Source: Roseovarius sp. Pro17 (GTDB lineage Bacteria > Pseudomonadota > Alphaproteobacteria > Rhodobacterales > Rhodobacteraceae). From it: a DNA stretch of 64,000 nt. The stretch spans positions 1,736,001-1,800,000 of the forward strand of contig NZ_CP141179.1 of the NCBI RefSeq assembly GCF_035599575.1, written 5' to 3'. The notes below the pieces were generated by a model that saw only the letters and a list, made by a program, of their open reading frames with translations, ran no database searches and was not told the DNA's origin. The translations under genes and the position numbers were made by a program. Positions 1 to 64,000 of the stretch are shown in pieces. Numbering within the stretch: position 1 is the first letter of the stretch; the number at the start of each line of letters is the position of its first letter.

Positions 1-1
1 G

Positions 2-1150
2 GATAGCGCAGCAAAGGGCGACGTCGTAGCAGACCGCCCGCAAGGCGCCCGTGTGATCAAGATGAAGCGCGCCGATCTTGACGCAGCCCTCGCCGACAGC
101 GATCTTTACGAAGAGATGGAAGAGGCTGCTGGTCCCAGCGATCTGAGCCCTGAGGCCGAGACCGATCTCCAACGCGAGCTGGCCGAGGTCGAGGCCGAAT
201 TGGAGCATTCGCGCGCACCCAACGCACAGATTCCCCATCCCACATACGCGCCCGTGCCCACGACCGACGCCGATATCGAGGCCGATATCAAGGACCATGC
301 CGACAAAGATACCGACGACGATGTTGACCGCGAAGTGGCGGCGGCTCTTCCCAAGGGGGACGACAATACGCAGGATGACGGCAAGGGGATTGAGGCCGAA
401 CAGCACGAGGCCGCGCCTCAAAACGATCCCGGACGTGCCGGGCGCCTAGGTGCCCCAGCGTCCGACGCGCAGGCCGCGCGCATATTTGATGAGGCCAACA
501 CCCAGTTGGGTGAGCCTGAATCGAACAAGCGCCGCAGCGTCATTCAGCATCTACGCGCTGCCGTCGCCGCCACCAGGGCCGAGCGCCGCGCAGGCGTCGC
601 CATGCAGGAGGATGTCGACGATCAGCCCTACCGCAACGATCTGCAAAGCGCCGTGCGTCCCCGCCGCCCGCACCCTGTTGCAGCTTCGGCAACACCGCGC
701 CCGGCGGCGAGCATGGCAATCCGCCCCGCCCCGCTCAAGCTGGTGGCAGAGCAGCGCATCGACCAACCGACGCAGCCCGTACGCCCGCGTCGCATCACCC
801 GCGCCGACGTGGCGATGACGCCACAGTCGGACGACGACGCCCATGCACCCGACGCCATAGCCAGCAACAGCGATCACGCTGGTTTTGCCAAGTTCGCCGA
901 GCAGATGGGCGCGAACAGCCTGACCGACCTGCTTGAGGCAGCAGCGGCCTACATGGCCGATATTGAGGGCACGCCACAATTTTCACGCCCCATGCTGATG
1001 CAGAAACTGCGCGAAGCGAACGACGACGAATTTTCGCGTGAGGATGGTCTGCGTTCGTTCGGGCAATTGCTGCGCCAAGGCAAGCTCCAAAAGCTGAAAG
1101 GCGGACGTTTTGCCGTGACTTCAGTGACGGATTTCCGCCAGTCAGCCTGA
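2..1150 (+). CDS. hypothetical protein, 5' end outside window
   Basis: The reading frame is open from the first complete codon of the window. The first in-window start candidate, a GTG at 53, has no ribosome binding site, so the gene probably begins upstream. About 270 residues are acidic and Ala/Pro/Arg-rich, look disordered and follow no known fold. The last 85 residues (from about FAKFAEQMGANSLTDLL to the end) look like a compact helical domain with a final GGRFAVT strand, winged-helix-like by eye. I do not recognise a function. A strong terminator follows directly, so this gene ends its transcript. Confidence 0.75.
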   Translation, partial: DSAAKGDVVADRPQGARVIKMKRADLDAALADSDLYEEMEEAAGPSDLSPEAETDLQRELAEVEAELEHSRAPNAQIPHPTYAPVPTTDADIEADIKDHADKDTDDDVDREVAAALPKGDDNTQDDGKGIEAEQHEAAPQNDPGRAGRLGAPASDAQAARIFDEANTQLGEPESNKRRSVIQHLRAAVAATRAERRAGVAMQEDVDDQPYRNDLQSAVRPRRPHPVAASATPRPAASMAIRPAPLKLVAEQRIDQPTQPVRPRRITRADVAMTPQSDDDAHAPDAIASNSDHAGFAKFAEQMGANSLTDLLEAAAAYMADIEGTPQFSRPMLMQKLREANDDEFSREDGLRSFGQLLRQGKLQKLKGGRFAVTSVTDFRQSA

Positions 1151-1170
1151 GGTCAACGCTCTGCAAACGA

Positions 1171-1204
1171 AAAACGCTGCCGAAGGATACTTCGGCAGCG
1201 TTTG
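1171..1204 (+). terminator. rho-independent terminator
   Basis: A perfect 12-bp stem (1174-1185 with 1190-1201) closes a 4-base loop GATA. An A run precedes it and T-rich sequence follows (TTTGCGTTTTTA). It lies 20 bases after the stop of the first gene and before the convergent fasciclin gene. With A on one side and T on the other it could also serve the minus strand. Confidence 0.85.
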
Positions 1205-1250
1205 CGTTTTTAGCTCCGCGCAGGGCGGACGGGCCGCCCCGCTGGGCCGT

Positions 1251-1727
1251 TTACATAGACGGCATCAGCACGCTGTCGATGACATGGATGACGCCATTCG
1301 ACGCCTCGATATCGGCCGTGGTGACGTTGGCATCATTCACCATGACGCCGCCCTCGGTTTTGATCGTGACATCGCTGCCCTCGACCGTCGCGGCGGTCAT
1401 GCCATCGCTCAGATCGCCCGACATAACTTTACCAGCAACGACGTGATAAGTCAGGATCGCGGCCAGCTTGTCCTTATTTTCGGGCTTTAGCAGGTCCTCG
1501 ACGGTGCCTTCGGGCAGTGCCGCAAAGGCATCGTCAGTGGGGGCAAACACGGTAAAGGGGCCTTCTCCCTTGAGCGTCTCGACCAGGCCTGCGGCCTCGA
1601 CTGCAGCAACCAGCGTGCTGAACGAGCCCGCTTCGACCGCGGTGTCGACAATGTCTTTGTCGGCCGCGAACGCGGGGAATGCCATTGCCGTGGAGGCAGC
1701 GAGCGCCATAAAGGTTCTACGGATCAT
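1251..1727 (-). CDS. fasciclin-domain secreted protein
   Basis: A 158-residue exported protein. Residues 1-21 form a signal peptide ([11 protein letters not shown]...AFA|ADK). The rest is a single fasciclin (FAS1/beta-Ig-H3) domain with the hallmark segments [15 protein letters not shown], the central YHVV motif and the C-terminal [14 protein letters not shown]1 domains mediate adhesion or protein-protein contact, and single-domain periplasmic versions are common in Rhodobacterales without a defined partner. The gene stands alone, convergent with the upstream gene. Family assignment is firm; the biological role is unknown. Confidence 0.93.
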
Positions 1728-1926
1728 TCTGAAAACTCCTGTCTGAGTGTCGCCATTATCAGCGATGGGAGGGTTACGCGCCGCTCCCTAAACAGGATCA
1801 CTCACATATTCGTGATGGGCGGCGCGCCACGACATCCCGCCCCTTGGCCGCCACATCGCTGCCAAATTAGGCACATTTTTACGTATTAGCGTCATTCCTA
1901 AGCGAACCAGAGACATAGGATGGCAC

Positions 1927-2109
1927 ATGCAGCATTTCGTATTCGATGCGCCCACACCCGCGCGCCATGCACGCCTGTTCGAGCTGATCCGCCAGCAAAA
2001 CCGCGCATCTAGCATCTCTAAACGCTTGAAATCCATACCTCTTCCAGCGCCAGGCGTTTTGGCTGAGATCGCAAACCGCGCCGCTGCCTCATGGCAGAAA
2101 ATCTGCTGA
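1927..2109 (+). CDS. candidate small protein (60 aa)
   Basis: A 60-codon frame starting [20 protein letters not shown], with AGGAT about 6 bases before the ATG and third positions mostly G or C at first. It overlaps the 3' end of the convergent rlmE gene by 21 bp. It has no membrane segment and no motif I know. The 360-base stretch between the fasciclin gene and rlmE (1728-2088) holds nothing else I can support. It may be spurious. Confidence 0.3.
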
Positions 2110-2829
2110 GTCTCGGCCGCGAAACCCTGTCGCAACTACGAATTTCTCGGAACTGTCCGAACGGGACGCAGGCGGCTTGACGTTTGAGACCTTGGTAAAT
2201 CGTTGCTTGAGCAGCTTTTGCAGCTCGCCCTCGGCGCCGCCGGCCAGCACCTTGGACACGAACGTGCCGCCTTCTTCCAGTACATCAAAGGCGAAATAGG
2301 CCGCCGCCTCGCACAGCGAAATGATCCGCAGGTGGTCGGTCTGCTTGTGACCCGAACTGGAGGCGGCCATGTCCGACATTACAACATCGGCGGGGCCACC
2401 CAGCCACTCCTTGACCTGCTGGTCCGCGCCTTCGTCCAGAAAGTCGAGCTGATGCAGGGTCGCGCCGACAATCGGCTCCATTTCTTGCAGATCGATGCCC
2501 AGGATCGTGCCGACGGCCTTGCCGGTCCTTTCGCCGAGCGCGTTGATGCGCGGCACGGCGACTTGAACCCACCCGCCGGGCGCGCACCCCAGATCGACGA
2601 CGCGCGCGCCGGGCACGAGAAAGCGGAACTTATCGTCTACTTCCATGATCTTGTAGGCGGCACGCCCGCGATAACCTTCGGCCTGCGCGCGCTTGACATA
2701 AGGATCGTTGAGCTGGCGTTGCAGCCAGCGCGTTGATGACGCCTTGCGGCCCCGCGCGCTTTTGACCCTGATCGTCAGGTCGCGTTGGCCGCGCCCTGAC
2801 GTATTCTTGCCATCCGGTCCCTTATTCAT
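2089..2829 (-). CDS. rlmE: 23S rRNA (uridine-2552-2'-O)-methyltransferase RlmE
   Basis: FtsJ/RrmJ-type methyltransferase that 2'-O-methylates U2552 in the 23S A-loop late in 50S assembly, using S-adenosylmethionine. It shows the SAM-binding motif [12 protein letters not shown], the catalytic Lys in the [10 protein letters not shown] stretch, and [19 protein letters not shown] with the catalytic Asp. At 246 residues it is a little longer than E. coli RlmE (209) because of an N-terminal basic extension ([20 protein letters not shown]), as is usual in alphaproteobacteria. The ATG overlaps the stop of the upstream ppx gene by 4 bp (ATGA), so the two are translationally coupled. Confidence 0.96.
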
Positions 2830-3944
2830 GCGTCCTCCTCAATACTCAGCACGCCGTCCGCCGACATCTGAGCGTATAACATCCCCTCGCGCAGCCCGCG
2901 ATCAGCGACCGACAGGCGGTCCGTCGGCCAACAACGCAAAAGCGCCTGCAAAATCGCCACGCCCGACATAATCAGCGCATGCCGGTCCAGCCCGATGCGA
3001 GGATCAAGCCGCCGTCCCTCGGGTCCGAGGGTCAGATAGCTACGGATCACTGTGTCGATCTCGTCCGAGGTCATGCGCAGGCCATCGACGCGATTGCGAT
3101 CATACCGCTTGAGGTTCAGGTGGCTGGCAGCAACTGTCGTGACAGTGCCGCTGGTGCCGACGATCTGAAATCCCTCGCGCGTCTGCTCGCTTTTGTAGGG
3201 TGCGAATTCCACCAGATTTTCCTCGAAAAACCAGCTCATCAGGGCGAAACGCGCTGCGTCGTCAGCGACGTCACGGAACTGGTCGCGCAATGTGGCAACG
3301 CCCAAGGGTACGCTAATCCAGTCCACCACGCGCACGTGCGGACCATCCTCGGCTCTGCACGTATTGAAACCGCCATGCAGGCGCATAATGGCACGCCGTC
3401 GATCAGCACGTGGCACGTCGGTCAGATCAATCCACACCAACTCGGTCGAGCCGCCACCGATATCAACGACCAGAAGCTGATCGGTTTCGGGGCTGACCAG
3501 TGGCGCGCAGCTAACGACGGCCAGTTGCGCCTCTTCAAGGGGCGTAATCACGTCCAGTGTCAGCCCCGTCTCGCGCCGCACACGCGCCATGAACGACGCG
3601 CCGTTATCCGCGCGGCGGCATGCCTCGGTCGCGATGAGGCGCATGGATTTGACCTTGTGACGTTTGAGTTTCTGCTGGCACACGCGCAACGCCTGTATCG
3701 TGCGCCCGATGGAGGCGCGCGATAACTGGCCGGTCTTTTCCAGACCGGCGCCCAACTGCACCGACTTGCTAAAACTGTCGATCACACGGAATTGGCTGCC
3801 GCGGGGCTCCGCGATCAGCATCCGGCAGCTATTGGTACCCAGATCAAGCGCCGCATAGAGCGGCGACCGTTCGGGCGGTTTCGGCGCGGGGCTCTCAACC
3901 GGTATAGGGATTGCGCCCGCACCTTGGGGACGCTTGGGCGTCAT
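2826..3944 (-). CDS. ppx: Ppx/GppA family phosphatase
   Basis: Exopolyphosphatase/guanosine pentaphosphatase family, ASKHA fold. The phosphate-1 loop is [11 protein letters not shown] (about residues 33-43), the phosphate-2 loop is [13 protein letters not shown], and a later GTSGTVTT completes the nucleotide/polyphosphate site. I chose the ATG at 3944 (MTPKRPQ) because GGAAGG precedes it and the longer frame upstream has no family similarity. This gives 372 residues, the short form without the C-terminal HD domain of E. coli Ppx. It may hydrolyse polyP or pppGpp; sequence alone cannot tell. It forms an operon with rlmE through a 4-bp overlap. Confidence 0.9.
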
Positions 3945-4188
3945 AGGGAACGCCTTCCATTTCGAGTTGCTCCCAAGGTATGACCTACGCCGCCCCTGCG
4001 CAAGCCCGCAGCCACTAACCGCGCCCCTCATAAACGACATGAAAATTATGGGGTGCCCCCAGCCATGGCCGCACGCGCCAGGATGGGTTAGCAAAAACAC
4101 GTCGCGCAGGGCGCGCGTTGGGTCGAAAACAGGCACCGCATGCGGCAGAGCGTGCAATAGATAGGGGCCAACAGCTGAGGGAATCATC

Positions 4189-4509
4189 ATGGTCGATGTC
4201 ACAATAGTCTACTGGCGGGACATTCCTGCTCAGGTCATGGTCGGCAAAGGCCGCCACGGCACTAAAAAACAACTGACCGAGCGGTTCGAGCAGGCCATAG
4301 ACCGCGCCGCCATGAAGATCGGCGCAGACGGCAGCGACGCCTACCTCGCCGAATGGCGCAAGGCCGCGCCCTATCCTGTCGAGGGCGAACCCACAGACGT
4401 GGTTGAAGCCGAGGCCGCGCGCATCGAGGCGGAATATGACCGCGAGCGCATCAAGGCGCTGATCGCAAATGACGGCTGGAACGAAGCAGACGCGACCCCT
4501 CAGGAATGA
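4189..4509 (+). CDS. small 'virulence factor' family protein (PF13769-like)
   Basis: A 106-residue soluble protein, MVDVTIVYWRDIPAQVMVGKG, with the conserved GRHGTKKQLTERFEQAID segment. I recognise it as the small family that databases name 'virulence factor' (PF13769). The name is inherited; nothing here suggests virulence. It is the first gene of a plus-strand cluster with methylenetetrahydrofolate reductase and a methyltetrahydrofolate:corrinoid methyltransferase. That association recurs in alphaproteobacteria and points to a part in corrinoid-dependent one-carbon transfer. Exact biochemical role unknown. Confidence 0.8.
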   Translation: MVDVTIVYWRDIPAQVMVGKGRHGTKKQLTERFEQAIDRAAMKIGADGSDAYLAEWRKAAPYPVEGEPTDVVEAEAARIEAEYDRERIKALIANDGWNEADATPQE

Positions 4510-4535
4510 CCCCAACCGGGATTAAGGAGGCTTTC

Positions 4536-5468
4536 ATGGCCCTTTTGAACTTTAGAAAGCGCGGCCACGCCGCCCCTGCGACGCCGCCCGCCGCCGTTCA
4601 GGCACTGCTCAAGGACTATTCCATCGAGGTGATGCCGCGCACAGCCGAGAAGGTCGAGAATTTCCGCGATCTGCTGCCCGAGGGCACGCGCGTCTACATC
4701 GCCCATATCGAGGGCACGCCGATCGAGGATATGGTCGCCACCGCCAAGCGTCTAGCCGAGGACGGCTATCCCGTCATGCCACATTTCCCCGCGCGCATCA
4801 TCAAGGACCGCGCGACACTGGCCGACTGGATCGCACGCTATCAAGGCGAGGCGGGCGTCGATCAGGCATTGGTTCTGGCGGGCGGTGTGACGCACCCGCA
4901 TGGCGATTACGACAGCTCGATGCAGCTGCTGGAGTCAGGCGAATTCGGCAAGGCAGGGTTCAAGCGTCTGCATGTCGCAGGCCATCCCGAGGGCAACCGC
5001 GATATCGACCCGTCAGGCGGGATGGAGAACGTGACTGCCGCGCTGAAATGGAAGCAGGCCTTTGCCGACACATCCGACGCCGAGATGGCGCTGGCTACGC
5101 AGTTTGCCTTTGAGGCCGGACCGATCATCGAATGGGCCGATAGCCTCAAGGCCGCTGACATCGACCTGCCTATTCATATCGGCATCGCCGGCCCGGCCAA
5201 ACTACAAACGCTCATTAAATTCGCCATCGCTTGCGGTGTCGGCCCATCGCTAAAGGTGCTGCAAAAGCGTGCGATGGACGTGACCAAGCTGCTGCTGCCA
5301 TATGAGCCGTCGGAGATTATTTCCGAACTGGCCGCGCATAAGGCAGCCAACCCCGACTTCAACATCACCAACGTGCATTTCTTTCCGCTCGGCGGTATCA
5401 AGGCGAATGCAACATGGGCCATCGAAAATGCAGGCGCGTCTGGCGTGCCTGCCTCGGCCCTGCAATAA
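4536..5468 (+). CDS. methylenetetrahydrofolate reductase
   Basis: TIM-barrel flavoenzyme of the MetF/COG0685 superfamily that interconverts 5,10-methylene-THF and 5-methyl-THF. The start is set at ATG 4536 (MALLNFRKRG) by a perfect AAGGAGG 6 bases upstream; an ATG at 4506 lacks this. The 310-residue length fits the family. Visible blocks are YSIEVMPRTAEKV, the VLAGGVTHPHGDY region and HIGIAGPAKLQTLIKFA. It lies between the PF13769-like gene and the corrinoid methyltransferase gene, so it probably feeds methyl groups to or from that enzyme rather than serving methionine synthesis alone. Confidence 0.9.
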   Translation: MALLNFRKRGHAAPATPPAAVQALLKDYSIEVMPRTAEKVENFRDLLPEGTRVYIAHIEGTPIEDMVATAKRLAEDGYPVMPHFPARIIKDRATLADWIARYQGEAGVDQALVLAGGVTHPHGDYDSSMQLLESGEFGKAGFKRLHVAGHPEGNRDIDPSGGMENVTAALKWKQAFADTSDAEMALATQFAFEAGPIIEWADSLKAADIDLPIHIGIAGPAKLQTLIKFAIACGVGPSLKVLQKRAMDVTKLLLPYEPSEIISELAAHKAANPDFNITNVHFFPLGGIKANATWAIENAGASGVPASALQ

Positions 5469-5485
5469 TTGACCAAGGAACACAC

Positions 5486-6544
5486 ATGACCCGCACTATC
5501 GTCGAGAGCAAAACGAAAACCGCCGTCATCGGCTTTGACGAACCCTTTTGCGTCATCGGCGAGCGCATCAACCCAACGGGGCGTAAAAAACTGGCGGCCC
5601 AGTTGGAGGCGGGTGATTTTTCGACCATCGAAATGGACGCCGTCGCACAGGCCAATTGCGGCGCGACTGTCCTCGATATCAACGCGGGTGTCGTCTATAA
5701 CTCGAACCCCAACCCGAACGAAACCGAACCACCGCTGATGACCAAGATCGTCGAGCTGGTTCAGGGGCTTGTCGATCTACCGCTGTGCATCGACAGTTCG
5801 GTTCCTGCCGCGCTTGAGGCCGGATTGAAGACGTGCGAGGGCCGCCCCCTGCTGAATTCAGTCACCGGCGAGGAAGAGCGGCTGGAATTCGTGCTGCCGC
5901 TGGTTAAGAAATATAACGTCCCCGTTGTGGCCATTTCCAACGACGATACCGGTATTTCCGAGGATCCCAACGTGCGTTTTGAGGTGGCGAAAAAGATCGT
6001 CCAGCGCGCTGCTGATTTTGGCATCCCCGCGCATGACATCGTGGTCGATCCGCTCGTCATGCCAATCGGCGCGATGGGCACGGCGGGTCTTCAGGTCTTT
6101 GCCCTCGTGCGTCGCCTGCGCGAGGAGTTGGGCGTGAACACCACGTGTGGCGCATCCAACATCAGCTTTGGTTTGCCCAACCGGCACGGTATCAATAACG
6201 CCTTCCTGCCCATGGCGATGGGCGCTGGCATGACATCGGCTATCATGAACCCGGTCGGCCTGCCTGTTCCACCCTCGAAAATCGCGGAAAAGCGGGCCGA
6301 AGTCGCCGCTACCGGCCTTGAGATTCCTGAGGACATGGATGACGAAACATTCTGCCAACTCTTCGGCCTTGGCAGCACCCTGCCCAAAGCGGGCAGCGAG
6401 ATGGAGGCGATTCGCGCCGCCAATTTCCTGACCAATAACGACGCGCACGGCGGCGAATGGATCAAGTTCAACAAGCCGCCGCCCAAGGTCGGCGAAGAGG
6501 GCCGCGGCCGGGCGGGCCGCATCGGCGGGCGTCGTCGCCGCTGA
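5486..6544 (+). CDS. methyltetrahydrofolate:corrinoid methyltransferase
   Basis: A 352-residue pterin-binding (dihydropteroate synthase-like) TIM barrel, as in AcsE/MtgA and the folate domain of MetH. Motifs include VIGERINPTGRKKL at the N-terminus, TVLDINAGV, LCIDSSVPAALEAGL and GASNISFGLPNR, the last typical of methyl-THF:corrinoid methyltransferases. ATG 5486 is preceded by AAGGAA; the longer frame runs back into the reductase gene. The C-terminus ends in a Gly/Arg-rich basic tail. It should move a methyl group between THF and a corrinoid protein, but no corrinoid protein is encoded nearby. Confidence 0.9.
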   Translation: MTRTIVESKTKTAVIGFDEPFCVIGERINPTGRKKLAAQLEAGDFSTIEMDAVAQANCGATVLDINAGVVYNSNPNPNETEPPLMTKIVELVQGLVDLPLCIDSSVPAALEAGLKTCEGRPLLNSVTGEEERLEFVLPLVKKYNVPVVAISNDDTGISEDPNVRFEVAKKIVQRAADFGIPAHDIVVDPLVMPIGAMGTAGLQVFALVRRLREELGVNTTCGASNISFGLPNRHGINNAFLPMAMGAGMTSAIMNPVGLPVPPSKIAEKRAEVAATGLEIPEDMDDETFCQLFGLGSTLPKAGSEMEAIRAANFLTNNDAHGGEWIKFNKPPPKVGEEGRGRAGRIGGRRRR

Positions 6545-6567
6545 AAAATATTTGAACTGAGCGATAA

Positions 6568-6590
6568 GGCCCTGCTTTGGCGGGGTCTTT
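6568..6590 (+). terminator. possible terminator after the one-carbon cluster
   Basis: An 8-bp stem with two G-U pairs (6568-6575 with 6580-6587) closes a TTTG loop and is followed by TTTGCAC. It sits 24 bases after the methyltransferase stop. The hairpin is short and the T tract weak, so the call is tentative. Confidence 0.45.
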
Positions 6591-6759
6591 GCACATTAGC
6601 CGCAAAAATATCACACTTTGGCCCCAATGTATTGTCATTCAAATTTGAGCGGTATTTCGCTGGGTGAATTCTAATCACTTCGGTTTGACGTGAATTTGTA
6701 GGACATAAACCCGCGAGCGCCGGAAGAGCGCCACAGGCAGACGAAACCACGAGGGACCG

Positions 6760-7314
6760 ATGACAATTCAATTCACCGCCAAGTCATGGCGTATAGCGCC
6801 GCTATTGTGCGCCGCCGCACTCACTCTTTCGGCTTGCGCAGGCGCACCCCGAACGCAAGAGATCAACCACGGCAGCATTGACCCGGTCCGCGAGGCTATG
6901 GCCCTGCGCGAGGCCGCGACCCTGCGCGCCAAAGGTGCGCGCGTCTGGTGCGTACCCTTTGCGCGCAACGTCAGCGGCATCAACATTCGCGGCAACGCGC
7001 ATACATGGTGGGGCAAGGCCAAGGGCGGATTCGAGCAGAGTCACACCCCCGCCATCGGCGCGGTCATGTCCTTCCGTTCGACCCCGTCGATGCCCCTCGG
7101 TCATGTCGCCGTCGTGTCTCAAATCGTGTCCGAGAACCGCATTCTGATTGATCACGCCAATTGGCACCGCGATCAGATCAGCCAAGATATGGCGGTGATC
7201 GATGTATCGGACAAGGGTGATTGGTCGGCCGTGCGTCTCGAAAGCAATCCCGACGCTTTCGGCGGCGTTTATCCGGTCAATGGCTTCATCCTCCCGCCCA
7301 ATCATGGCGGTTAA
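6760..7314 (+). CDS. CHAP-domain lipoprotein
   Basis: A 184-residue lipoprotein with lipobox LSAC at Cys26. The mature part is a CHAP (Cys/His amidohydrolase/peptidase) domain: catalytic Cys64 in VWCVPFARN, His115 in LGHVAVV and the polar third residue Asn134 in DHANWH. CHAP enzymes cut peptide or amide bonds in peptidoglycan, so a periplasmic cell-wall remodelling role is likely. The gene stands alone. All three active-site positions are intact. Confidence 0.9.
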   Translation: MTIQFTAKSWRIAPLLCAAALTLSACAGAPRTQEINHGSIDPVREAMALREAATLRAKGARVWCVPFARNVSGINIRGNAHTWWGKAKGGFEQSHTPAIGAVMSFRSTPSMPLGHVAVVSQIVSENRILIDHANWHRDQISQDMAVIDVSDKGDWSAVRLESNPDAFGGVYPVNGFILPPNHGG

Positions 7315-7483
7315 AGAACGTCACTCAACCCGCTGATTAAGCGTACTTTTAGCGAAGCGTACCTGGCTGGACCCATGCAAGCTGCGCTGCTCTTTGCGAC
7401 TAATTATGTTGCTGATTTTATCTGTTAAGAGATTTTTACCCCCTCCACGCGATCATGCGACGTGGGTTTAAAGGGGGAAATTC

Positions 7484-8656
7484 ATGCTGTTACCTCAAAT
7501 CATTGGCTCTTTGGCCGTCGTGGCTGTGCTCGCTTCTGTCTATGGCGTGATCAGAACACGAATGAGCGACTCCAAAGCTCAGATCGTTTTGGGGCTGGCC
7601 TTTGGTTTGATCGCCATGTTCCAGATGAATGCGCTAATCGAAATAGTGCCCGGCGTCATCCTTGACATGCGCAACGTACCAGTCGCTCTGGCGGGCGCAT
7701 TCCTCGGCTGGCGCGGCGCGCTGCTGTGCCTTGCTATTGCGGCGGCGACACGATTTTCCATCGGTGGTGTTGGAATGCCCTCGGGGATCGCGGCCATGAC
7801 CATCGCCTGCCTTGCAGGTCATGTCTGGGACCGCTGTACGTTGCGGGCAACGCGCCGCAATATATGGCAGTTTTTGGCGCTGGCCGTTTTGGTCAGCGGG
7901 CATATAGGTGCTGCGGTTTTACTGCCTTGGGACGTCTGCCTAGCGTTTTTTGCTACAGCCGCCCTGCCGATGACCGCCCTGAACATGCTGTCGATTCCCA
8001 TCGCCGCCGTGTTTCTTGAGCGTGAAAGATTACGCATGATGGCCGAGCGCGCGCTGATTGCCGGACAGACGCATGACCCGGTTAGCGGGCTTGTCAGTTT
8101 TGCCCAATTTACTGCAGAGGCAACGGCACTGCTGCGCAGCGATTGCAACGGTCGCGTCGCCGGATTCATCATAGTGCGCGCCCTTGGCAGCACCCGCTTG
8201 GCCAAAGAACTGGGGCGCGATGTGTTTCGTCAGGCCCAAGGCGCGATGCGTCTTCGCATGCAAGAGTTGGACGTAAGTGGCCTTCCGATTGCGGTGACTG
8301 CGGATGATCGGCTCGTCATGGCGCTGGATTTCCGCCAAGTGGCGGAAAGCGAGCGTATCGCCACTGAGGTGCGCCGTATTCTGAATGACCACGCCTATCA
8401 CGTTGCGGGCGATACGGCGCTACGGATGACCGTGTCGATCGGCATCCACCGCACTCCGACGCTGGATCAATTGACCGCCCATCTCGAAGATGTCGCATTC
8501 AGCAGCGCCGGTTTAACCAAAGTGGCGCGCAAGCGACGTGCCCGGCCCTTCCGTGACCTTGGAGGGCACAACCGCACGACAGCGATCGAGCGCCCGGAGC
8601 AAGAGCGCCTCTTTACAGCAGCGAGCGTTCTGCTGGCATGTAAACAAGCCGGGTGA
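7484..8656 (+). CDS. 5TM-receptor-type membrane protein with degenerate GGDEF domain
   Basis: The N-terminal 175 residues hold five to six membrane helices of LytS/YhcK 5TM type, with the conserved stretch VPGVILDMRNVPVALAGAFLGWRGA cut here as VPGVILDMRNVP and LAGAFLGWRGA. A GGDEF-like domain follows (about 195-345), seen from HDPVSGLVSF (the usual DxLTGL position) and MTVSIGI. The GG(D/E)EF signature is replaced by ADDRLVM (273-279), so it is unlikely to make c-di-GMP and may bind nucleotide or only transmit a signal. ATG 7484 follows AAGGGGG. No operon partner. Confidence 0.82.
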   Translation: MLLPQIIGSLAVVAVLASVYGVIRTRMSDSKAQIVLGLAFGLIAMFQMNALIEIVPGVILDMRNVPVALAGAFLGWRGALLCLAIAAATRFSIGGVGMPSGIAAMTIACLAGHVWDRCTLRATRRNIWQFLALAVLVSGHIGAAVLLPWDVCLAFFATAALPMTALNMLSIPIAAVFLERERLRMMAERALIAGQTHDPVSGLVSFAQFTAEATALLRSDCNGRVAGFIIVRALGSTRLAKELGRDVFRQAQGAMRLRMQELDVSGLPIAVTADDRLVMALDFRQVAESERIATEVRRILNDHAYHVAGDTALRMTVSIGIHRTPTLDQLTAHLEDVAFSSAGLTKVARKRRARPFRDLGGHNRTTAIERPEQERLFTAASVLLACKQAG

Positions 8657-10594
<1,938 letters not shown>

Positions 10595-11465
10595 GCGAGC
10601 GGGGTCTGAGCGACAGCATCGATCGGTCGATAGTGCGGCTCAGGAGTTGGCCGGTCGATCGACATCAAGCAGCCCGCCGAATGGGTCGGCAAGTTGATCC
10701 TCGGCAGATCGGCGCCCCGCTGCGCGCATTGTGCCACGCGACGGCAGTGGCAACGTGGGTCGCCTCGACGAGTTCGGTGATGCTGGCCTCAGAGCACAGC
10801 GCATCGTCTCGGACCCTGCCTGCCAGCCGAACGCGACCTCCGCTTCGTAGTTCGGCCGACGGAGGCGTGGATTGCAATCCACATCCTGCTCTTGGGTCAC
10901 TCAAATTTCGGCGTTGTCTTGGATCGTCAACTTCTCTCAACAGACAGAGTATGTGTTGCCGCTGATCGCCCGATTCTTGACCTTTGAGCATGTAGCAGCA
11001 CGAGTCGTAGATCGGGCAGCGAATCTCGTTAGGGCCGCGAGGCGGAGGGCCAACGCGCCTTAGCGCATGTTCATGCGAGCTTTATTAGTTTCGTCCGCTT
11101 AGTTCTCGCCCTGTGGGGATCACTGTCGCGTTTCGTTGGCTGCGGCGCCCGGAATGCGAGGAACGACGCCCGCCACCGTGCCGGTGATAACGTTACGAAA
11201 CAGCATGACGCAGGCGATGCAGGACACCCGGCGGATCGAGGCACCGACCGAATGCGATCAGCGCTATTGGCTTGTCGCGCGCGCGGCAGATGATCTTTCT
11301 GACGAGCGAGAGCGGCTTTTTCTTGCGACCCACCAAAAGCGTCTCAACGGTCTTGGCGCGGCAACTTTTGGTCGGCTAGGCGAGCATGCGGATTGCACCC
11401 GCAGGAACGCAATCGATTTGCCGGGATGCAACCCACCCCGGCAAACATAGTCTCCCCTTGCGCAG
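10595..11465 (+). other. 871-base stretch without a supported gene
   Basis: Neither strand has a frame with a recognisable motif or a good ribosome binding site. Some short frames with coding-like stretches (minus strand about 10640-10990, plus strand about 11136-11450) could be eroded gene remnants, but I cannot name them. A 9-bp hairpin at 11417-11445 sits next to the end of the C45 gene. Confidence 0.5.
11417..11445 (-). terminator. hairpin after the C45 hydrolase gene
   Basis: Perfect 9-bp inverted repeat TTTGCCGGG / CCCGGCAAA with an 11-base loop, 20 bases beyond the stop of the minus-strand C45 gene. There is no long T run, so it may be a weak terminator or an mRNA 3'-end stabiliser. 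Confidence 0.4.
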
Positions 11466-12617
11466 TCAAGCGTTACCCAAATACCCCTGCCACGACGCCG
11501 AATGTTGGGGTGCCGATGTCGGCAGATAGCTGTCAATGCTGCGTCCCTGCCCTGCCGCAAAGTCGCGCGCGACGGCGCGCCAGTCGACAAAGGCGGCCAT
11601 CGCCCAATCGGGTGTATCGGGACCGGCGACCGGAACTGCCTGTCCGCCGGGCTGCGCGGCTGCGAAGTCGATCAGGCGCGACCCCTCATCGAAGCTGTCC
11701 AGCGACTGGTGCCACTGCTCGAACGGCCAGATGAGGCGCATGGTGCATGCCTCGGGGTCGTATTCGGCGGTGAACAAAGTGCCAAAGCCTTCGCCATAGC
11801 GATCCTGGTGCAGTGAGTCCGAGGTAAATTCGACGTGCAGATCGACGGCTTGCGTGTCGAGGCGTGTCAGATGCGCGTGGCGTTCATAGGTGCGGGTAAA
11901 GGAGGCGCCGTCGGGTCGCGCAGCACCGCTCTGATGATTAGTCGCTACGGCTTGGGGCATCACCCGCACGCCGCCGCCGGGCAGAATCTCGACACTGGCG
12001 GTGTGTCCCGCGCGGTCCGCCAGCACGAGGTTGTAGGCCATATGAGATGGCACGCGCCGCAGGGCCGCCAGCGCGTCGTCCACCGTATCGCAGGTCTCGA
12101 GCACGTAGCGCAGGATCGTCGTGATGCCGAACCCCTCGCCCGTCTCGGAACGGCCGCCATAGGCCAACGCGACCGAGAGGCCAGCATCGTTGATGCCGTC
12201 GGACAGACCCCAGAGGAACTCGACCATGCCCATTACGGGGCGCGTCCATTCGCTGCGCAGCAACAGGCCTTCGTTCAGGTCGGGCGCAAGGTCGTAGTTG
12301 CGCAGCAGCCGAACGCCCGTGTCGTCAGCCAGCGCCGCCAGCGAGCAGCCGCCCAAATAGGTCGGCGGGCACCAGGTCGACAGGAACTGCGCTGCACGAT
12401 CAGTATCACCCGTGATGGCAACCAGCCGGTCATAGACCGGGATCAGTTCGGGCATGTGGCACTGCATCGCTGCGCGGCACGCCTTGCGGTCGGGGCCTCG
12501 ATCGCCGCCGCTTGCGATGAACCAGGCCTCGTAAGAGGGCCAGGATCGCTGCCAGCGTGCGTGCCATTTTGGCCCGGCGGTTGCCTCGTTCACGGCGTCG
12601 AATGTCATGGTGGTCAT
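11466..12617 (-). CDS. C45-family autoproteolytic acylase/hydrolase
   Basis: A 383-residue Ntn-hydrolase of the peptidase C45/acyl-CoA:6-APA acyltransferase-like family. About 90 residues of pro-segment end in YLGGCSLAAL; Cys91 would become the N-terminal nucleophile after Gly-Cys self-cleavage. Other family signs are LLRNYD (residues about 105-110), the GLSDGINDAGLSVALAYGG block and YNLVLADRAG. ATG 12617 follows AGGAG at good spacing and overlaps the stop of the upstream esterase gene by 4 bp. It probably cleaves or transfers an amide-linked acyl group; the substrate is unknown. Confidence 0.85.
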   Translation of the reverse strand: MTTMTFDAVNEATAGPKWHARWQRSWPSYEAWFIASGGDRGPDRKACRAAMQCHMPELIPVYDRLVAITGDTDRAAQFLSTWCPPTYLGGCSLAALADDTGVRLLRNYDLAPDLNEGLLLRSEWTRPVMGMVEFLWGLSDGINDAGLSVALAYGGRSETGEGFGITTILRYVLETCDTVDDALAALRRVPSHMAYNLVLADRAGHTASVEILPGGGVRVMPQAVATNHQSGAARPDGASFTRTYERHAHLTRLDTQAVDLHVEFTSDSLHQDRYGEGFGTLFTAEYDPEACTMRLIWPFEQWHQSLDSFDEGSRLIDFAAAQPGGQAVPVAGPDTPDWAMAAFVDWRAVARDFAAGQGRSIDSYLPTSAPQHSASWQGYLGNA

Positions 12618-13660
12618 TTGAGTATCTCCTGAGAGTTGATGTTCATGAAAAAGCGGATCATCTCGGCGCTGGCATCCGGCCCAGCCGGGTCCGCGTAGCT
12701 GCCGCCCGGCTGCCCGCCGGACCATGCGTGGCCGAGACCCTCGACGGTCCAATGCTCCAGCCGCACGTCCCCTTCGGGACCCGACGCGATGGCCCGGCGA
12801 TAGCCGCGTCCGCCCGCCTGTCCCGTTTGTGTCGTGCGGACTGAGGCGGCGATGCTGCTTGCCTCAGCCATATCCGCGATGGTGTCGCCGTTGGCAGGGT
12901 GAACGGTTCGATCGGCTGTGCCGTGGAACACGATCGTGCGCATATCCGAAGGTTTGAGCCGGCCAGTCGCAGCGCCCGCCGTCCCCGCCATCGCGGCAAA
13001 CGCCGAGGGAACGTCGCTGGCCGCGCCGAAGGGCAGACCGGAATGCGCGCCTACTGCGGCAAAGATATCCGGATAAGTCTCGCCCAAAATCACTGCCATC
13101 GCCGCGCCCGCCGACAGACCTGCGACAAAAGTTTGCGTACGCGGCACGCCATGTTCGGCCATCGCGCGTTTCGTCATGCCTGCGATAATCTCGGGCTCGC
13201 CGCGGTCGCGGCGTTGATCGCCCTTGCTGAACCAGTTCCAGCAGGTCTGCGCATTGGCACCGCGCGCCTGCTCAGGATAGATCACGATCAGATTGTGCTG
13301 TTCGGCCAGCGCGTTCATGCCGGTGCCTGTCGCGAAATCCTCGGGCGTCTGAGTGCAGCCATGCAGCATAGTCACAATGCCCTTGATGCCCTGCCCCGCC
13401 GAGGCAGGAACATAGGTGCGGTAGGCGCGGCTGCCGCTGTGGCCCGCGTGGGTATCGCGCGAAAACAATGCGCCATCCGGTATCGTGGGCGCAGGCCTTG
13501 CGATGTCGGCGCCAGGCAGACCCGTAAGCCCCGGTAGTCCCGCGCCATCCGGCATCAGGCCATGCTGCGCGAGGGTGCGCCGAACGAGGTCGTCGGCGGC
13601 GCTCATCGGGCGTGCATCATTGTTCGCCGGGCGCCATGCGCCAGCGTTGAAATTCATCAT
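12614..13660 (-). CDS. PHB-depolymerase-family esterase
   Basis: A 348-residue alpha/beta hydrolase of the polyhydroxybutyrate depolymerase/feruloyl esterase (LpqC) family. The oxyanion motif is MLHGCTQ (98-104). The lipase box GLSAG places the nucleophile at Ser183. Asp250 in FHGTAD and His311 in GLGHAWSGG complete the triad. No signal peptide is visible, so it is probably cytosolic or acts on short oligomers or other esters. It is coupled by a 4-bp overlap to the C45 hydrolase downstream and preceded by a CopG-like gene 30 bp away, forming a three-gene unit. Confidence 0.9.
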   Translation of the reverse strand: MMNFNAGAWRPANNDARPMSAADDLVRRTLAQHGLMPDGAGLPGLTGLPGADIARPAPTIPDGALFSRDTHAGHSGSRAYRTYVPASAGQGIKGIVTMLHGCTQTPEDFATGTGMNALAEQHNLIVIYPEQARGANAQTCWNWFSKGDQRRDRGEPEIIAGMTKRAMAEHGVPRTQTFVAGLSAGAAMAVILGETYPDIFAAVGAHSGLPFGAASDVPSAFAAMAGTAGAATGRLKPSDMRTIVFHGTADRTVHPANGDTIADMAEASSIAASVRTTQTGQAGGRGYRRAIASGPEGDVRLEHWTVEGLGHAWSGGQPGGSYADPAGPDASAEMIRFFMNINSQEILK

Positions 13661-13690
13661 CTGAGTATTCCTTATAAGGGGCTGGGCATC

Positions 13691-14107
13691 CTAGAGAATG
13701 CGGTCGGCCAAGGCTTCCTTGATTTCGCGAGAGGCCTGAAGCGCCCCCAGCACGGTAATGGACCCGATTGTTTGTTTCGCCAGTTCGGGGGTGACGTCGG
13801 CGGCGATGCGCGCAAGGCCCACCACCTTGACGTGCAGGATTTCGCCGCCATCGCGCAGCGCCTCCAGATCGGCGCGGGTGTAGTCGCGCAGGCCCAGTTC
13901 CATCGTGTGGCGCTCGACCGATTTGGTCACGATCTCGGACTGTGCGTCGATCTGGTTTCGAATGGCCGTGCGTATGAAATCACTGCGGTTCGAATAGAAT
14001 CCCTCCTGCACCAGCAGGTCGATCCGCCCGAGGTCAACAAACCCCAGATTGATCGTGATCTTTTCATTCTCGGGCTGCTTGTCGCGCAGCTGCTTGACGT
14101 TACTCAT
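13691..14107 (-). CDS. CopG/ribbon-helix-helix-like regulator
   Basis: A 138-residue protein with an N-terminal ribbon-helix-helix signature: a short strand KITINLGFV (about 16-24), then helices LGRIDLLVQEGFYSNRSDFIRTAIRNQI. The C-terminal part (about 75-138) is a separate alpha/beta segment. Such proteins are often found next to PHB-depolymerase-like genes in alphaproteobacteria. Here it precedes the esterase gene by 30 bp and may autoregulate the unit. RHH assignment is likely; target not known. Confidence 0.8.
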   Translation of the reverse strand: MSNVKQLRDKQPENEKITINLGFVDLGRIDLLVQEGFYSNRSDFIRTAIRNQIDAQSEIVTKSVERHTMELGLRDYTRADLEALRDGGEILHVKVVGLARIAADVTPELAKQTIGSITVLGALQASREIKEALADRIL

Positions 14108-14213
14108 TGCGTTTCTCCATCCGTGTGGATGGTATATGGATGTTATTTCGTGATGCGCAAGGATTTTTTGGAAAATCTAGCCTGCCGGGTCCGGTAATCA
14201 CGCCGTAAGCGCC

Positions 14214-14819
14214 TCAGCCCGCCTTGTCCGCGTAGACATAGAGGCATCGACTTGTCCCGCCCGGACGTGCGAGGCAGGCGTGCTTCATGGCGCCGTCGAA
14301 ATGCACGCTGTCGCCGGGTGCCAGCACGGTCGGCTCGTATCCTTCGGAAACGAACACCAGATCGCCTGTCAGCACGAACAGGAAATCCTCGGTCGCGTGG
14401 CTGTTCCACGGGCCGAATTCCGCGATGTCCGTGCAGGTGAATTCCGTGATGTAGGACTGAAACCTTCGCCCGCGCAGCTGCGGCGCCAGCGGAGATAGCG
14501 CCGAATTGGCGTCTGTAATGGTGGTGTCGGGTGTGCCGCGCGTCACGATCATCCGGCCCGTCAGCGCCGACGGCCCGCCGGTCTGCAACAACTCGGCGAG
14601 GTCAGTACCGAGGCCACGCGCCAGTTTCAGCAGGATCTCGAAGGTCGGGGACAGATTACCCGTCTCGATCTTGGACAGGGTCGAGCGCGCGAACCCGGCC
14701 TTTTCGGCCAGCGTCTCTTGGCTGAGGTTTTGGCCGATCCGGCGCGATTTGATCCGGCGGCCTAGGAACTGCCTGTCGATTTGTTCAGTCTCCACGGCTC
14801 TTTCCCCTTTTCGTGTCAA
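14214..14819 (-). CDS. XRE-family regulator with C-terminal cupin domain
   Basis: A 201-residue regulator. The helix-turn-helix lies at residues 20-72 (LSQETLAEKAGFARSTLSKIE) and a cupin sensor domain at about 125-198 (SHATEDFLFVLTGDLVFVSEG, then APGDSVHFDG). PuuR, the putrescine-utilisation repressor, has this domain order. It is divergent from the class III aminotransferase gene with 99 bases between the two starts, and the neighbouring catabolic genes suggest it represses them until an amine or acetylated amine is present. That link is inference. Confidence 0.9.
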   Translation of the reverse strand: MTRKGERAVETEQIDRQFLGRRIKSRRIGQNLSQETLAEKAGFARSTLSKIETGNLSPTFEILLKLARGLGTDLAELLQTGGPSALTGRMIVTRGTPDTTITDANSALSPLAPQLRGRRFQSYITEFTCTDIAEFGPWNSHATEDFLFVLTGDLVFVSEGYEPTVLAPGDSVHFDGAMKHACLARPGGTSRCLYVYADKAG

Positions 14820-14918
14820 CGCGCCTAATCTCTTATCGCAGGATCAACCTGACCTCAATTGACCGCAATATGTTCCTATAGTAACAATTGCGCTGACATC
14901 TGGATAGGGAGACGGGCC
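14820..14918 (+). promoter_or_regulatory. divergent control region with repeated CAATTG sites
   Basis: This 99-base gap separates the XRE-cupin gene from the aminotransferase gene. CAATTG occurs at 14856-14861 and 14885-14890, 29 bases apart centre to centre, close to three helical turns. A TTGACC at 14859 overlaps the first copy. These are candidate operator halves for the XRE-cupin protein, not proven. TAGGGAGACGGG just before ATG 14919 is the ribosome binding site. Confidence 0.3.
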
Positions 14919-16241
14919 ATGGACATGACGAAATCAGAAGCGCTGCACGCGCGCGGCCTAAAGGTGATGGTCGAAGGCGTTTCCTCGGCCTCGCGCGGGC
15001 CTGCCGCCTTTGGGCGCGCGCCGCAATATATGGAGCGCGGCGAGGGCAAATACCTCTATGACGTGGACGGCAACGCCTATCTGGACTGGATGATGGCCTA
15101 TGGCGCACTACCCTTGGGCCATGGCCATCCCGCCATTGTCGAGGCGGTGACGCAGGCCGTCGTGGGCGGCACGCACACGGCCACGGCGGTGGAGATAGAG
15201 GTCGAACTGGCCGAAATGATCGTCGCGATGCTGCCCCATGTCGACAAGATCCGTTTTGCCAACACCGGGACCGAGGCCGCCATGGCCGCCTTTCGCCTTG
15301 CGCGCGGGCATACCGGACGGCGCAAGATCATCAAGTTCGAGGGGCACTACCACGGCTGGTGGGACGCCGTTTTGCTGAACTCGAACCCGCATAATCCGCT
15401 GTCTTTGGGCCATAAGTCCAATCCCGTTCATATCCCTGACAGCTCAGGCCTGACGCCCGGCGCGCTCGAGGACACCGTGGTCGTGCCATGGAACGATTTC
15501 GATGCGCTCGAGCGTGCAATGGCCCTGCATGGCCGCGATGCCGCCTGCGTCGTGACCGAGCCTGTGATGGCCAATTTCGGCGTGATCGCCCCCAAGGACG
15601 GCTATTTGCAACGGATGCAAGAGCTATGCCGCGAGCATGGCGCGCTGTTTTACGTCGACGAAACCGTGACAGGTTTCCGCCTGTCGCCCGGCGGATGCTG
15701 CGAGCTTTATGGCCTGACGCCCGATATCGTCACTTACGGCAAGGCGATCGGCGGTGGCATGCCTGTCGCCGTGATCGGCGGCTCGGACGAGGTGATGTCA
15801 GGGCTTGAGTGGGGCAAGGTGCTGCATTTCGGCACGCATAACGCGGGGCGGCTATCGTTGACGGTATCCAAGGCGATGCTGACCACGATGACGGCCAACG
15901 ACAATGCCGGGTTCAAGCACAACATGGAGATCGGACAAAAGATGGCGGCCGCTATCGGCGACGTCCTGCGGGGCCAGAACAAGCATCGCGCGATCTGTCA
16001 GGGCGTCACATCGATGTTCCAGATCTTCTTTACCGATGCCGAAGAGATCACCGACTACCGTGATTTCTGCGCCCATGTGGATCGCGTGAAATACCGCGAT
16101 TTCGCGCTGAAACTGATGGATCGCGGCATCTACATGACGCCCGGCTCGACCCTGCATTCGTTGCCGTCGATCCTGCATGACGAGGCGGACATCGCCCATA
16201 CGGCCCAGATCATCGCCGAAGTGTTGGAGGCGTGGGACTGA
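14919..16241 (+). CDS. class III aminotransferase (GSA-aminotransferase-like)
   Basis: A 440-residue PLP enzyme of the class III/glutamate-1-semialdehyde aminomutase branch. It shows NTGTEAAMAAFRLAR (115-129), the EGHYHGWWD segment, Asp248 in DETVTGFR that contacts the PLP nitrogen, and the Schiff-base Lys275 in TYGKAIGGGMP. ATG 14919 is chosen for the AGGGAG upstream. The neighbours (a ProC-like reductase and an acetylpolyamine amidohydrolase) suggest it removes an amino group from a diamine or omega-amino acid rather than acting in haem synthesis. Substrate uncertain. Confidence 0.88.
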   Translation: MDMTKSEALHARGLKVMVEGVSSASRGPAAFGRAPQYMERGEGKYLYDVDGNAYLDWMMAYGALPLGHGHPAIVEAVTQAVVGGTHTATAVEIEVELAEMIVAMLPHVDKIRFANTGTEAAMAAFRLARGHTGRRKIIKFEGHYHGWWDAVLLNSNPHNPLSLGHKSNPVHIPDSSGLTPGALEDTVVVPWNDFDALERAMALHGRDAACVVTEPVMANFGVIAPKDGYLQRMQELCREHGALFYVDETVTGFRLSPGGCCELYGLTPDIVTYGKAIGGGMPVAVIGGSDEVMSGLEWGKVLHFGTHNAGRLSLTVSKAMLTTMTANDNAGFKHNMEIGQKMAAAIGDVLRGQNKHRAICQGVTSMFQIFFTDAEEITDYRDFCAHVDRVKYRDFALKLMDRGIYMTPGSTLHSLPSILHDEADIAHTAQIIAEVLEAWD

Positions 16242-16242
16242 A

Positions 16243-17007
16243 ATGGACCCCATCGGCATCCTTGGCACCGGAGCGCTGGCCGCGCATGTGGTGGCCGGAC
16301 TGCGCCGCGCCGGGCTGATGGCAGATATCATCGTCTCGCCGCGCGGCGCGGAGGTCGCCGCAGCTCTGGCCGAGGCGCACGGGGTCATCGTGGCGCGCAG
16401 CAATCAGAACGTTGTCGACCGTGCGCGAATGGTGCTGGTCTGCCTGCCCGCAAGCGCCGGGGTCGAGATCATGTCCGGCCTGACATTCAGCGAGGGCCAC
16501 AGCGTCTGCTCGGCGATGGCTGGCGTCGGGCCTGACACCTTGGCACCGCTGATCGCGCCCGCGGCCCTTTGCCAGACGATGATGCCCGGTGCGGCGAACG
16601 CCATCGGCGCAGGGCCCTGCCTGCTCTATCCGGCGGCAGAGGACTGGCAGGCGTTGCTGACGAATCTGGGACCGGTCCTGACGCTGGAAACGCAGGCGGA
16701 GTATGACACCGCAGCCGTCTTTGGCGCACTATCGGGGGCCAGCTTCCTGCTGATGCAGCACCTTGCCGAATGGTTCGAGCGGCGCGGGATCGCGCCCGAG
16801 GTCGCGCGCTCGCTGGTCGCAGCCACGCTAGCCGGGAATGCTGCCGTGTTGAAGGACGCACCGCAGGACTGGGCAGATATCATCGCCAGCATCGCCACGC
16901 CGGGCGGTGTGACCGAGCAACTGGTGAGTGAGCTAACCCGCACCGGCGGGCTGACCGCGTGGGACGACGGGCTGGATGCCGTCCACGCCCGGATGACGAA
17001 AGGCTAG
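16243..17007 (+). CDS. ProC-like NAD(P)-binding reductase
   Basis: A 254-residue protein resembling pyrroline-5-carboxylate reductase. A Rossmann fold begins at once (GILGTGALAAHVVAGL). Later SAMAGVGPDTL and the helical C-terminal half with LVAATLAGNAAVL match the ProC dimerisation region. It starts 1 base after the aminotransferase stop, so the two are translationally coupled. In this context it may reduce a cyclic imine formed when the aminotransferase product cyclises (for example pyrroline). It ends overlapping the convergent deacetylase gene by 4 bp. Confidence 0.83.
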   Translation: MDPIGILGTGALAAHVVAGLRRAGLMADIIVSPRGAEVAAALAEAHGVIVARSNQNVVDRARMVLVCLPASAGVEIMSGLTFSEGHSVCSAMAGVGPDTLAPLIAPAALCQTMMPGAANAIGAGPCLLYPAAEDWQALLTNLGPVLTLETQAEYDTAAVFGALSGASFLLMQHLAEWFERRGIAPEVARSLVAATLAGNAAVLKDAPQDWADIIASIATPGGVTEQLVSELTRTGGLTAWDDGLDAVHARMTKG

Positions 17008-18041
17008 ACACCGAATACGTCCAGCACGTCGGCGATCAGATGCCCCAGCACGTCCGACTCATAGCCGCCCTCCTGCACGATCACCGTCGGCAGGCCCAGC
17101 GCGGATATGCGTTCGGCCATCGCCCCAAAGGCCGGGCGAGTGACGGCGTGGCGACCATGCGTGTCATGCTCGGACGCATCGACGCCCAGCGCGAGGACCA
17201 GCGCATCGGGCGCGAAATCGACAATCGCCTTGATGCTGCGCTCTAGCGCGGACAGAAAAGGGCCGTCGCCTGCACCGAATTCGTAGGGGGTGTTCAGGTT
17301 AAATCCCTCACCTTCGCCCTCGCCACGTTCCTCCGGGTAACCGGTGAAAAACGGATAATACGCGCGCGGGTGCGAATGCATCGAGACGGTCAGCACGTCG
17401 GCGCGGTCATAGAATATCGCCTGCGTGCCGTTACCGTGATGCACGTCTACGTCGAGGATTGCGACCTTGGCGTAGTTGCCACGCAGCTCTTCAGCCGCGA
17501 TGGCCGCGTTATTGAGATAGCAAAACCCCATCGCCTTGCCTGCCAGCGCGTGATGACCCGGCGGACGGCACAGCGCGTAATGCGCGCGCCCCGTTATCCG
17601 CACAGCCCGCGCGGCCGCAATCGCCCCTTGGGCCGACCAGTAGGACGCGGCCCATGTTCCCTCGACGATCTCAGCGGCCATGTCGCCCGAATACCAGCCC
17701 AGTTGGCCAACAATCAGGTCGGGTTTTTGCGCATAGGGTACTAGCGGAAAGGCGTTGGGCATCGCGTGCCCCCCGGCGGCGAGAGGTGCACCGTTCCCAT
17801 ATTCGGCAACCCAACGGCCCCATGCACAACGCAGGAAGTCGACGTAATCGGCGTCATGCACGGCGAGGATGGGATCGCACCCGGCATCGTCCGGCGCACT
17901 CAGCACCTTGCCGCGCGCGCGCAGCGTGCCGGCGATCAGCGCCGCACGACTGGCGCTTTCGCGACTGGGCCGGATCGCACCCATCTGCACGAAATGCGCA
18001 TTGCTGTGCCGCAGTTGGGCGTCCGACCAGAAGATCGTCAC
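17004..18041 (-). CDS. acetylpolyamine amidohydrolase (histone-deacetylase family)
   Basis: A 345-residue zinc deacetylase of the class II HDAC-like superfamily. His163-His164 in RPPGHHA are the proton-relay pair. Zinc ligands are Asp199 and His201 in DVDVHHGNGT and Asp288 in LGVDASEHD. A final QEGGY carries the transition-state residue position. Bacterial enzymes of this type deacetylate acetylputrescine, acetylspermidine or acetylcadaverine. Together with the aminotransferase, ProC-like reductase and XRE-cupin regulator this fits use of acetylated polyamines. It is on the opposite strand from the two enzymes, 3' ends overlapping. Confidence 0.9.
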   Translation of the reverse strand: MTIFWSDAQLRHSNAHFVQMGAIRPSRESASRAALIAGTLRARGKVLSAPDDAGCDPILAVHDADYVDFLRCAWGRWVAEYGNGAPLAAGGHAMPNAFPLVPYAQKPDLIVGQLGWYSGDMAAEIVEGTWAASYWSAQGAIAAARAVRITGRAHYALCRPPGHHALAGKAMGFCYLNNAAIAAEELRGNYAKVAILDVDVHHGNGTQAIFYDRADVLTVSMHSHPRAYYPFFTGYPEERGEGEGEGFNLNTPYEFGAGDGPFLSALERSIKAIVDFAPDALVLALGVDASEHDTHGRHAVTRPAFGAMAERISALGLPTVIVQEGGYESDVLGHLIADVLDVFGV

Positions 18042-18072
18042 GCCCTGCCCCTATCCGCACCGCACGGTTGCA

Positions 18073-18681
18073 CTAGTATTCCACGCCCAACTGCGCCTTG
18101 ACCCCGTCACGGAACGGATGCTTGATCAGGTTCATCTCGGTCACCAGATCGGCGGCTTCGATCAACTCGGGCTTGGCGTCGCGGCCCGTCAGGCAGACAT
18201 GGGTCATCTTGGGTTTCTGCGTCAGCAGGAACTCAACCACCTCGTCGATATCGAGGTAATCGTAGCGCAGTGCGATGTTGATCTCATCCAGCAGAACAAA
18301 CTGGATCTTGGGGTCGAGAATCTGCTCCTGCGCGATTTTCCAGCCATTCTGGGCGGCGGCGACATCGCGCGCGCGGTCCTGCGTTTCCCAGGTAAAGCCT
18401 TCGCCTGAGACGAAAAACCGACACTCATCCGCAAAGCGCTCGCGCAGAAACGTCTTTTCGCCGGTCTGCCAGTTGCCCTTGATGAACTGCACGACAGCGC
18501 AGGGCATCCCGTGACCGATGCAGCGCATGATCATGCCGAATCCAGACGAGGATTTGCCCTTGCCGTCACCGGTATGGACCATGATCAGGCCCTTTTCCTC
18601 GGTCTTGTGCTTCATCAGGGCGTCACGCTGTGCCTTGATGCGCTTCATCTTTTCGTTGTGGCGGGCGTCGATATCTTCCAT
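18073..18681 (-). CDS. cobO: cob(I)yrinic acid a,c-diamide adenosyltransferase
   Basis: CobO/BtuR/CobA-type corrinoid adenosyltransferase that attaches the 5'-deoxyadenosyl group from ATP to Co(I) corrinoids. The modified Walker A is VHTGDGKGKSSSGFG, and FVLLDEINIAL is the Walker B region. I start at ATG 18681 (MEDIDARHNEK) because AAGGAG lies 6 bases upstream; an ATG 18 bases earlier lacks one. At 202 residues it has the family length. Other cobalamin genes are not in the window and no cobalamin riboswitch was seen upstream. Confidence 0.95.
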   Translation of the reverse strand: MEDIDARHNEKMKRIKAQRDALMKHKTEEKGLIMVHTGDGKGKSSSGFGMIMRCIGHGMPCAVVQFIKGNWQTGEKTFLRERFADECRFFVSGEGFTWETQDRARDVAAAQNGWKIAQEQILDPKIQFVLLDEINIALRYDYLDIDEVVEFLLTQKPKMTHVCLTGRDAKPELIEAADLVTEMNLIKHPFRDGVKAQLGVEY

Positions 18682-18903
18682 GGGGGGCTCCTTGGGCATA
18701 TGTCACGCTCAGCTTGCATTTGGCGCCTGCGGCGTCAATCGCCGTGAAACGGATCGCTGTGTCAGTCAGGTAAGACAGCTTCAATCCCATCGTATTCTTG
18801 CTGAAATTATCGTGGCTTTAAATGTTTGAGCCATACCAATGTCTTGCCGCGTGACGGCGCCGGGCCACTATCGTAATCAAACCAAAGAAAATGAGAATTC
18901 CAA

Positions 18904-19218
18904 ATGAGCAATACAGCCCCCAGTACATCGCCAAACTTGATCGCGCAGGCCCAGGCAGACAAGGCCGAAACTGCACTACTGACCGATACCTTTAACGAAA
19001 GTACGGGTTTGACATGGCTGTGGTCGCTGATGTTTGGCCCGATGTATTTCTGGGTTCACGGCTTCGTCGGACGTGGATTCCTGCTATTTTTCCTATGCCT
19101 CTTCACGTTTGGCATCGGCCTTTTGGCAGCCCCTTTCATTGCTTATCCTGCCTGGAAAAAGCGCGCCCGCCTAAAGGCTGAGAATATGACGGCAATTTCA
19201 AGGGCTCGTCAGGGGTGA
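18904..19218 (+). CDS. small membrane protein
   Basis: A 104-residue protein. The first 45 residues are soluble. Hydrophobic segments follow at about 38-58 (WLWSLMFGPMYFWVHG) and 60-82 (FLLFFLCLFTFGIGLLAAPF), then a basic C-terminus (WKKRARLKAE). The pattern resembles DUF2628-like small inner-membrane proteins but I cannot assign a family with certainty. A start with weak upstream AAAGAAAATGAG. It precedes the tmRNA promoter and is probably transcribed separately. Confidence 0.75.
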   Translation: MSNTAPSTSPNLIAQAQADKAETALLTDTFNESTGLTWLWSLMFGPMYFWVHGFVGRGFLLFFLCLFTFGIGLLAAPFIAYPAWKKRARLKAENMTAISRARQG

Positions 19219-19387
19219 CAGCGCACGGTTGTCATACAGTGAGGGCGGCATAGCCGGCGTATTACACGCAGCGCGGCTGTTGCCCCCTGATGCCGCTATG
19301 GACCTTGAGGCAACGGCAAGTATTGAATTGGCAACAACTCGATTGTGCCCACCGCTAAAAAAGTTGCTCGCAATGCCGCTAGACCGT

Positions 19388-19415
19388 TTGCAAACGCCCC
19401 AAGAGCGCCTATATT
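19388..19415 (+). promoter_or_regulatory. sigma-70-type promoter of ssrA
   Basis: TTGCAA (19388-19393), a 16-base spacer and TATATT (19410-19415) form a good housekeeping promoter. The expected start at about 19422 coincides with the first base of a hairpin (GTCCCCTCGGGGAC) at the 5' end of the tmRNA precursor. Confidence 0.6.
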
Positions 19416-19421
19416 CAACCT

Positions 19422-19735
19422 GTCCCCTCGGGGACTATGGACATAAACGCGCTCGTAATAAGCGGATCGGACCCGGGGGCGGTACCCGGCGACTCCACCA
19501 ACAACCCTTCATTTGGGGGCGGATCGGGGTCGAAACAGGATCGACGAACGTCTAAAGGGGTTATGCTTTGTTTCGGCGGGGTGCCACCGTATCGGCCCGA
19601 AAAGTACAATTGCAAATGACAATCGTGCTCCGGTAGCTCTGGCCGCGTAAGCGGTTCGAGAGATCGAAACCTAAGCCCTTACGCCTAGCAGCGTAAGGCG
19701 GGGTTCGCAGGCACCTGGCAACAGAAGCCTGCACT
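19422..19735 (+). ncRNA. ssrA: tmRNA, circularly permuted two-piece form
   Basis: Transfer-messenger RNA for ribosome rescue. The acceptor piece comes first and ends with the encoded CCA at 19500 (T-arm near 19469-19490, then GACTCCACCA). A 25-base spacer (19501-19525) is expected to be removed. The coding piece begins GGGGTCGAAACAGG at 19526. GGGGTC pairs with GACTCC, giving the G-U pair at position 3 that marks alanine identity. The resume codon is GCA at 19612, and the frame to TAA 19648-19650 encodes ANDNRAPVALAA. Pseudoknot-like hairpins follow (CTTACGCC...GGCG... near 19677-19700) and a final GCAGGC/GCCTGC stem near 19707-19732 may be part of the RNA or a terminator. Ends are approximate. 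Confidence 0.92.
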
Positions 19736-19896
19736 TTACCCTCTCCCTCATTCAAAGTGTCGTGCCGCGCGTGCGGTTCACCGATATTGACACATCCGGC
19801 GCTTCACGCCACAATTGTCCCTTGGGGAACGCCGCGACTGCCCCGTGAGGCTTTGGCCCAATGTCGCATCCTGAACCTGATTGCTCAGAGGATGCC

Positions 19897-20706
19897 ATGC
19901 CAGCCCCCCATGAAATTACCCCATCACAATTGATGCGCCTCATCGGCACACCGCTCTGCCCTGCCATCATCGACGTCTGCCTGCCCGACGATTTTGCCGC
20001 CGACCCACGCCTGATCCCCGGCGCGCGGCGTCACTCGCATGCCGATCTGCCGGGCCTCATCATCACCCTCAAAAGGCGTTCCGCCGTCATCGTCTGTCAG
20101 AAGGGCCGCAAACTAAGCCAAGGGGTCGTCAGCGCCCTACAGGCCGAAGGGATCGCAGCCGAATACCTCAAAGGCGGCGTCATGGCGTGGCGCGATTCGG
20201 GGGCGCCACTGGTACCGGTGGCCGCCGTGCCATTCGACGATGCGATGCAGACCTGCTGGATCACCCGCGCCCGCCCCAAAATCGACCGCATCGCCTGTCC
20301 TTGGTTGATCCGGCGATTTGTCGATCCCGGTGCGCGGTTCCTCTTTGTCGCCCCGTCAGAGGTAACTGCCGCAGCGCAGCTATTCGGCGCGACGCCCTTT
20401 GATACCGAGGGGGTGGATTTCACCCATGAGGGGGATCGCTGCACCTTTGACGTAATGGTCGAGCGGTTCGGACTGAGCAGCCCGGCGCTGGACCGCCTTG
20501 CACTGGCGATCCGCGCGGCGGACACGAACCGGCATGAGCTGCACCCCATAGCCGCCGGTCTGCTGGCGGTGTCCGTGGGCCTGTCGCGGCAGTATCGCAA
20601 CGATCAGGCCCAGCTTGAAGCGGCGATGCCGCTCTATGATGCACTCTATCGCTGGGCGCGCGACGGGCATGAGGAAGGTCACGACTGGCCCCATGCGGGG
20701 GCGTGA
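19897..20706 (+). CDS. chrB: chromate resistance protein ChrB
   Basis: A 269-residue ChrB-type protein. The N-terminal 100 residues are rhodanese-like (VIVCQKGRKLSQGVVSALQ; the Cys of VCQKG is at the active-loop position). The C-terminal ChrB domain begins ITRARPKIDRIACPWLIRRF and contains ADTNRHELHPIAAGL. ATG 19897 follows AGAGGA; an ATG at 19861 has no ribosome binding site. ChrB proteins regulate or assist chromate export. The gene is followed 1 base later by chrA, so the pair is an operon. Confidence 0.88.
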   Translation: MPAPHEITPSQLMRLIGTPLCPAIIDVCLPDDFAADPRLIPGARRHSHADLPGLIITLKRRSAVIVCQKGRKLSQGVVSALQAEGIAAEYLKGGVMAWRDSGAPLVPVAAVPFDDAMQTCWITRARPKIDRIACPWLIRRFVDPGARFLFVAPSEVTAAAQLFGATPFDTEGVDFTHEGDRCTFDVMVERFGLSSPALDRLALAIRAADTNRHELHPIAAGLLAVSVGLSRQYRNDQAQLEAAMPLYDALYRWARDGHEEGHDWPHAGA

Positions 20707-20707
20707 C

Positions 20708-21955
20708 ATGCAGGTTTCCACACGCGAGTTCCTGCGCAGTTTTGCGCGGATCGGTTTTCTGTCATTCGGCGGACCGGCTGCGCAGATATCGCTGATGCAC
20801 ACCGAACTGGTCGAGCGGCGCGGCTGGCTGGACGAGCGACAGTTTCTGGGCGCGCTCAGCTTTTGCATGCTCTTGCCTGGCCCCGAGGCGATGCAGCTGG
20901 CCACCTATACCGGCTGGAAACTGCGCGGCACTTGGGGCGGTCTAATCGCGGGACTGTTGTTCGTGCTGCCGGGCGCGACGGTAATCCTGACGCTGGCGCT
21001 GGCCTATGCGCATTGGGGCGATGTTGGGCTGGTACAGGCGCTTTTCTCGGGGATCAAGGCCGCCGTCCTCGTGATCGTCGCGCTGGCGCTATGGCGGCTT
21101 GCGCGCCGCGCGCTGACGGGATGGGCGCATTGGGCACTGGCAATCCTCGCCTTCGTCGCGATCTACGCCGCCGCCCTGCCTTTCCCGGCGATCATCGCCG
21201 CCGCCGCACTTTGGGGCGCGTGGCACTCGCGCGCCGAAACCCGCGACCGCGCGCCATCACCCGCCCCCGGTCAAACCGCGCGCACGCTGCGCACAGTCGC
21301 GATCTGGGGCACGCTCTGGGCGGCGCCAGTCCTCATCGCCTATGCCATGGGCGCGACGTTCCTGACGGATATCGCGCTGCTCTTTAGCAAATTGGCGGTC
21401 GTCACTTTCGGCGGCGCCTATGCGGTGCTGGCCTACATGACCCAGACGGTCACGCAGACCCATGGCTGGCTCAGCACTGGCCAGATGATCGACGCGCTCG
21501 GCCTCGCAGAAACCACGCCCGGCCCGCTGATCCTAGTTACGCAATTCGTCGCCATGCTGGCCGGGTTTGCCAAGGGCGGCACGGCGTTGGCCCTGATGGC
21601 GGGCGCGCTGACGCTGTGGGTAACGTTCGTGCCTTGCTTTCTATGGATATTCACCGGCGCACCCTATCTGGACCGCCTTCTGGCCCAGCCGCGCCTGCGC
21701 GGTGCGCTGGCGGCGATATCGGCCGCTGTCGTCGGTGTTATCGCCAACCTGTCCCTGTGGTTTGCACTGCATGTGCTTTTTGAGCAGATCGCGCGCGGCC
21801 CGCTTGGCCCCTACCCGATCCTCAGCACTCTGGACTGGCAGGCGGCGGCGCTGACCGCGCTCGCTGCGCTACTGATGGTGGGCCTACGCACCCCGATGCT
21901 GCCCGCACTGGCTGTGATGGCGGCGGCAGGCGCACTCTTGCAGATGGCGCCGTGA
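20708..21955 (+). CDS. chrA: chromate efflux transporter ChrA
   Basis: A 415-residue CHR-family permease that exports chromate by proton or membrane-potential-driven exchange. Two homologous halves are visible, each with the CHR signature: GFLSFGGPAAQISLMH (about 16-31) with LLPGPEAMQLATYTGW, and VVTFGGAYAVLAYM with ETTPGPLILVTQFVAMLAG. About ten membrane helices. It starts immediately after the chrB stop. The operon lies directly downstream of ssrA, a common integration target, so acquisition by transfer is possible although no att repeat was seen. Confidence 0.92.
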   Translation: MQVSTREFLRSFARIGFLSFGGPAAQISLMHTELVERRGWLDERQFLGALSFCMLLPGPEAMQLATYTGWKLRGTWGGLIAGLLFVLPGATVILTLALAYAHWGDVGLVQALFSGIKAAVLVIVALALWRLARRALTGWAHWALAILAFVAIYAAALPFPAIIAAAALWGAWHSRAETRDRAPSPAPGQTARTLRTVAIWGTLWAAPVLIAYAMGATFLTDIALLFSKLAVVTFGGAYAVLAYMTQTVTQTHGWLSTGQMIDALGLAETTPGPLILVTQFVAMLAGFAKGGTALALMAGALTLWVTFVPCFLWIFTGAPYLDRLLAQPRLRGALAAISAAVVGVIANLSLWFALHVLFEQIARGPLGPYPILSTLDWQAAALTALAALLMVGLRTPMLPALAVMAAAGALLQMAP

Positions 21956-22023
21956 CGACGCGCAAGGCCTTTTACTTTCTCGCGAATCCCCTATTGTGGG
22001 CCGAGGGAAAACGAGGGCTCAGG

Positions 22024-22470
22024 ATGTCTCGCACGATTGAATACGGCAATCTGATGCACCGGGCCATGCGTGGCCTGATCCAGGAAGTTCTGGAGGATGT
22101 GCGCGATAACGGCCTGCCCGGCGCGCATCATTTCTTTATCACTTTTGATACGAACCACCCCGAGGCGGCGCTGGCTGACTGGCTGAAACAGCGCTATCCC
22201 GATGAGATGACCGTCGTCATGCAGCACTGGTATGACAATCTGGATGTCAGCGATCAGGGCTTTGGCATCACGTTGAATTTTGGCGACGCACCCGAAAACC
22301 TTTATGTGCCCTACGACGCGATCAAGACTTTCGTCGATCCGTCGGTCGAATTCGGTCTGCGGTTCGAGACTCAGGCAGATGATGATGATGACGGCGACGA
22401 CGACGATGGCGGGGACGCGCCGAAAGAGGGTGGCGATATCGTCAGCCTCGACAGCTTTCGCAAGCATTGA
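22024..22470 (+). CDS. sspB: SspB-family ClpXP adaptor (alpha type)
   Basis: A 148-residue SspB-alpha homologue. It begins MSRTIEYGNLMHRAMRGLIQ and contains HHFFITFDTNHP and VMQHWYDNLDV, which form the ssrA-peptide-binding fold. A very acidic linker (DDDDDGDDDDGGD, about 119-131) leads to a C-terminal ClpX-binding tail (IVSLDSFRKH). It tethers tmRNA-tagged proteins to ClpXP. ATG 22024 follows CTCAGG; the frame extends upstream without family similarity. Its RNA partner gene ssrA lies 2.3 kb upstream with chrBA between. Confidence 0.92.
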   Translation: MSRTIEYGNLMHRAMRGLIQEVLEDVRDNGLPGAHHFFITFDTNHPEAALADWLKQRYPDEMTVVMQHWYDNLDVSDQGFGITLNFGDAPENLYVPYDAIKTFVDPSVEFGLRFETQADDDDDGDDDDGGDAPKEGGDIVSLDSFRKH

Positions 22471-22556
22471 GGTCAATGCGGCCTGACCTGCGCGCCGGAT
22501 TGAAATTCCCGCGCGGTTCGGTCAGACAGAGGCAAACCTGACCAAGGAGCGCCCGA

Positions 22557-23960
22557 ATGAGCCGGACCGAGACGACCACCCGCACCGAAACCGATAGCTT
22601 TGGCCCCCTTGAGGTGCCCAGCGACAAATACTGGGGCGCGCAAACGCAGCGCTCGCTGATCAATTTCCCTATCGGGTGGGAACGCCAGCCTATCGCCATC
22701 GTGCGCGCCCTCGGTGTCATCAAGAAGGCCTGCGCGCAGGCGAACCTTGAGCTGGGTAAACTGGACGAGGCACGCGCCGATGCGATTATCGAGGCCGCGA
22801 CCGAAGTCATCACCGGCGATCTGGACGACAATTTTCCGCTGGTCGTGTGGCAAACCGGGTCCGGCACACAATCGAACATGAACGCCAACGAGGTCATCGC
22901 CAATCGCGCGATCGAAATCATGGGCGGCACCATCGGGTCCAAGGACCCAGTGCATCCGAACGATCACGTCAATATGGGCCAGTCGTCGAACGACACCTTC
23001 CCGACTGCAATGCATATCGCGGCAGCCATGACAGCCCACGGCGTCACCCTGCCCGGCCTCGAAAAACTGCACGACGCGCTGGAGCGCAAGTCGCAGGAAT
23101 GGGATCATATTATCAAGATTGGCCGCACCCATACGCAGGACGCGACGCCCCTGACGCTGGGGCAGGAATTTTCCGGCTACACCCATCAGGTCGCCATGGG
23201 GATCGAGCGCATAAAGGACGCGCTGGAGCGGATCTATGAATTGGCCCAAGGCGGCACAGCAGTCGGCACAGGCCTGAACACCACGCGCGGCTGGGGCGAA
23301 ACGGTCGCCGCCAACATGGCCGAAATTACCGGGCTTCCGTTTGTCACCGCGCCTAACAAGTTCGAGGCGCTGGCAGCCCATGACGCGATGGTCGAAATCT
23401 CGGGCGCGCTTCGCGTCGTCGCCGGCAGTCTTTTCAAGATTGCGAACGACATCCGCTTTCTCGGCTCCGGCCCCCGCTGCGGTCTGGGCGAGCTGATCCT
23501 GCCCGAGAATGAGCCGGGCAGCTCGATCATGCCGGGCAAGGTGAATCCGACCCAATGCGAGGCGCTGACGCAGGTTTGCGCGCATGTGATGGGCAATGAC
23601 GCCGCCGTCGGCTTTGCCGGATCACAAGGTCATTTCGAGCTGAACGTTTACAAGCCGATGATGGCGTATAACGTGCTGCAATCCATGCAACTTCTGGGCG
23701 ACGCGTCGTCGGCGTTCACCGATAATCTGGTGGACGGTTTGCAAGCGGATGAGGCCCGTATCGACAAGCTGATGCGCGAGTCGCTGATGCTGGTGACGGC
23801 GCTCGCGCCCGAAATCGGCTATGACAATGCCACCAAAGTGGCCAAGACGGCGCACAAGAACGGCACGACACTCAAGGAAGAGGCCATCGCGCTGGGTTTT
23901 GTCGATGCCGAAACCTTTGATCGCGTCGTGCGCCCCGAAGACATGGTCGGGCCCAAGTGA
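22557..23960 (+). CDS. fumC: fumarate hydratase class II
   Basis: Iron-independent fumarase of the TCA cycle, interconverting fumarate and malate. At 467 residues it is full length. It shows the superfamily signature [11 protein letters not shown] with the catalytic Ser loop, [14 protein letters not shown] near residue 100, [12 protein letters not shown] with SSNDTFPT, and [14 protein letters not shown] 22557 has AAGGAGCGCC upstream. Two small overlapping genes follow it (DUF4169 and RHH), so the transcript may be longer than fumC. Confidence 0.97.
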
Positions 23961-24136
23961 CGGGGGCGCCCATTAACCTCAACCGCGCGCGAAAGGATCG
24001 CGCGCGGGCCGAGGACAAGACTCGCGCGGATGAAAATGCCGTGCGTTTTGGCAGGACCAAGGCGCAAAAGACAGCCGAGCGCACCGAAGCGGACCGCGCC
24101 GCGCGCCTCCTAGACGACCACCAGCGCGAGGAATGA
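23957..24136 (+). CDS. DUF4169-family small protein
   Basis: A 59-residue, highly charged helical protein starting at a GTG that overlaps the fumC stop (GTGA). It begins [13 protein letters not shown] and has the family core [20 protein letters not shown]. This matches DUF4169 (PF13770), short Arg/Lys/Ala-rich proteins of unknown function found beside fumC in Rhodobacterales. It ends with a 4-bp overlap into the next gene, so expression is coupled through the whole run. Confidence 0.85.
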
Positions 24137-24369
24137 CGCTGCGCCCGGTCAAACACTCGCTCACTCTGCGCGGACATCGCACGTCGGTCACGTTGGAGCC
24201 AGAGTTCTGGCAGGCCTTCCGCGCCATTGCTGCCGAAGGTAGCACCCCAATCAATGCGCTGGCCGCCGAAATCGATGCGGCGCGCGGCCCCGATCTGGGC
24301 CTTGCCTCGGCCATCCGGCTGCATGTGCTGCGCCACTACCGCGCAGTGGCGGAAAAGCGCGGCGACTGA
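24133..24369 (+). CDS. ribbon-helix-helix domain protein
   Basis: A 78-residue protein of the RHH_4 (PF13467) type: strand HRTSVTLEPEFWQAF, then INALAAEIDAARG and LASAIRLHVLRHYR. RHH proteins usually bind DNA as dimers, but no target is known for this family. The ATG overlaps the stop of the DUF4169 gene by 4 bp, giving a coupled fumC-DUF4169-RHH unit. Confidence 0.88.
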   Translation: MTLRPVKHSLTLRGHRTSVTLEPEFWQAFRAIAAEGSTPINALAAEIDAARGPDLGLASAIRLHVLRHYRAVAEKRGD

Positions 24370-24444
24370 GCCCCGAGAATGGACAGCGCGCCACCGCGCA
24401 GGCATGGTGCGCGCACGCACCCCCGAACGAAAGGCTCCCCGCCA

Positions 24445-24891
24445 GTGACCGCCCTCACCCTCGCCAAGCCGGACGATATCGATAATATTTTGCCGCTGAT
24501 TGCCGCCTTTCATACTGAGGCGGGCATCGCACAGGACGACGCCGGGCGCCGTGCTTCGGTGCAGCCGCTGCTCGACGGATCGCCCCATGGCGCGATTTAT
24601 ATCGCGGGCCCGGTGCGCGCGCCAATCGGCTATGCAGCTATTAGCTTTGGCTGGTCGCTGGAATTTGGTGGCCTCGATGGTATCCTAGACGAGATTTATA
24701 TTCGTCCCGGTGTGCGCAAACGCGGCATCGGCACCGAGATTCTGTCAGCCCTGCCCAAGGCGCTGGCAGGCGCCGGGCTGCGTGCGTTGCATCTGGAGGT
24801 CGCGCGCGACGACCTAGCGGCGCGCACCTTCTACGAGCGCCGTCATTTTACCCCGCGCGAGCGTTTCATGCTGATGTCGCGCGTATTCTGA
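24445..24891 (+). CDS. GNAT-family N-acetyltransferase
   Basis: A 148-residue acetyltransferase. The acetyl-CoA loop is IRPGVRKRGIGTEIL (motif A, R-x-x-G-x-G/A), preceded by the LDEIYI strand and followed by LHLEVARDDLAARTFYERRHF (motif B). I start at GTG 24445 (VTALTLAKPDD), where the domain begins, with GAAAGG upstream; an ATG at 24379 in the same frame would add 22 unrelated residues. Substrate unknown. Confidence 0.85.
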   Translation: MTALTLAKPDDIDNILPLIAAFHTEAGIAQDDAGRRASVQPLLDGSPHGAIYIAGPVRAPIGYAAISFGWSLEFGGLDGILDEIYIRPGVRKRGIGTEILSALPKALAGAGLRALHLEVARDDLAARTFYERRHFTPRERFMLMSRVF

Positions 24892-25046
24892 CCCACCGGG
24901 GCCCTGCCCCGGACCCCGGAATATTTGCGGAACAATGAAAGAGCGAGGCGGCGTACCCTGTTTTCCCTTGGGAATAGGTACCCACGCCCAACGCATGTTT
25001 GCGCGAAGCCATTGGCCTTGGGGCCGCGCAGGGCTATATCGGACGC

Positions 25047-26468
25047 ATGGATATACAGATACCTTTTGACAACAGCTATGTGCGGTTGCCTGCGGAATTT
25101 TTCGCACGACAGGCGCCCGCGCCCGTCAGCGCCCCCGCCCTGATCGCGGTCAATCGCGAATTGGCGGATGAACTGGGGATTGTGCTGGGGGATGGCGCCG
25201 AACTGGCGCAGATCTTCGCTGGAAATTTGTTGCCCGATGGGGCCGAGCCAATTGCGCAGGCCTATGCAGGGCATCAGTTTGGGGGGTTTTCGCCGCAGCT
25301 GGGGGATGGGCGTGCGCTGCTGTTGGGCGAAGTCGTCGACCAGCAGGGGACGCGGCGAGATATCCAGCTAAAGGGTTCGGGACAGACACCTTTTTCACGC
25401 GCCGGAGACGGGCGCGCGTGGCTGGGGCCAGTGCTGCGCGAGTATGTGCTGAGTGAGGCGATGCACGCCCTCGGCATTCCGACCACCCGCGCGCTGGCGG
25501 CCGTGGCGACAGGCGATCTGGTCTATCGGCAGGAGGGTGGCCTGCCCGGTGCCGTTCTGACGCGCGTCGCCGCCAGCCATCTGCGGGTCGGCACGTTTCA
25601 GTATTTCGCCGCACGGCAAAATGTGGACGCGCTGCGCCAGCTCTTCGACTATGCACGTGCACGCCACTATCCCGAGGCCGTCACACCCGGCGATTTACTG
25701 CGCGCTGTTATTGAGCGGCAGGCGGCGCTGGTGGCAAAATGGATGGGTGTCGGATTTATCCATGGGGTGATGAACACCGACAACACGTCGATTTCTGGCG
25801 AGACGATAGACTACGGCCCATGCGCGTTCATGGACAGTTTTGATCCGCAAACCGTCTATAGCTCGATCGACCGCAATGGGCGATATTCCTATGCCAATCA
25901 GGCGCAGGTGATCGTGTGGAACATGGCGCAGCTTGCCACCGCGCTGGTGCCGCTGATGCCCGATCAGGATGATGCCATCGCGGAGTTCACCGAGGCCGTC
26001 CATGCAATGCCCGAGATTATTGAAGCCGAGTGGTTGCGTGTCTTTGGCGCCAAGATCGGCCTTGCGGCGCCCGACGAGGCGGACCGCGAGCTGATCGTCG
26101 ATCTGCTGCGCGTGATGCACGAGGGTGGCGCGGACTTCACCAACACCTTCCGCACCCTCGCTCGCGGCGAGGCCGAGGGTGAGTTTGACGATCCCGCCGC
26201 GTTTGGCGCTTGGTATGAGCGTTGGCAATTGCGGTTGGCCAACGAAGATGGCTGGCGACCGCGTATGGACGCCGTCAATCCCGCGATCATCCCGCGCAAT
26301 CACCGTATCGAACAGATGATCGCATCCGCCGTCGCCGGGGACTACGCCCCGTTTCACCGCCTGATGGACGTGCTGTCGCGTCCCTACGAAGATCAACTTG
26401 ACGCGATGGAGTTGACGCAGCCCCCCAACCCGCAAGAGGTGGTACGCCAGACCTTTTGCGGCACCTGA
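25047..26468 (+). CDS. selO: SelO-type protein adenylyltransferase
   Basis: A 473-residue pseudokinase-fold enzyme of the SelO/YdiU (UPF0061) family that transfers AMP from ATP to Ser/Thr/Tyr of target proteins. Key blocks are [24 protein letters not shown], split here as AYAGHQFGG and [32 protein letters not shown], and [19 protein letters not shown] with catalytic and metal-binding Asn/Asp. It ends in FCGT; no selenocysteine site as in eukaryotes. SelO acts in redox and heat-stress regulation in other organisms. Single gene. Confidence 0.94.
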
Positions 26469-26610
26469 TGGGCTAGGGCCGAATCTGCGCGCCCCAATTC
26501 TGCGCGAAACCGACCAATTGCATTGCCAAATATGATATTATTACGCATTGCTCATGTTTCGCCTGCAGCGCCTGTTCGCTTGTGGTCCGTCACACACCCG
26601 AGAGGCCTCC

Positions 26611-27861
26611 ATGACGATCCTGCAAATCACATCGCTTCTGATCGTCTTGGCCGGGGTGTTCGGCGCGATCAACTACCTCGTTCTCAAGCTGCCATCGTCC
26701 ATTGGGATCATGATCGTGGCGTTGGCCGCATCCTTCGGTCTGTTGGGCCTCGACGCGCTTGCGCCCGGCCTTGGCATCGCGGACGAAACGCGACGCATCG
26801 TAAAGGGCATCGATTTTTCGGACGCATTGCTGGAAGGGATGCTAGGCCTTTTGCTGTTTGCGGGCGCGCTGCATGTCAAGATGTCGGACCTGCGCGCGCA
26901 GTGGCTGCCCGTCGTGCTGATGGCGACGATCGGCATCGGCCTCAGCACATTGGTCATCGGGACCGGGTTCAGCTGGCTGACAGGAATGCCGTTCATGATC
27001 GCGCTGGTTTTCGGCGCGCTGGTGTCACCGACGGATCCCGTGGCCGTCTTGGGTGTTTTGCGTGAAGCGGATCTGCCGCAGTCGTTGGAGACCAAGATCG
27101 CTGGCGAGTCGCTGTTCAATGACGGGGTCGGCTATGTTGTGTTTCTGGTGCTGGTCGGCCTTGCCTTTCCGTCGGGCGATCAGCATGGCGGCGGCGGCGT
27201 TCTGGACGTCGCCACGCTATTCGTGCGCGAGGCAGGTGGTGGCGCGCTGTTGGGCATATCGCTGGGATGGATTGTGTTTCGGGTCATGCGCCTGATCGAC
27301 GATTATTCGCTGGAGGTGCTGCTGACCCTAGGCCTTGCCTTTGGTGGCTATGAACTGGCGGTTTACCTGCATGTCTCGGCCCCCATCATGGCGGTCTGCG
27401 CGGGCCTCTTGATCGGCGATGTCGGCGCCAAGCACGGGATGAGTGAAGAGACGCGCCGCTATGTCGACGCCTTTTGGAAGCTGATCGACGAGATCCTGAA
27501 TGCGGTGCTGTTCCTGATGATCGGTTTTGAGGTCTTCGCGGTGGCCTTTGGTGCCGACTACCTGCTTGCGGGGGCAGCAGCGATCGGCATCGCGCTGGTC
27601 GGGCGGCTGACCGCCGTGGCGATCCCCATCTTCTTGCTCAAGCCCTTCCGCACCTTTGATACCGGCGTCATTCGCATCATGACCTGGGGTGGGCTCAAGG
27701 GCGGCATCTCGGTGGCGCTGGCGCTTAGCCTACCTGCCAGCGAGTGGAGCCCGATCATCCTGACAGCGACCTACATGATCGTCGTTTTCTCGATCATCGT
27801 GCAGGGGCTGACGGTCGCTCCGTTGGCGCGTCGCCTGACGCAGCAGCCCGATTTGCTGTAA
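26611..27861 (+). CDS. CPA1-type sodium/proton antiporter
   Basis: A 416-residue membrane protein with about 12 helices. The ion-binding signature is VSPTDPVAVLGVL (about 144-156), followed by ESLFNDGVGYVVF, both typical of NhaP/CPA1 exchangers. A later TWGGLKGGISVALALSLP carries the conserved Arg/Gly-rich region. ATG 26611 follows GAGAGG. It should exchange Na+ or K+ for protons at the inner membrane. No regulatory domain follows the transporter core. Confidence 0.92.
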   Translation: MTILQITSLLIVLAGVFGAINYLVLKLPSSIGIMIVALAASFGLLGLDALAPGLGIADETRRIVKGIDFSDALLEGMLGLLLFAGALHVKMSDLRAQWLPVVLMATIGIGLSTLVIGTGFSWLTGMPFMIALVFGALVSPTDPVAVLGVLREADLPQSLETKIAGESLFNDGVGYVVFLVLVGLAFPSGDQHGGGGVLDVATLFVREAGGGALLGISLGWIVFRVMRLIDDYSLEVLLTLGLAFGGYELAVYLHVSAPIMAVCAGLLIGDVGAKHGMSEETRRYVDAFWKLIDEILNAVLFLMIGFEVFAVAFGADYLLAGAAAIGIALVGRLTAVAIPIFLLKPFRTFDTGVIRIMTWGGLKGGISVALALSLPASEWSPIILTATYMIVVFSIIVQGLTVAPLARRLTQQPDLL

Positions 27862-27868
27862 GCCTGAG

Positions 27869-28372
27869 CTAGTGCGCGCCGCGAATGTAGAACGCCACTG
27901 CAAAGATCGCACAATAGGTCGTTTCGTAGCAGAGCGACCGATAAGGCCGGTTCGACGAATGCGCGTAGAGCGTACCGAACATCCAGAGTTGTGATTTCGA
28001 TACTCAGGCGCCAGCAAATGTTGGAACTGGAGCTGTGCGCTAGCCGTAAGATCAGAGACGGGGTGCTTGTGATCGACAGTGACCGGGGGCAAGCACTCGG
28101 TGGAATTGATGAACACAGTGAAAGAAGACGCCGCTTTCGTGGCGGATGCGCGACACCCGGCAGGTGCTGGGGTCGCCCCCGCAAGCAGCAGCGTGACGAG
28201 GAAGGGATGTATCGACGCCAGCCCTTCGCCAACAAGGCGAGCTATATGGTGCGCGACCATCACGCCCGCGAATTCCAACTGCATCGGGGCCCAAAACTGC
28301 CAGCGCGCGGACGGCGACAAGTATTGCGAGAGCTGCGACGCACGAGCCCTGCAGATAGATGGATTTCGGCAC
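27869..28372 (-). pseudogene. frame-broken membrane-protein remnant
   Basis: The minus strand holds pieces of one small membrane protein in different frames. From a GTG at 28372 it reads MPKSIYLQGSCVAALAI, then hydrophobic LVAVRALAVLGP. The next frame continues with MQLEFAGVMVAHHIARL and a hydrophobic IHPFLVTLLLAG. The third frame gives, near the end, YRSLCYETTYCAIFAVA and FYIRGAH to a TAG at 27869-27871. No frame is intact, so at least two frameshifts are needed. It resembles DUF4345-like four-helix proteins in pattern only. The rest of the 835-base gap (28373-28696) has no gene. Confidence 0.5.
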
Positions 28373-28607
28373 CAGTCAACCACGCGGCTGTCCCTTGATG
28401 CGCAGCAGCCGACAAGTCAAATAGCAAATGGCTACCTTGACTTACAGGTCGACGGGTCACGGTCGAATGGCCGGCCCGGTCACCGTCTGGCCAATTTTAG
28501 AAATGACGGAACTCATTCATTCCGATTTCATAGGTGCCCTCGTCTTCTGATCCGCTTTTTCATTCGGACATCAAAACATTCGGACGAAACTATAGACATC
28601 GCCGCCG

Positions 28608-28637
28608 GATCGCCGCCGTAGACGGCGATCCCTTTTT
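28608..28637 (+). terminator. strong orphan rho-independent terminator
   Basis: GATCGCCG (28608-28615) pairs perfectly with CGGCGATC (28623-28630) around a 7-base loop, followed by CCTTTTT. Its orientation is plus, but the nearest plus-strand gene ends 750 bases upstream, so it may end an unannotated small RNA lying in about 28400-28637. A direct repeat CATTCGGAC (28561-28569 and 28578-28586) precedes it. Confidence 0.65.
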
Positions 28638-28696
28638 CTGGGCGATTTAACCTTCAAAAAGGTCAGGCTCTGGCAGGCAGATCAGGACAGGCTGTC

Positions 28697-29995
28697 CTAT
28701 GCGGCCTGACTACGGCCCCCGCCGCCACTGCGCCGACGCCGTGGCGCAGTGCCTGAAGGCGCGCTGCTGCCACCCGGCCCACCCGGCTTGCCGCCGCCAC
28801 CACCACGACGGCGTCCGCCGCCATTGCCGCCACGGGTCTGCTTAGCCTTGGGGTCGGGTAGTTCCTCCCACGCGCGGCCAGATGCGACGGGGATCGAGAG
28901 GCCCATCACCTTCTGGATATCCTTCAGCTCGCCCATCTCGTCGGGCGCGCAGAATGCGATGGCTGCACCATCCTTGCCCGCACGGGCCGTGCGGCCAATA
29001 CGGTGAATGTAGTTTTCCGGCACGTTCGGCAGGTCAAAGTTGTAGACATGCTTCACGTCCGGAATGTCGAGGCCGCGCGCAGCGACATCCGTCGCCACCA
29101 GAACCTTGACCTGACCGTCGCGGAACGCCTTCAGCGCCCGCTCGCGCTGGCCCTGACTTTTGTTGCCGTGGATTGCGGCGACCTGAAAGCCAGCACTTTC
29201 CAGCTTGCGTGCCAGCTTGTCCGAGCCGTGTTTCGTGCGACCGAATACCAGCGCCAACTCGTCTTTGTGTTTGGCCATCAACTCGATCAGCAGGCTCGGC
29301 TTTTCGGCCTTGGCGATGAAATGCACGGCCTGCGTGACCTTGTCTGCGGCCTTGCCCGGCGCGCTGACCTGAACGCGCTTGGGATGGGTTAGGTAGCTGG
29401 CCGCGATCTCTTCCATCTGCTTGGGCATGGTGGCCGAGAACAGCATTGTCTGGCGCTCTTTGGCCAATAGGGCCGCAATCTTGCGCAAATCATGGATGAA
29501 ACCCATGTCCAGCATCTGATCAGCCTCGTCCAGCACCAGAAAGCGGGTCGCATCGAGGCGTAGCGCGCGCCGGTCGATCAGATCCAGCAGTCGGCCCGGC
29601 GTTGCCACCAGAATGTGCGTGCCCTTCTCAAGCCGCTTGATCTGCGGATTGATTGAGGAACCGCCGACAACGACGTTGATCTTCATCGGCGTGTCCATGA
29701 CCAGCGGCAACAACGTCTCACGGATCTGGTTGGCCAGCTCGCGCGTCGGCGCGAGGATCAGGCTGGTTGCGGTTTTCGGGCGCGGACGCTCGTCCGCCTC
29801 CATCATCTGTGCGATCAGCGGCAGGCCGAAGGCCGCCGTTTTGCCCGTGCCGGTCTGCGCGAGGCCCATGACGTCGTCGCCATTCAGCGCATAGGGAATC
29901 GCATGCGACTGGATCGGGGTCGGCTCACTGATACCCATCTGGCCCAGCTTACGTACCAATACGGGCGGCAAGCCCATTTCTTCAAACAAATTCAA
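28697..29995 (-). CDS. DEAD-box RNA helicase (RhlE-like)
   Basis: A 432-residue ATP-dependent RNA helicase. Motifs in order: Q motif PTPIQSHAIP, I AQTGTGKTAA, Ia PTRELA, Ib TPGRLLD, II VLDEADQMLD, III SATMP, IV LVFGRTKHG, V ATDVAARGLDIP, VI HRIGRTARAG. The C-terminus is a Gly/Arg-rich RGG-like tail (GGNGGGRRRGGGGG). I favour a TTG start at 29995 with GGAAGGA upstream; the frame extends to 30082 without similarity. RhlE-type helicases act in ribosome assembly and cold adaptation. Confidence 0.93.
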   Translation of the reverse strand: MNLFEEMGLPPVLVRKLGQMGISEPTPIQSHAIPYALNGDDVMGLAQTGTGKTAAFGLPLIAQMMEADERPRPKTATSLILAPTRELANQIRETLLPLVMDTPMKINVVVGGSSINPQIKRLEKGTHILVATPGRLLDLIDRRALRLDATRFLVLDEADQMLDMGFIHDLRKIAALLAKERQTMLFSATMPKQMEEIAASYLTHPKRVQVSAPGKAADKVTQAVHFIAKAEKPSLLIELMAKHKDELALVFGRTKHGSDKLARKLESAGFQVAAIHGNKSQGQRERALKAFRDGQVKVLVATDVAARGLDIPDVKHVYNFDLPNVPENYIHRIGRTARAGKDGAAIAFCAPDEMGELKDIQKVMGLSIPVASGRAWEELPDPKAKQTRGGNGGGRRRGGGGGKPGGPGGSSAPSGTAPRRRRSGGGGRSQAA

Positions 29996-30380
29996 AATCT
30001 CATCCTTCCGGACACGGGAGTATCCCGTGCCGTTTGCGGGCGCGAATGGCCCGTGATCGGGGCGGCTGGATGCCGGCCCCACCGTGGTTCCGCCAAAGAC
30101 GCTTGCGCAAAGGCGGAATTGCCCATCGCGCCGATCCGGCGGCTGGCCCCACGCGTGATATTGGGATCAAGTTCGCGGCATTTCTGTAACTAGGGGCGGC
30201 CATGCAGGCGGCCCGGCTGCTCACGCGGCAGGAAATGTCGTTATCGGCTAGATGGACGCTCCGCGCGGCCAAGTCAAGCACTGCGGCATAAAATACCCCG
30301 ATGGCAGATCGCCCTTTGCATCCGTCGCGTGCACGATAGACTGGTCGCAGGGCCATGCGCGGCCCGGACCGGGAGGCACC

Positions 30381-31676
30381 ATGACCAAATCCAATTTCCG
30401 CCGCACGCATCTGGGCAATCATCGACTTGATCCATCGACGCAGATGACGGCCTATGGCTATGATCCGGCCCTGTCCGAAGGCGCGGTCAAGCCACCTGTA
30501 TTCCTCACCTCGACCTTTGCGTTCCGCACAGCGCAGGAGGGCGCGGACTTCTTCGATGTGGTCGCGGGCCGCGCCCCGGCGCCCGAGGGAATGGGTGCGG
30601 GCGGACTGGTTTACAGCCGGTTCAACAACCCCAACGTGGAAATCGTCGAGGACCGCCTCGCCCTTTATGACGGGGCCGAGGCCGCGCTGCTGACGGCGTC
30701 GGGAATGGCGGCGATCAGCGCCGTCGCGCTGAGCTATCTGCGGCCCGGCGATGCGTATGTGCACTATACGCCTCTCTATGGCGGGACCGAAACGCTCTTT
30801 GCCAAGGTGTTGGCCGAATGGGATCTGCGCCCTGCGCCCTTTGCCGACGGGCTGGCACCAGAAGGTCTGTGCGCGGCGCTGGAGAGCGCCGCAACGAAAG
30901 GCCCGGTCAAGATGGTCTATATCGAAACACCCGCAAATCCGACAAATGCCATGATCGATCTGGCAATGGTGCGCCGGACAGTTGATGACTGGGCCAAAGG
31001 TGCGGACGCCCCTGTCCCTCTGATCGTCTGCGACAACACCATGTTGGGCCCCGTTTTTCAACAGCCGCTCGAGCATGGCATCGACATCTGCGTCTATTCG
31101 CTGACGAAGTATGTCGGCGGTCATTCCGATCTGGTTGCGGGCGGCGTCACAGGTTCCAAGGCGGCGCTGAAGCCGGTGCGCGCGACCAGATCGGCCTTTG
31201 GTTTCCAACTTGATCCGCATTCGGCATGGATGCTTTCGCGCTCGCTCGAAACGCTGGGGCTGCGGATGGAGCGCGCAGCAGGATCGGGCAGCCAAGTGGC
31301 CAAATGGCTGGCGGAGAACGACACCATCCCCTGCGACGTTCTGCATCCCGAACATGCCGAGGGCCGTGCGCGCGAACTCTATGATGCGCAGTGCAGCGGG
31401 CCGGGATCGACGTTCAGCTTTGTCGTCGCGGATGATCGGGCGCTGGCGTTCTGCATCCTCGACAACCTTGAGATTTTCAAGCTGGCCGTGTCGCTGGGCG
31501 GCACTGAATCGCTGGTCTGTCATCCCGCGTCGACGACCCATTCCGGCGTATCGGCCGAGGCACGCGCGCAGGCGGGCGTAACCGAGGGGTTGATCCGCAT
31601 GTCTGTCGGGCTGGAGCATCCCGATGATCTGATCGCCGACCTCACCCGCGCCTTCGCGGCCGCCGCGCAGGGTTGA
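30381..31676 (+). CDS. cystathionine gamma-synthase family PLP enzyme
   Basis: A 431-residue enzyme of the Cys/Met metabolism PLP family (MetB/MetC/MegL/MetZ fold type I). It shows YSRFNNPNVEIVEDRLALYDGAE split as YSRFNNPNVEIVEDRLA, the substrate loop IETPANPTNAMIDL, Asp in VCDNTMLGP, and the PLP-binding Lys in YSLTKYVGGHSDLVAGG. ATG 30381 follows GGGAGG. The reaction could be gamma-synthase, gamma-lyase or O-acetylhomoserine sulfhydrylase; sequence reading alone does not settle it. Monocistronic, upstream of mur. Confidence 0.88.
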   Translation: MTKSNFRRTHLGNHRLDPSTQMTAYGYDPALSEGAVKPPVFLTSTFAFRTAQEGADFFDVVAGRAPAPEGMGAGGLVYSRFNNPNVEIVEDRLALYDGAEAALLTASGMAAISAVALSYLRPGDAYVHYTPLYGGTETLFAKVLAEWDLRPAPFADGLAPEGLCAALESAATKGPVKMVYIETPANPTNAMIDLAMVRRTVDDWAKGADAPVPLIVCDNTMLGPVFQQPLEHGIDICVYSLTKYVGGHSDLVAGGVTGSKAALKPVRATRSAFGFQLDPHSAWMLSRSLETLGLRMERAAGSGSQVAKWLAENDTIPCDVLHPEHAEGRARELYDAQCSGPGSTFSFVVADDRALAFCILDNLEIFKLAVSLGGTESLVCHPASTTHSGVSAEARAQAGVTEGLIRMSVGLEHPDDLIADLTRAFAAAAQG

Positions 31677-31760
31677 ACGTCCCAGCAAGCGTATCAACAG
31701 CGGTGGAAATCCAGCGCGCACCGCGCTAATGAAGGGTCTATAGCCACGACGGATAGTTCC

Positions 31761-32174
31761 ATGCCCGACACCATCACCGACCGCTGCGAGGCGCACGGCC
31801 TGCGCATGACCGGCCAGAGGCGTATCATCGCCGCCGTCCTCGAAGAGGCGGACGATCACCCTGATGTCGACGAGCTTTATGCCCGCGCTTCGGCGCGCGA
31901 CCCCAAGATTTCCATCGCGACGGTCTATCGCACCGTCAAGCTGTTCGAGGAAGCCGGTATCCTTGACAAGCTGGAATTCGGCGACGGGCGCGCGCGCTAC
32001 GAGGATGCCGAGCGGGGGCATCACGACCATCTGATCGACCTCGACACCGGGGGCGTGATCGAATTCTTCGATCCCGAGATCGAACGCCTGCAAGAAAAAA
32101 TTGCGGCGCGGCTGGGCTACAAGCTGAAAGGTCACAAGATGGAACTTTACGGCAAGCCCCTTAAGAAAATGTGA
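31761..32174 (+). CDS. mur: Fur-family manganese/iron regulator (Mur type)
   Basis: A 137-residue Fur-family repressor. The winged helix lies at 10-80 (MTGQRRIIAAVLEEADDHPDVDELY, cut here to MTGQRRIIAAVLEEADD, and ISIATVYRTVKLFEEAGI). The metal region is ERGHHDHLIDLDTGG, followed by VIEFFDPEIERLQEKIA. The lack of the CxxC zinc motifs of E. coli Fur, the HHDHLID form and the LYGKPLKKM ending match rhizobial and Rhodobacter Mur, which controls manganese uptake. No mntABC or sitABCD genes are in the window. Confidence 0.88.
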   Translation: MPDTITDRCEAHGLRMTGQRRIIAAVLEEADDHPDVDELYARASARDPKISIATVYRTVKLFEEAGILDKLEFGDGRARYEDAERGHHDHLIDLDTGGVIEFFDPEIERLQEKIAARLGYKLKGHKMELYGKPLKKM

Positions 32175-32177
32175 CCG

Positions 32178-33314
32178 TCAAATTGTTTCGCCGCGTGTCA
32201 CATCGTGACCGTAGATCCAGTCAAACTGGCGCATCATTCGACCCGGTGCAACCGCCCCCCCTAGGCGCAGCGCCACATGAGCTGCGGCGCGCAATGGTCT
32301 GGAACTAATGTGATACTTCCATGCGTTTCCTGTCGCTGCCTCGACCACGCGCCGCGCGCGATCCTGCCGCGAGGCCTGATAGCTATCCAACGCTGCCGCA
32401 AGATCGGGCATACGCGCCAATGTATCCGCCAGCACCCATGCATCCTCCAGGGCCAATGACGCGCCCTGCGCCATGAAGGGCAAGGTTGGATGTGCCGCAT
32501 CGCCGAGCAGCACAATGCGCCCTGCCCCCCACACCGGCGCGACCGGGTGGCGGAACAGACCCCATTTTCCGACGCGCTCGACCCTTTCAAGCATCGCCTG
32601 CGCAGCGTCACCAAAGTCGGCGAAGCGAGCGCGCAGATCACCGGGATCGCCCTCGGCGCTCCAGCTTTCCTCCGACCAGTCGGCGCGCTCCTCAACGGCG
32701 ACGAGGTTCAGGTGCCTGCCGCCGCGCAAAGGATAGCTAACCAGATGCCGGTGCGGGGCCATGTGCACGCGCGCCTCACCCAAACGGCTGCCGTCATGAG
32801 GCACGACTGCGCGCCACGCGACCTGCCGGGTGAAAAAGGGCGCGAGCGTGCCGTTCAGGACCTTGCGGACCATTGAATGCAGCCCATCAGCACCAATAAC
32901 CAGATCCACCTTTAGCGCGGCGGGATCGTCGACGCGCTGGCCCAATTGGATATCCACTCCGGCGTCAACCGCGCCGCGATGCAACAGGCCGATCAGATCC
33001 GCCCGATGCAGGAACCAATAGTCGCGCGCCTCAAGGCGCGTCAGATCCAACCGGACTACCGGGCCGCGCCGGTAGTCATGCAGCGCCACCGTACGCGCCT
33101 GAAGGCCGGCCGTCCGCACCAGATTGCCCAGCCCGAGACCGCGCAGAACGGCAAACCCGTTGGGCGAGATTTGCAGCCCTGCGCCGACTTCGGTAATCTC
33201 TGACGTCTGTTCGTGCACAGAAACGCGCGCACCGCGCAGCGCACAGGCCCTCGCAACCGCCAGCCCGCCGATACCCGCGCCGATCACGGCGATGTTAAGG
33301 CCCTGCATGTCCAT
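32178..33314 (-). CDS. FAD-dependent monooxygenase (salicylate-hydroxylase-like)
   Basis: A 378-residue class A flavoprotein hydroxylase. The Rossmann motif is IAVIGAGIGGLAVARA (8-23), the DG motif is VIGADGLHSMVR (about 140-151), and the GD motif is LLGDAAHPTLPFMAQG. It resembles salicylate/6-hydroxynicotinate 3-monooxygenase and also UbiH-type proteins; the aromatic substrate cannot be told. Start at 33314 (MDMQGLN) or 33308 is equally possible. Converges with mur, only 3 bases apart. Confidence 0.88.
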   Translation of the reverse strand: MDMQGLNIAVIGAGIGGLAVARACALRGARVSVHEQTSEITEVGAGLQISPNGFAVLRGLGLGNLVRTAGLQARTVALHDYRRGPVVRLDLTRLEARDYWFLHRADLIGLLHRGAVDAGVDIQLGQRVDDPAALKVDLVIGADGLHSMVRKVLNGTLAPFFTRQVAWRAVVPHDGSRLGEARVHMAPHRHLVSYPLRGGRHLNLVAVEERADWSEESWSAEGDPGDLRARFADFGDAAQAMLERVERVGKWGLFRHPVAPVWGAGRIVLLGDAAHPTLPFMAQGASLALEDAWVLADTLARMPDLAAALDSYQASRQDRARRVVEAATGNAWKYHISSRPLRAAAHVALRLGGAVAPGRMMRQFDWIYGHDVTRGETI

Positions 33315-33330
33315 GCCCCTAGATCATACG

Positions 33331-33360
33331 AAAAACGCCGGAGCGAAAGCCCCGGCGTTT
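33331..33360 (-). terminator. rho-independent terminator of dksA
   Basis: AAACGCCGG (33333-33341) and CCGGCGTTT (33352-33360) pair over 9 bp. Read on the minus strand, the stem ends in a TTTTT run (complement of 33331-33335), 26 bases after the dksA stop. It separates dksA from the downstream monooxygenase gene. Confidence 0.8.
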
Positions 33361-33385
33361 GAATTTTCAGCGGATTTCAGCGCGA

Positions 33386-33859
33386 TCAATCGTCGCGATG
33401 CACCTTTTCGCGACGCTCATGACGCTCTTGGGCCTCCAGCGTCATTGTGGCGATGGGGCGCGCGTCCAGCCGTTTCAGGCTGATCGGATCACCGGTCATC
33501 TGGCAATAGCCAAACTCGCCCTCGTCCAAGCGGCGCAGCGCCTGATCGATCTTGGCGACCAGTTTGCGCTGGCGGTCGCGGGTGCGCAGTTCCAGCGCGC
33601 GGTCAGTTTCCTCGCTAGCGCGATCCGCCACGTCGGGAATGGCGCGCGTGCCGTCCTGCAGCGCCTCTATCGTGTCGCGGCTACCGGCCAAAAGATCTTC
33701 GCGCCACCCCATCAGCTTGCGACGAAAATATTCTTTCTGGCGCTCGTTCATGAAGGGTTCATCGTCGACGGGCCGATAATCATCGGGTAGGAAAACTTCG
33801 GATTTCAAGCGTTGATCCTTTTTTTCTTCAAGGTCCAAGGCGTCAGGATGCTGTGTCAT
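33386..33859 (-). CDS. dksA: RNA polymerase-binding transcription factor DksA
   Basis: A 157-residue DksA. The coiled-coil (about 38-108) carries the tip motif DVADRA, matching the D-x-x-D-x-A that reaches the polymerase active site in E. coli. The zinc-finger region is GYCQMTGDPISLKRLDARP then IATMTLEAQE. Only the first of the four usual cysteines remains (Cys119); the others are Thr122, Thr140 and Ala143, so it should not bind zinc. This is known in alphaproteobacteria and Pseudomonas DksA2. It works with ppGpp in the stringent response. Confidence 0.93.
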   Translation of the reverse strand: MTQHPDALDLEEKKDQRLKSEVFLPDDYRPVDDEPFMNERQKEYFRRKLMGWREDLLAGSRDTIEALQDGTRAIPDVADRASEETDRALELRTRDRQRKLVAKIDQALRRLDEGEFGYCQMTGDPISLKRLDARPIATMTLEAQERHERREKVHRDD

Positions 33860-34010
33860 CTGGGTTATCTGGCTCCCCTTTGGGGCAGCATTTACTGCAA
33901 GCGCTAGGTGTTGTCACTACACAAATGCGGCGTATTGATGTGTTTCGCGGCTCGCACTAACGTGGGTTAACGGTCGATTGAGCTTTGGCACAAAAAGGAT
34001 TGAAATTTCT

Positions 34011-34850
34011 ATGAAATTCGAAGGCACCGACAGCTACGTCGCGACCGAGGACCTGACCGTCGCGGTCAATGCGGCCGTCACTTTGCAGCGCCCGCTGTTG
34101 GTCAAGGGCGAACCGGGTACAGGCAAGACCGAACTGGCCCGTCAGATCGCCGCCGCGCTCGATCTACCTATGATTGAGTGGAATGTGAAATCGACAACGC
34201 GCGCGCAGCAAGGCCTCTATGAATACGACGCCGTGTCACGCCTGCGTGACAGTCAGTTGGGCGATGCGCGCGTTCACGACATCGCCAACTACATCCGCCC
34301 GGGTAAGTTGTGGCAGGCCTTTGATGCGCCCGCCCGCGTGGTCCTGCTGATCGACGAAATCGACAAGGCCGATATCGAGTTTCCAAACGATCTGCTGCAG
34401 GAACTAGACAGGATGGAATTCCATGTCTACGAAACCGGCGAGACTATTCGCGCCGTGCATCGCCCGATCGTCATCATTACCTCGAACAACGAAAAAGAAC
34501 TGCCCGATGCCTTCTTGCGCCGCTGCTTTTTCCACTACATCCGTTTTCCCGACATGGACACGATGCGGCGCATCGTCGAGGTACATCATCCCGGCATCAA
34601 GGATGCGCTGCTGACCGCGGCGCTGACGCAATTCTACGAAATCCGCGATCAGCAAGGGTTAAAGAAAAAACCGTCAACCTCCGAAGTGCTGGACTGGCTC
34701 AAGCTGCTGCTGGCCGAGGATCTGAACGCTGAGGACCTGAAGCGCGGCGCCGCCCATGCCCTGCCCCGCCTGCACGGCGCATTGCTCAAGAACGAGCAGG
34801 ACGTGCATCTGTTCGAGCGTCTGGCCTTTATGGCGCGACGGGGTCAGTAA
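34011..34850 (+). CDS. MoxR-family AAA+ ATPase
   Basis: A 279-residue AAA+ protein. Walker A is VKGEPGTGKTELA (about 32-44), Walker B is VVLLIDEIDKAD, sensor 1 is IITSNNEKELPDAF, and an arginine finger lies in LRRCFFHY. ATG 34011 follows AAAAGGAT. MoxR ATPases work with VWA-domain proteins as chaperones that insert metals or mature large complexes. A CoxE-like VWA gene follows after 745 bases, which interrupts the usual tight pairing. The CoxD-like subfamily is the closest match. Confidence 0.92.
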   Translation: MKFEGTDSYVATEDLTVAVNAAVTLQRPLLVKGEPGTGKTELARQIAAALDLPMIEWNVKSTTRAQQGLYEYDAVSRLRDSQLGDARVHDIANYIRPGKLWQAFDAPARVVLLIDEIDKADIEFPNDLLQELDRMEFHVYETGETIRAVHRPIVIITSNNEKELPDAFLRRCFFHYIRFPDMDTMRRIVEVHHPGIKDALLTAALTQFYEIRDQQGLKKKPSTSEVLDWLKLLLAEDLNAEDLKRGAAHALPRLHGALLKNEQDVHLFERLAFMARRGQ

Positions 34851-35419
34851 GCGCGGGGGCGACAACGCCGCCAAGCCCTACCCGCCAAGGCCTCAATGGC
34901 GCGCGCCCTTTGAGCGCCCGGTGACGTCGCTCAGACGATCCGGGCAATCTGGCAGATGCCTAGGCGCCGGAGTGCCTGCCGAAAAGGCGCTGTGCATCGC
35001 GCAGACGGTCGGGTGAACGGATCATTGCGCCGCCCTCAACCACTACGCCATCGGTCGCATCGTCCAAAGCATCCATACCGCCTACGCGCAAAATCAGTTC
35101 GTCGCTACCGGCGCATATGAGTGCGGCAGCACCGCTACCAGCCTGCGCCGCGTCAGTGCCCTCTGGCAGGAGGGCGCGCCGATAGGGTCTTGTCCATCCC
35201 TGCCCCCAAATAGCCGTCGCTGACTCGCACGAGAACGTAGGGCTCCTTGCCAAGCTACTGATGATGCGCGCCGCAGCATAGAGGGCATGGAAGGCGCCGC
35301 AGGTGCGTATGGACAGCCTTGGCTGGGCACTATACGGATGTGGCGCGGATTGGGCTATGCGCACGAAACTGCGCGAGATTTTGGCCCTGAATCTGCTTAA
35401 GGGTAGAAACGGGTAGCAT
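34851..35419 (-). other. 569-base gap with a possible gene remnant
   Basis: No intact gene is convincing. On the minus strand the frame ending at 34970 reads DELILRVGGMDALDDATDGV then VVEGGAMIRSPDRL to a TAG, with coding-like codon use over about 130 codons, but it has no good start unless it overlaps the small membrane-protein gene at 35420. It may be the 3' part of a decayed gene. The gap splits moxR from the VWA gene. Confidence 0.35.
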
Positions 35420-35587
35420 ATGATCGTCATCATCGCGGCTGTCGTCGGCGCAATTCTGGGTGCAGTATTCGCACGCCGCCGCAAGGGACGACTGGCCGAT
35501 GTACTGCAATACGCCTTTGTCTATGCGCTGATCTTTGCGCTGGTGGGGCTATTGTTGACGGTTCTGATCCACCGAGCGGCCCTCTGA
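35420..35587 (+). CDS. small two-helix membrane protein (55 aa)
   Basis: A 55-residue protein beginning MIVIIAAVVGAILGAVFARR. It has hydrophobic helix 1-16, a basic loop RRRKGRLADVLQ, and a second helix YALIFALVGLLLTVLI. It ends 7 bases before the VWA gene, so the two are probably co-transcribed and translationally linked. The topology fits a small inner-membrane protein. Function unknown; association with the MoxR/CoxE pair may be conserved. Confidence 0.7.
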   Translation: MIVIIAAVVGAILGAVFARRRKGRLADVLQYAFVYALIFALVGLLLTVLIHRAAL

Positions 35588-35594
35588 GCCGGCG

Positions 35595-36779
35595 ATGTTC
35601 TTGCCCTTCTTTCAAGCGCTGCGCGGTGCCGGCATCCCCGTCAGCCTGCGCGAATACCTGACATTTCTCGAAGGCATGTCTGCCGGCCTCGTCACCTACG
35701 ACATCGAGGGGTTCTACTATCTCGCCCGCACCTCAATGGTTAAAGACGAGCGCATGATAGATCGCTTTGATCGCGCCTTCGCCACTGCTTTTGAGGGGCT
35801 GGACGCGATCACGCCCGACGATGTTCTGAACGCCGTCGATCTGCCAGAGGACTGGCTGCGCAGAATGGCGGAAAAGCACCTTACCCCCGAGGAGAAAGCC
35901 GAAATCGAGGCACTGGGCGGCTTCGAGGCGCTGATGGAGACACTCAAACAGCGCTTGGCAGAGCAGCAAGGCCGCCACCAAGGTGGCAGTAAATGGATCG
36001 GCACGGCGGGCACATCTCCCTTCGGCGCGTATGGATACAATCCCGAAGGGATCCGCATCGGTCAGGACAAATCGCGTCACCAGCGCGCGGTCAAGGTCTG
36101 GGATCGGCGCGACTTTGCCAATCTGGACGGCGACGTGCAACTGGGCACGCGCAATATCAAGATGGCCCTGCGCCGCCTGCGCCAATGGGCGCGCGATGGC
36201 GCCCATGACGAACTGGATCTCGGTGGCACCATCCGCGCCACGGCGCAAAAGGGTTATTTAGACGTCCAGACCCGGCCCGAACGGCGCAACGCAGTCAAAG
36301 TGCTGTTGTTTCTCGACGTCGGCGGCTCCATGGACCCGCATATCAAACTGGTCGAGGATCTCTTTTCAGCAGCGCGCTCGGAATTCCGGCAGCTTGAATA
36401 TTTTTACTTTCATAACTGTCTCTACGAAGGCGTCTGGCGTGATAACCGCCGCCGCTGGAGCGAAAAAATTCCGACGTGGGATATCCTAAATACCTATGGC
36501 TCCGACTATCGCTGCATCTTCGTCGGTGACGCCGCGATGTCACCCTACGAGATCGCGTATCCCGGCGGCGCAAACGAGCATTGGAACGAGGAGGCAGGCC
36601 AGACATGGCTCACTCGCGCCCGCGCGCAATGGCCCGCAAATCTCTGGGTAAACCCCGTCCCCGAGTCCCGATGGCCCTACACCCAATCGACCCAGATGAT
36701 CGTCCAGATTTTCGATGGTCAGATGGTTCCCATGACGCTCGAAGGCCTTGACCGCGGTATGCGCGCCCTCACCCGCTAG
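35595..36779 (+). CDS. CoxE-like VWA-domain protein
   Basis: A 394-residue protein. The N-terminal half is helical (FFQALRGAGIPVSLREYLTF is typical of the family). The VWA domain starts near residue 235 (VKVLLFLDVGGSMDPHIKLV) with the MIDAS-like D-x-G-x-S intact as DVGGS. A second motif is YRCIFVGDAAMSPYEI. CoxE partners the MoxR ATPase CoxD in metal insertion into molybdenum hydroxylases, and similar pairs serve other enzymes. The client here is not encoded nearby. Confidence 0.9.
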   Translation: MFLPFFQALRGAGIPVSLREYLTFLEGMSAGLVTYDIEGFYYLARTSMVKDERMIDRFDRAFATAFEGLDAITPDDVLNAVDLPEDWLRRMAEKHLTPEEKAEIEALGGFEALMETLKQRLAEQQGRHQGGSKWIGTAGTSPFGAYGYNPEGIRIGQDKSRHQRAVKVWDRRDFANLDGDVQLGTRNIKMALRRLRQWARDGAHDELDLGGTIRATAQKGYLDVQTRPERRNAVKVLLFLDVGGSMDPHIKLVEDLFSAARSEFRQLEYFYFHNCLYEGVWRDNRRRWSEKIPTWDILNTYGSDYRCIFVGDAAMSPYEIAYPGGANEHWNEEAGQTWLTRARAQWPANLWVNPVPESRWPYTQSTQMIVQIFDGQMVPMTLEGLDRGMRALTR

Positions 36780-37157
36780 GGACCCAACGCAGTATCTTCA
36801 GGCTGGACGTACCCTTGCCAGAGGGGCAAACTGGAAGACGCCTATTGTGTTGAAGTTAAGTGCTTTTAGCTGTGAGTTCATTTTCCGTGATGCACATGTG
36901 GGCGACAGACGCGTCACAACATCAAACCGAATCCAATATACGTTAGGATAGTGGATGAGGAATCGGACGCGAAGCCGCTGCGGACATGTGACGGGTCCAA
37001 AACGTGACCATCACTTTTAATAGCGGACTCGACTCCTCAGCCATCCGGGGCACGGCTTCCGGTGCTGTTTGAACAGGCTGCACTACATTGCAGTCTTCCG
37101 GAAATCGATACGACTTCTAGGCTGCAATCGGACACAGATTTGTGCACTAGACCTGTG
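36780..37157 (+). other. 378-base stretch without a gene
   Basis: Between the VWA gene and the convergent response-regulator gene I see no frame worth calling, no clear terminator and no repeat. By eye it is more AT-rich than the preceding genes and marks the left edge of the accessory-looking region. Confidence 0.45.
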
Positions 37158-37955
37158 TTAGATTGAGCGGCTACTTTGACGGCCAAAGAGCTTTCCCTTG
37201 TTTAGGGCCGGTCCGCTCTCGACCCCACCGTCGGGAAGCAGAGATTCTTCGCCAACCTCCGACAACGCAAACGACTTGCGTTCATGGTCTTCAATGTCGG
37301 TCATGAAGTCCAAGAGGCGGTCACAAGAGTTCTTTATCTGGGCAATCATCGTAGCGAATTTCACTTCATCCGCTCGTGCAGATTGAAGAACACGAATCTG
37401 GCGCATCATTTTGAAAAGCATCGGCTTTATTTCGCTGGCACATTCTTTGGCAAAACAGTCCAGAACGATCTCGACCTTGCCCCGCATTATCTCTTCGGTT
37501 TCGAGATCGCGGTTAAGGCCTGCTTTTTGAAGGGCGTTTATCATGGCACGTCTGACGGATTCATTTGACAGATCATCCTTCATTAGGAAGTCACTGCACC
37601 CGTTCTTCATTGCGTTGATGGCGATTTCGGACTGGCCATCCCCAGTGACCATGATGGTGGCGGCGTTGCGATTACGCGGGTCAAACTGGATGGCATGGAG
37701 CGCCTGAAGTCCGTCACCTCCCGGCAAATGGTAGTCTACAAAAATCAGATCATAGGTCTCTAGCTGAAGCGCAGTCCCCATAGATTCGAGAGTATCCACC
37801 TCGGAAATACTAACCTCAAACTCTAGCTGTTCGCACATGCGCCGTAGGCGGGCCCGATCAAACCTCTGATCGTCGACGATCAGGATACTCGCGAATTTCG
37901 GTGTCTGAATCGCGGTTTTCTGAGCTCTTAACTGAATGTTCTGCATGTTCTTCAA
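37158..37955 (-). CDS. response regulator with unknown C-terminal domain
   Basis: A 265-residue protein. Residues about 22-145 form a receiver domain: acidic pair in ILIVDDQRFDR, phosphoacceptor Asp in FVDYHLPGGDG, Thr in MVTGDG and Lys in FLMKDDLSNES. The C-terminal 115 residues are helical (RGKVEIVLDCFAKECASEI and MIAQIKNSCDRLLDFMTDIE) with no DNA-binding or enzyme motif I know. It is the third gene of the minus-strand run after a histidine kinase and a single-domain receiver. It might control through protein contact or phosphotransfer. Confidence 0.85.
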   Translation of the reverse strand: MKNMQNIQLRAQKTAIQTPKFASILIVDDQRFDRARLRRMCEQLEFEVSISEVDTLESMGTALQLETYDLIFVDYHLPGGDGLQALHAIQFDPRNRNAATIMVTGDGQSEIAINAMKNGCSDFLMKDDLSNESVRRAMINALQKAGLNRDLETEEIMRGKVEIVLDCFAKECASEIKPMLFKMMRQIRVLQSARADEVKFATMIAQIKNSCDRLLDFMTDIEDHERKSFALSEVGEESLLPDGGVESGPALNKGKLFGRQSSRSI

Positions 37956-38089
37956 GGACCAGCTCCACTAATTATCTGATCAGAATTAAACCGCAAATTG
38001 ATGAAGTAAATCTCAAGAAATGCGTTGCTCTTTAAAATTGACGCTGTTTTGAACACGCAAGCCAGAACGCAGCAGGATACAGACTCTCC

Positions 38090-38551
38090 TTACCGCGGCA
38101 GCTCAACGACTTTGGTGTAGGCATCAATCATATCGAGTGCTTTTACGAAGCTATCACCCAGATTGTCCTTCACGATATATCCAGCAATATTGTTGTCATA
38201 CGCAGCCGCAACATCCCTAGGGGCGTCGGAGGTCGACAGCACAAAGATCACCGCGCGCTCAAGCTCGACATCTTTACGGATTTCCTCAAGAAACTCAAAC
38301 CCGTCCATGCGCGGCATGTTGAGATCGAGCGTAACCAGATAGGGTGGCATCAATCGATCATTTCCACATTCGCCGCGCAGAATGTCGAGCGCCTGCTGAC
38401 CATCCTTGGCGACGAATGTCGGATTGATGATGTTGAGCTTCTTCAATGCACGTTTGATGGCCATCACACTGACCTCGTCATCATCAACAATCAGGAATTT
38501 GATAGGATCGTCCTGCTGGTCGCAGAATAATTCGTGCCGAGGCGTATTCAT
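38090..38551 (-). CDS. single-domain response regulator (Rcp1-like)
   Basis: A 153-residue receiver-only protein with an N-terminal extension of 15 residues. Motifs: IKFLIVDDDEVS, phosphoacceptor Asp in VTLDLNMPRMDGFEF, Ser in FVLSTSDAPRD, and Lys in GYIVKDN. Like Rcp1-type regulators it lacks an output domain and probably acts as a phosphotransfer shuttle or through protein binding. Its start lies 23 bases beyond the histidine kinase stop, a clear operon. Confidence 0.92.
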   Translation of the reverse strand: MNTPRHELFCDQQDDPIKFLIVDDDEVSVMAIKRALKKLNIINPTFVAKDGQQALDILRGECGNDRLMPPYLVTLDLNMPRMDGFEFLEEIRKDVELERAVIFVLSTSDAPRDVAAAYDNNIAGYIVKDNLGDSFVKALDMIDAYTKVVELPR

Positions 38552-38574
38552 TTTCTTTGTTTCCCTTGTTTAGG

Positions 38575-40527
38575 CTATGCGGCCTGGTCCAATGATTGTG
38601 TTGCTACGAGTTTGGCAGGCATTTCGAACACGAACCGGGTGCCACGATGGACATCCGGATCGGATTGAACGCGGATCTTGCCATCATGATACTCCAGCAA
38701 CTTTCGAATGATCGCGAGGCCCAGACCACTTCCTTCAACCTCATCACGGGGCCGCAGGGTCTGGAACAGACCAAATATCTTGTCGTGATATTTCGCAGGA
38801 ATCCCTGGCCCGTCATCGTGCACAGAACATGAAAAACAATCGGCCATGAATTCTACTTTGACAGTAATCTGGCCAGTCTTTTTGTCGTGATGTTTGATGG
38901 CATTGTTGATCAGATTGAGAAGGATCTGACGAAGGGGCGTTGCATAGGTCACGACGCAATCACATGGGCCCAAAAATATAACTGGGAAATCGCCATTCGG
39001 ATCCAAAAACTCCGCTGTTTGTTTAACGACGGAGCTGATTGAAACCTCAACCAAGTGATCGGCATCCTTGCCGACGCGGGCGTATTCCAGCAGATCCTGC
39101 AACAACTGGTTAAGCCGATCAATGCGCTGTTTCACGAGCGACATGTTTTCGCGCCCTTCCTCGCAAAAGACGTTGTCGGGGTCCTCCAGCGTCCATTCTG
39201 TCAGATCTTGAATGGCCCGCAGTGGGGCGCGCAGATCATGCGCCGCAACATACGCAAATTTTTCCAGCTCTGCGTTAGAGCGGTGCAGCTCGTGTGCGTT
39301 CAGCTTGAACACGTCAAGCGCACTTGCCATCTTGCCCAGTTCATCAGGGCCAGAGACATCGACACGGTAAGACGTCTGGCCGGCCGCAATCGCGACGACG
39401 GCGTTCGTCAGACGCGCCATTCTTCTGTTGATCTGCCGCTCCACCACAAAGATCATCGCCCAGTAGATGACCATCAGCGAAAAGAACATTGACAGCGCCA
39501 GAATGATCGACATTTGCCGCGTGGCCGTGGTCAGGCCCTGTTTGGCATCCTCGATCTGCGCGCGGGCGGCATCCGTGAGCTGATTGGACAGGTTGGAGAT
39601 AGCCTCCACCGGGGTAAGTTGGGTTAGCTTGTCGGCGTCAAGGTTTGCCCGACGCACCTGAAGTTCCCGGACCGCGTTCCGGATTCCCTCGTCGTCAAAG
39701 ATAAGATCGCGTATGTGCAAGATCTTGCTTGCCATGTCTGTCCGCGCAGTGCCTTTTTCCAATTGCGCGACAAGACCGACAACGCCACGCAGCTTGAACT
39801 GCAGCGTGTTCGCAGCCCTCTCAAGCTCATTTTCCCCAGATATGTTGCGCAAGGAAACAGCCGTGTCGATAATCGCTTCGACCGCCAGTGCAATTTCGGT
39901 AAAAGCGTGGGCGACTACCAGATCGTGATGGTACTGTCGCTCGACTTCATCGGACCCGGTTGTCACACGAGCCGGATTCGTCTGAAGGGTGAAATTTGCA
40001 GAATTCGCCGTCTCAAATGAGACATCTTCGAGCAGCACACGCAAGGACACCCCAATATCCCGCAGGTTTTGTGTCTTTTGCGCAAGGGCGTTATCGTAGA
40101 GCAATACAGCCCGTGTCTCGGCGAGAATTTTCGTCGTGCCCTGATCGATCTTGTCCAGAGCCTGCGTCATATTGGTAAGGATGTTCGGCGAGCGTTCTGT
40201 ATCAAAAAACTCGCGGATGTTCGTTCGAAGTATTGAAAGCCTTTCGGTCAATTGTACGGATAAGGGACCAAGGTCCTCAATCCGATTGACTCCGTCCACC
40301 CGCTGCAACAGCAGCAGCAAGCTCTTCAGGTTTCGCTCGGTGTCTGCCGCACTTACGAAGACCGGCACCGAAGAATGCGCCAATTGATCCACTGAACGGC
40401 TGAGCGTGCGCAATTGAACGACGCCGACGGCCAATGCCCCAAGCAGAACGAGCGAAATTCCCAAGAACACCAAACGAAGTCGGGAGACGATGCCCTGCAC
40501 CTGCCAGAAATGGGTTCGGTCTGACAT
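38575..40527 (-). CDS. sensor histidine kinase with large helical periplasmic domain
   Basis: A 650-residue kinase. Membrane helix 19-38, an all-helical periplasmic domain of about 300 residues (39-338), second helix 339-362, HAMP 363-415, HisKA with phosphoacceptor His430 in YVAAHDLRAPLRA, and HATPase (N box LLNLINNAIKHH 536-547, G1 DDGPGIP 571-577, G2 GSGLGLAI 599-606). The large helical sensor between two membrane spans resembles TorS. It is divergent from a solute-binding-protein gene (122 bases) and leads two response-regulator genes. No receiver domain is fused. Confidence 0.93.
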   Translation of the reverse strand: MSDRTHFWQVQGIVSRLRLVFLGISLVLLGALAVGVVQLRTLSRSVDQLAHSSVPVFVSAADTERNLKSLLLLLQRVDGVNRIEDLGPLSVQLTERLSILRTNIREFFDTERSPNILTNMTQALDKIDQGTTKILAETRAVLLYDNALAQKTQNLRDIGVSLRVLLEDVSFETANSANFTLQTNPARVTTGSDEVERQYHHDLVVAHAFTEIALAVEAIIDTAVSLRNISGENELERAANTLQFKLRGVVGLVAQLEKGTARTDMASKILHIRDLIFDDEGIRNAVRELQVRRANLDADKLTQLTPVEAISNLSNQLTDAARAQIEDAKQGLTTATRQMSIILALSMFFSLMVIYWAMIFVVERQINRRMARLTNAVVAIAAGQTSYRVDVSGPDELGKMASALDVFKLNAHELHRSNAELEKFAYVAAHDLRAPLRAIQDLTEWTLEDPDNVFCEEGRENMSLVKQRIDRLNQLLQDLLEYARVGKDADHLVEVSISSVVKQTAEFLDPNGDFPVIFLGPCDCVVTYATPLRQILLNLINNAIKHHDKKTGQITVKVEFMADCFSCSVHDDGPGIPAKYHDKIFGLFQTLRPRDEVEGSGLGLAIIRKLLEYHDGKIRVQSDPDVHRGTRFVFEMPAKLVATQSLDQAA

Positions 40528-40649
40528 GCTATCCCTCGAATTACTCTGCCCAAATGATCTTTCCAGCTTAGCGCTCAGAAATTAATTGCGGCTTAAGTTT
40601 CTTCCGCAATGATCGTGATTGGACGGCGATTTTTGGGAAAGTAGTTAGC

Positions 40650-42125
40650 ATGAAAAACAACCATCCTCCTCGGGACGCGTGGACGCGCCGTGATGCGTTG
40701 TTGGGCATGACGGCAGCAAGCCTATGCGGGTTATCTGCGGCGTCGGCGACAGCCGCGCCTGATAGTGCGTTGCATGATGTTGTGGCGCGGCGCGTGCGTG
40801 AGCTGGCGGGTGGGCGAAAACTGAAGCTGCGGCTTCTGCTTCCCAATGGCTCGGGTGGCAACGTCAATCCAGTAATTGCCTATTTCACGCAGATGACTGG
40901 TGTAGATGTGCAGTCATTCGAGACGAATGTCGACGCGATCAACACCGAACTTTTGCTGGATACTTTAAGCGCGTCGCGAAAATACGATGTGGCGCTCCCC
41001 GCGACATTCGGTCTGCCCGACCTCGTGGCGGCCGACGCGATTTTGCCAATCACAGACTTTGCAAATCAGTATGAGCCGCCCGGTTTTCGCGACAAAATCT
41101 TGTTTGGGGTTGGCGACAGCTTCGACGACAAGCTGTACGGATTCCAGACCGATGGCGACGCCTACATGATGTTCTACCACAAGGGGATGCTGGAAAACCT
41201 AGACGAGCAGATGCGCTTTGAAGACACGTTCGGACAGCGCCTGTCGATACCCCAGACGTGGCAAGACCTTGATCGACAAATGGCTTTTTTCAACCGACCC
41301 GACGAGGGCCAATGGGGCGGTTTTCTTTTCAGAACGCCGGGATATGTCGCGTCGGAATGGTGGGTCAGGTTTCACGCCAAAGGGATCTGGCCGTTCTCGT
41401 CTGAAATGGAGCCTCAAATTGCCTCTCCAGCCGGTGTTGAAGCCCTGGAAGAAATGATCCGTGCGTCCGAGCACCTTTGTCCAGAAGCATCCAATATCGG
41501 CCTGTTCGAAAACTGGGAGCGGTTCGGGCGCGGGGATATTTTTTGTAATATCGGCTGGGGTGGAACGCAGAAATACCTCAATGGCCCCAACTCCGCGATG
41601 CGCGGAAATATGCTGTATGGCCCGACACCCGGCGGGATCGTCGATGGAAAGCTCTTAGTGACGCCCTACTTCAATTGGGGCTGGAATTACGTCGTGACCA
41701 GCAATAGCGAGCTGCCCGAAATCGCCTACCTGTTCGCCCTCTTTGCCTCAACACCCCAGATGTCGACGCTAGCCGTTCGGCAGAAGGATGGCTTTTTCGA
41801 CCCCTTCCGCCCCGAACATTACGAAGACGAGGGGATCGAGGCCGCCTACACGCCGGAGTTTTTATCTGTGCACCGCGCAAGTCTGGAGGCCGCCATTCCG
41901 GACCTGTACCTGCAAAATCAAGGTGAATATTTTCGAGTCCTCACCGAATGGCTTAGCCGCGCGCTGTCAGGCGAGACGCCGCCGCAAAAAGCGCTGGACC
42001 GCGTGGCGCAAAGGTGGCGACTGATCACGAACGCGTCAGGGCCGTCCGTTCAGCAAGAGCGATGGATGCGCTTGCGTAATAAATATCCAGCGCCAATCCG
42101 TGACGCACTCGGGGATATTGCCTGA
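40650..42125 (+). CDS. Tat-exported extracellular solute-binding protein, no transporter
   Basis: A 491-residue periplasmic binding protein of the family 1 (sugar-type) fold. Residues 1-36 form a Tat signal (WTRRDALLGMTAASLCGL...AAP). Typical segments are PNGSGGNVNPVIAYFTQMTG, DLVAADAILPITDFA, YGFQTDGDAYMMFYHKGML split here as GFQTDGDAYMMFYHKG, and GDIFCNIGWGGTQKYL. No permease or ATPase gene is adjacent; the neighbours are a divergent histidine kinase and a co-directional cytosolic kinase 67 bases on. It may serve as the ligand sensor for the kinase. Ligand unknown. Confidence 0.88.
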   Translation: MKNNHPPRDAWTRRDALLGMTAASLCGLSAASATAAPDSALHDVVARRVRELAGGRKLKLRLLLPNGSGGNVNPVIAYFTQMTGVDVQSFETNVDAINTELLLDTLSASRKYDVALPATFGLPDLVAADAILPITDFANQYEPPGFRDKILFGVGDSFDDKLYGFQTDGDAYMMFYHKGMLENLDEQMRFEDTFGQRLSIPQTWQDLDRQMAFFNRPDEGQWGGFLFRTPGYVASEWWVRFHAKGIWPFSSEMEPQIASPAGVEALEEMIRASEHLCPEASNIGLFENWERFGRGDIFCNIGWGGTQKYLNGPNSAMRGNMLYGPTPGGIVDGKLLVTPYFNWGWNYVVTSNSELPEIAYLFALFASTPQMSTLAVRQKDGFFDPFRPEHYEDEGIEAAYTPEFLSVHRASLEAAIPDLYLQNQGEYFRVLTEWLSRALSGETPPQKALDRVAQRWRLITNASGPSVQQERWMRLRNKYPAPIRDALGDIA

Positions 42126-42192
42126 GCTCACGCAACCGACTTTGCAGACATAACAACCGTCCATATGTGACTTCAAGATTTGTAGGTAGACA

Positions 42193-42942
42193 ATGAGCAT
42201 CAATACCAAACGCCAACCCCACCACGCAGAATTGCAAGAGCTTGACGCGGATTCCGGCTCCGAGGATTTTGAAGAATTCGTTTACCTGCTGAGCCACGAC
42301 ATTCGCAACTCCGTGCGCGCCTTGCTGGAATTGCCACAGTGGATCAGAGAAGATTTGGCCGCCACAGGTCATCGCATCGATGGATCACTGGCCGAGAGCT
42401 TTGATCTTATGGACACCCAGACGCGGCGGTTGGATCGCATGTTGGTGGACTTGCTGGCCTATTCTCGCATCGGGCGCAAACAATCTGTGCAATCCATGAA
42501 TTTGGCAGAGACGATCCGCGAGATCATCACTGAATTGCGTCCGCCAAAAGGTTTCCAAATCACGTGCGATCTGGATTGCATGACCGTTCAGATGGGAGAG
42601 CAGGACATTTTTACATTGCTGACGGCGCTGATCTCCAACGCGATCAAGCATCATCACAAGGAAGGTGGGATTATTCAAATAAAGTCTTGGAGCGAGGGAA
42701 GGGATTGCGTCATTCGCGTCCAAGACGATGGCCCCGGCATTCCCGAACGGCAGCGCGAGCGGGTCTTCGCCGCCATGACGACCCTCAAACCGCGCGATGA
42801 AGTCGAAGGTAGTGGAATGGGATTACCCATCGTTCGCAAGATCGTCGCCGTCTATGGCGGGCGCGTGAGCTATGGCAGTATCCATGACGGCTCGGGCACA
42901 GCTTTGGAAATACGCCTCGGCGCTGGGCTTTCGCGTATCTAA
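42193..42942 (+). CDS. cytosolic sensor histidine kinase
   Basis: A 249-residue kinase without membrane segments or a recognisable sensor domain. HisKA carries His35 in FVYLLSHDIRNSVRALLEL; HATPase shows LLTALISNAIKHHHKEG (N box), DDGPGIPE (G1) and GSGMGLPI (G2). Its core is similar to the C-terminal part of the membrane kinase encoded 1.7 kb away (both have LKPRDEVEGSG or LRPRDEVEGSG), so one may derive from the other. It follows the solute-binding-protein gene and probably feeds the same response regulators. Confidence 0.9.
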   Translation: MSINTKRQPHHAELQELDADSGSEDFEEFVYLLSHDIRNSVRALLELPQWIREDLAATGHRIDGSLAESFDLMDTQTRRLDRMLVDLLAYSRIGRKQSVQSMNLAETIREIITELRPPKGFQITCDLDCMTVQMGEQDIFTLLTALISNAIKHHHKEGGIIQIKSWSEGRDCVIRVQDDGPGIPERQRERVFAAMTTLKPRDEVEGSGMGLPIVRKIVAVYGGRVSYGSIHDGSGTALEIRLGAGLSRI

Positions 42943-43095
42943 CCCTTCTAAGATCTTGCGATATTGAGGAGGCGCAAATTCAATGTCTGCTCGGCAAGTA
43001 CTCTTTCAGGTTCCGCGCTTAAAGCACTGCGCTGAGCCTGTCACGATTTTGTGCCGCTCCTTTGATAGCATATTCTGCAACGGGGGATATGAACT

Positions 43096-43271
43096 GTGGG
43101 ACAGATACGGAGGGACCACTTCCGCAATAATGGGGTGCGTATCACTCTCATCAGTCGACTGGCAAACAAACAGGTGGCGAACGATCTTGGTGCCGGCATG
43201 CCGACGCTGAATAAGTGGATCACCTGGCATCGAGAAGCGGATGTTGTATCAAAAGAAGATCTGAGCCTTGG
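43096..43271 (+). pseudogene. IS3-family transposase OrfA, 5' fragment
   Basis: From GTG 43096 the frame reads MGQIRRDHFRNNGVRITL, then VANDLGAGMPTLNKWITWHR and EADVVSKEDLSLG. This is the helix-turn-helix half of an IS3-type OrfA; similarity stops after EDLSL, where unrelated sequence begins. The dimerisation half and OrfB are missing. No terminal repeat is visible. Confidence 0.7.
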
Positions 43272-43385
43272 GTCCAAACTCTATGGTTTAGTCGCTTTCA
43301 TGACCGCCTGCACATCTCAACCCGTGAGTACTCGCGGACCGTCAGCGATTGGCTCACGTCGATCGATTTGGAAACGACGACCTGA
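43272..43385 (+). pseudogene. tyrosine recombinase (integrase) fragment
   Basis: Directly after the OrfA fragment, in another frame, the plus strand reads LWFSRFHDRLHISTREYSRT then VSDWLTSIDLETTT and a TGA at 43383-43385. This matches the segment just before the catalytic HSxRR box of the small phage-type integrases frequent in alphaproteobacteria. The catalytic residues themselves are absent, so it is a dead remnant of a mobile element. Confidence 0.55.
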
Positions 43386-43452
43386 ACTGGCCCTGCATTT
43401 TCCGACAAGTTTGCGGAATAGTTAAGATGCATTTGATTTTTGCTCGTGCTGT

Positions 43453-44224
43453 TTATTGTGCCATCGCTTGGATGAAATATGCAGCGGCGGCCGTGCGCTT
43501 ATCAAGGGCAGTATGAGAGCGCTCTAATTTGTAGAAACCGATCCAATTGTTAATGATCCGCTTGACTTGGAATCCATCGGTGATCTCGTGCAGATTGACG
43601 GCCTCCTGTTTCAGAGATCGCCAAAGGCGTTCGATAAACATGCTGTCTAATAACGGCTCCGCCCATTAATTACCGGCAGGTGGTTTGTAGAATCACCGCG
43701 CGGCATTGAGGTATTGATATCGGCCTTGGTCAACGTCGACATCCAACCAGCGCCTGTGCCTTGGCTGCCTTGATTTATATTCATTATCTCCAGCTTGCCG
43801 TATCGGGCGATTACGCCCGCCAGCTCTTCGACGCAAAAGCTGGCGTCCAGCGTGTTGTAAAGCCGCTAGGGCAGAATTTTGCGGGTTGTCCAATCCATGA
43901 TTGCTACCAGATACGGAATCCCTATTTCATGGGGATGTATGTGATGCCGCTACACCAGACCTGATTGGGCCGCGTGATTGCTAGCTTTCTCAGCATGTAT
44001 GGATAAATGCTGCGCTGCGGTTGTTTCTTGCTGGTGTTTGGGCCTTTTCAGATAGCCTGAAAACGCCGGCCATGCCTTCAATCGCCTGCCGCTTACATGT
44101 GTTAACCTGCATTGGATGCAGTTGCCGCTTGGCTGCGACCTCTTAAACCGTCTTGTCGCCGCGCAGGGCCTCCAAGCGCCGCAGCAGTCTTGAACTTATC
44201 CGAAAAGTTCGGTCGCTCCGTCAT
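43453..44224 (-). mobile_element. decayed IS3-family element (orfA and orfB remnants)
   Basis: On the minus strand, an ATG at 44224 starts MTERPNFSDKFKTAAAL; after a frameshift it continues LEALRGDKTV, a stop in place of Gln, then EVAAKRQLHPMQVNTCKRQA and IEGMAGVFRL, a typical OrfA. After a deletion the OrfB core follows as SIYPYMLRKLAITRPNQVW and CSGITYIPMK with a stop, then broken frames to MFIERLWRSLKQEAVNLHE and ERSHTALDKRTAAAAYF, ending at 43453. Several stops and frameshifts make it inactive. Terminal repeats were not found. Confidence 0.75.
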
Positions 44225-44389
44225 TCTCGTATCCATTCATCTGCGTTGGATACATCTTAGCACGCCGTTTAATTTCGCCGGACCACTTCGGTCTACGACA
44301 CTCTTTCGATGCGGCGGACCAAGGTATCCTAGATTCAGAAGAGGACTGACAACTTGCGGGCCGGTCAAGTCTTGTTGAGGTAACTCAAG

Positions 44390-44506
44390 ATGGATAGCAC
44401 AATCAAATATCTCGACATTGACTCAGAAGATGCCTTTGCGATTGTAGAATCCGTTGAATTGCAATCGTTTTGTCCGCTCGAGATAACTTGGCAAAGGAGT
44501 CCCTAA
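44390..44506 (+). CDS. candidate leader peptide ORF upstream of doxX-like gene
   Basis: A 38-codon frame MDSTIKYLDIDSEDAFAIVE... ends in TAATG, sharing its last A with the start of the DoxX-family gene. TGAGG lies 9 bases before the ATG. The stop-start overlap would couple translation. It has no membrane segment or known motif. May be spurious. Confidence 0.35.
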   Translation: MDSTIKYLDIDSEDAFAIVESVELQSFCPLEITWQRSP

Positions 44507-44871
44507 TGACTGACGTTATGAACCTCGCAGGGCGGATTCTGATTGCGTTTCTCTTCTTTGCAGGCGCAATTCAGAAAGTTGTGGATCCGGCAGCAGCGCA
44601 GACGATGATCGCCTCAATCGGACTGCCTGTTGCGTTCATCTGGCCTATTGCGCTTTTCAATCTGGTCGCCGCAGTCTGTTTGGTGATCGGTCCGGGGATC
44701 GGCCGCTGGGCGCTGATCATGGCAGTCTACTGCATTTTCACCAGTTGGTTTCACTGGCAACTCCGCGCCGACCCATGGCAAGTGACGATCATGGCAAAGA
44801 ACTGGTCGATTGCCGGGGGTCTGCTGATCCTCGCCGCACAGGGGCCGGGCCGCTTCTCAATATTTCGCTGA
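44506..44871 (+). CDS. DoxX-family membrane protein
   Basis: A 121-residue protein with four membrane helices: MNLAGRILIAFLFFAGAIQK at the N-terminus, FIWPIALFNLVAAVCLVIG, ALIMAVYCIFTSWFHW and WSIAGGLLILAA. This is the DoxX pattern (LAGRILIAFLFFAGAIQKVVDP is characteristic in part). ATG 44506 has AAAGGAG upstream. DoxX proteins are linked to redox or sulfur metabolism in other organisms; no partner is present here. Confidence 0.85.
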   Translation: MTDVMNLAGRILIAFLFFAGAIQKVVDPAAAQTMIASIGLPVAFIWPIALFNLVAAVCLVIGPGIGRWALIMAVYCIFTSWFHWQLRADPWQVTIMAKNWSIAGGLLILAAQGPGRFSIFR

Positions 44872-45139
44872 TCCAAGCGCCCCCCGACCAAGTAACTCAC
44901 TTCGCAAGCCAAGCGGCGCTCACTGCGATGGATACAAAGTCCGCCGTTGGAGAAGAGGTATTGATCATCTGCATTTGAAGGGATGCTTTCAGGCTGACAG
45001 ATTACCCGCCATGACCACTTTACACGATAGACCATAGCAAACGGTAAAGAAGGCTAGAGGTGCGCGCTGCGGCACGGAAAGCACTGGTTCTTCAAAGCGA
45101 AATCAAGCATTGTTGCTGAAACTAAGGGAGATACGTTCT

Positions 45140-45430
45140 ATGAAAAAATTTGTCTGGCTATTGGGGTCCACGACGTTATTGCTTGCGGCCTGTGAAGAGT
45201 ATGAAGGCGGGAGCAGAGGTGCATCCGGTCAATTCATCAATGACCTGCCGGAGGGCGTACTTGCGCTTGCCGCCCCGTACCAAGATCTGAACGCTGTCCA
45301 GCTTGATCCATCGAGTGGATGCTATATCTATCGTCACTCTGGCCCAGTCGAGACTACATTCCTGCCGCTGAGATCCAGAGAGGGACGACCGATTTGCTTG
45401 CAAAAAGTCGAGGCGAGCCCAGAGAGCTAA
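45140..45430 (+). CDS. small lipoprotein
   Basis: A 96-residue protein with a lipoprotein signal (MKKFVWLLGSTTLLLAAC, lipid-carrying Cys at position 18) followed by a mature part with two more cysteines (SGCYIYRHSGP and RPICLQKVE) that could form a disulfide. AAGGGAG precedes ATG 45140. No family recognised. Monocistronic, convergent with the L,D-transpeptidase gene. Confidence 0.75.
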   Translation: MKKFVWLLGSTTLLLAACEEYEGGSRGASGQFINDLPEGVLALAAPYQDLNAVQLDPSSGCYIYRHSGPVETTFLPLRSREGRPICLQKVEASPES

Positions 45431-45488
45431 GCCGATAGCTGAGCAAACAATCGAGGGGTCATTCCACCCTCGTCAGATGACTTTTTGA

Positions 45489-46154
45489 TCAGCTTCGGGC
45501 CGAGACCCGATCTTCGGGCGGGTACAAATAGGCCGTCGATCCGGTCGAGACATGTTCATAAAGACTGTTGATATGTGCCATGACCATGCGAACACACCCT
45601 GAACTGGCCCGGCCTCCGATAGAGCGTGGTTGGGGTGAGCCGTGGATACGCAAGTAGGTGTCCCGATTGCCAACAAACAGGTAAAAGGCGCGCGATCCGA
45701 GTGGGTTATTTGGTCCACCGTTCATGCCGTCAGCGTGCTGGGTATAAATGCCAGGATCGCGCTTTATCATGGCGGCAGTCGGAGTCCATGTTGGCCATCT
45801 GGCCTTTCGGCGGATCGTATAGGTGCCCGGTTCATAGAGATTCCCGCGTGCGATCGCGACCCCGTACCGCATCGCGGTGCCGTCGTCGCGGATATGATAG
45901 AGATATCTCGCCACTGCATCGACATGAATATCCCCGGGAGTGAGGCCGGCATTCGCCTCAACACGCTGAGGCAAGAAGCGCGGATTGAAACCCCAAGGAT
46001 TTGACGTGGCGGGGTCATAATTCGCAGGCGTTACCTGAGCATCCCATTTCGACCATTTTGATCTGTCAGATGTTGGGGCAGCCCAAACAGCGCCGGAAAT
46101 GGGGGCCGAAAATAGAGCCGCAGCCGAAGTTACGAAATGGCGTCTGGTCAGCAT
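45489..46154 (-). CDS. L,D-transpeptidase (YkuD family)
   Basis: A 221-residue exported protein. The signal is Tat-like (MLTRRHFVTSAAALFSAPIS...WAAP). The YkuD catalytic motif is complete: His171 in YLRIHGSPQP and Cys187 in RASSGCVRM. Such enzymes make 3-3 crosslinks in peptidoglycan or attach proteins to it. The segment NNPLGSRAFYLF is the usual substrate-side strand. It is one of many paralogues usual in alphaproteobacteria; specific role unknown. Confidence 0.93.
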   Translation of the reverse strand: MLTRRHFVTSAAALFSAPISGAVWAAPTSDRSKWSKWDAQVTPANYDPATSNPWGFNPRFLPQRVEANAGLTPGDIHVDAVARYLYHIRDDGTAMRYGVAIARGNLYEPGTYTIRRKARWPTWTPTAAMIKRDPGIYTQHADGMNGGPNNPLGSRAFYLFVGNRDTYLRIHGSPQPRSIGGRASSGCVRMVMAHINSLYEHVSTGSTAYLYPPEDRVSARS

Positions 46155-46230
46155 AGGTCCACGATCCTTGTCTGCGGCGGCTCGATTAACAGTTGCCCGC
46201 CAAGGTATGCATCATCAAGCAAAGATCCAA

Positions 46231-46431
46231 TCACGTGCCTGTGTCTATACTAAAAGCGGTTGGTAGTGGCAAAAATACAAACGCCAAAGACCCAAAGATC
46301 GCCAAAGGAGTTGTTCTCTGGAACGTGATAAATGAGCAAAGCGGGCTTGATCCTGACCTCCGCCGTTTTAAGCGCATAGAGGCCGCATTGCAGGTCACTG
46401 CGATCATTGCGCCAAAGATCACGGCGGTCAT
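46231..46431 (-). CDS. candidate small membrane protein (66 aa)
   Basis: A 66-codon minus-strand frame with two hydrophobic segments (MTAVIFGAMIAVTCNAA and TPLAIFGSLAFVFLPL) separated by a basic loop RLKRRRSG. GGGAT precedes the ATG. This is the only content I can suggest for the 435-base gap 46155-46589. No known family; may be spurious. Confidence 0.3.
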   Translation of the reverse strand: MTAVIFGAMIAVTCNAASMRLKRRRSGSSPLCSFITFQRTTPLAIFGSLAFVFLPLPTAFSIDTGT

Positions 46432-46589
46432 GAATCCCGTTTGAACACAGTCACCAGTGCACTGACACTTTCAGTCCATGCCTGCCGCCCGCAGACTTCT
46501 TTGTGGTGCGCCCTGTGTGATGAAGGTATTCTTTGATCAGCCCGTGCGTCTTGGAGCGTGCGGGTATCGCATGTGCGCGGAGCCAGAGC

Positions 46590-47525
46590 ATGAATGCCAA
46601 GTCGAGTCAGGACCCGCGGCGCGAGACCGTTATGACCCACGGGGTTCTTAGCGAGAACCCAGAAGAGCTGTTCCACGGCAAGGGATGGCGTGTCGCGCGG
46701 GCCGTCCTGCGGGAAGCGATCCTGAGGCTTTGGAACGACGATGCGTTCGGACTGGCGGGCAACATCGCCTTCCGCGCCCTGCTGGCGCTTTTTCCGTTTC
46801 TGATCTTTACCAGCGCGATGACGGCCTTCATAGGGGACCGGTCGATGGCCAACGATCTCGTCGATTTTTTGATCGCTATCGTGCCGTCACCCCTGATCGA
46901 ACCGATTGTGTCAGAGGTCGAAAAGGTGATGACGGTCCCGCGCGGCGGCGTCCTCAGCGTCGGTATCCTGCTAACGATCTGGTTCGCGGTGGGGGGCGTC
47001 GACGGTGTCCGTGTCGGGCTGAACCGCGCCTACGGAATCCGCGAAACGCGATCAGTGTTCATAGTCTATGGGGTTCAGGTCGCTATAATCGTCCTCGCCA
47101 GCCTCGCTCTCGTGCTGGTCGGCTACCTTCTGGTTTTCGCGCCACGGGCCGGGTCGTGGCTGCACGCGCTCATACCGGGTTTCGATCCCGCGTCGGTTAC
47201 GGTCAGGTTGATCCGCTTTCCTGCTTCGGCGACCATTTTCGTGGTCGCGCTCTTTGCGGCGCATGTGATTCTGCCCGCGCGCCGCACCACGTTTTCCAAC
47301 ATATGGCCGGGGGTAGTTTTTACCGCAGCCGCATGGACGGTCCTTGCCACTGCCTTTTCGTTTTACGTGGGGAGCTTTGGCACCTACGCCAGCTACTATG
47401 CCGGCATGGCGGGGATCATCGCTGCCCTCTACTTCATGTATCTTGCGGCGCTTCTCCTGATCTTCGGGGGTGAGCTTAATCGAGCGCTCCGGATCAGGCG
47501 TCTTGCCCGAGCCCTGAGCGACTGA
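46590..47525 (+). CDS. YihY/BrkB-family membrane protein
   Basis: A 311-residue inner-membrane protein with about six helices. Family segments are DDAFGLAGNIAFRALLALFPFLIF (cut here as GLAGNIAFRALLALFPF), LTIWFAVGGVDGVRVGLNRA and SYYAGMAGIIAALYFMYLAA. Often called 'virulence factor BrkB' or, wrongly, RNase BN. Start at 46590 (MNAKSSQ) or 46632 (MTHGVLS) is uncertain, since neither has a strong ribosome binding site. Function in the membrane is unknown. Confidence 0.87.
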   Translation: MNAKSSQDPRRETVMTHGVLSENPEELFHGKGWRVARAVLREAILRLWNDDAFGLAGNIAFRALLALFPFLIFTSAMTAFIGDRSMANDLVDFLIAIVPSPLIEPIVSEVEKVMTVPRGGVLSVGILLTIWFAVGGVDGVRVGLNRAYGIRETRSVFIVYGVQVAIIVLASLALVLVGYLLVFAPRAGSWLHALIPGFDPASVTVRLIRFPASATIFVVALFAAHVILPARRTTFSNIWPGVVFTAAAWTVLATAFSFYVGSFGTYASYYAGMAGIIAALYFMYLAALLLIFGGELNRALRIRRLARALSD

Positions 47526-47631
47526 GGATGCCAGTCCCGAAGACCGCGCAAGACCTTGGAATGTGAAACCCCAGCAGCAAAGCTCGCCGAGTGTGTGGCG
47601 ACCGTCGGTGGAACCCACCGCGCAAACTATC

Positions 47632-48687
47632 TCAGTTCCGTTTACCCTTGGCTTTTTGAATCTTGTTGTTGCGAGGCCCAGACTGAATGGGGGTGTTGGT
47701 TCGGTTCTCCTTCAGCAGCTTGCGCCACCGGTCAAGGCGCTCGGGATCAAGCGTGCCAGCAGCGATTGCGGCTTGGACCGCGCAGCCGGGTTCATGGGCA
47801 TGTGTGCAATCACGAAAGCGGCAATTGGGGGCAAGTTCGACAATTTCCGCAAACAGCATATCAAGCCCGGCTGAAACCTCGCTAATATGGAGCGTTCGCA
47901 TTCCGGGCGTGTCGATCACCCAGCCACCACCGTCAATCGCATGGAGCGAGCGTGACGTCGTCGTGTGGCGCCCCTTGGCGTCTGCCTCGCGAATGCCGCC
48001 CGTTGGCTGCGCGTCCTCGGGCGACTTGAATGATAGCGTATTCAGCAGTGTCGACTTTCCCACACCGGACGACCCGACAAGTGCGACGGTCTGCCCCGGG
48101 CCGCACCATGGGGCCAATGTCTGGGCCGCCTCTGGTGCTTTTGCGTTTACCGTGACGACGGCCAGCCCGCGTTGAAGCGCCGCTGCCTGCTGCAGGTAGG
48201 GCGCGGCATCCGCTGTCTGATCGACCTTCGTTAGGACGATCACCGGATTGGTCTCGGCCTCGTTGGCAAGGGCCAGATAGCGCTCAAGCCGTGCGGGATT
48301 AAAATCGTCATTGCAGGAGGTAACGATAAAAAGCGTATCCACATTCGCCGCAATCAGTTGTGGATGTCGGCCACCTTCGGTCCGCCGTTGCAGCAGGGCC
48401 TGCCTGTCCAACCGGCGGACCAGCATATGGGTCTCAGGCTCGACAAGGACCCAATCCCCCACGGCAAAATCCGTCGTATTGGCATGAGCAGGTAGGTTCA
48501 GCCTAGATGGGCCCGCCTCAGATTCCGCAGTCAGCCTGGAACGGTGGACAGTTGCAATGCGCATCGCCACCAGTTCGGCCTCATCGGGATGCAGTTGGTC
48601 GCCAAAAAACGACGACCAGCCGAGGGCGGCCAAGGACAATGATACCTGATCAGATGAATGGGTCACGACAGCCTGAATGGCCGCCAC
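47632..48687 (-). CDS. rsgA: small ribosomal subunit biogenesis GTPase RsgA
   Basis: A 351-residue circularly permuted GTPase that checks late 30S assembly. An OB fold comes first (about 60-110). The G motifs appear in permuted order: G4 LTKVD, then G1 LVGSSGVGKSTLLN, G2 in RHTTTSR and G3 DTPGM. A zinc-binding region follows with NCRFRDCTHAHEPGC. The C-terminus is basic (KIQKAKGKRN). Start at 48687 (MAAIQAVVTHSS) fits. Convergent with the YihY gene. Confidence 0.95.
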   Translation of the reverse strand: MAAIQAVVTHSSDQVSLSLAALGWSSFFGDQLHPDEAELVAMRIATVHRSRLTAESEAGPSRLNLPAHANTTDFAVGDWVLVEPETHMLVRRLDRQALLQRRTEGGRHPQLIAANVDTLFIVTSCNDDFNPARLERYLALANEAETNPVIVLTKVDQTADAAPYLQQAAALQRGLAVVTVNAKAPEAAQTLAPWCGPGQTVALVGSSGVGKSTLLNTLSFKSPEDAQPTGGIREADAKGRHTTTSRSLHAIDGGGWVIDTPGMRTLHISEVSAGLDMLFAEIVELAPNCRFRDCTHAHEPGCAVQAAIAAGTLDPERLDRWRKLLKENRTNTPIQSGPRNNKIQKAKGKRN

Positions 48688-48981
48688 TTCAGGTTATTGC
48701 AAGCCTTTCTTGTCAGGATCGGCGTAGCGAATAACGTCTAGGGTAGCAGGCAAGTGGTTCATTCACCGGCCACAGACGACGCGTCAGATCCGATGCTCGC
48801 TCAGATGACGGTGCGCCGACGCGTCTCAACCGATGCGAATGTGGATATCGGCGGGAAAGCTATCTATCCGGCAGCAACCCTGTTTGCCGCTGATCCACAA
48901 TTTCGGTGATCGTGAGCGAAGACATTCACCCTCAACGTCGCTTTCAAGCACTGCCAAACCGAGGCGCGGATCATGGCGAGC
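48688..48981 (+). other. gap upstream of rsgA with a possible small ORF
   Basis: This is the first part of the 407-base gap between rsgA and the SH3 lipoprotein gene. A plus-strand frame from GTG 48754 to TGA 48909 encodes 51 residues (VVHSPATDDASDPML..., ending DIGGKAIYPAATLFAADPQFR in two parts) with fair codon use but no known motif. It may be real or a gene fragment. The rest of the gap is the palindromic repeat. Confidence 0.3.
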
Positions 48982-49098
48982 CTAAAGCGTTTCGCGAAAA
49001 ACCTGAATCACAGATTTTCGTGAAACGCACACGACATATCAGCGTTGCGCGCGTTTCGCCTTTATCTGATGGCTCAGGTTGAAGGCGAAACGCTTTAG
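48982..49098. repeat. palindromic element with 14-bp terminal inverted repeats
   Basis: CTAAAGCGTTTCGC (48982-48995) is repeated inverted as GCGAAACGCTTTAG (49085-49098), with 89 bases between. Inside are further copies of the same word: TTTCGTGAAACGC near 49016-49028 and GCGTTTCGCC near 49051-49060, plus ACCTGA/TCAGGT pairing. The RNA from either strand could fold into a long cruciform. It overlaps the last codon of the SH3 gene. The size and symmetry resemble small non-autonomous repeats (MITE or REP-like). Confidence 0.7.
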
Positions 49099-49400
49099 AT
49101 TTTGCGCAAATAGGCCCAGGAGACATACCCTCTCAGCCCGCTTGCCTTCCTCAACGAGACTTTGCACCAACGGGTCCCGCCGGTCCGCTCGCAACTATGG
49201 ACTCGCAAGGCGGTGCCGTTCGGAAGGCCGACGATAACGCTGTAGCCAATTCCAGGCCCTCCACGCATTTTCAGCATGTCATCAGCCTCGACACCAGTAA
49301 CCTCGTAGAGTCCAGCCGGGCCGCCGTCTGCGGGCTGACAACCGGGCACGGCCCCCAGCACGACTGCGGCGAGCGCGGCAAAGATAGCTCTGCGCATCAT
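49095..49400 (-). CDS. SH3-domain lipoprotein
   Basis: A 101-residue lipoprotein. The signal ends in a lipobox-like VPGC (Cys21). The mature part is a bacterial SH3 (SH3b) domain: LKMRGGPGIGYSVIVGLPNG, then TRWCKVSLRKASGLRGYVSWAYL. AGGAG precedes ATG 49400. SH3b domains bind cell-wall peptides. Its 3' end lies within a palindromic repeat, whose inverted repeat supplies the last codons and stop. Confidence 0.85.
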   Translation of the reverse strand: MMRRAIFAALAAVVLGAVPGCQPADGGPAGLYEVTGVEADDMLKMRGGPGIGYSVIVGLPNGTALRVHSCERTGGTRWCKVSLRKASGLRGYVSWAYLRKI

Positions 49401-49846
49401 TTTCTCCTGTTTCCTGCCTCGCCCACATTGTAGGCCGTCGCGCACTTGGCAGGCAACCGCGTTATAAGCCAAACGCCATCCGCCGAAGGAAGTAATGACC
49501 TAGCCGCAGACTGCGACAATTCAGGCGGCGGCCACGGAAATGGCTGCAGAATTTCGCTTGCATTGTCTTGCGGGGGTGACCCTCGCTAGCTGCAAGCCAC
49601 CCCACCCCTAAACCAACGGCGGCACTACGACTGCCGCATCGAAGTATCGGATTGATCGGCCAATGGTCGGTATTGACCGATCACGTTTAACGGGCGCTTT
49701 GGGCAAGCCGAGTATGATCCGCCGCGCAGCCGCAAGTGGGCTATGAGCCTGAGACAGTCCAGGTTTGCCGTCGCAATCGTTGCCGCTCGCAGAATTTCGA
49801 ATTCAGTTCTTGGTTCTATGCTAAAGTCCCAACTAGCGAGGGCCCG
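49401..49846 (+). other. 446-base divergent gap
   Basis: No gene is supported between the SH3 lipoprotein and the following plus-strand gene. An inverted repeat TGATCGG (49653-49659) / CCGATCA (49677-49683) could be a regulator site. Nothing else is seen. Confidence 0.4.
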
Positions 49847-50335
49847 ATGATAGCCAATATGCTCAAACACTTCACCTTCGCCTTGCTTCTGGTCTTCGCT
49901 TTGACCGCCGAGGCACAAGAAAACGGGCTGTTGGGCGGCAAAGCCTTTACAGGCATGATCGGACCGTCAGAAAATCCCGATCTAGCCGACACTCTCTATT
50001 TTAACCAAGGCCATTTTTGGTCCGACATATGCACCCGCTGTGGCTTTGTTCCTGGACCCTATATCGCCCAAGAATCCGACGGTGACATTGAATTCAGCGG
50101 CACCCTCCAAAGCGAAACTCGTGGCCGCTTTGACTACGACGGAATCATCGGGCCGAAAGGCGGCATCGTCGTTTCGATCACGTGGGAACGCCGTCGCTGG
50201 TACTGGACCTCCACACGCGAGATAATGTTCGCCGGGCAACTATCGACATCGCCGCAAACTGATTCAATTTCAGAAATCCACCGTCAAATGGAAGCATCAG
50301 ATCCAGATGCAAATCCCCTATGCGCCCGCTTCTGA
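49847..50335 (+). CDS. exported protein of unknown function
   Basis: A 162-residue protein with a signal peptide (MIANMLKHFTFALLLVFALTAEA|QE). The mature part contains a CTRCG pair (DICTRCGFVPGPYIAQE), a GTLQSETRGRFDYDG strand and TWERRRWYWTSTREI, suggestive of a small beta-rich domain. No family recognised. GAGGG precedes ATG 49847. Its end overlaps the next gene by 16 bp, so the two form an operon. Confidence 0.7.
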   Translation: MIANMLKHFTFALLLVFALTAEAQENGLLGGKAFTGMIGPSENPDLADTLYFNQGHFWSDICTRCGFVPGPYIAQESDGDIEFSGTLQSETRGRFDYDGIIGPKGGIVVSITWERRRWYWTSTREIMFAGQLSTSPQTDSISEIHRQMEASDPDANPLCARF

Positions 50336-50964
50336 CGCGCCTTTGGGACAGACGAAGGATCGTTGTTTTCTATGGTTTTCTCCTGTTGTGTGGATGGCTG
50401 CTGGGCGGCGTGCTAAAGGAAATAGCTGTCCCCGAGATGCGACCAATGAACGAACCGGCGATCCATCTAGTGGTGATGAGTGCGTTCGTGCTATTCGTCG
50501 TTTTAGCGGCAATCCCGTTTGTGCCCGGTGCCGAGGTCGGCTTTACTCTTTTGCTGATTTTTGGCGGTCAGGCCGCGCCTTTGGTCTATTTCGGTATGGT
50601 GGGCTCTTTGATCTTTGCGTACGTCGTCGCACGGTTGGTGCCGGCCTCATTTCTGGGCCTTGCTCTCAATTGGTTCGGTCTAAGAAAGGCGGCTAATCTC
50701 ATCTTGGAACTTGACGCGGCACACCCCGATGACCGGCTTAATATGCTATCTCGCATCACGCCGCGCGGGGTCAGTCAACGATTACTGCGACACAGGTATC
50801 TGCTGTTGGCGGTCGCTCTCAACACACCGGGCAATTCACTTTTGGGCGGCGGTGGCGGGCTGGCATTCGTTGCAGGCGCATCTCGGCTTTTCGCGTTCTG
50901 GCCTTTTCTCGCAACTATCATCTGCGCCGTGGCGCCCGTACCACTTTTCTTCCTACTGACTTGA
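50320..50964 (+). CDS. membrane protein, VTT/DedA-like pattern
   Basis: A 214-residue protein with about five membrane helices. PFVPGAEVGFTLLLIFG and NTPGNSLLGGGGGLAFVAG resemble the two re-entrant signature loops (F/Y-x-P-G and N-x-P-G-x-x-x-G-x-G) of TVP38/DedA (VTT, SNARE-associated) proteins, but the order and spacing are unusual and I am not certain. VTT proteins move lipids across membranes. Starts inside the preceding gene by 16 bp. Confidence 0.65.
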   Translation: MRPLLTRLWDRRRIVVFYGFLLLCGWLLGGVLKEIAVPEMRPMNEPAIHLVVMSAFVLFVVLAAIPFVPGAEVGFTLLLIFGGQAAPLVYFGMVGSLIFAYVVARLVPASFLGLALNWFGLRKAANLILELDAAHPDDRLNMLSRITPRGVSQRLLRHRYLLLAVALNTPGNSLLGGGGGLAFVAGASRLFAFWPFLATIICAVAPVPLFFLLT

Positions 50965-51240
50965 AATCGGCGTTTCGTGAACCGCATCAAAGTTCTGCGC
51001 TGCTTTCGTTTCCGGAGGACAAATGCTGCGGCATAGTCGACCGGTAACCACGCAAAAGCTGCGGCGCAAGATCGCCAGAAGGGCCGGTTTTGGCAGTTCC
51101 TATCGATCAGGTGGTCTGGTCGATATGTTTAATCTACTACAAAGCCATGTGTGACAGACCTGTGCTAATTATCAGCGGGAATAAATATACCAAGGTATGG
51201 CTATATCCGACGCCCTCCCACCAAAGGTTCTGCCGCCCAC

Positions 51241-52017
51241 TCAAGCGTCCCCATCACTAGTAATCAGGCGATACTCCCGCAATTCTTCGGGCAAAAGCAG
51301 ATAGATATCTTCTGGCGCCGTTGCGAGCGCTGGCCGCATCAGGCGGATATCGACGTCCATGTCGTCCAAATACTCCATGACCTCACCTTGGCCGCGCTGA
51401 ATATCCGCGACGGCCAAAAAGGCGGGCAGCACCGTGTTTTTGCCGAAATAATGCTGGTGCACGCCCACCTGCGCGCCCGCGCCGACGCGGCGCGTCGTCC
51501 CGGCGGCCAGAATGTAGGGACAGGCGGAAAAGCACACGTCACCGGCGTCGATCTCCGTCGCCAACTCGGCCGCGCGAATTGCACGCCCAATTCTGAGCGC
51601 GTCGCGCACCGAGCCGCCGGGACTGCTGAGGGCAACGCGCTCCAGCCCGGTCTCGGCCTCCAATCGTTCGGCCACCCGCACATCGTCGCCGGGGGCAATC
51701 TCGCCCGTCAGGCGCAGTGTGCCACCTTCGCGCAAAAACTCGAGTCGGTTTGGCATGTCGCCGGTGTTGCGGTAGGGCCGCTCGGGTGCGCCGGGGCCGC
51801 GCGGCGGCAGAGGCGTGTCGCGTGGCGCATAGCGGCGCGTCTGATCGCCGGGCGCGACCGGCATCTCGACCCCCGGCGCGCCCGAGGGCCAGCCAAGGCG
51901 TGGCAGCGCGCCCAGTACGTCCGACCCGGCCAACAGCGCGGCCATGACCAGCTGCAGGCCCAGCACCCCGTAAAGAACGCGCCGTGCGTCCCAGCCGACT
52001 TGCGCCTCGTCACTCAT
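51241..52017 (-). CDS. COG3904-type ClpP-like periplasmic protein
   Basis: A 258-residue protein with one N-terminal membrane anchor (VLYGVLGLQLVMAALLAG, about 14-31), a Pro-rich linker, and a ClpP/crotonase-like domain. RVALSSPGGSVRDALRIGRA carries the SPGGS signature and GDVCFSACPYILAAG the nucleophile region (Ser in SAC) used by ClpP and SppA-type proteases. COG3904 proteins are predicted periplasmic ClpP-like proteins of unknown substrate. It overlaps the upstream coiled-coil membrane-protein gene by 4 bp, forming a two-gene unit. Confidence 0.8.
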   Translation of the reverse strand: MSDEAQVGWDARRVLYGVLGLQLVMAALLAGSDVLGALPRLGWPSGAPGVEMPVAPGDQTRRYAPRDTPLPPRGPGAPERPYRNTGDMPNRLEFLREGGTLRLTGEIAPGDDVRVAERLEAETGLERVALSSPGGSVRDALRIGRAIRAAELATEIDAGDVCFSACPYILAAGTTRRVGAGAQVGVHQHYFGKNTVLPAFLAVADIQRGQGEVMEYLDDMDVDIRLMRPALATAPEDIYLLLPEELREYRLITSDGDA

Positions 52018-53309
52018 GGCGTGCGATCCGCGCCGTTCGGGCTTTTCTCGACATCCGGCACAGGTGCGCTCTGCGGCACCGGGCGGCGCACTTCGTCCAT
52101 TTCGTGCAGCACCATCATCGCCGCGCGCAACTCGGACAGGGTCAAGGTCTGCTCGATTCCTACGCCCTCGCGGCCCGAACGGATCGCGGCCTGTGCCACC
52201 ATCAGAATAAACACCAGCACGGCAGGCAGCAGGTCAATGGCGATGGCCCCGGCCCATGACGGCGCGAAATTTCCGGCATAGCGGATCACCGCATCGGCCG
52301 TCGAAATCGGCGTATAGGTCGTGTCGGCTGGCGGCGGCATGGCCACTACGGTATCGGCAGCACTGCGCAGCGTATCGGCCCGCTGGCCCAGCACCTGAAG
52401 CACCGACGTGATCGTGCTTTGCTGATCGCCGCGCGCCGCGCCGGTACGCCCGTCCAACTCGGGCAGCACCACGGACGCCGCCAGATCCTGCGCCGCGCGC
52501 GACACTAGCGGTGCAACCGACAGCTGGCGCAACTGCGTGATGATCCCGGCCAGCCTCACCGCCTCTTCGGAGAACTGGACCGAGCGTGGCTCGACCGGTC
52601 CCGGCTCGACCGTCAAGGCGCGCATCCGGCTGAGGATCGCGTTACCCTCGATGAACGCCCCGTCGACCAGCGGCTGCTGGCTGGCGATCTGTGCCTCAAG
52701 GCCGCGCAGTTCGTCCGACTTCTGGCTCAGCACACGGAACACCGCGCCGCGCCCGGCGAGGCCCGAGAGGTCTCCGTTCGCCTCCTGCGCGCTGAGGTCC
52801 TCAAAAGACTGCCGCACACGCGCCACGTCCCGCTCCAGTCCCTGCGCCGAGACGGCGATCAGGTTCGCCTGCTCAAGCGAGCCCTGATATTCCTGCACCG
52901 TTTTTGCCAAATGCTGCTCGACCGCCGCCGAGCCTGCCAGCGCGGCAGCGTTCAACCAAGACGACATGGCGATGATCGCGAGCGATCCTATTCCCATCGA
53001 CACCAATAGCCCGATCCGCGAGGCCATGCTGCGCACCGATGGTAAAAGCCGCATGAGATAGGACCAAAAGACAAAGATGCCGACCGAAACCGCGATCGAA
53101 TACGACGCGGCGGCAAAGAAACTGAGCGCGCCATTATCGTCCAGCAGCGACGAAACCCCGAGATACGTGTATATGCCCGACGCAGTCGCCAGCACGCCAA
53201 GGGCCGCGCCCGTGATGCTGTCCAGCCAGCGCACGTGGCCCTCCAACTCGGCGGCGTAGCGCACGCCCTGCGCCTCGGCCCGTGTGATCTGTGCCTTGGT
53301 CTCGGTCAT
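52014..53309 (-). CDS. multi-span membrane protein with coiled-coil periplasmic or cytosolic region
   Basis: A 431-residue protein. Three hydrophobic segments occur at about 28-48, 64-84 and 98-122 (SITGAALGVLATASGIYTYL; SYSIAVSVGIFVFWSYLM; IGLLVSMGIGSLAIIAM). A helical coiled-coil-like region follows (about 125-320; EQHLAKTVQEYQGSLEQANL), then a fourth membrane segment (AIAIDLLPAVLVFILMVAQA, about 351-370) and a charged tail. No family recognised. Paired by a 4-bp overlap with the ClpP-like gene, whose substrate or scaffold it may be. Confidence 0.72.
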   Translation of the reverse strand: MTETKAQITRAEAQGVRYAAELEGHVRWLDSITGAALGVLATASGIYTYLGVSSLLDDNGALSFFAAASYSIAVSVGIFVFWSYLMRLLPSVRSMASRIGLLVSMGIGSLAIIAMSSWLNAAALAGSAAVEQHLAKTVQEYQGSLEQANLIAVSAQGLERDVARVRQSFEDLSAQEANGDLSGLAGRGAVFRVLSQKSDELRGLEAQIASQQPLVDGAFIEGNAILSRMRALTVEPGPVEPRSVQFSEEAVRLAGIITQLRQLSVAPLVSRAAQDLAASVVLPELDGRTGAARGDQQSTITSVLQVLGQRADTLRSAADTVVAMPPPADTTYTPISTADAVIRYAGNFAPSWAGAIAIDLLPAVLVFILMVAQAAIRSGREGVGIEQTLTLSELRAAMMVLHEMDEVRRPVPQSAPVPDVEKSPNGADRTP

Positions 53310-53379
53310 GTGGTACCCCGCTCCTGCCCTGTCATCCGCTCAATATGGGGTCGCATGCCGTTATGGCAAAACGCGCTTA

Positions 53380-54111
53380 TCACCCGAACAGTCGCCCCGG
53401 CCCCCAACCGGCAGCGTCCACCCCCGCCAGCCTCAGCAAATGCCAGATCAGCGCCTGATTCGAGGTAACGACCGGCAAGCCGGTCTGCGCCTCGACCTCT
53501 TCGATGATCGTGAAGGTCTGCAAATTCGTGCAACTGGCAAAAAGCGCGTCGATCCCGGGCGCCCTAGCCGCCTCAAGCAGCGCGGCACGGGTCGAGGTCG
53601 GGTCAATGCGCGCAACACGTCGGTCGTCCCCCTCGGCAAAGCTGACCTCTTTTGCCACCTCGATGCCATTGGCCGCGAGCAGCGCGCGCATCGGTGCCGT
53701 GACGCTGGCGACATAGGGCGTGACCATGCCGATCCTCTGCGCGCCCAACTGCCCCAGCGCCGCGATCACGGCGCTGATCGGATCGCTCACTTTGGCGTCG
53801 TTATGCACGCTGCGGATCTGTTCTGCCACGCGCGCCTGCCCGATCACAGTCGCACCCGACGTGCAGCCATAGCCGATGACGTCCAGCCCGGCGGGCAGCA
53901 GCGCGGCGGCAACGGGCATCGCCGCGTCCATCTGTGCAAGGGTTTCGGGCGTGATCGCGCTCGCGACGGGGATGCGCGCGTGCAACAGCTGCGCATCCCG
54001 CCCCGCCAGAACCTCGCGCGCCTCGAATTCCAGCGTCTCGTCCGTCGCCAGCACGATCAGGCCCAGTCGCGCGCCGCCTCCTGCGCCGTCGTTTAGAACA
54101 TAGTCCATCAT
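53380..54111 (-). CDS. Asp/Glu racemase superfamily enzyme (maleate-isomerase/AMDase-like)
   Basis: A 243-residue enzyme with the two catalytic cysteines of the superfamily: Cys83 in [13 protein letters not shown] and Cys194 in [11 protein letters not shown]. The sequence is nearer to maleate cis-trans isomerase and arylmalonate decarboxylase than to MurI ([15 protein letters not shown] start; [12 protein letters not shown]). The ATG (54111) overlaps the anmK stop by 4 bp. The substrate is unknown; it could isomerise or racemise a dicarboxylate. Confidence 0.87.
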
Positions 54112-55208
54112 GCGCTTTCCGGTTTGCTCAGCGTGCCGCCTGATACTGCCGCACGCACGCCGGTCGTGGCGGCGCACGACGTCGGCAGGCCACGGGCCAC
54201 CCGCACAGCGAGATAGCCAAAGGCCTGCGCCTCCAGCATGTCACCATCTAGGCCGACATCCTCGACCGGCGCCACCTCGCAATCAAGCGCAGCGCGCAGC
54301 ATGTCCATCATCACTGGATTATGCCGCCCGCCCCCCGTGACCAGCAGGCGCGCCGGCGGTGTCGGGCAATGCTCCATCCCGCGTAAAACGCCAGCGGCGG
54401 ACATCGCGGTGAGGGTTGCGGCGGCATCCGCATCGCTCAACTCGCCCACAAGGCCGATCATGTCGGCAAATGCGTCGCGGTCCAGCGACTTGGGCGGCAT
54501 TTTCAGAAAATATGGTTCATCCAGGAATAGTTCCAGCGCGCCCTCGGCCACCATGCCGCCTTTTGCGAGCCTCCCCCCCTCGTCGTAGGGCAGGCCGCGG
54601 CGGGCCATCATCAGATCATTGATCGGGGCATTCGCGGGGCCGGTGTCAAAGGCGATCAAAGCGCCTGTATCCTCGGGGCGTCTGGCCTTGGGGTCGACCC
54701 ACGTGAGATTGCCGACTCCGCCCAGATTGAGGAAGGCAACCGGCGCATCCGCCCCGATATACCGCGCGCAGGCAAAGTGGAAAAATGGCGCCAGCGGCGC
54801 GCCCTGCCCGCCAAGGCGCACATCGGCGCTGCGAAAATCCCAGACAACCGGCAGTCCGAGCGCCTCGGCCAACGCCGCGCCGTCGCCCAACTGGTGGGTG
54901 CCGCGTCCGTTTGGGTCATGCGCCAGCGTCTGCCCGTGAAAACCGACCAACTCGGCCTTATCGAATCCGCTCAGCGCCTCCGTGTGGGCCTGCATCACCA
55001 CGCGTTCGGCAGCGGCAACATCACCGCCGGGCCAAAGTCCCAACGCAGAATTCAGGACTGCCTGCTCATCCGCCGAATACGCGCGGTAACGGCTGGCGCC
55101 AAAGCCATGGATGACCTCGCCGTCCGTTTCGATCAATGCGGCGTCAACCCCGTCCAGTGACGTCCCAGACATCGCGCCCAAGGCCCATACGCGGCCCGTC
55201 TTCAACAT
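54108..55208 (-). CDS. anmK: anhydro-N-acetylmuramic acid kinase
   Basis: A 366-residue ASKHA-fold kinase of cell-wall recycling: 1,6-anhydro-MurNAc + ATP to MurNAc-6-P. Motifs: [17 protein letters not shown] (12-28), [31 protein letters not shown] and [16 protein letters not shown] 55208 ([10 protein letters not shown]) has AAGGAAAAG upstream; the longer frame is antisense to tyrS. Divergent from tyrS by 63 bases and coupled to a racemase-family gene. murQ and other recycling genes are not in the window. Confidence 0.95.
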
Positions 55209-55271
55209 GGTCTTTTCCTTTGCCTGATGCGCACCTATACATGCCGCGCAAACCAAGCCGGGACAAGCGCC

Positions 55272-56522
55272 ATGACCTACCACCCCAAATCGGACTTTCT
55301 CAACGTGATGATCCAGCGCGGCTATCTGGCCGATTGCACCGACATGCAGGGGCTGGACGAGCGCCTTATGGCGGGCGTCGTCCCTACCTATATCGGATAT
55401 GACGCGACCGCGAAATCGCTGCATATCGGGCATTTGCTGAACATCATGATGCTGCGCTGGCTGCAAAAGTCCGGGCACAAGCCGATCACGTTGATGGGCG
55501 GTGGCACGACCAAGGTAGGTGATCCCAGCTTTCGCGCGGATGAACGGCCCTTGCTGACGCCTGAGGTGATCGACGAGAACATCAGCGGCATGCAGCAAGT
55601 GTTCGCGCGCTATCTATCGTATGGCGACGGCGCGACGGACGCGATGATGGTCAACAACGCCGAATGGCTGGATGGGCTGAACTACCTCGATTTCCTGCGC
55701 GACATCGGACGGCATTTCTCAGTCAACCGGATGTTGTCGTTTGAATCGGTCAAGTCGCGGCTGGATCGTGAACAATCGCTGAGCTTTCTCGAATTCAACT
55801 ATATGATCCTTCAAGCCTATGATTTCATGGAACTTAACCGCCGCTATGGCTGCGCCCTGCAAATGGGTGGATCAGATCAGTGGGGCAATATCGTCAACGG
55901 TATCGACCTGACGCGTCGGGTGATCGACGGGCAGGTTTTCGGTCTGACCTCGCCGCTTTTGACCACGTCGGACGGGCGCAAAATGGGTAAATCCGCCGAT
56001 GGCGCGATCTGGTTGAACGGCGAAATGTGCAGCCCCTACACATTCTGGCAGTTTTGGCGCAACACCACCGACGCCGATACCGGGAAGTTCCTCAAACTCT
56101 ATACCGAGCTGCCGCTCGACGAATGCGAGCGTTTAGGTGCGTTAGGAGGGTCCGACATAAACGAAGCCAAAGTGATTTTAGCCAATGAAGTCACAAGCCT
56201 ACTGCACGGCGTTGATGCAGCAAAAGCCGCCGAGGCGACTGCGCGTGAAGTGTTCGAAAAAGGGGGCGTTGGGGACGACCTGCCGACATTGGTGCTGGAG
56301 CCGGGCGAGGTCGCGGGCGGTGTATCAATCGTGCAGCTAATCGTGCGCGCAGGTTTGGCGAAATCGGGCAAGGATGCCAAGCGGCTGATCGCTGAGAACG
56401 GCGCGCGCATGAATGACGCACCGCTAGAGGATGCGGGGCTGATGATAGACGCCGTTGCATTGGCGCAGCCGATCAAGCTAAGTGCAGGCAAGAAGCGTCA
56501 CGCGCTGGTAAAGCTGGGCTAA
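55272..56522 (+). CDS. tyrS: tyrosine--tRNA ligase
   Basis: A 416-residue class I aminoacyl-tRNA synthetase. HIGH motif HIGHLL in the [16 protein letters not shown] region (about 43-58); KMSKS motif as KMGKS in [15 protein letters not shown]; tyrosine pocket in [11 protein letters not shown]. The C-terminal S4 RNA-binding domain is visible in [20 protein letters not shown]. Start at ATG 55272 gives the usual length. Essential gene, divergent from anmK. Confidence 0.97.
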
Positions 56523-56590
56523 AGGATCAATCGGTCGCGCGTACGGAATTCTGCCGATCCTGATTGCTTACAGTTAGATGGCATACGATC

Positions 56591-57703
56591 TTAACGTGCG
56601 GCCAGCGCATCTTCCAGAACCGAGATGACAGCCTTTTTGGGCACATCCGACGTGACGAACGCCTCGCCAATTCCGCGCGCGAGGACGAAATGCATCTGGC
56701 CTTCCTGCACCTTCTTGTCCTGTTCCATAAGCGTCAGTAGACCATTTGAATCGGGCAACTCACCTTTGATATCAGATAGATCAACCTTCATCTTCATGTC
56801 GCGCAGATGGGCACGCACGCGGCTGGGGGTTTCCTGTGCGCATAGGCCAAGACGAGCCGACAACTCAAACGCCAGCGCGCAGCCAATGGCGACGCCCTCG
56901 CCGTGTAGCAGACGGTCGGAGTAGCCAGTCGCCGCCTCAAGCGCGTGACAAAAGGTGTGGCCAAGGTTCAGTAGCGCGCGGTCGCCCTGCTCGGTTTCGT
57001 CGCGTGCGACGATTTCGGCTTTCATCTGGACCGACCTTGCAACCGCATGGATGCGTGCGGGCATGTTGCCTGCGGCCATGGCGGGCGCGTTGCCCTCCAG
57101 CCAGTCGAAGAAGGTAGCGTCGCCAAGCAGGCCGTATTTTACAACTTCGCCGTAACCCGCCAGAAAATCGCGGCTTTTCAGGGTCGCCAGCACATCAGTA
57201 TCGGCCAACACGAGGCTGGGTTGGTGAAAGGCGCCGATCAGATTCTTGCCCTTGACCGAATTGATGCCCGTCTTACCCCCAACCGAACTGTCGACCTGCG
57301 CCAGAAGGCTGGTGGGCACCTGAACAAAGCGCACACCGCGCCGCAGAATTGCCGCTGCGAAGCCGACAAGATCGCCAACGACACCTCCGCCCAGGGCAAT
57401 AACAATATCGCCGCGCTCGACCTGTGCCTCTAGCAGCCATTCGGTCGTGCGCTCCAGTTGGGCCCAGCACTTCGTTGCCTCGCCGGGCGGCAGCGCCAAG
57501 GATGTCATGTCGATCCCGCTAGAGGTCAGACCAGCGCGCAGGCCCTCCAGATGCAGCTCGCCGACGGCCTCGTCGGTGACGACGACGACCCGCTTGCGGC
57601 GCAAGAGTGGCGCGATCAGCGCGCCGGAGCGTGCCAGCAGACCTGGGCCGACATGCACGTCGTAGGCACGCGTACCAAGGGGGACATGGATGATATCGCT
57701 CAT
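56591..57703 (-). CDS. aroB: 3-dehydroquinate synthase
   Basis: A 370-residue NAD+- and metal-dependent enzyme, second step of the shikimate pathway (DAHP to 3-dehydroquinate). It shows ALGGGVVGDLVGFAAA, PTSLLAQVDSSVGGKTGIN, the metal-binding EVVKYGLL (Glu), and LNLGHTFCHALE (His) with HGEGVAIG. Start at 57703 overlaps the aroK stop by 4 bp (ATGA). The longer frame into aroK is antisense or out of frame. Operon aroK-aroB as in most proteobacteria. Confidence 0.96.
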   Translation of the reverse strand: MSDIIHVPLGTRAYDVHVGPGLLARSGALIAPLLRRKRVVVVTDEAVGELHLEGLRAGLTSSGIDMTSLALPPGEATKCWAQLERTTEWLLEAQVERGDIVIALGGGVVGDLVGFAAAILRRGVRFVQVPTSLLAQVDSSVGGKTGINSVKGKNLIGAFHQPSLVLADTDVLATLKSRDFLAGYGEVVKYGLLGDATFFDWLEGNAPAMAAGNMPARIHAVARSVQMKAEIVARDETEQGDRALLNLGHTFCHALEAATGYSDRLLHGEGVAIGCALAFELSARLGLCAQETPSRVRAHLRDMKMKVDLSDIKGELPDSNGLLTLMEQDKKVQEGQMHFVLARGIGEAFVTSDVPKKAVISVLEDALAAR

Positions 57704-58278
57704 GCTGTTTCCAATATGCCGGGCCGCGCGGCGAGCGCCTCGATCACGCGGGTTGTCATTATGTCGATCGTAAAGCCTGCACAGGAGACTACCTCGATAT
57801 CCGCCTGCGCATAGATCGGCGTGCGCGCCTCGTAGAGTGCGCGCAGGGTGGCGTGAGGGTTGGGCGTGCGCAGCAACGGGCGCGTGTCCTTGTTCTTGAC
57901 CCGGCTCCAGAGCAGATGCAGATCGGCGTTTAGCCAAACCGACACGCCCTTGGCCGAAATAAGCGCGCGGTTGCGCGGCTGCAGGAACGCGCCGCCGCCG
58001 GTGGATAATATGCTGCATCCGTCGGACAACAGGCGGTCGATCACCTCTGTCTCGCGGCTGCGAAAAAACGCCTCACCGTCACGGTCAAAAATCTCGGCGA
58101 TGCTCATGGCGGCTGCAGTTTCGATTTCTGCATCCGAATCGAGGAATGGCACGCCCAGACGGGTGGCCAGTGCCTTGCCGATCGCTGTTTTGCCGGCGCC
58201 CATCATGCCCACCAGCACCACAGTCCTTCTCAAGGTTGCTGCCGCCTTTTCGGCCACACTCGGCACTCCCCCGCCCAT
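57700..58278 (-). CDS. aroK: shikimate kinase
   Basis: A 192-residue P-loop kinase that phosphorylates shikimate at O3. Walker A is LVGMMGAGKTAIGKAL (22-37); the shikimate-binding Asp is in FLDSDAEIE, Arg in FFRSRETEV, and the Gly-rich STGGGAFL follows; the lid has a Arg in KNKDTRPLL. Start MGGGVPSV at 58278 is chosen by homology length; the ribosome binding site is weak. First gene of aroKB. Confidence 0.95.
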   Translation of the reverse strand: MGGGVPSVAEKAAATLRRTVVLVGMMGAGKTAIGKALATRLGVPFLDSDAEIETAAAMSIAEIFDRDGEAFFRSRETEVIDRLLSDGCSILSTGGGAFLQPRNRALISAKGVSVWLNADLHLLWSRVKNKDTRPLLRTPNPHATLRALYEARTPIYAQADIEVVSCAGFTIDIMTTRVIEALAARPGILETA

Positions 58279-58368
58279 AAATTGTATCCGGCCATTGAAT
58301 GACGTGATATTGGGCGAAAGGCCAGTTATAAGTTGGGCAAAACGGATCAAACCGCAGGCAGGCATATA

Positions 58369-58518
58369 GTGTTCAGACTCATCAAGTGGTTGTTTTACCT
58401 CGCCATCCTCGGCTTTGTTGGGCTGGTGGGTTATGCCTATCTGGGCCCATTCTTTGGCGCGGACTTCACACCCCCGGCAAGCGAGATTCGTCAGGACATC
58501 CTGTTAGATGCGCAGTAA
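58369..58518 (+). CDS. small single-pass membrane protein (49 aa)
   Basis: A 49-residue protein from GTG 58369 with GGCAGG upstream: VFRLIKWLFYLAILGFVGLV, then GYAYLGPFFGADFTPPASEI. One membrane helix and a short, acidic periplasmic or cytosolic tail. It overlaps the next gene by 11 bp. Such a gene directly upstream of the xerD operon is common in Rhodobacterales. An alternative upstream ATG (58333) would add 12 residues. Function unknown. Confidence 0.72.
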   Translation: MFRLIKWLFYLAILGFVGLVGYAYLGPFFGADFTPPASEIRQDILLDAQ

Positions 58519-60049
58519 CGCAGCCTTGGCGCTCGCGCTACTGACGCTAATGCCTGCACCGCTGACGGCGCAGGAGGGCCTCGCGCGCCCTCTTTCGGCC
58601 ATCGACTGGCTGGATCAGGGAACAGGCGACGTGCTGTTCTCGCCCGCCCCGCCGTCCATTAGTGAGCCGCCCGTCGCTGGCCGGGTCAGTATTCCCAATG
58701 TCGACGTAACGCCGCTGGCCGCAGCGACAAGCGGGGCGGTTGGCCTCTTGCCGCCGTCGGTCACTGGCTTGCCGCCTGACCTTTGGGCGAAAAGTGACGC
58801 GGGCAAACTGGTCAGGCTATGGCGCGGGGCACGTCAGCAACCTTCGCCAGCGATTGCCGCGCTTTATCATACACTTCTGCTGGCCGAGGCTGAACCGCCT
58901 CATGGTGCGCCGGACGCCTATCTGCGCACTCGGGTTCAGATGTTGCGCCGCTTTGGCGCGGTTGAGCCAGCGCTGGAGCTGCTGGCGCGTGCGGGGCCCG
59001 AAACGCCCGCACTCTTTGCCAGCTGGTTTGATCTGGCCCTGCTGGCGGGCGCCGAAACCGAGGCCTGCACCGCCTTGCGGGACGCGCCGGGGTTGATGGC
59101 AAATGACGCGGCACAAATCTATTGCACCGCCCTGACTGGCGATTGGCGCACCGCCGCGCTGCTTTATGATACCGGCACGGCGCTGGGGACAATCAAAGGC
59201 ACCGAGGGCGCGCTGCTGGGGCAATTCCTCGACTCCGAGCTGGCCGAGGCGGCTGCCCTGCCGCCGCCTAGCGCTGAACCCACACCGCTTGAGTTTCGCC
59301 TGTTCGAGGCCATCGGCTCGCCGCTGCCGACACGCAGTCTGCCGCTGGCGTTCGCCATGGCCGACCTCCGCAGCACTGCCGGCTGGAAGGCCGAGATTGA
59401 GGCAGCCGAGCGTCTGACCCGCGCTGGAGCACTGGCGCCCAACCGCCTGATGGGCCTCTACACACGCCAGCGGCCTTCGGCGTCGGGCGGAGTGTGGGAT
59501 CGGGTCGCCGCCGTCCAAGATCTCGAGGCAGCGCTGGACGCAAGCAATCTGGGTGGGACCGGCGTCGCGCTGAATGTCGCCTGGCAGCAGATGCGCGACG
59601 AAGGGCTGGAAGTCCCGTTCGCCCAGCTATTCGCCGAAAAACTGCAAGCCGCCGGTGTGCCGCCCCGCCAGCGTGATCTTGCATTCAGCATGGCCCTTCT
59701 GACCCCAGCTTACGAGGCCGCAGCCGACAAGGCCCCCGACGGGCGAAACGCGCGGTTTCTGGCTAGTCTGGCACAGGGCCGCCCAAATGCCGCACTGGCG
59801 AACGGCCCAATCGAGAGCATCATCGCCAGCGCCTTCACGACCCCCCCCGAGGCGGCGCCAGAGCACGCCTATCTGATCGACCAGGGCAAACTGGGCGAGG
59901 CGATCCTGTCGGCCGCATTGCAATTCGACCGCGCGGACGGCGATCCGGGCGAGATGGCCAGCGCCCTTGGCACGATGCGCGCCGTCGGGCTGGAGGACAG
60001 CGCGCGCCGCGCCGCACTTCAGACGCTAGTCCTGGGGGATGGCGCGTGA
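58508..60049 (+). CDS. exported protein of unknown function (513 aa)
   Basis: A 513-residue protein with a signal peptide (MRSNAALALALLTLMPAPLTA|QE). The rest is Ala/Leu-rich and helical, with segments such as LYHTLLLAEAEPP, RTRVQMLRRFGAVEPALELL and AIGSPLPTRSLPLAFAMADL, suggesting repeat-like helical hairpins (TPR-like) in the periplasm. No catalytic motif. It overlaps the small membrane protein gene (11 bp) and xerD (4 bp), so the three are one operon. I do not recognise a named family. Confidence 0.8.
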   Translation: MRSNAALALALLTLMPAPLTAQEGLARPLSAIDWLDQGTGDVLFSPAPPSISEPPVAGRVSIPNVDVTPLAAATSGAVGLLPPSVTGLPPDLWAKSDAGKLVRLWRGARQQPSPAIAALYHTLLLAEAEPPHGAPDAYLRTRVQMLRRFGAVEPALELLARAGPETPALFASWFDLALLAGAETEACTALRDAPGLMANDAAQIYCTALTGDWRTAALLYDTGTALGTIKGTEGALLGQFLDSELAEAAALPPPSAEPTPLEFRLFEAIGSPLPTRSLPLAFAMADLRSTAGWKAEIEAAERLTRAGALAPNRLMGLYTRQRPSASGGVWDRVAAVQDLEAALDASNLGGTGVALNVAWQQMRDEGLEVPFAQLFAEKLQAAGVPPRQRDLAFSMALLTPAYEAAADKAPDGRNARFLASLAQGRPNAALANGPIESIIASAFTTPPEAAPEHAYLIDQGKLGEAILSAALQFDRADGDPGEMASALGTMRAVGLEDSARRAALQTLVLGDGA

Positions 60050-61017
60050 GCAGCGCCGCGCAGTGGTGCGCGACTTTCCTTGAGGCGCAGGCCGCCGAAC
60101 AGGGTGCCGCACGCAACACGCTCGAGGCTTATGCGCGCGATCTGACCGATTTCACCGGCTGGCTGACGCGCAAGGCCCTCGCGCCCGATACCGCACAACA
60201 GACCGATATCGAACGTTACCTCATTGACCTTGAGGCGGAAGGGCTGGCCAAATCCACCCGGGCGCGGCGACTGTCAGCGATCAAGCAACTCTATCGCTTT
60301 GCCTTTGAGGACCGCTTGCGCGCCGACAATCCCGCGATGCAGATCAAGGGGCCGGGCCGCGATGCGCGCCTGCCCAAGACGCTGAGCGAGGAAGAGGTCG
60401 ACCGCCTGCTGGCCGCCGCCCGCGATGTGGGGCGCAATGCGCGCGATCGTTGCCGCAACACCTGCCTGATGGAGCTGCTCTACGCCACCGGGATGCGGGT
60501 AAGCGAGCTGGTGTCCCTGCCCGTCGCCGCAGCGCGCGGCAATCCGCAGATGCTGTTGATCAGCGGCAAGGGTGGCAAAGAGCGGATGGTGCCCCTCTCG
60601 CCCCCCGCGCGCGCGGCGTTGCAGGACTGGCTGGCGATGGTCGAGGTCCAAGGCGAGGCGGATCGGGTCAAGGGGACCGCGCCATCGCCCTACCTGTTCG
60701 CGTCGTCGGGCAAATCCGGGCACCTGACACGCCACCGATTTTACGTGCTGATCAAGGAACTGGCCGTTCATGGCGGTGTCAGCCCTGACAAGGTCACACC
60801 GCACACGCTGCGCCATGCCTTTGCGACGCATCTGCTGGCCAATGGCGCCGATCTTATGGCGATTCAGGCGCTGCTGGGTCATGCAGACGTGGCCACGACC
60901 GAGATTTATACCCACGTCCTCGACGCCCGCCTGCAAGCGCTGGTGATGGACCATCATCCCCTGTCGGACAGCGCCAAGGCCAAATCTGGCGACGCCAGCC
61001 CCTCGAGCGACAAATAA
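60046..61017 (+). CDS. xerD: site-specific tyrosine recombinase XerD
   Basis: A 323-residue recombinase that with XerC resolves chromosome dimers at dif. Catalytic residues are all visible: Arg151 in TGMRVSELVSL, Lys175 in SGKGGKER, His253 and Arg256 in PHTLRHAFATHLL, His279 in LLGHADVATT and Tyr288 in EIYTHV. The N-terminal SAM-like core-binding domain covers about 5-90. GTG start overlaps the preceding stop by 4 bp. Core housekeeping gene, not an integrase of a mobile element. Confidence 0.95.
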   Translation: MSSAAQWCATFLEAQAAEQGAARNTLEAYARDLTDFTGWLTRKALAPDTAQQTDIERYLIDLEAEGLAKSTRARRLSAIKQLYRFAFEDRLRADNPAMQIKGPGRDARLPKTLSEEEVDRLLAAARDVGRNARDRCRNTCLMELLYATGMRVSELVSLPVAAARGNPQMLLISGKGGKERMVPLSPPARAALQDWLAMVEVQGEADRVKGTAPSPYLFASSGKSGHLTRHRFYVLIKELAVHGGVSPDKVTPHTLRHAFATHLLANGADLMAIQALLGHADVATTEIYTHVLDARLQALVMDHHPLSDSAKAKSGDASPSSDK

Positions 61018-61144
61018 CGGGCAGCAAGCGCTGTATCGGTAGCCCAGAGCAGCCGCACATCGCGGCCCGTGCGGTGGCATGATCCCTTGATCGCAGACGC
61101 CGCGCAGCCCATAACCCCCGTGGCAAAAGAGGACACCAGCCCAA

Positions 61145-62452
61145 ATGGACGCGATCAGCCTGACTTTCGACGCCGCCTTCTGGATGACCGTGCTTGCGAT
61201 TCTGGGGCTTCTGGTTTTGTCGGGCCTGTTTTCCGGCAGCGAGACCGCGCTGACAGCCGCCTCGCGCGGCAAATTGCGCGCGCGCGCCGACAAGGGCGAC
61301 ACCGGGGCCGAGCGTGCCCTTATCATCACCGAAGATAACGAGCGGCTGATCGGGTCAGTCCTACTGGGCAACAACCTCGTCAACATCCTCGCAACGTCAC
61401 TCGCCACCGCGCTCTTTACGCGCCTCTTCGGCGAATCGGGCGTGGCGCTGGCGACGCTGGTAATGACAATCCTCGTGCTGGTCTTTGCCGAGGTGCTGCC
61501 CAAAACCTATGCCATCACCAATGCCGAGGTCGCAGCCGCCCGCGCCGCGCCGATCATCACCATCGTTATCCGCCTCTTTTCACCCGTGGTGTCCGCGGTG
61601 CGGGTTTTCGTGCGGCTCATCCTACGGCTCTTTGGGGTCAAGACCGACCCCGACGGCCAGATCCTCGCCGTTCGCGAAGAGATCGCAGGCGCGCTATACC
61701 TCGGCCATTCCGAGGGCGTCGTCGAAAAGGAGGACCGCGACCGCATCCTGGGCGCGTTGGATCTGGGTGAGCGTGCGGTCGAGGAAATCATGCGCCACCG
61801 CAGTGAGATCGAGATGATCGATGCGAGGCTTGAGCCGGTTGCGATCCTCGATCAGTGCCTGAAATCGCCCCATACCCGCCTGCCCGTCTATCAGGATGAT
61901 CCCGACAACATCATCGGCATCGTTCACTCCAAGGACCTCCTGCGCGCCATGCATAAACTGGCTCTTGGCGAGGGCGGCAACGCGACCGCGTGGCGCAGTT
62001 TCGACATCACATCAGTGGTTATGAAGCCCTATTTCGTGCCCGAAACCACCACGCTTGATGACCAGATGCGCCAGTTCCTGCGGATGCGCACGCATTTCGC
62101 GCTGGTGGTAGACGAATACGGCTCGCTTCAGGGTCTCATCACGCTCGAAGATATCCTGGAGGAGATCGTCGGCGAGATCACGGATGAATTCGACACCGAT
62201 TCCGAGCACCCCATCAAGCGCAGCGACGACAACCAGTACCTCGTCGACGGCGCCATGACGATCCGCGACCTGAATCGCGCGACCGACTGGTCGCTGCCCG
62301 ATGACGCCGCCAACACCATCGCCGGACTGGTCATCCACGAGGCGCAGATGATCCCCAAGGTCAATCAGGTGTTCAACTTCCACGGCTTCAGGTTCGAGGT
62401 GCTGGCGCGCAAGGCAAATAGGATCACGCGGCTGAAAATTGGGAAGCTGTGA
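61145..62452 (+). CDS. CorC/HlyC-family (DUF21-CBS) transporter
   Basis: A 435-residue CNNM-type membrane protein. DUF21 domain with four helices (about 8-190; FSGSETALTAASRGKLRARA and LGNNLVNILATSLATALF), two CBS domains (about 205-345; HTRLPVYQDDPDNIIGIVHS and FALVVDEYGSLQGLITLED), and a C-terminal CorC_HlyC domain (VDGAMTIRDLNRA). Related proteins export Mg2+ or Co2+ or act in magnesium balance. No partner gene. Confidence 0.92.
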   Translation: MDAISLTFDAAFWMTVLAILGLLVLSGLFSGSETALTAASRGKLRARADKGDTGAERALIITEDNERLIGSVLLGNNLVNILATSLATALFTRLFGESGVALATLVMTILVLVFAEVLPKTYAITNAEVAAARAAPIITIVIRLFSPVVSAVRVFVRLILRLFGVKTDPDGQILAVREEIAGALYLGHSEGVVEKEDRDRILGALDLGERAVEEIMRHRSEIEMIDARLEPVAILDQCLKSPHTRLPVYQDDPDNIIGIVHSKDLLRAMHKLALGEGGNATAWRSFDITSVVMKPYFVPETTTLDDQMRQFLRMRTHFALVVDEYGSLQGLITLEDILEEIVGEITDEFDTDSEHPIKRSDDNQYLVDGAMTIRDLNRATDWSLPDDAANTIAGLVIHEAQMIPKVNQVFNFHGFRFEVLARKANRITRLKIGKL

Positions 62453-62465
62453 GGCTGGGCGCGCG

Positions 62466-63959
62466 CTAACCCACGACCGCGTTTATCAGCACAAAGATCG
62501 CGCCCGACAAAGTGGCCGCTGCAGGCACGGTGATGATCCAAGCCGCAATGATGGTCATGAAATGCGAGCGCCGCACCAACTTGCGGTGCCGCCGCTCCTG
62601 AGGGGCAAAGGTGGTCCTGTCCGGCATATCCAGCTGCGCCTTGCGAATGCGCCGCTTGGTATCCCATTCGCGGAAGAATCCGACGCCGAAAACTCCGCCA
62701 ACAGCAATGTGGGTCGAACTGACGGGCAAGCCCAGCCAGCTGGCCACGATGACAGTGATCGCTGCCGATAGCGCGACACAATAGGCCCGCATCGGGTTCA
62801 GCTTGGTAATTTGGCCGCCGACCATGCGGATCAGCTTGGGCCCAAAAAGGAACAGGCCAAAGGAAATACCAAACGCACCGATTACCATCACCCAGAACGG
62901 CAGGCTGACCGCGTCCGTGAAGCTGCCCGATTGCGATGCCTGCACAATAGCGGCGAGCGGCCCCACCGCATTGGCCACATCATTGGCACCATGTGCAAAG
63001 CTGAGCAGGGCCGCAGATATGACCAGTGGAATACCGAACAGCACCTTGAGCGATTTGTTCCGATTCTCCAGCCCGCGCGACTGGCGGCGGATCAGCGGGA
63101 TCATCGCCAGCCAGACCGCGATACCCAGCGCCGCGCCGATGGCCAGCGCGAGCGGCAGGTCGACGTCTATGAGGTGTTTCAGCCCCTTCAGCGCCAGATA
63201 GGCCGCAAAGGCACCGGCCATGATTCCGACCAGGATAGGCACCCAGATGCGCGCTGCTGCGATCTTGTCCTCTCGGTAGATGATGCGCGATTTGATCAGC
63301 CATAGGAAACCCGCCGCGACCGCGCCGCCCAGTATTGGCGAGATGACCCAGCTGGCTGCAATCGCGCCCATGGTCGGCCAGTTGACCGCGGCAAATCCGG
63401 CGGCGGCGATGCCCGCCCCCATAACGCCGCCCACGACCGAATGTGTGGTCGATACGGGCGCGCCGATCCATGTGGCTAGGTTGACCCACAGCGCCGCCGA
63501 CAGCAGAGCCGCCATCATCGCCCAGATAAAGACCGACGCGGTCCCCATGCTTTCGGGCGCGATGATGCCCTTGGCGATGGTCGACACCACATCGCCGCCG
63601 GCGAGAAGTGCGCCCGCACTCTCGAAGATGGCTGCAATCGCGATGGCGCCGCCCATGGTCAGCGCATTTGCACCAACGGCTGGCCCCATGTTGTTGGCCA
63701 CATCGTTGGCGCCGATATTCAACGCCATGTACGCCCCCAGGCAGGTCGCAATGACAACGATCATCGCATTGCTGCTATGCCCGAAAAACAGCATCGCAGC
63801 GATACCTGCCAGTAAAACGAACACCAGCCCGATGCCCGGCCCGACCATTGGACGTGCCACATAAGCCGTCGCCAGTTCGAGTTTGGAGTAGCGCGCCAGA
63901 TCGCGGTCCAGCGTATCAAGGTGGCGCGGATCGCCCTGCCCGTCGGTCATGTTAATCAT
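62466..63959 (-). CDS. inorganic phosphate transporter (PiT family)
   Basis: A 497-residue PiT-type phosphate permease. Two inverted half-repeats carry the family signature: NIGANDVANNMGPAVGANAL (about 82-101) and SFAHGANDVANAVGPLAAIV. About ten membrane helices and a cytosolic middle loop. It imports metal-phosphate or Na+/H+-coupled phosphate at low affinity. ATG 63959 (MINMTDGQG) or 63950 is possible. No PhoU-like gene follows on its downstream side. Confidence 0.94.
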   Translation of the reverse strand: MINMTDGQGDPRHLDTLDRDLARYSKLELATAYVARPMVGPGIGLVFVLLAGIAAMLFFGHSSNAMIVVIATCLGAYMALNIGANDVANNMGPAVGANALTMGGAIAIAAIFESAGALLAGGDVVSTIAKGIIAPESMGTASVFIWAMMAALLSAALWVNLATWIGAPVSTTHSVVGGVMGAGIAAAGFAAVNWPTMGAIAASWVISPILGGAVAAGFLWLIKSRIIYREDKIAAARIWVPILVGIMAGAFAAYLALKGLKHLIDVDLPLALAIGAALGIAVWLAMIPLIRRQSRGLENRNKSLKVLFGIPLVISAALLSFAHGANDVANAVGPLAAIVQASQSGSFTDAVSLPFWVMVIGAFGISFGLFLFGPKLIRMVGGQITKLNPMRAYCVALSAAITVIVASWLGLPVSSTHIAVGGVFGVGFFREWDTKRRIRKAQLDMPDRTTFAPQERRHRKLVRRSHFMTIIAAWIITVPAAATLSGAIFVLINAVVG

Positions 63960-64000
63960 CCCCCTAGTTGGGTGGGACGACTAGCGCCGCAAGGGCTACC

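Follow-up and report, generated by a model that had tools for sequence, protein, structure and literature searches.

Why, in the marine bacterium Roseovarius sp. Pro17, does the gene for a solute-binding protein (SBP) with no permease of its own nearby stand back to back with that of a membrane histidine kinase? We addressed this question in the window, i.e., the whole 64,000-nucleotide stretch of DNA that was analysed, for which a first-pass annotation had proposed a five-gene phosphorelay driven by the binding protein. All five open reading frames that it had delineated proved intact, and the features of the locus are as follows:

37158-37955, minus strand: RR2, a Pfam Response_reg receiver (Asp74) with a helical hairpin tail; the listed start codon, TTG, is an uncertain assignment
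38090-38551, minus strand: RR1, a single-domain response regulator, Pfam Response_reg receiver only, with Asp76 assigned by position
38575-40527, minus strand: HK1, a membrane histidine kinase with a TorS-type helical periplasmic sensor, HAMP, HisKA (His430) and HATPase_c
39508-40407, minus strand: the HK1 periplasmic sensor domain of predicted TorS fold, approximately residues 41-340, the ends being approximate and read from the sequence
40528-40649, no strand: the 122 bp that separate the divergently oriented hk1 and sbp, where both promoters presumably lie
40650-42125, plus strand: the SBP, an intact ORF with Tat-type export, SBP_bac_8/SBP_bac_1 (maltose-binding-protein, MBP, type)
42193-42942, plus strand: HK2, a soluble histidine kinase core with HATPase_c and His35 and without a sensor domain

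A search of the 122-bp intergenic region recovered no sigma-70-like site and no consensus promoter.

The arrangement present here, in which the SBP gene adjoins those for a membrane kinase and a regulator, is the one by which three-component systems are recognized. HK1 matches HAMP, HisKA and HATPase_c in Pfam and ends after the last of these, whereas HK2 matches HATPase_c, with HisKA slightly below the cut-off. As neither an HPt domain nor a hybrid kinase was found by Pfam among the five proteins, the label of phosphorelay is not supported. Likewise, no DNA-binding domain was detected in RR1 or RR2, the receiver being the sole Pfam match of each. The structure predicted for the HK1 sensor consists of helices only and finds its best structural matches in TorS (PDB 3o1h/3o1i/3o1j, 3i9w, 3i9y), followed by a group that includes the sensor domains of McpS and PilJ; thus, the modelled sensor is of the TorS-type helical fold, bearing out the earlier description of a TorS-like periplasmic part with some 300 helical residues. 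The Pfam model for this domain (PF21689, TorS_sensor_domain) is matched at E <= 0.1 by 9 of 31 relatives (best 5.8e-13) and not by the Pro17 HK1; the best score in the Pro17 genome, 13 bits, lies at a place other than HK1. At L040 and L041, the outer part is clearly shorter, with membrane segments near 5 and 233.

The SBP exceeds the Pfam cut-offs for both SBP_bac_8 (42 bits) and SBP_bac_1 (32 bits), in agreement with the initial view that its type is unlike that of TorT. Its signal peptide carries TRRDALLGM, and R13 and R14 are each conserved at a level of at least 90% in both SBP groups described below (alignment of 41 and 9 rows, omitting L006, L055 and undecided rows), which fits Tat export, as had been proposed. 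A membrane sensor gene adjoins the SBP gene in 41 of 57 relatives, collected with peptides derived from the Pro17 locus and counted with a sensor HMM whose own training set comprised 37 of the 39 partners that it counts. The diverse lineages that keep this neighbor include Alphaproteobacteria, Gammaproteobacteria, Bdellovibrionota and one Planctomycetota bin, and its frequency indicates that the pairing goes beyond chance. Several loci appear to be duplicate places (L004=L010=L103, L005=L104, L023=L098, L036=L102 and L043=L101); L004 and L010 are the sole such pair with both members inside the 57. An RR1-like receiver lies within 6 kb in 26 of the 41 sensor-linked loci; a match is absent in the other 15, two of which (L004 and L005) are fetches too short, with the match present in the longer fetches (L103 and L104). 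At L058, the RR1 gene lies between those for the SBP and the sensor.

Thus, from the five-gene set first envisaged, the link between SBP and sensor stood, whereas HK2 and RR2 fall outside the core of the system, for they accompany it almost only in Rhodobacterales among the loci examined. At one of these loci, L008, an ABC-ATPase gene lies about 190 bp behind the HK2 gene. The helical tail of RR2 could conceivably be a decayed DHp-like hairpin that has lost its histidine and pairs with kinases or competes for them, a doubtful idea that concerns RR2 alone and is compatible with a binding-protein-dependent system. It is consistent with a predicted model of a receiver followed by helices at 131-193, 197-221 and 224-237, with top multi-domain structural matches to REC-kinase hybrids (a dual-sensor kinase and LvrB) besides PorX and NtrX, and with varied residues at the expected His position in relatives. 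Against it, a profile comparison with the DHp of HK1, though full-length, gave a non-significant P of 0.016 next to a control P of 0.018 over 17 columns, that with the DHp of HK2 gave a P of 0.17, and a second list of structural matches covered almost exclusively the receiver.

Could the SBP nevertheless be an ordinary subunit of an ABC importer whose permeases are encoded elsewhere, placed next to the kinase by chance or since the kinase regulates the importer? The genome offers 103 PF00528 permease matches, and SBP homologs stand next to MalFG-type permeases at 11 of the 57 loci, a finding which the first-pass annotation had named in advance as adverse to its proposal. Further, 88 SBP positions hold the same residue with at least 90% conservation in the sensor-linked and ABC-linked groups alike, indicating that the binding fold is unchanged. 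However, a single branch with a support of 100/99 divides the two groups in the SBP tree (which omits L059 and L060), setting those 11 loci apart from the sensor-linked ones, so that the adverse finding is mixed and does not refute the proposal; the sensor neighbor is kept across all the lineages named above; and the PF00528 matches closest to the Pro17 SBP (C1:1776650-1778122) end at 1721355 (about 55 kb away) on one side and begin at 1861994 (about 84 kb) on the other. A genome-wide search with this one family thus found no cognate permease within about 55 kb, upholding the earlier remark that the SBP lacks a transporter of its own nearby. Hence, we consider the importer interpretation unlikely and infer that the SBP is dedicated to sensing and not to transport.

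Also improbable is that the helical bundle of HK1 senses a small ligand directly in the manner of the HBM chemoreceptors, with the SBP being incidental. The presence of McpS and PilJ among the next structural matches would favor this, as HBM-type sensors of similar fold (McpS) bind ligands directly; so would the 19 of 26 chemoreceptors with this type of sensor that have no SBP gene within 600 bp. However, the kinases differ from the chemoreceptors: TorS-type kinases do occur elsewhere without an SBP of the Pro17 type, as the original proposal had worried, yet 12 of 14 such kinases adjoin another kind of SBP. These counts come from 40 further sensor loci that were hand-picked, not drawn at random, from the upper part of the matches listed, with the neighbor search using models built from SBPs previously found beside sensors; 34 were sorted into kinases and chemoreceptors by motif alone and six by Pfam, and L136, which carries the motifs of both, was counted as a chemoreceptor. 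Moreover, the best structural matches are to TorS, which requires TorT for sensing. A dual role, in which the SBP supplies a distant permease and also signals via HK1, has precedents in single chitin and citrate SBPs, as cited in the available part of PMC10384115, but it is similarly improbable, given that the sensor-linked SBPs are not accompanied by a MalFG-type transporter pair (L058 has permease-like genes 6-8 kb off) and that some positions invariant in the ABC-linked group (e.g., 99, 293 and 443) have largely disappeared from the sensor-linked one.

We therefore regard it as probable that the RR1/HK1/SBP locus encodes a binding-protein-dependent two-component system, in which a relative of uptake-pump components seems to have been turned into a “nose” dedicated to a TorS-type membrane sensor. 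The SBP would close on a small periplasmic solute, probably a sugar or polyol, and dock on the helical HK1 sensor; once docked with its ligand, the SBP would shift the sensor bundle and, via HAMP, the kinase core, and, by analogy with TorT-TorS, the altered phosphorylation of His430 would alter that of RR1. The output would proceed through protein-protein contact instead of DNA binding; since REC-GGDEF-EAL proteins are encoded at similar loci in some other lineages, the foremost guess for those lineages is an output through cyclic-di-GMP control. The SBP tree suggests descent from an ABC-importer subunit that was exapted once, with the Rhodobacterales presumably gaining the sensor-less HK2 and the hairpin-tailed RR2 as, most likely, a second input or modulator of the same regulator pool. 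Several observations count against this binding-protein-dependent interpretation: the lack of a PF21689 match at E <= 0.1 in the Pro17 HK1; the missing RR1 matches in 15 of 41 loci; direct ligand binding by HBM-type sensors; and the ABC-ATPase gene at L008. Once the kinase core is accounted for, SBP and sensor distances show a positive but low partial correlation (0.26, a value reached in 3 of 2000 permutations), as against 0.71 for SBP with kinase-core distances given the sensor. Finally, adjacency of sbp and kinase genes is not always a functional link: in the portion of PMC11113362 available, the SBP_bac_8 proteins PA0602 and AgtB are described as not binding the sensor domain of AgtS, which is of another type, SBP_bac_3.

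Beyond this locus, we lean slightly towards a joint interpretation wherein the TorS-type sensor acts as a reading head for venus-flytrap proteins in general, having been re-paired with at least four unrelated superfamilies (TorT-like, leucine-type Peripla_BP_6, TRAP DctP and the MBP-type family of Pro17) and with several outputs (kinase, chemoreceptor and GGDEF-EAL); the ABC sugar-type SBP would have been recruited once as a dedicated sensing subunit and then spread by horizontal transfer, as its patchy distribution suggests. If one sensor fold indeed reads unrelated SBP folds, the contact must rely on features that venus-flytrap proteins share upon closure, and the adjacent SBP gene could provide a guess at the ligand class for many uncharacterized kinases and for some chemoreceptors. 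With their clean division, the ABC-linked and sensor-linked SBPs also offer an example of a transport component converted to sensing, and comparing the two groups might separate ligand-site from partner-contact residues.

Among known systems, TorT-TorS, which senses TMAO, provides the structural model for a binding protein driving a kinase. It shares with Pro17 the fold of the kinase sensor and an adjacently encoded periplasmic binding protein, the presumed ligand reader. However, TorS is a hybrid kinase with a receiver and an HPt domain and TorR a DNA-binding regulator, whereas the Pro17 HK1 lacks a receiver or HPt, RR1 and RR2 lack DNA-binding domains, and the binding protein is of the MBP type (SBP_bac_8/1) instead of the TorT type (Peripla_BP_1/4). 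ChvE-VirA, in which a sugar-binding protein signals through a membrane kinase, likewise resembles the Pro17 pairing as commonly described; ChvE is of the Peripla_BP_4 type and also serves transport. In the phosphoglycerate-sensing PgtC-PgtB system, a binding-protein-like regulator acts with a membrane kinase; a PgtB model matches HK1 in the kinase region only (best stretch 455-623, 71 bits against a cut-off of 1000), and a search of 299 genomes from this phylum at E <= 1e-120 recovered no PgtB, with the E. coli control being positive. The ABC importers with MalFG and two UgpC-type ATPases (L026, L030-L032, L034, L035, L038 and L051) have homologous SBPs, 44-52% identical to that of Pro17 by best segment, which, unlike the latter, are encoded inside the transporter operon; no sensor gene was found adjoining the SBP gene in these loci, two of which (L026 and L032) include a gene for a HisD-family dehydrogenase. 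In the cellobiose-responsive CuaD-CuaS-CuaR system of Ruminiclostridium, the accessible part of PMC10384115 describes a second, sensing-only family 1 SBP with a membrane kinase of 627 residues, CuaS, whose outer part is modelled with beta sheets (alpha-beta-alpha), and a regulator, CuaR, with a helix-turn-helix domain; the target ABC operon adjoins cuaDSR. As far as that description goes, Pro17 shares with it a family 1 SBP next to a membrane kinase and apart from a transport SBP, its own sensing-only role being presumed, and differs in the modelled all-helical TorS fold of the HK1 sensor. The TorS sensor fold often adjoins quite different kinds of binding proteins in other bacteria, and the Pro17 pairing of an MBP-type SBP with a TorS-type kinase is unlike that with TorT.

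The gene set of the window is real and conserved, and is built around two divergent genes, 122 bp apart, for a Tat-type exported solute-binding protein (SBP) and a membrane histidine kinase (HK1). Together with a soluble kinase (HK2) and two response regulators (RR1 and RR2), they make up five open reading frames (ORFs), all confirmed where the first-pass annotation had placed them:

37158-37955, minus strand: RR2, ORF 134 bp behind RR1, Pfam receiver domain
38090-38551, minus strand: RR1, ORF 23 bp behind HK1, Pfam receiver domain
38575-40527, minus strand: HK1, ORF, Pfam HAMP-HisKA-HATPase_c
40650-42125, plus strand: SBP, ORF, Pfam SBP_bac_8/SBP_bac_1
42193-42942, plus strand: HK2, ORF 67 bp behind the SBP, Pfam HATPase_c, with HisKA just below the cut-off

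The Pfam matches bear out the proposed identity of the SBP, and the fold of the predicted HK1 model agrees with the sensor claimed for it, which resembles that of TorS from the known TorT-TorS pair. Judged by sequence, the catalytic residues of the kinases and regulators look intact: HK1 has the same His430, Asn538/542 and G boxes in all of 28 sequences, the window's included; in RR2, Asp74 never varies over 47 sequences and Lys126 hardly does; and His35 of HK2 and Asp76 of RR1 were assigned by reading the sequence. In four of the loci fetched for comparison (L009, L010, L103 and L104; L010 and L103 are apparently the same place) HK2 is followed by a second RR2-type gene, where the window has a gene-poor stretch. 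The latter spans ~1.5 kb (42943-44470) and holds a fragment of an integrase-core (rve_3) transposase (43453-43641, minus strand).

The claim that the SBP has no transporter beside it also held: a genome-wide search confined to permeases of the PF00528 family gave 103 matches, of which the nearest are ~55 kb away on the upstream side of the SBP and ~84 kb away on the downstream side. We inspected 57 SBP loci, 54 from a search of genome contigs and three from congeners (L004 and L010 represent one genome). In 39 of these the gene adjoining the SBP (in L058, the next but one) codes for a membrane sensor matching a hidden Markov model of the HK1 sensor, which was itself built from 37 of the 39, chosen by similarity to HK1, with L029 and L047 independent of it. 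Two more (L045 and L048) have a hybrid kinase or pieces thereof after the SBP, with no match to this model; in 11 the SBP sits among ABC transporter genes (L036 and L055 only partially, at contig ends), and the remaining five are truncated or lack an informative neighbor. Most of the ABC-linked operons code for MalF/MalG-type permeases and two UgpC-type ATPases, and six carry Rbs-type ATPase and permease genes upstream. The gene run of L026 further includes a Peripla_BP_4 SBP, a metallo-beta-lactamase-fold protein, a HisD-family dehydrogenase (a family also present in L032) and a malic-enzyme-like protein. Both Rbs-like and MalFG-like (two ATPases) importer genes occur within one gene run in L026 (1458-13496) and in L030-L032. 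A MalF/MalG-type permease pair adjoins the SBP in none of the sensor-linked loci; other ABC genes lie ~1-8 kb from the SBP in L008, L015, L019, L033, L048 and L058, that for the ATPase in L008 beginning ~190 bp behind HK2. A tree built from 56 SBPs has a branch with support of 100/99 that sets the 11 ABC-linked rows apart from all 41 sensor-linked rows (the window included) and four undecided ones; the distant L006, a very long branch, joins the ABC side. Given this separation, the simplest reading is that an SBP of ABC transporters was exapted once for sensing.

The trehalose/maltose-binding protein 1eu8 is the sole solved relative of the SBP recovered by sequence search. D170, W303 and W345 of the SBP align with one Asp and two Trp of 1eu8, residues of a kind that we take to line its sugar pocket. 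At 88 positions both SBP groups, of 41 and 9 rows, conserve the identical residue at 90% or more; these positions include the Tat-signal RR, D168-G169-D170, W303-G304-G305 and W343-G344-W345-N346. Sensor-linked and ABC-linked proteins therefore likely recognize a related class of ligand.

At E <= 1e-12 the HK1-sensor profile finds matches in 99 of 385 genomes from the class, and many of the weaker ones span just the last third of the profile, where HAMP lies. Around strong matches outside the known SBP loci we took 40 stretches, hand-picked from the upper part of the match list rather than at random. None of the 40 has a gene matching the window-type SBP profile (E <= 0.01); in 19 the sensor gene has an SBP gene of a different superfamily no more than 600 bp from it, and a single SBP-type gene lies at least 1200 bp away. 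These neighbors are TorT-like Peripla_BP_1/4 proteins in L137, L138 and L141, Peripla_BP_6 proteins in 12 loci and DctP proteins in L140, L142, L149 and L175, and Pfam confirmed every one of the 18 SBP genes on which it was run; these cover 17 of the loci, with two genes from L147 and none from L144 or L145. By sensor output, 12 of 14 kinases and seven of 26 chemoreceptors have an SBP neighbor. In L143, L152, L162, L163, L172, L173 and L175, chemoreceptors combine a TorS-type sensor with a Peripla_BP_6 or DctP SBP alongside; in L158 (4582-12271), three consecutive long ORFs of 724-759 residues correspond to three TorS-type sensor matches. A tree of 50 sensors implies five changes of SBP family, the minimum possible being three. 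The DctP-linked sensor of L140 and the Peripla_BP_6-linked one of L150 are sisters (100/98), and a weakly supported branch (72/59) separates the 31 MBP-type-linked sensors from the others. The deep order of this tree is unsure because many end branches are long. Some of the SBPs beside TorS-type sensors may also serve a transporter. In the literature searched, which included few subscription journals, we found neither the TorS-type sensor fold described as a general SBP reader nor the pairing of an MBP-type SBP with a TorS-type sensor.

The SBP is rare and patchy: at E <= 1e-80 a search of 385 genomes from the class finds it in six, its own counted. Three of 35 congeners have a match, which in two is a close orthologue, at 62 and 66% identity, and in the third a distant one. 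All three loci new from the class search (L097, L099 and L100) are sensor-linked. Two SBP-sensor pairs of the window's family occur in the genome of L099 (G370), the second of them next to a GGDEF-EAL protein. Of the 41 sensor-linked loci, 26 have an RR1-like receiver within 6 kb, 11 a soluble kinase resembling HK2 and 10 an RR2-like regulator; by record titles the HK2 and RR2 matches are all from Rhodobacterales, except a weak HK2-like gene in L037. Across 12 Rhodobacterales loci selected for holding HK2- or RR2-like genes (the window included), SBP, HK1, RR1 and HK2 are common to all and RR2 is missing in L033 alone. Among families containing the window, L008, L010 or L104, no further one was common to at least three other Rhodobacterales loci, except ORFs antisense to the five. 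Over 23 loci the distances of SBP, kinase core and RR1 correlate at 0.85-0.91, as for a unit that would be jointly inherited; those of the sensor correlate lower (0.74-0.77), its mean identity falling to 16%.

A search with RR2 gave 73 proteins, 66 of which (P0121-P0186) resemble one small family, with all named source organisms in Rhodobacterales bar one gammaproteobacterial bin (P0166). The predicted model of RR2 shows a receiver followed by one long helix (131-193) and then a hairpin (197-237); among its matches to multi-domain proteins are a dual-sensor kinase, LvrB, PorX and NtrX. We suspect a decayed DHp hairpin in this tail, because many other residues occupy the place of the histidine; profile comparison of the tail with DHp gave no significant support. 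Neither RR1 nor RR2 has a Pfam match to a DNA-binding domain. A GGDEF-EAL protein is encoded in nine of 41 sensor-linked versus none of 11 ABC-linked loci, in fetched stretches of unequal length, and REC-GGDEF-EAL was confirmed by Pfam in L021, L033 and L037; those nine loci offer a hint, and only that, that cyclic-di-GMP could be an output except in most of the window's lineage. In L029 (5318-7897), an SBP of the window's family is paired with a membrane GGDEF-EAL protein bearing a TorS-like sensor, possibly a binding-protein-controlled cyclic-di-GMP enzyme.

The gene set, the split between contexts and, as a predicted model, the sensor fold are established in this analysis. Most likely the window's set represents a binding-protein-dependent two-component system, a kind already known, wherein the SBP, holding a ligand of the class we infer, would dock on the HK1 sensor and so affect HK1, which would target RR1, with HK2 and RR2 as a putative added branch. 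Gene adjacency can mislead as a guide to SBP-kinase partnership, according to one report (PMC11113362). In another (PMC10384115), the family 1 SBP CuaD is described as binding a kinase and assisting it; the sensor domain of that kinase is alpha/beta, in contrast to the TorS-like fold of the HK1 model.
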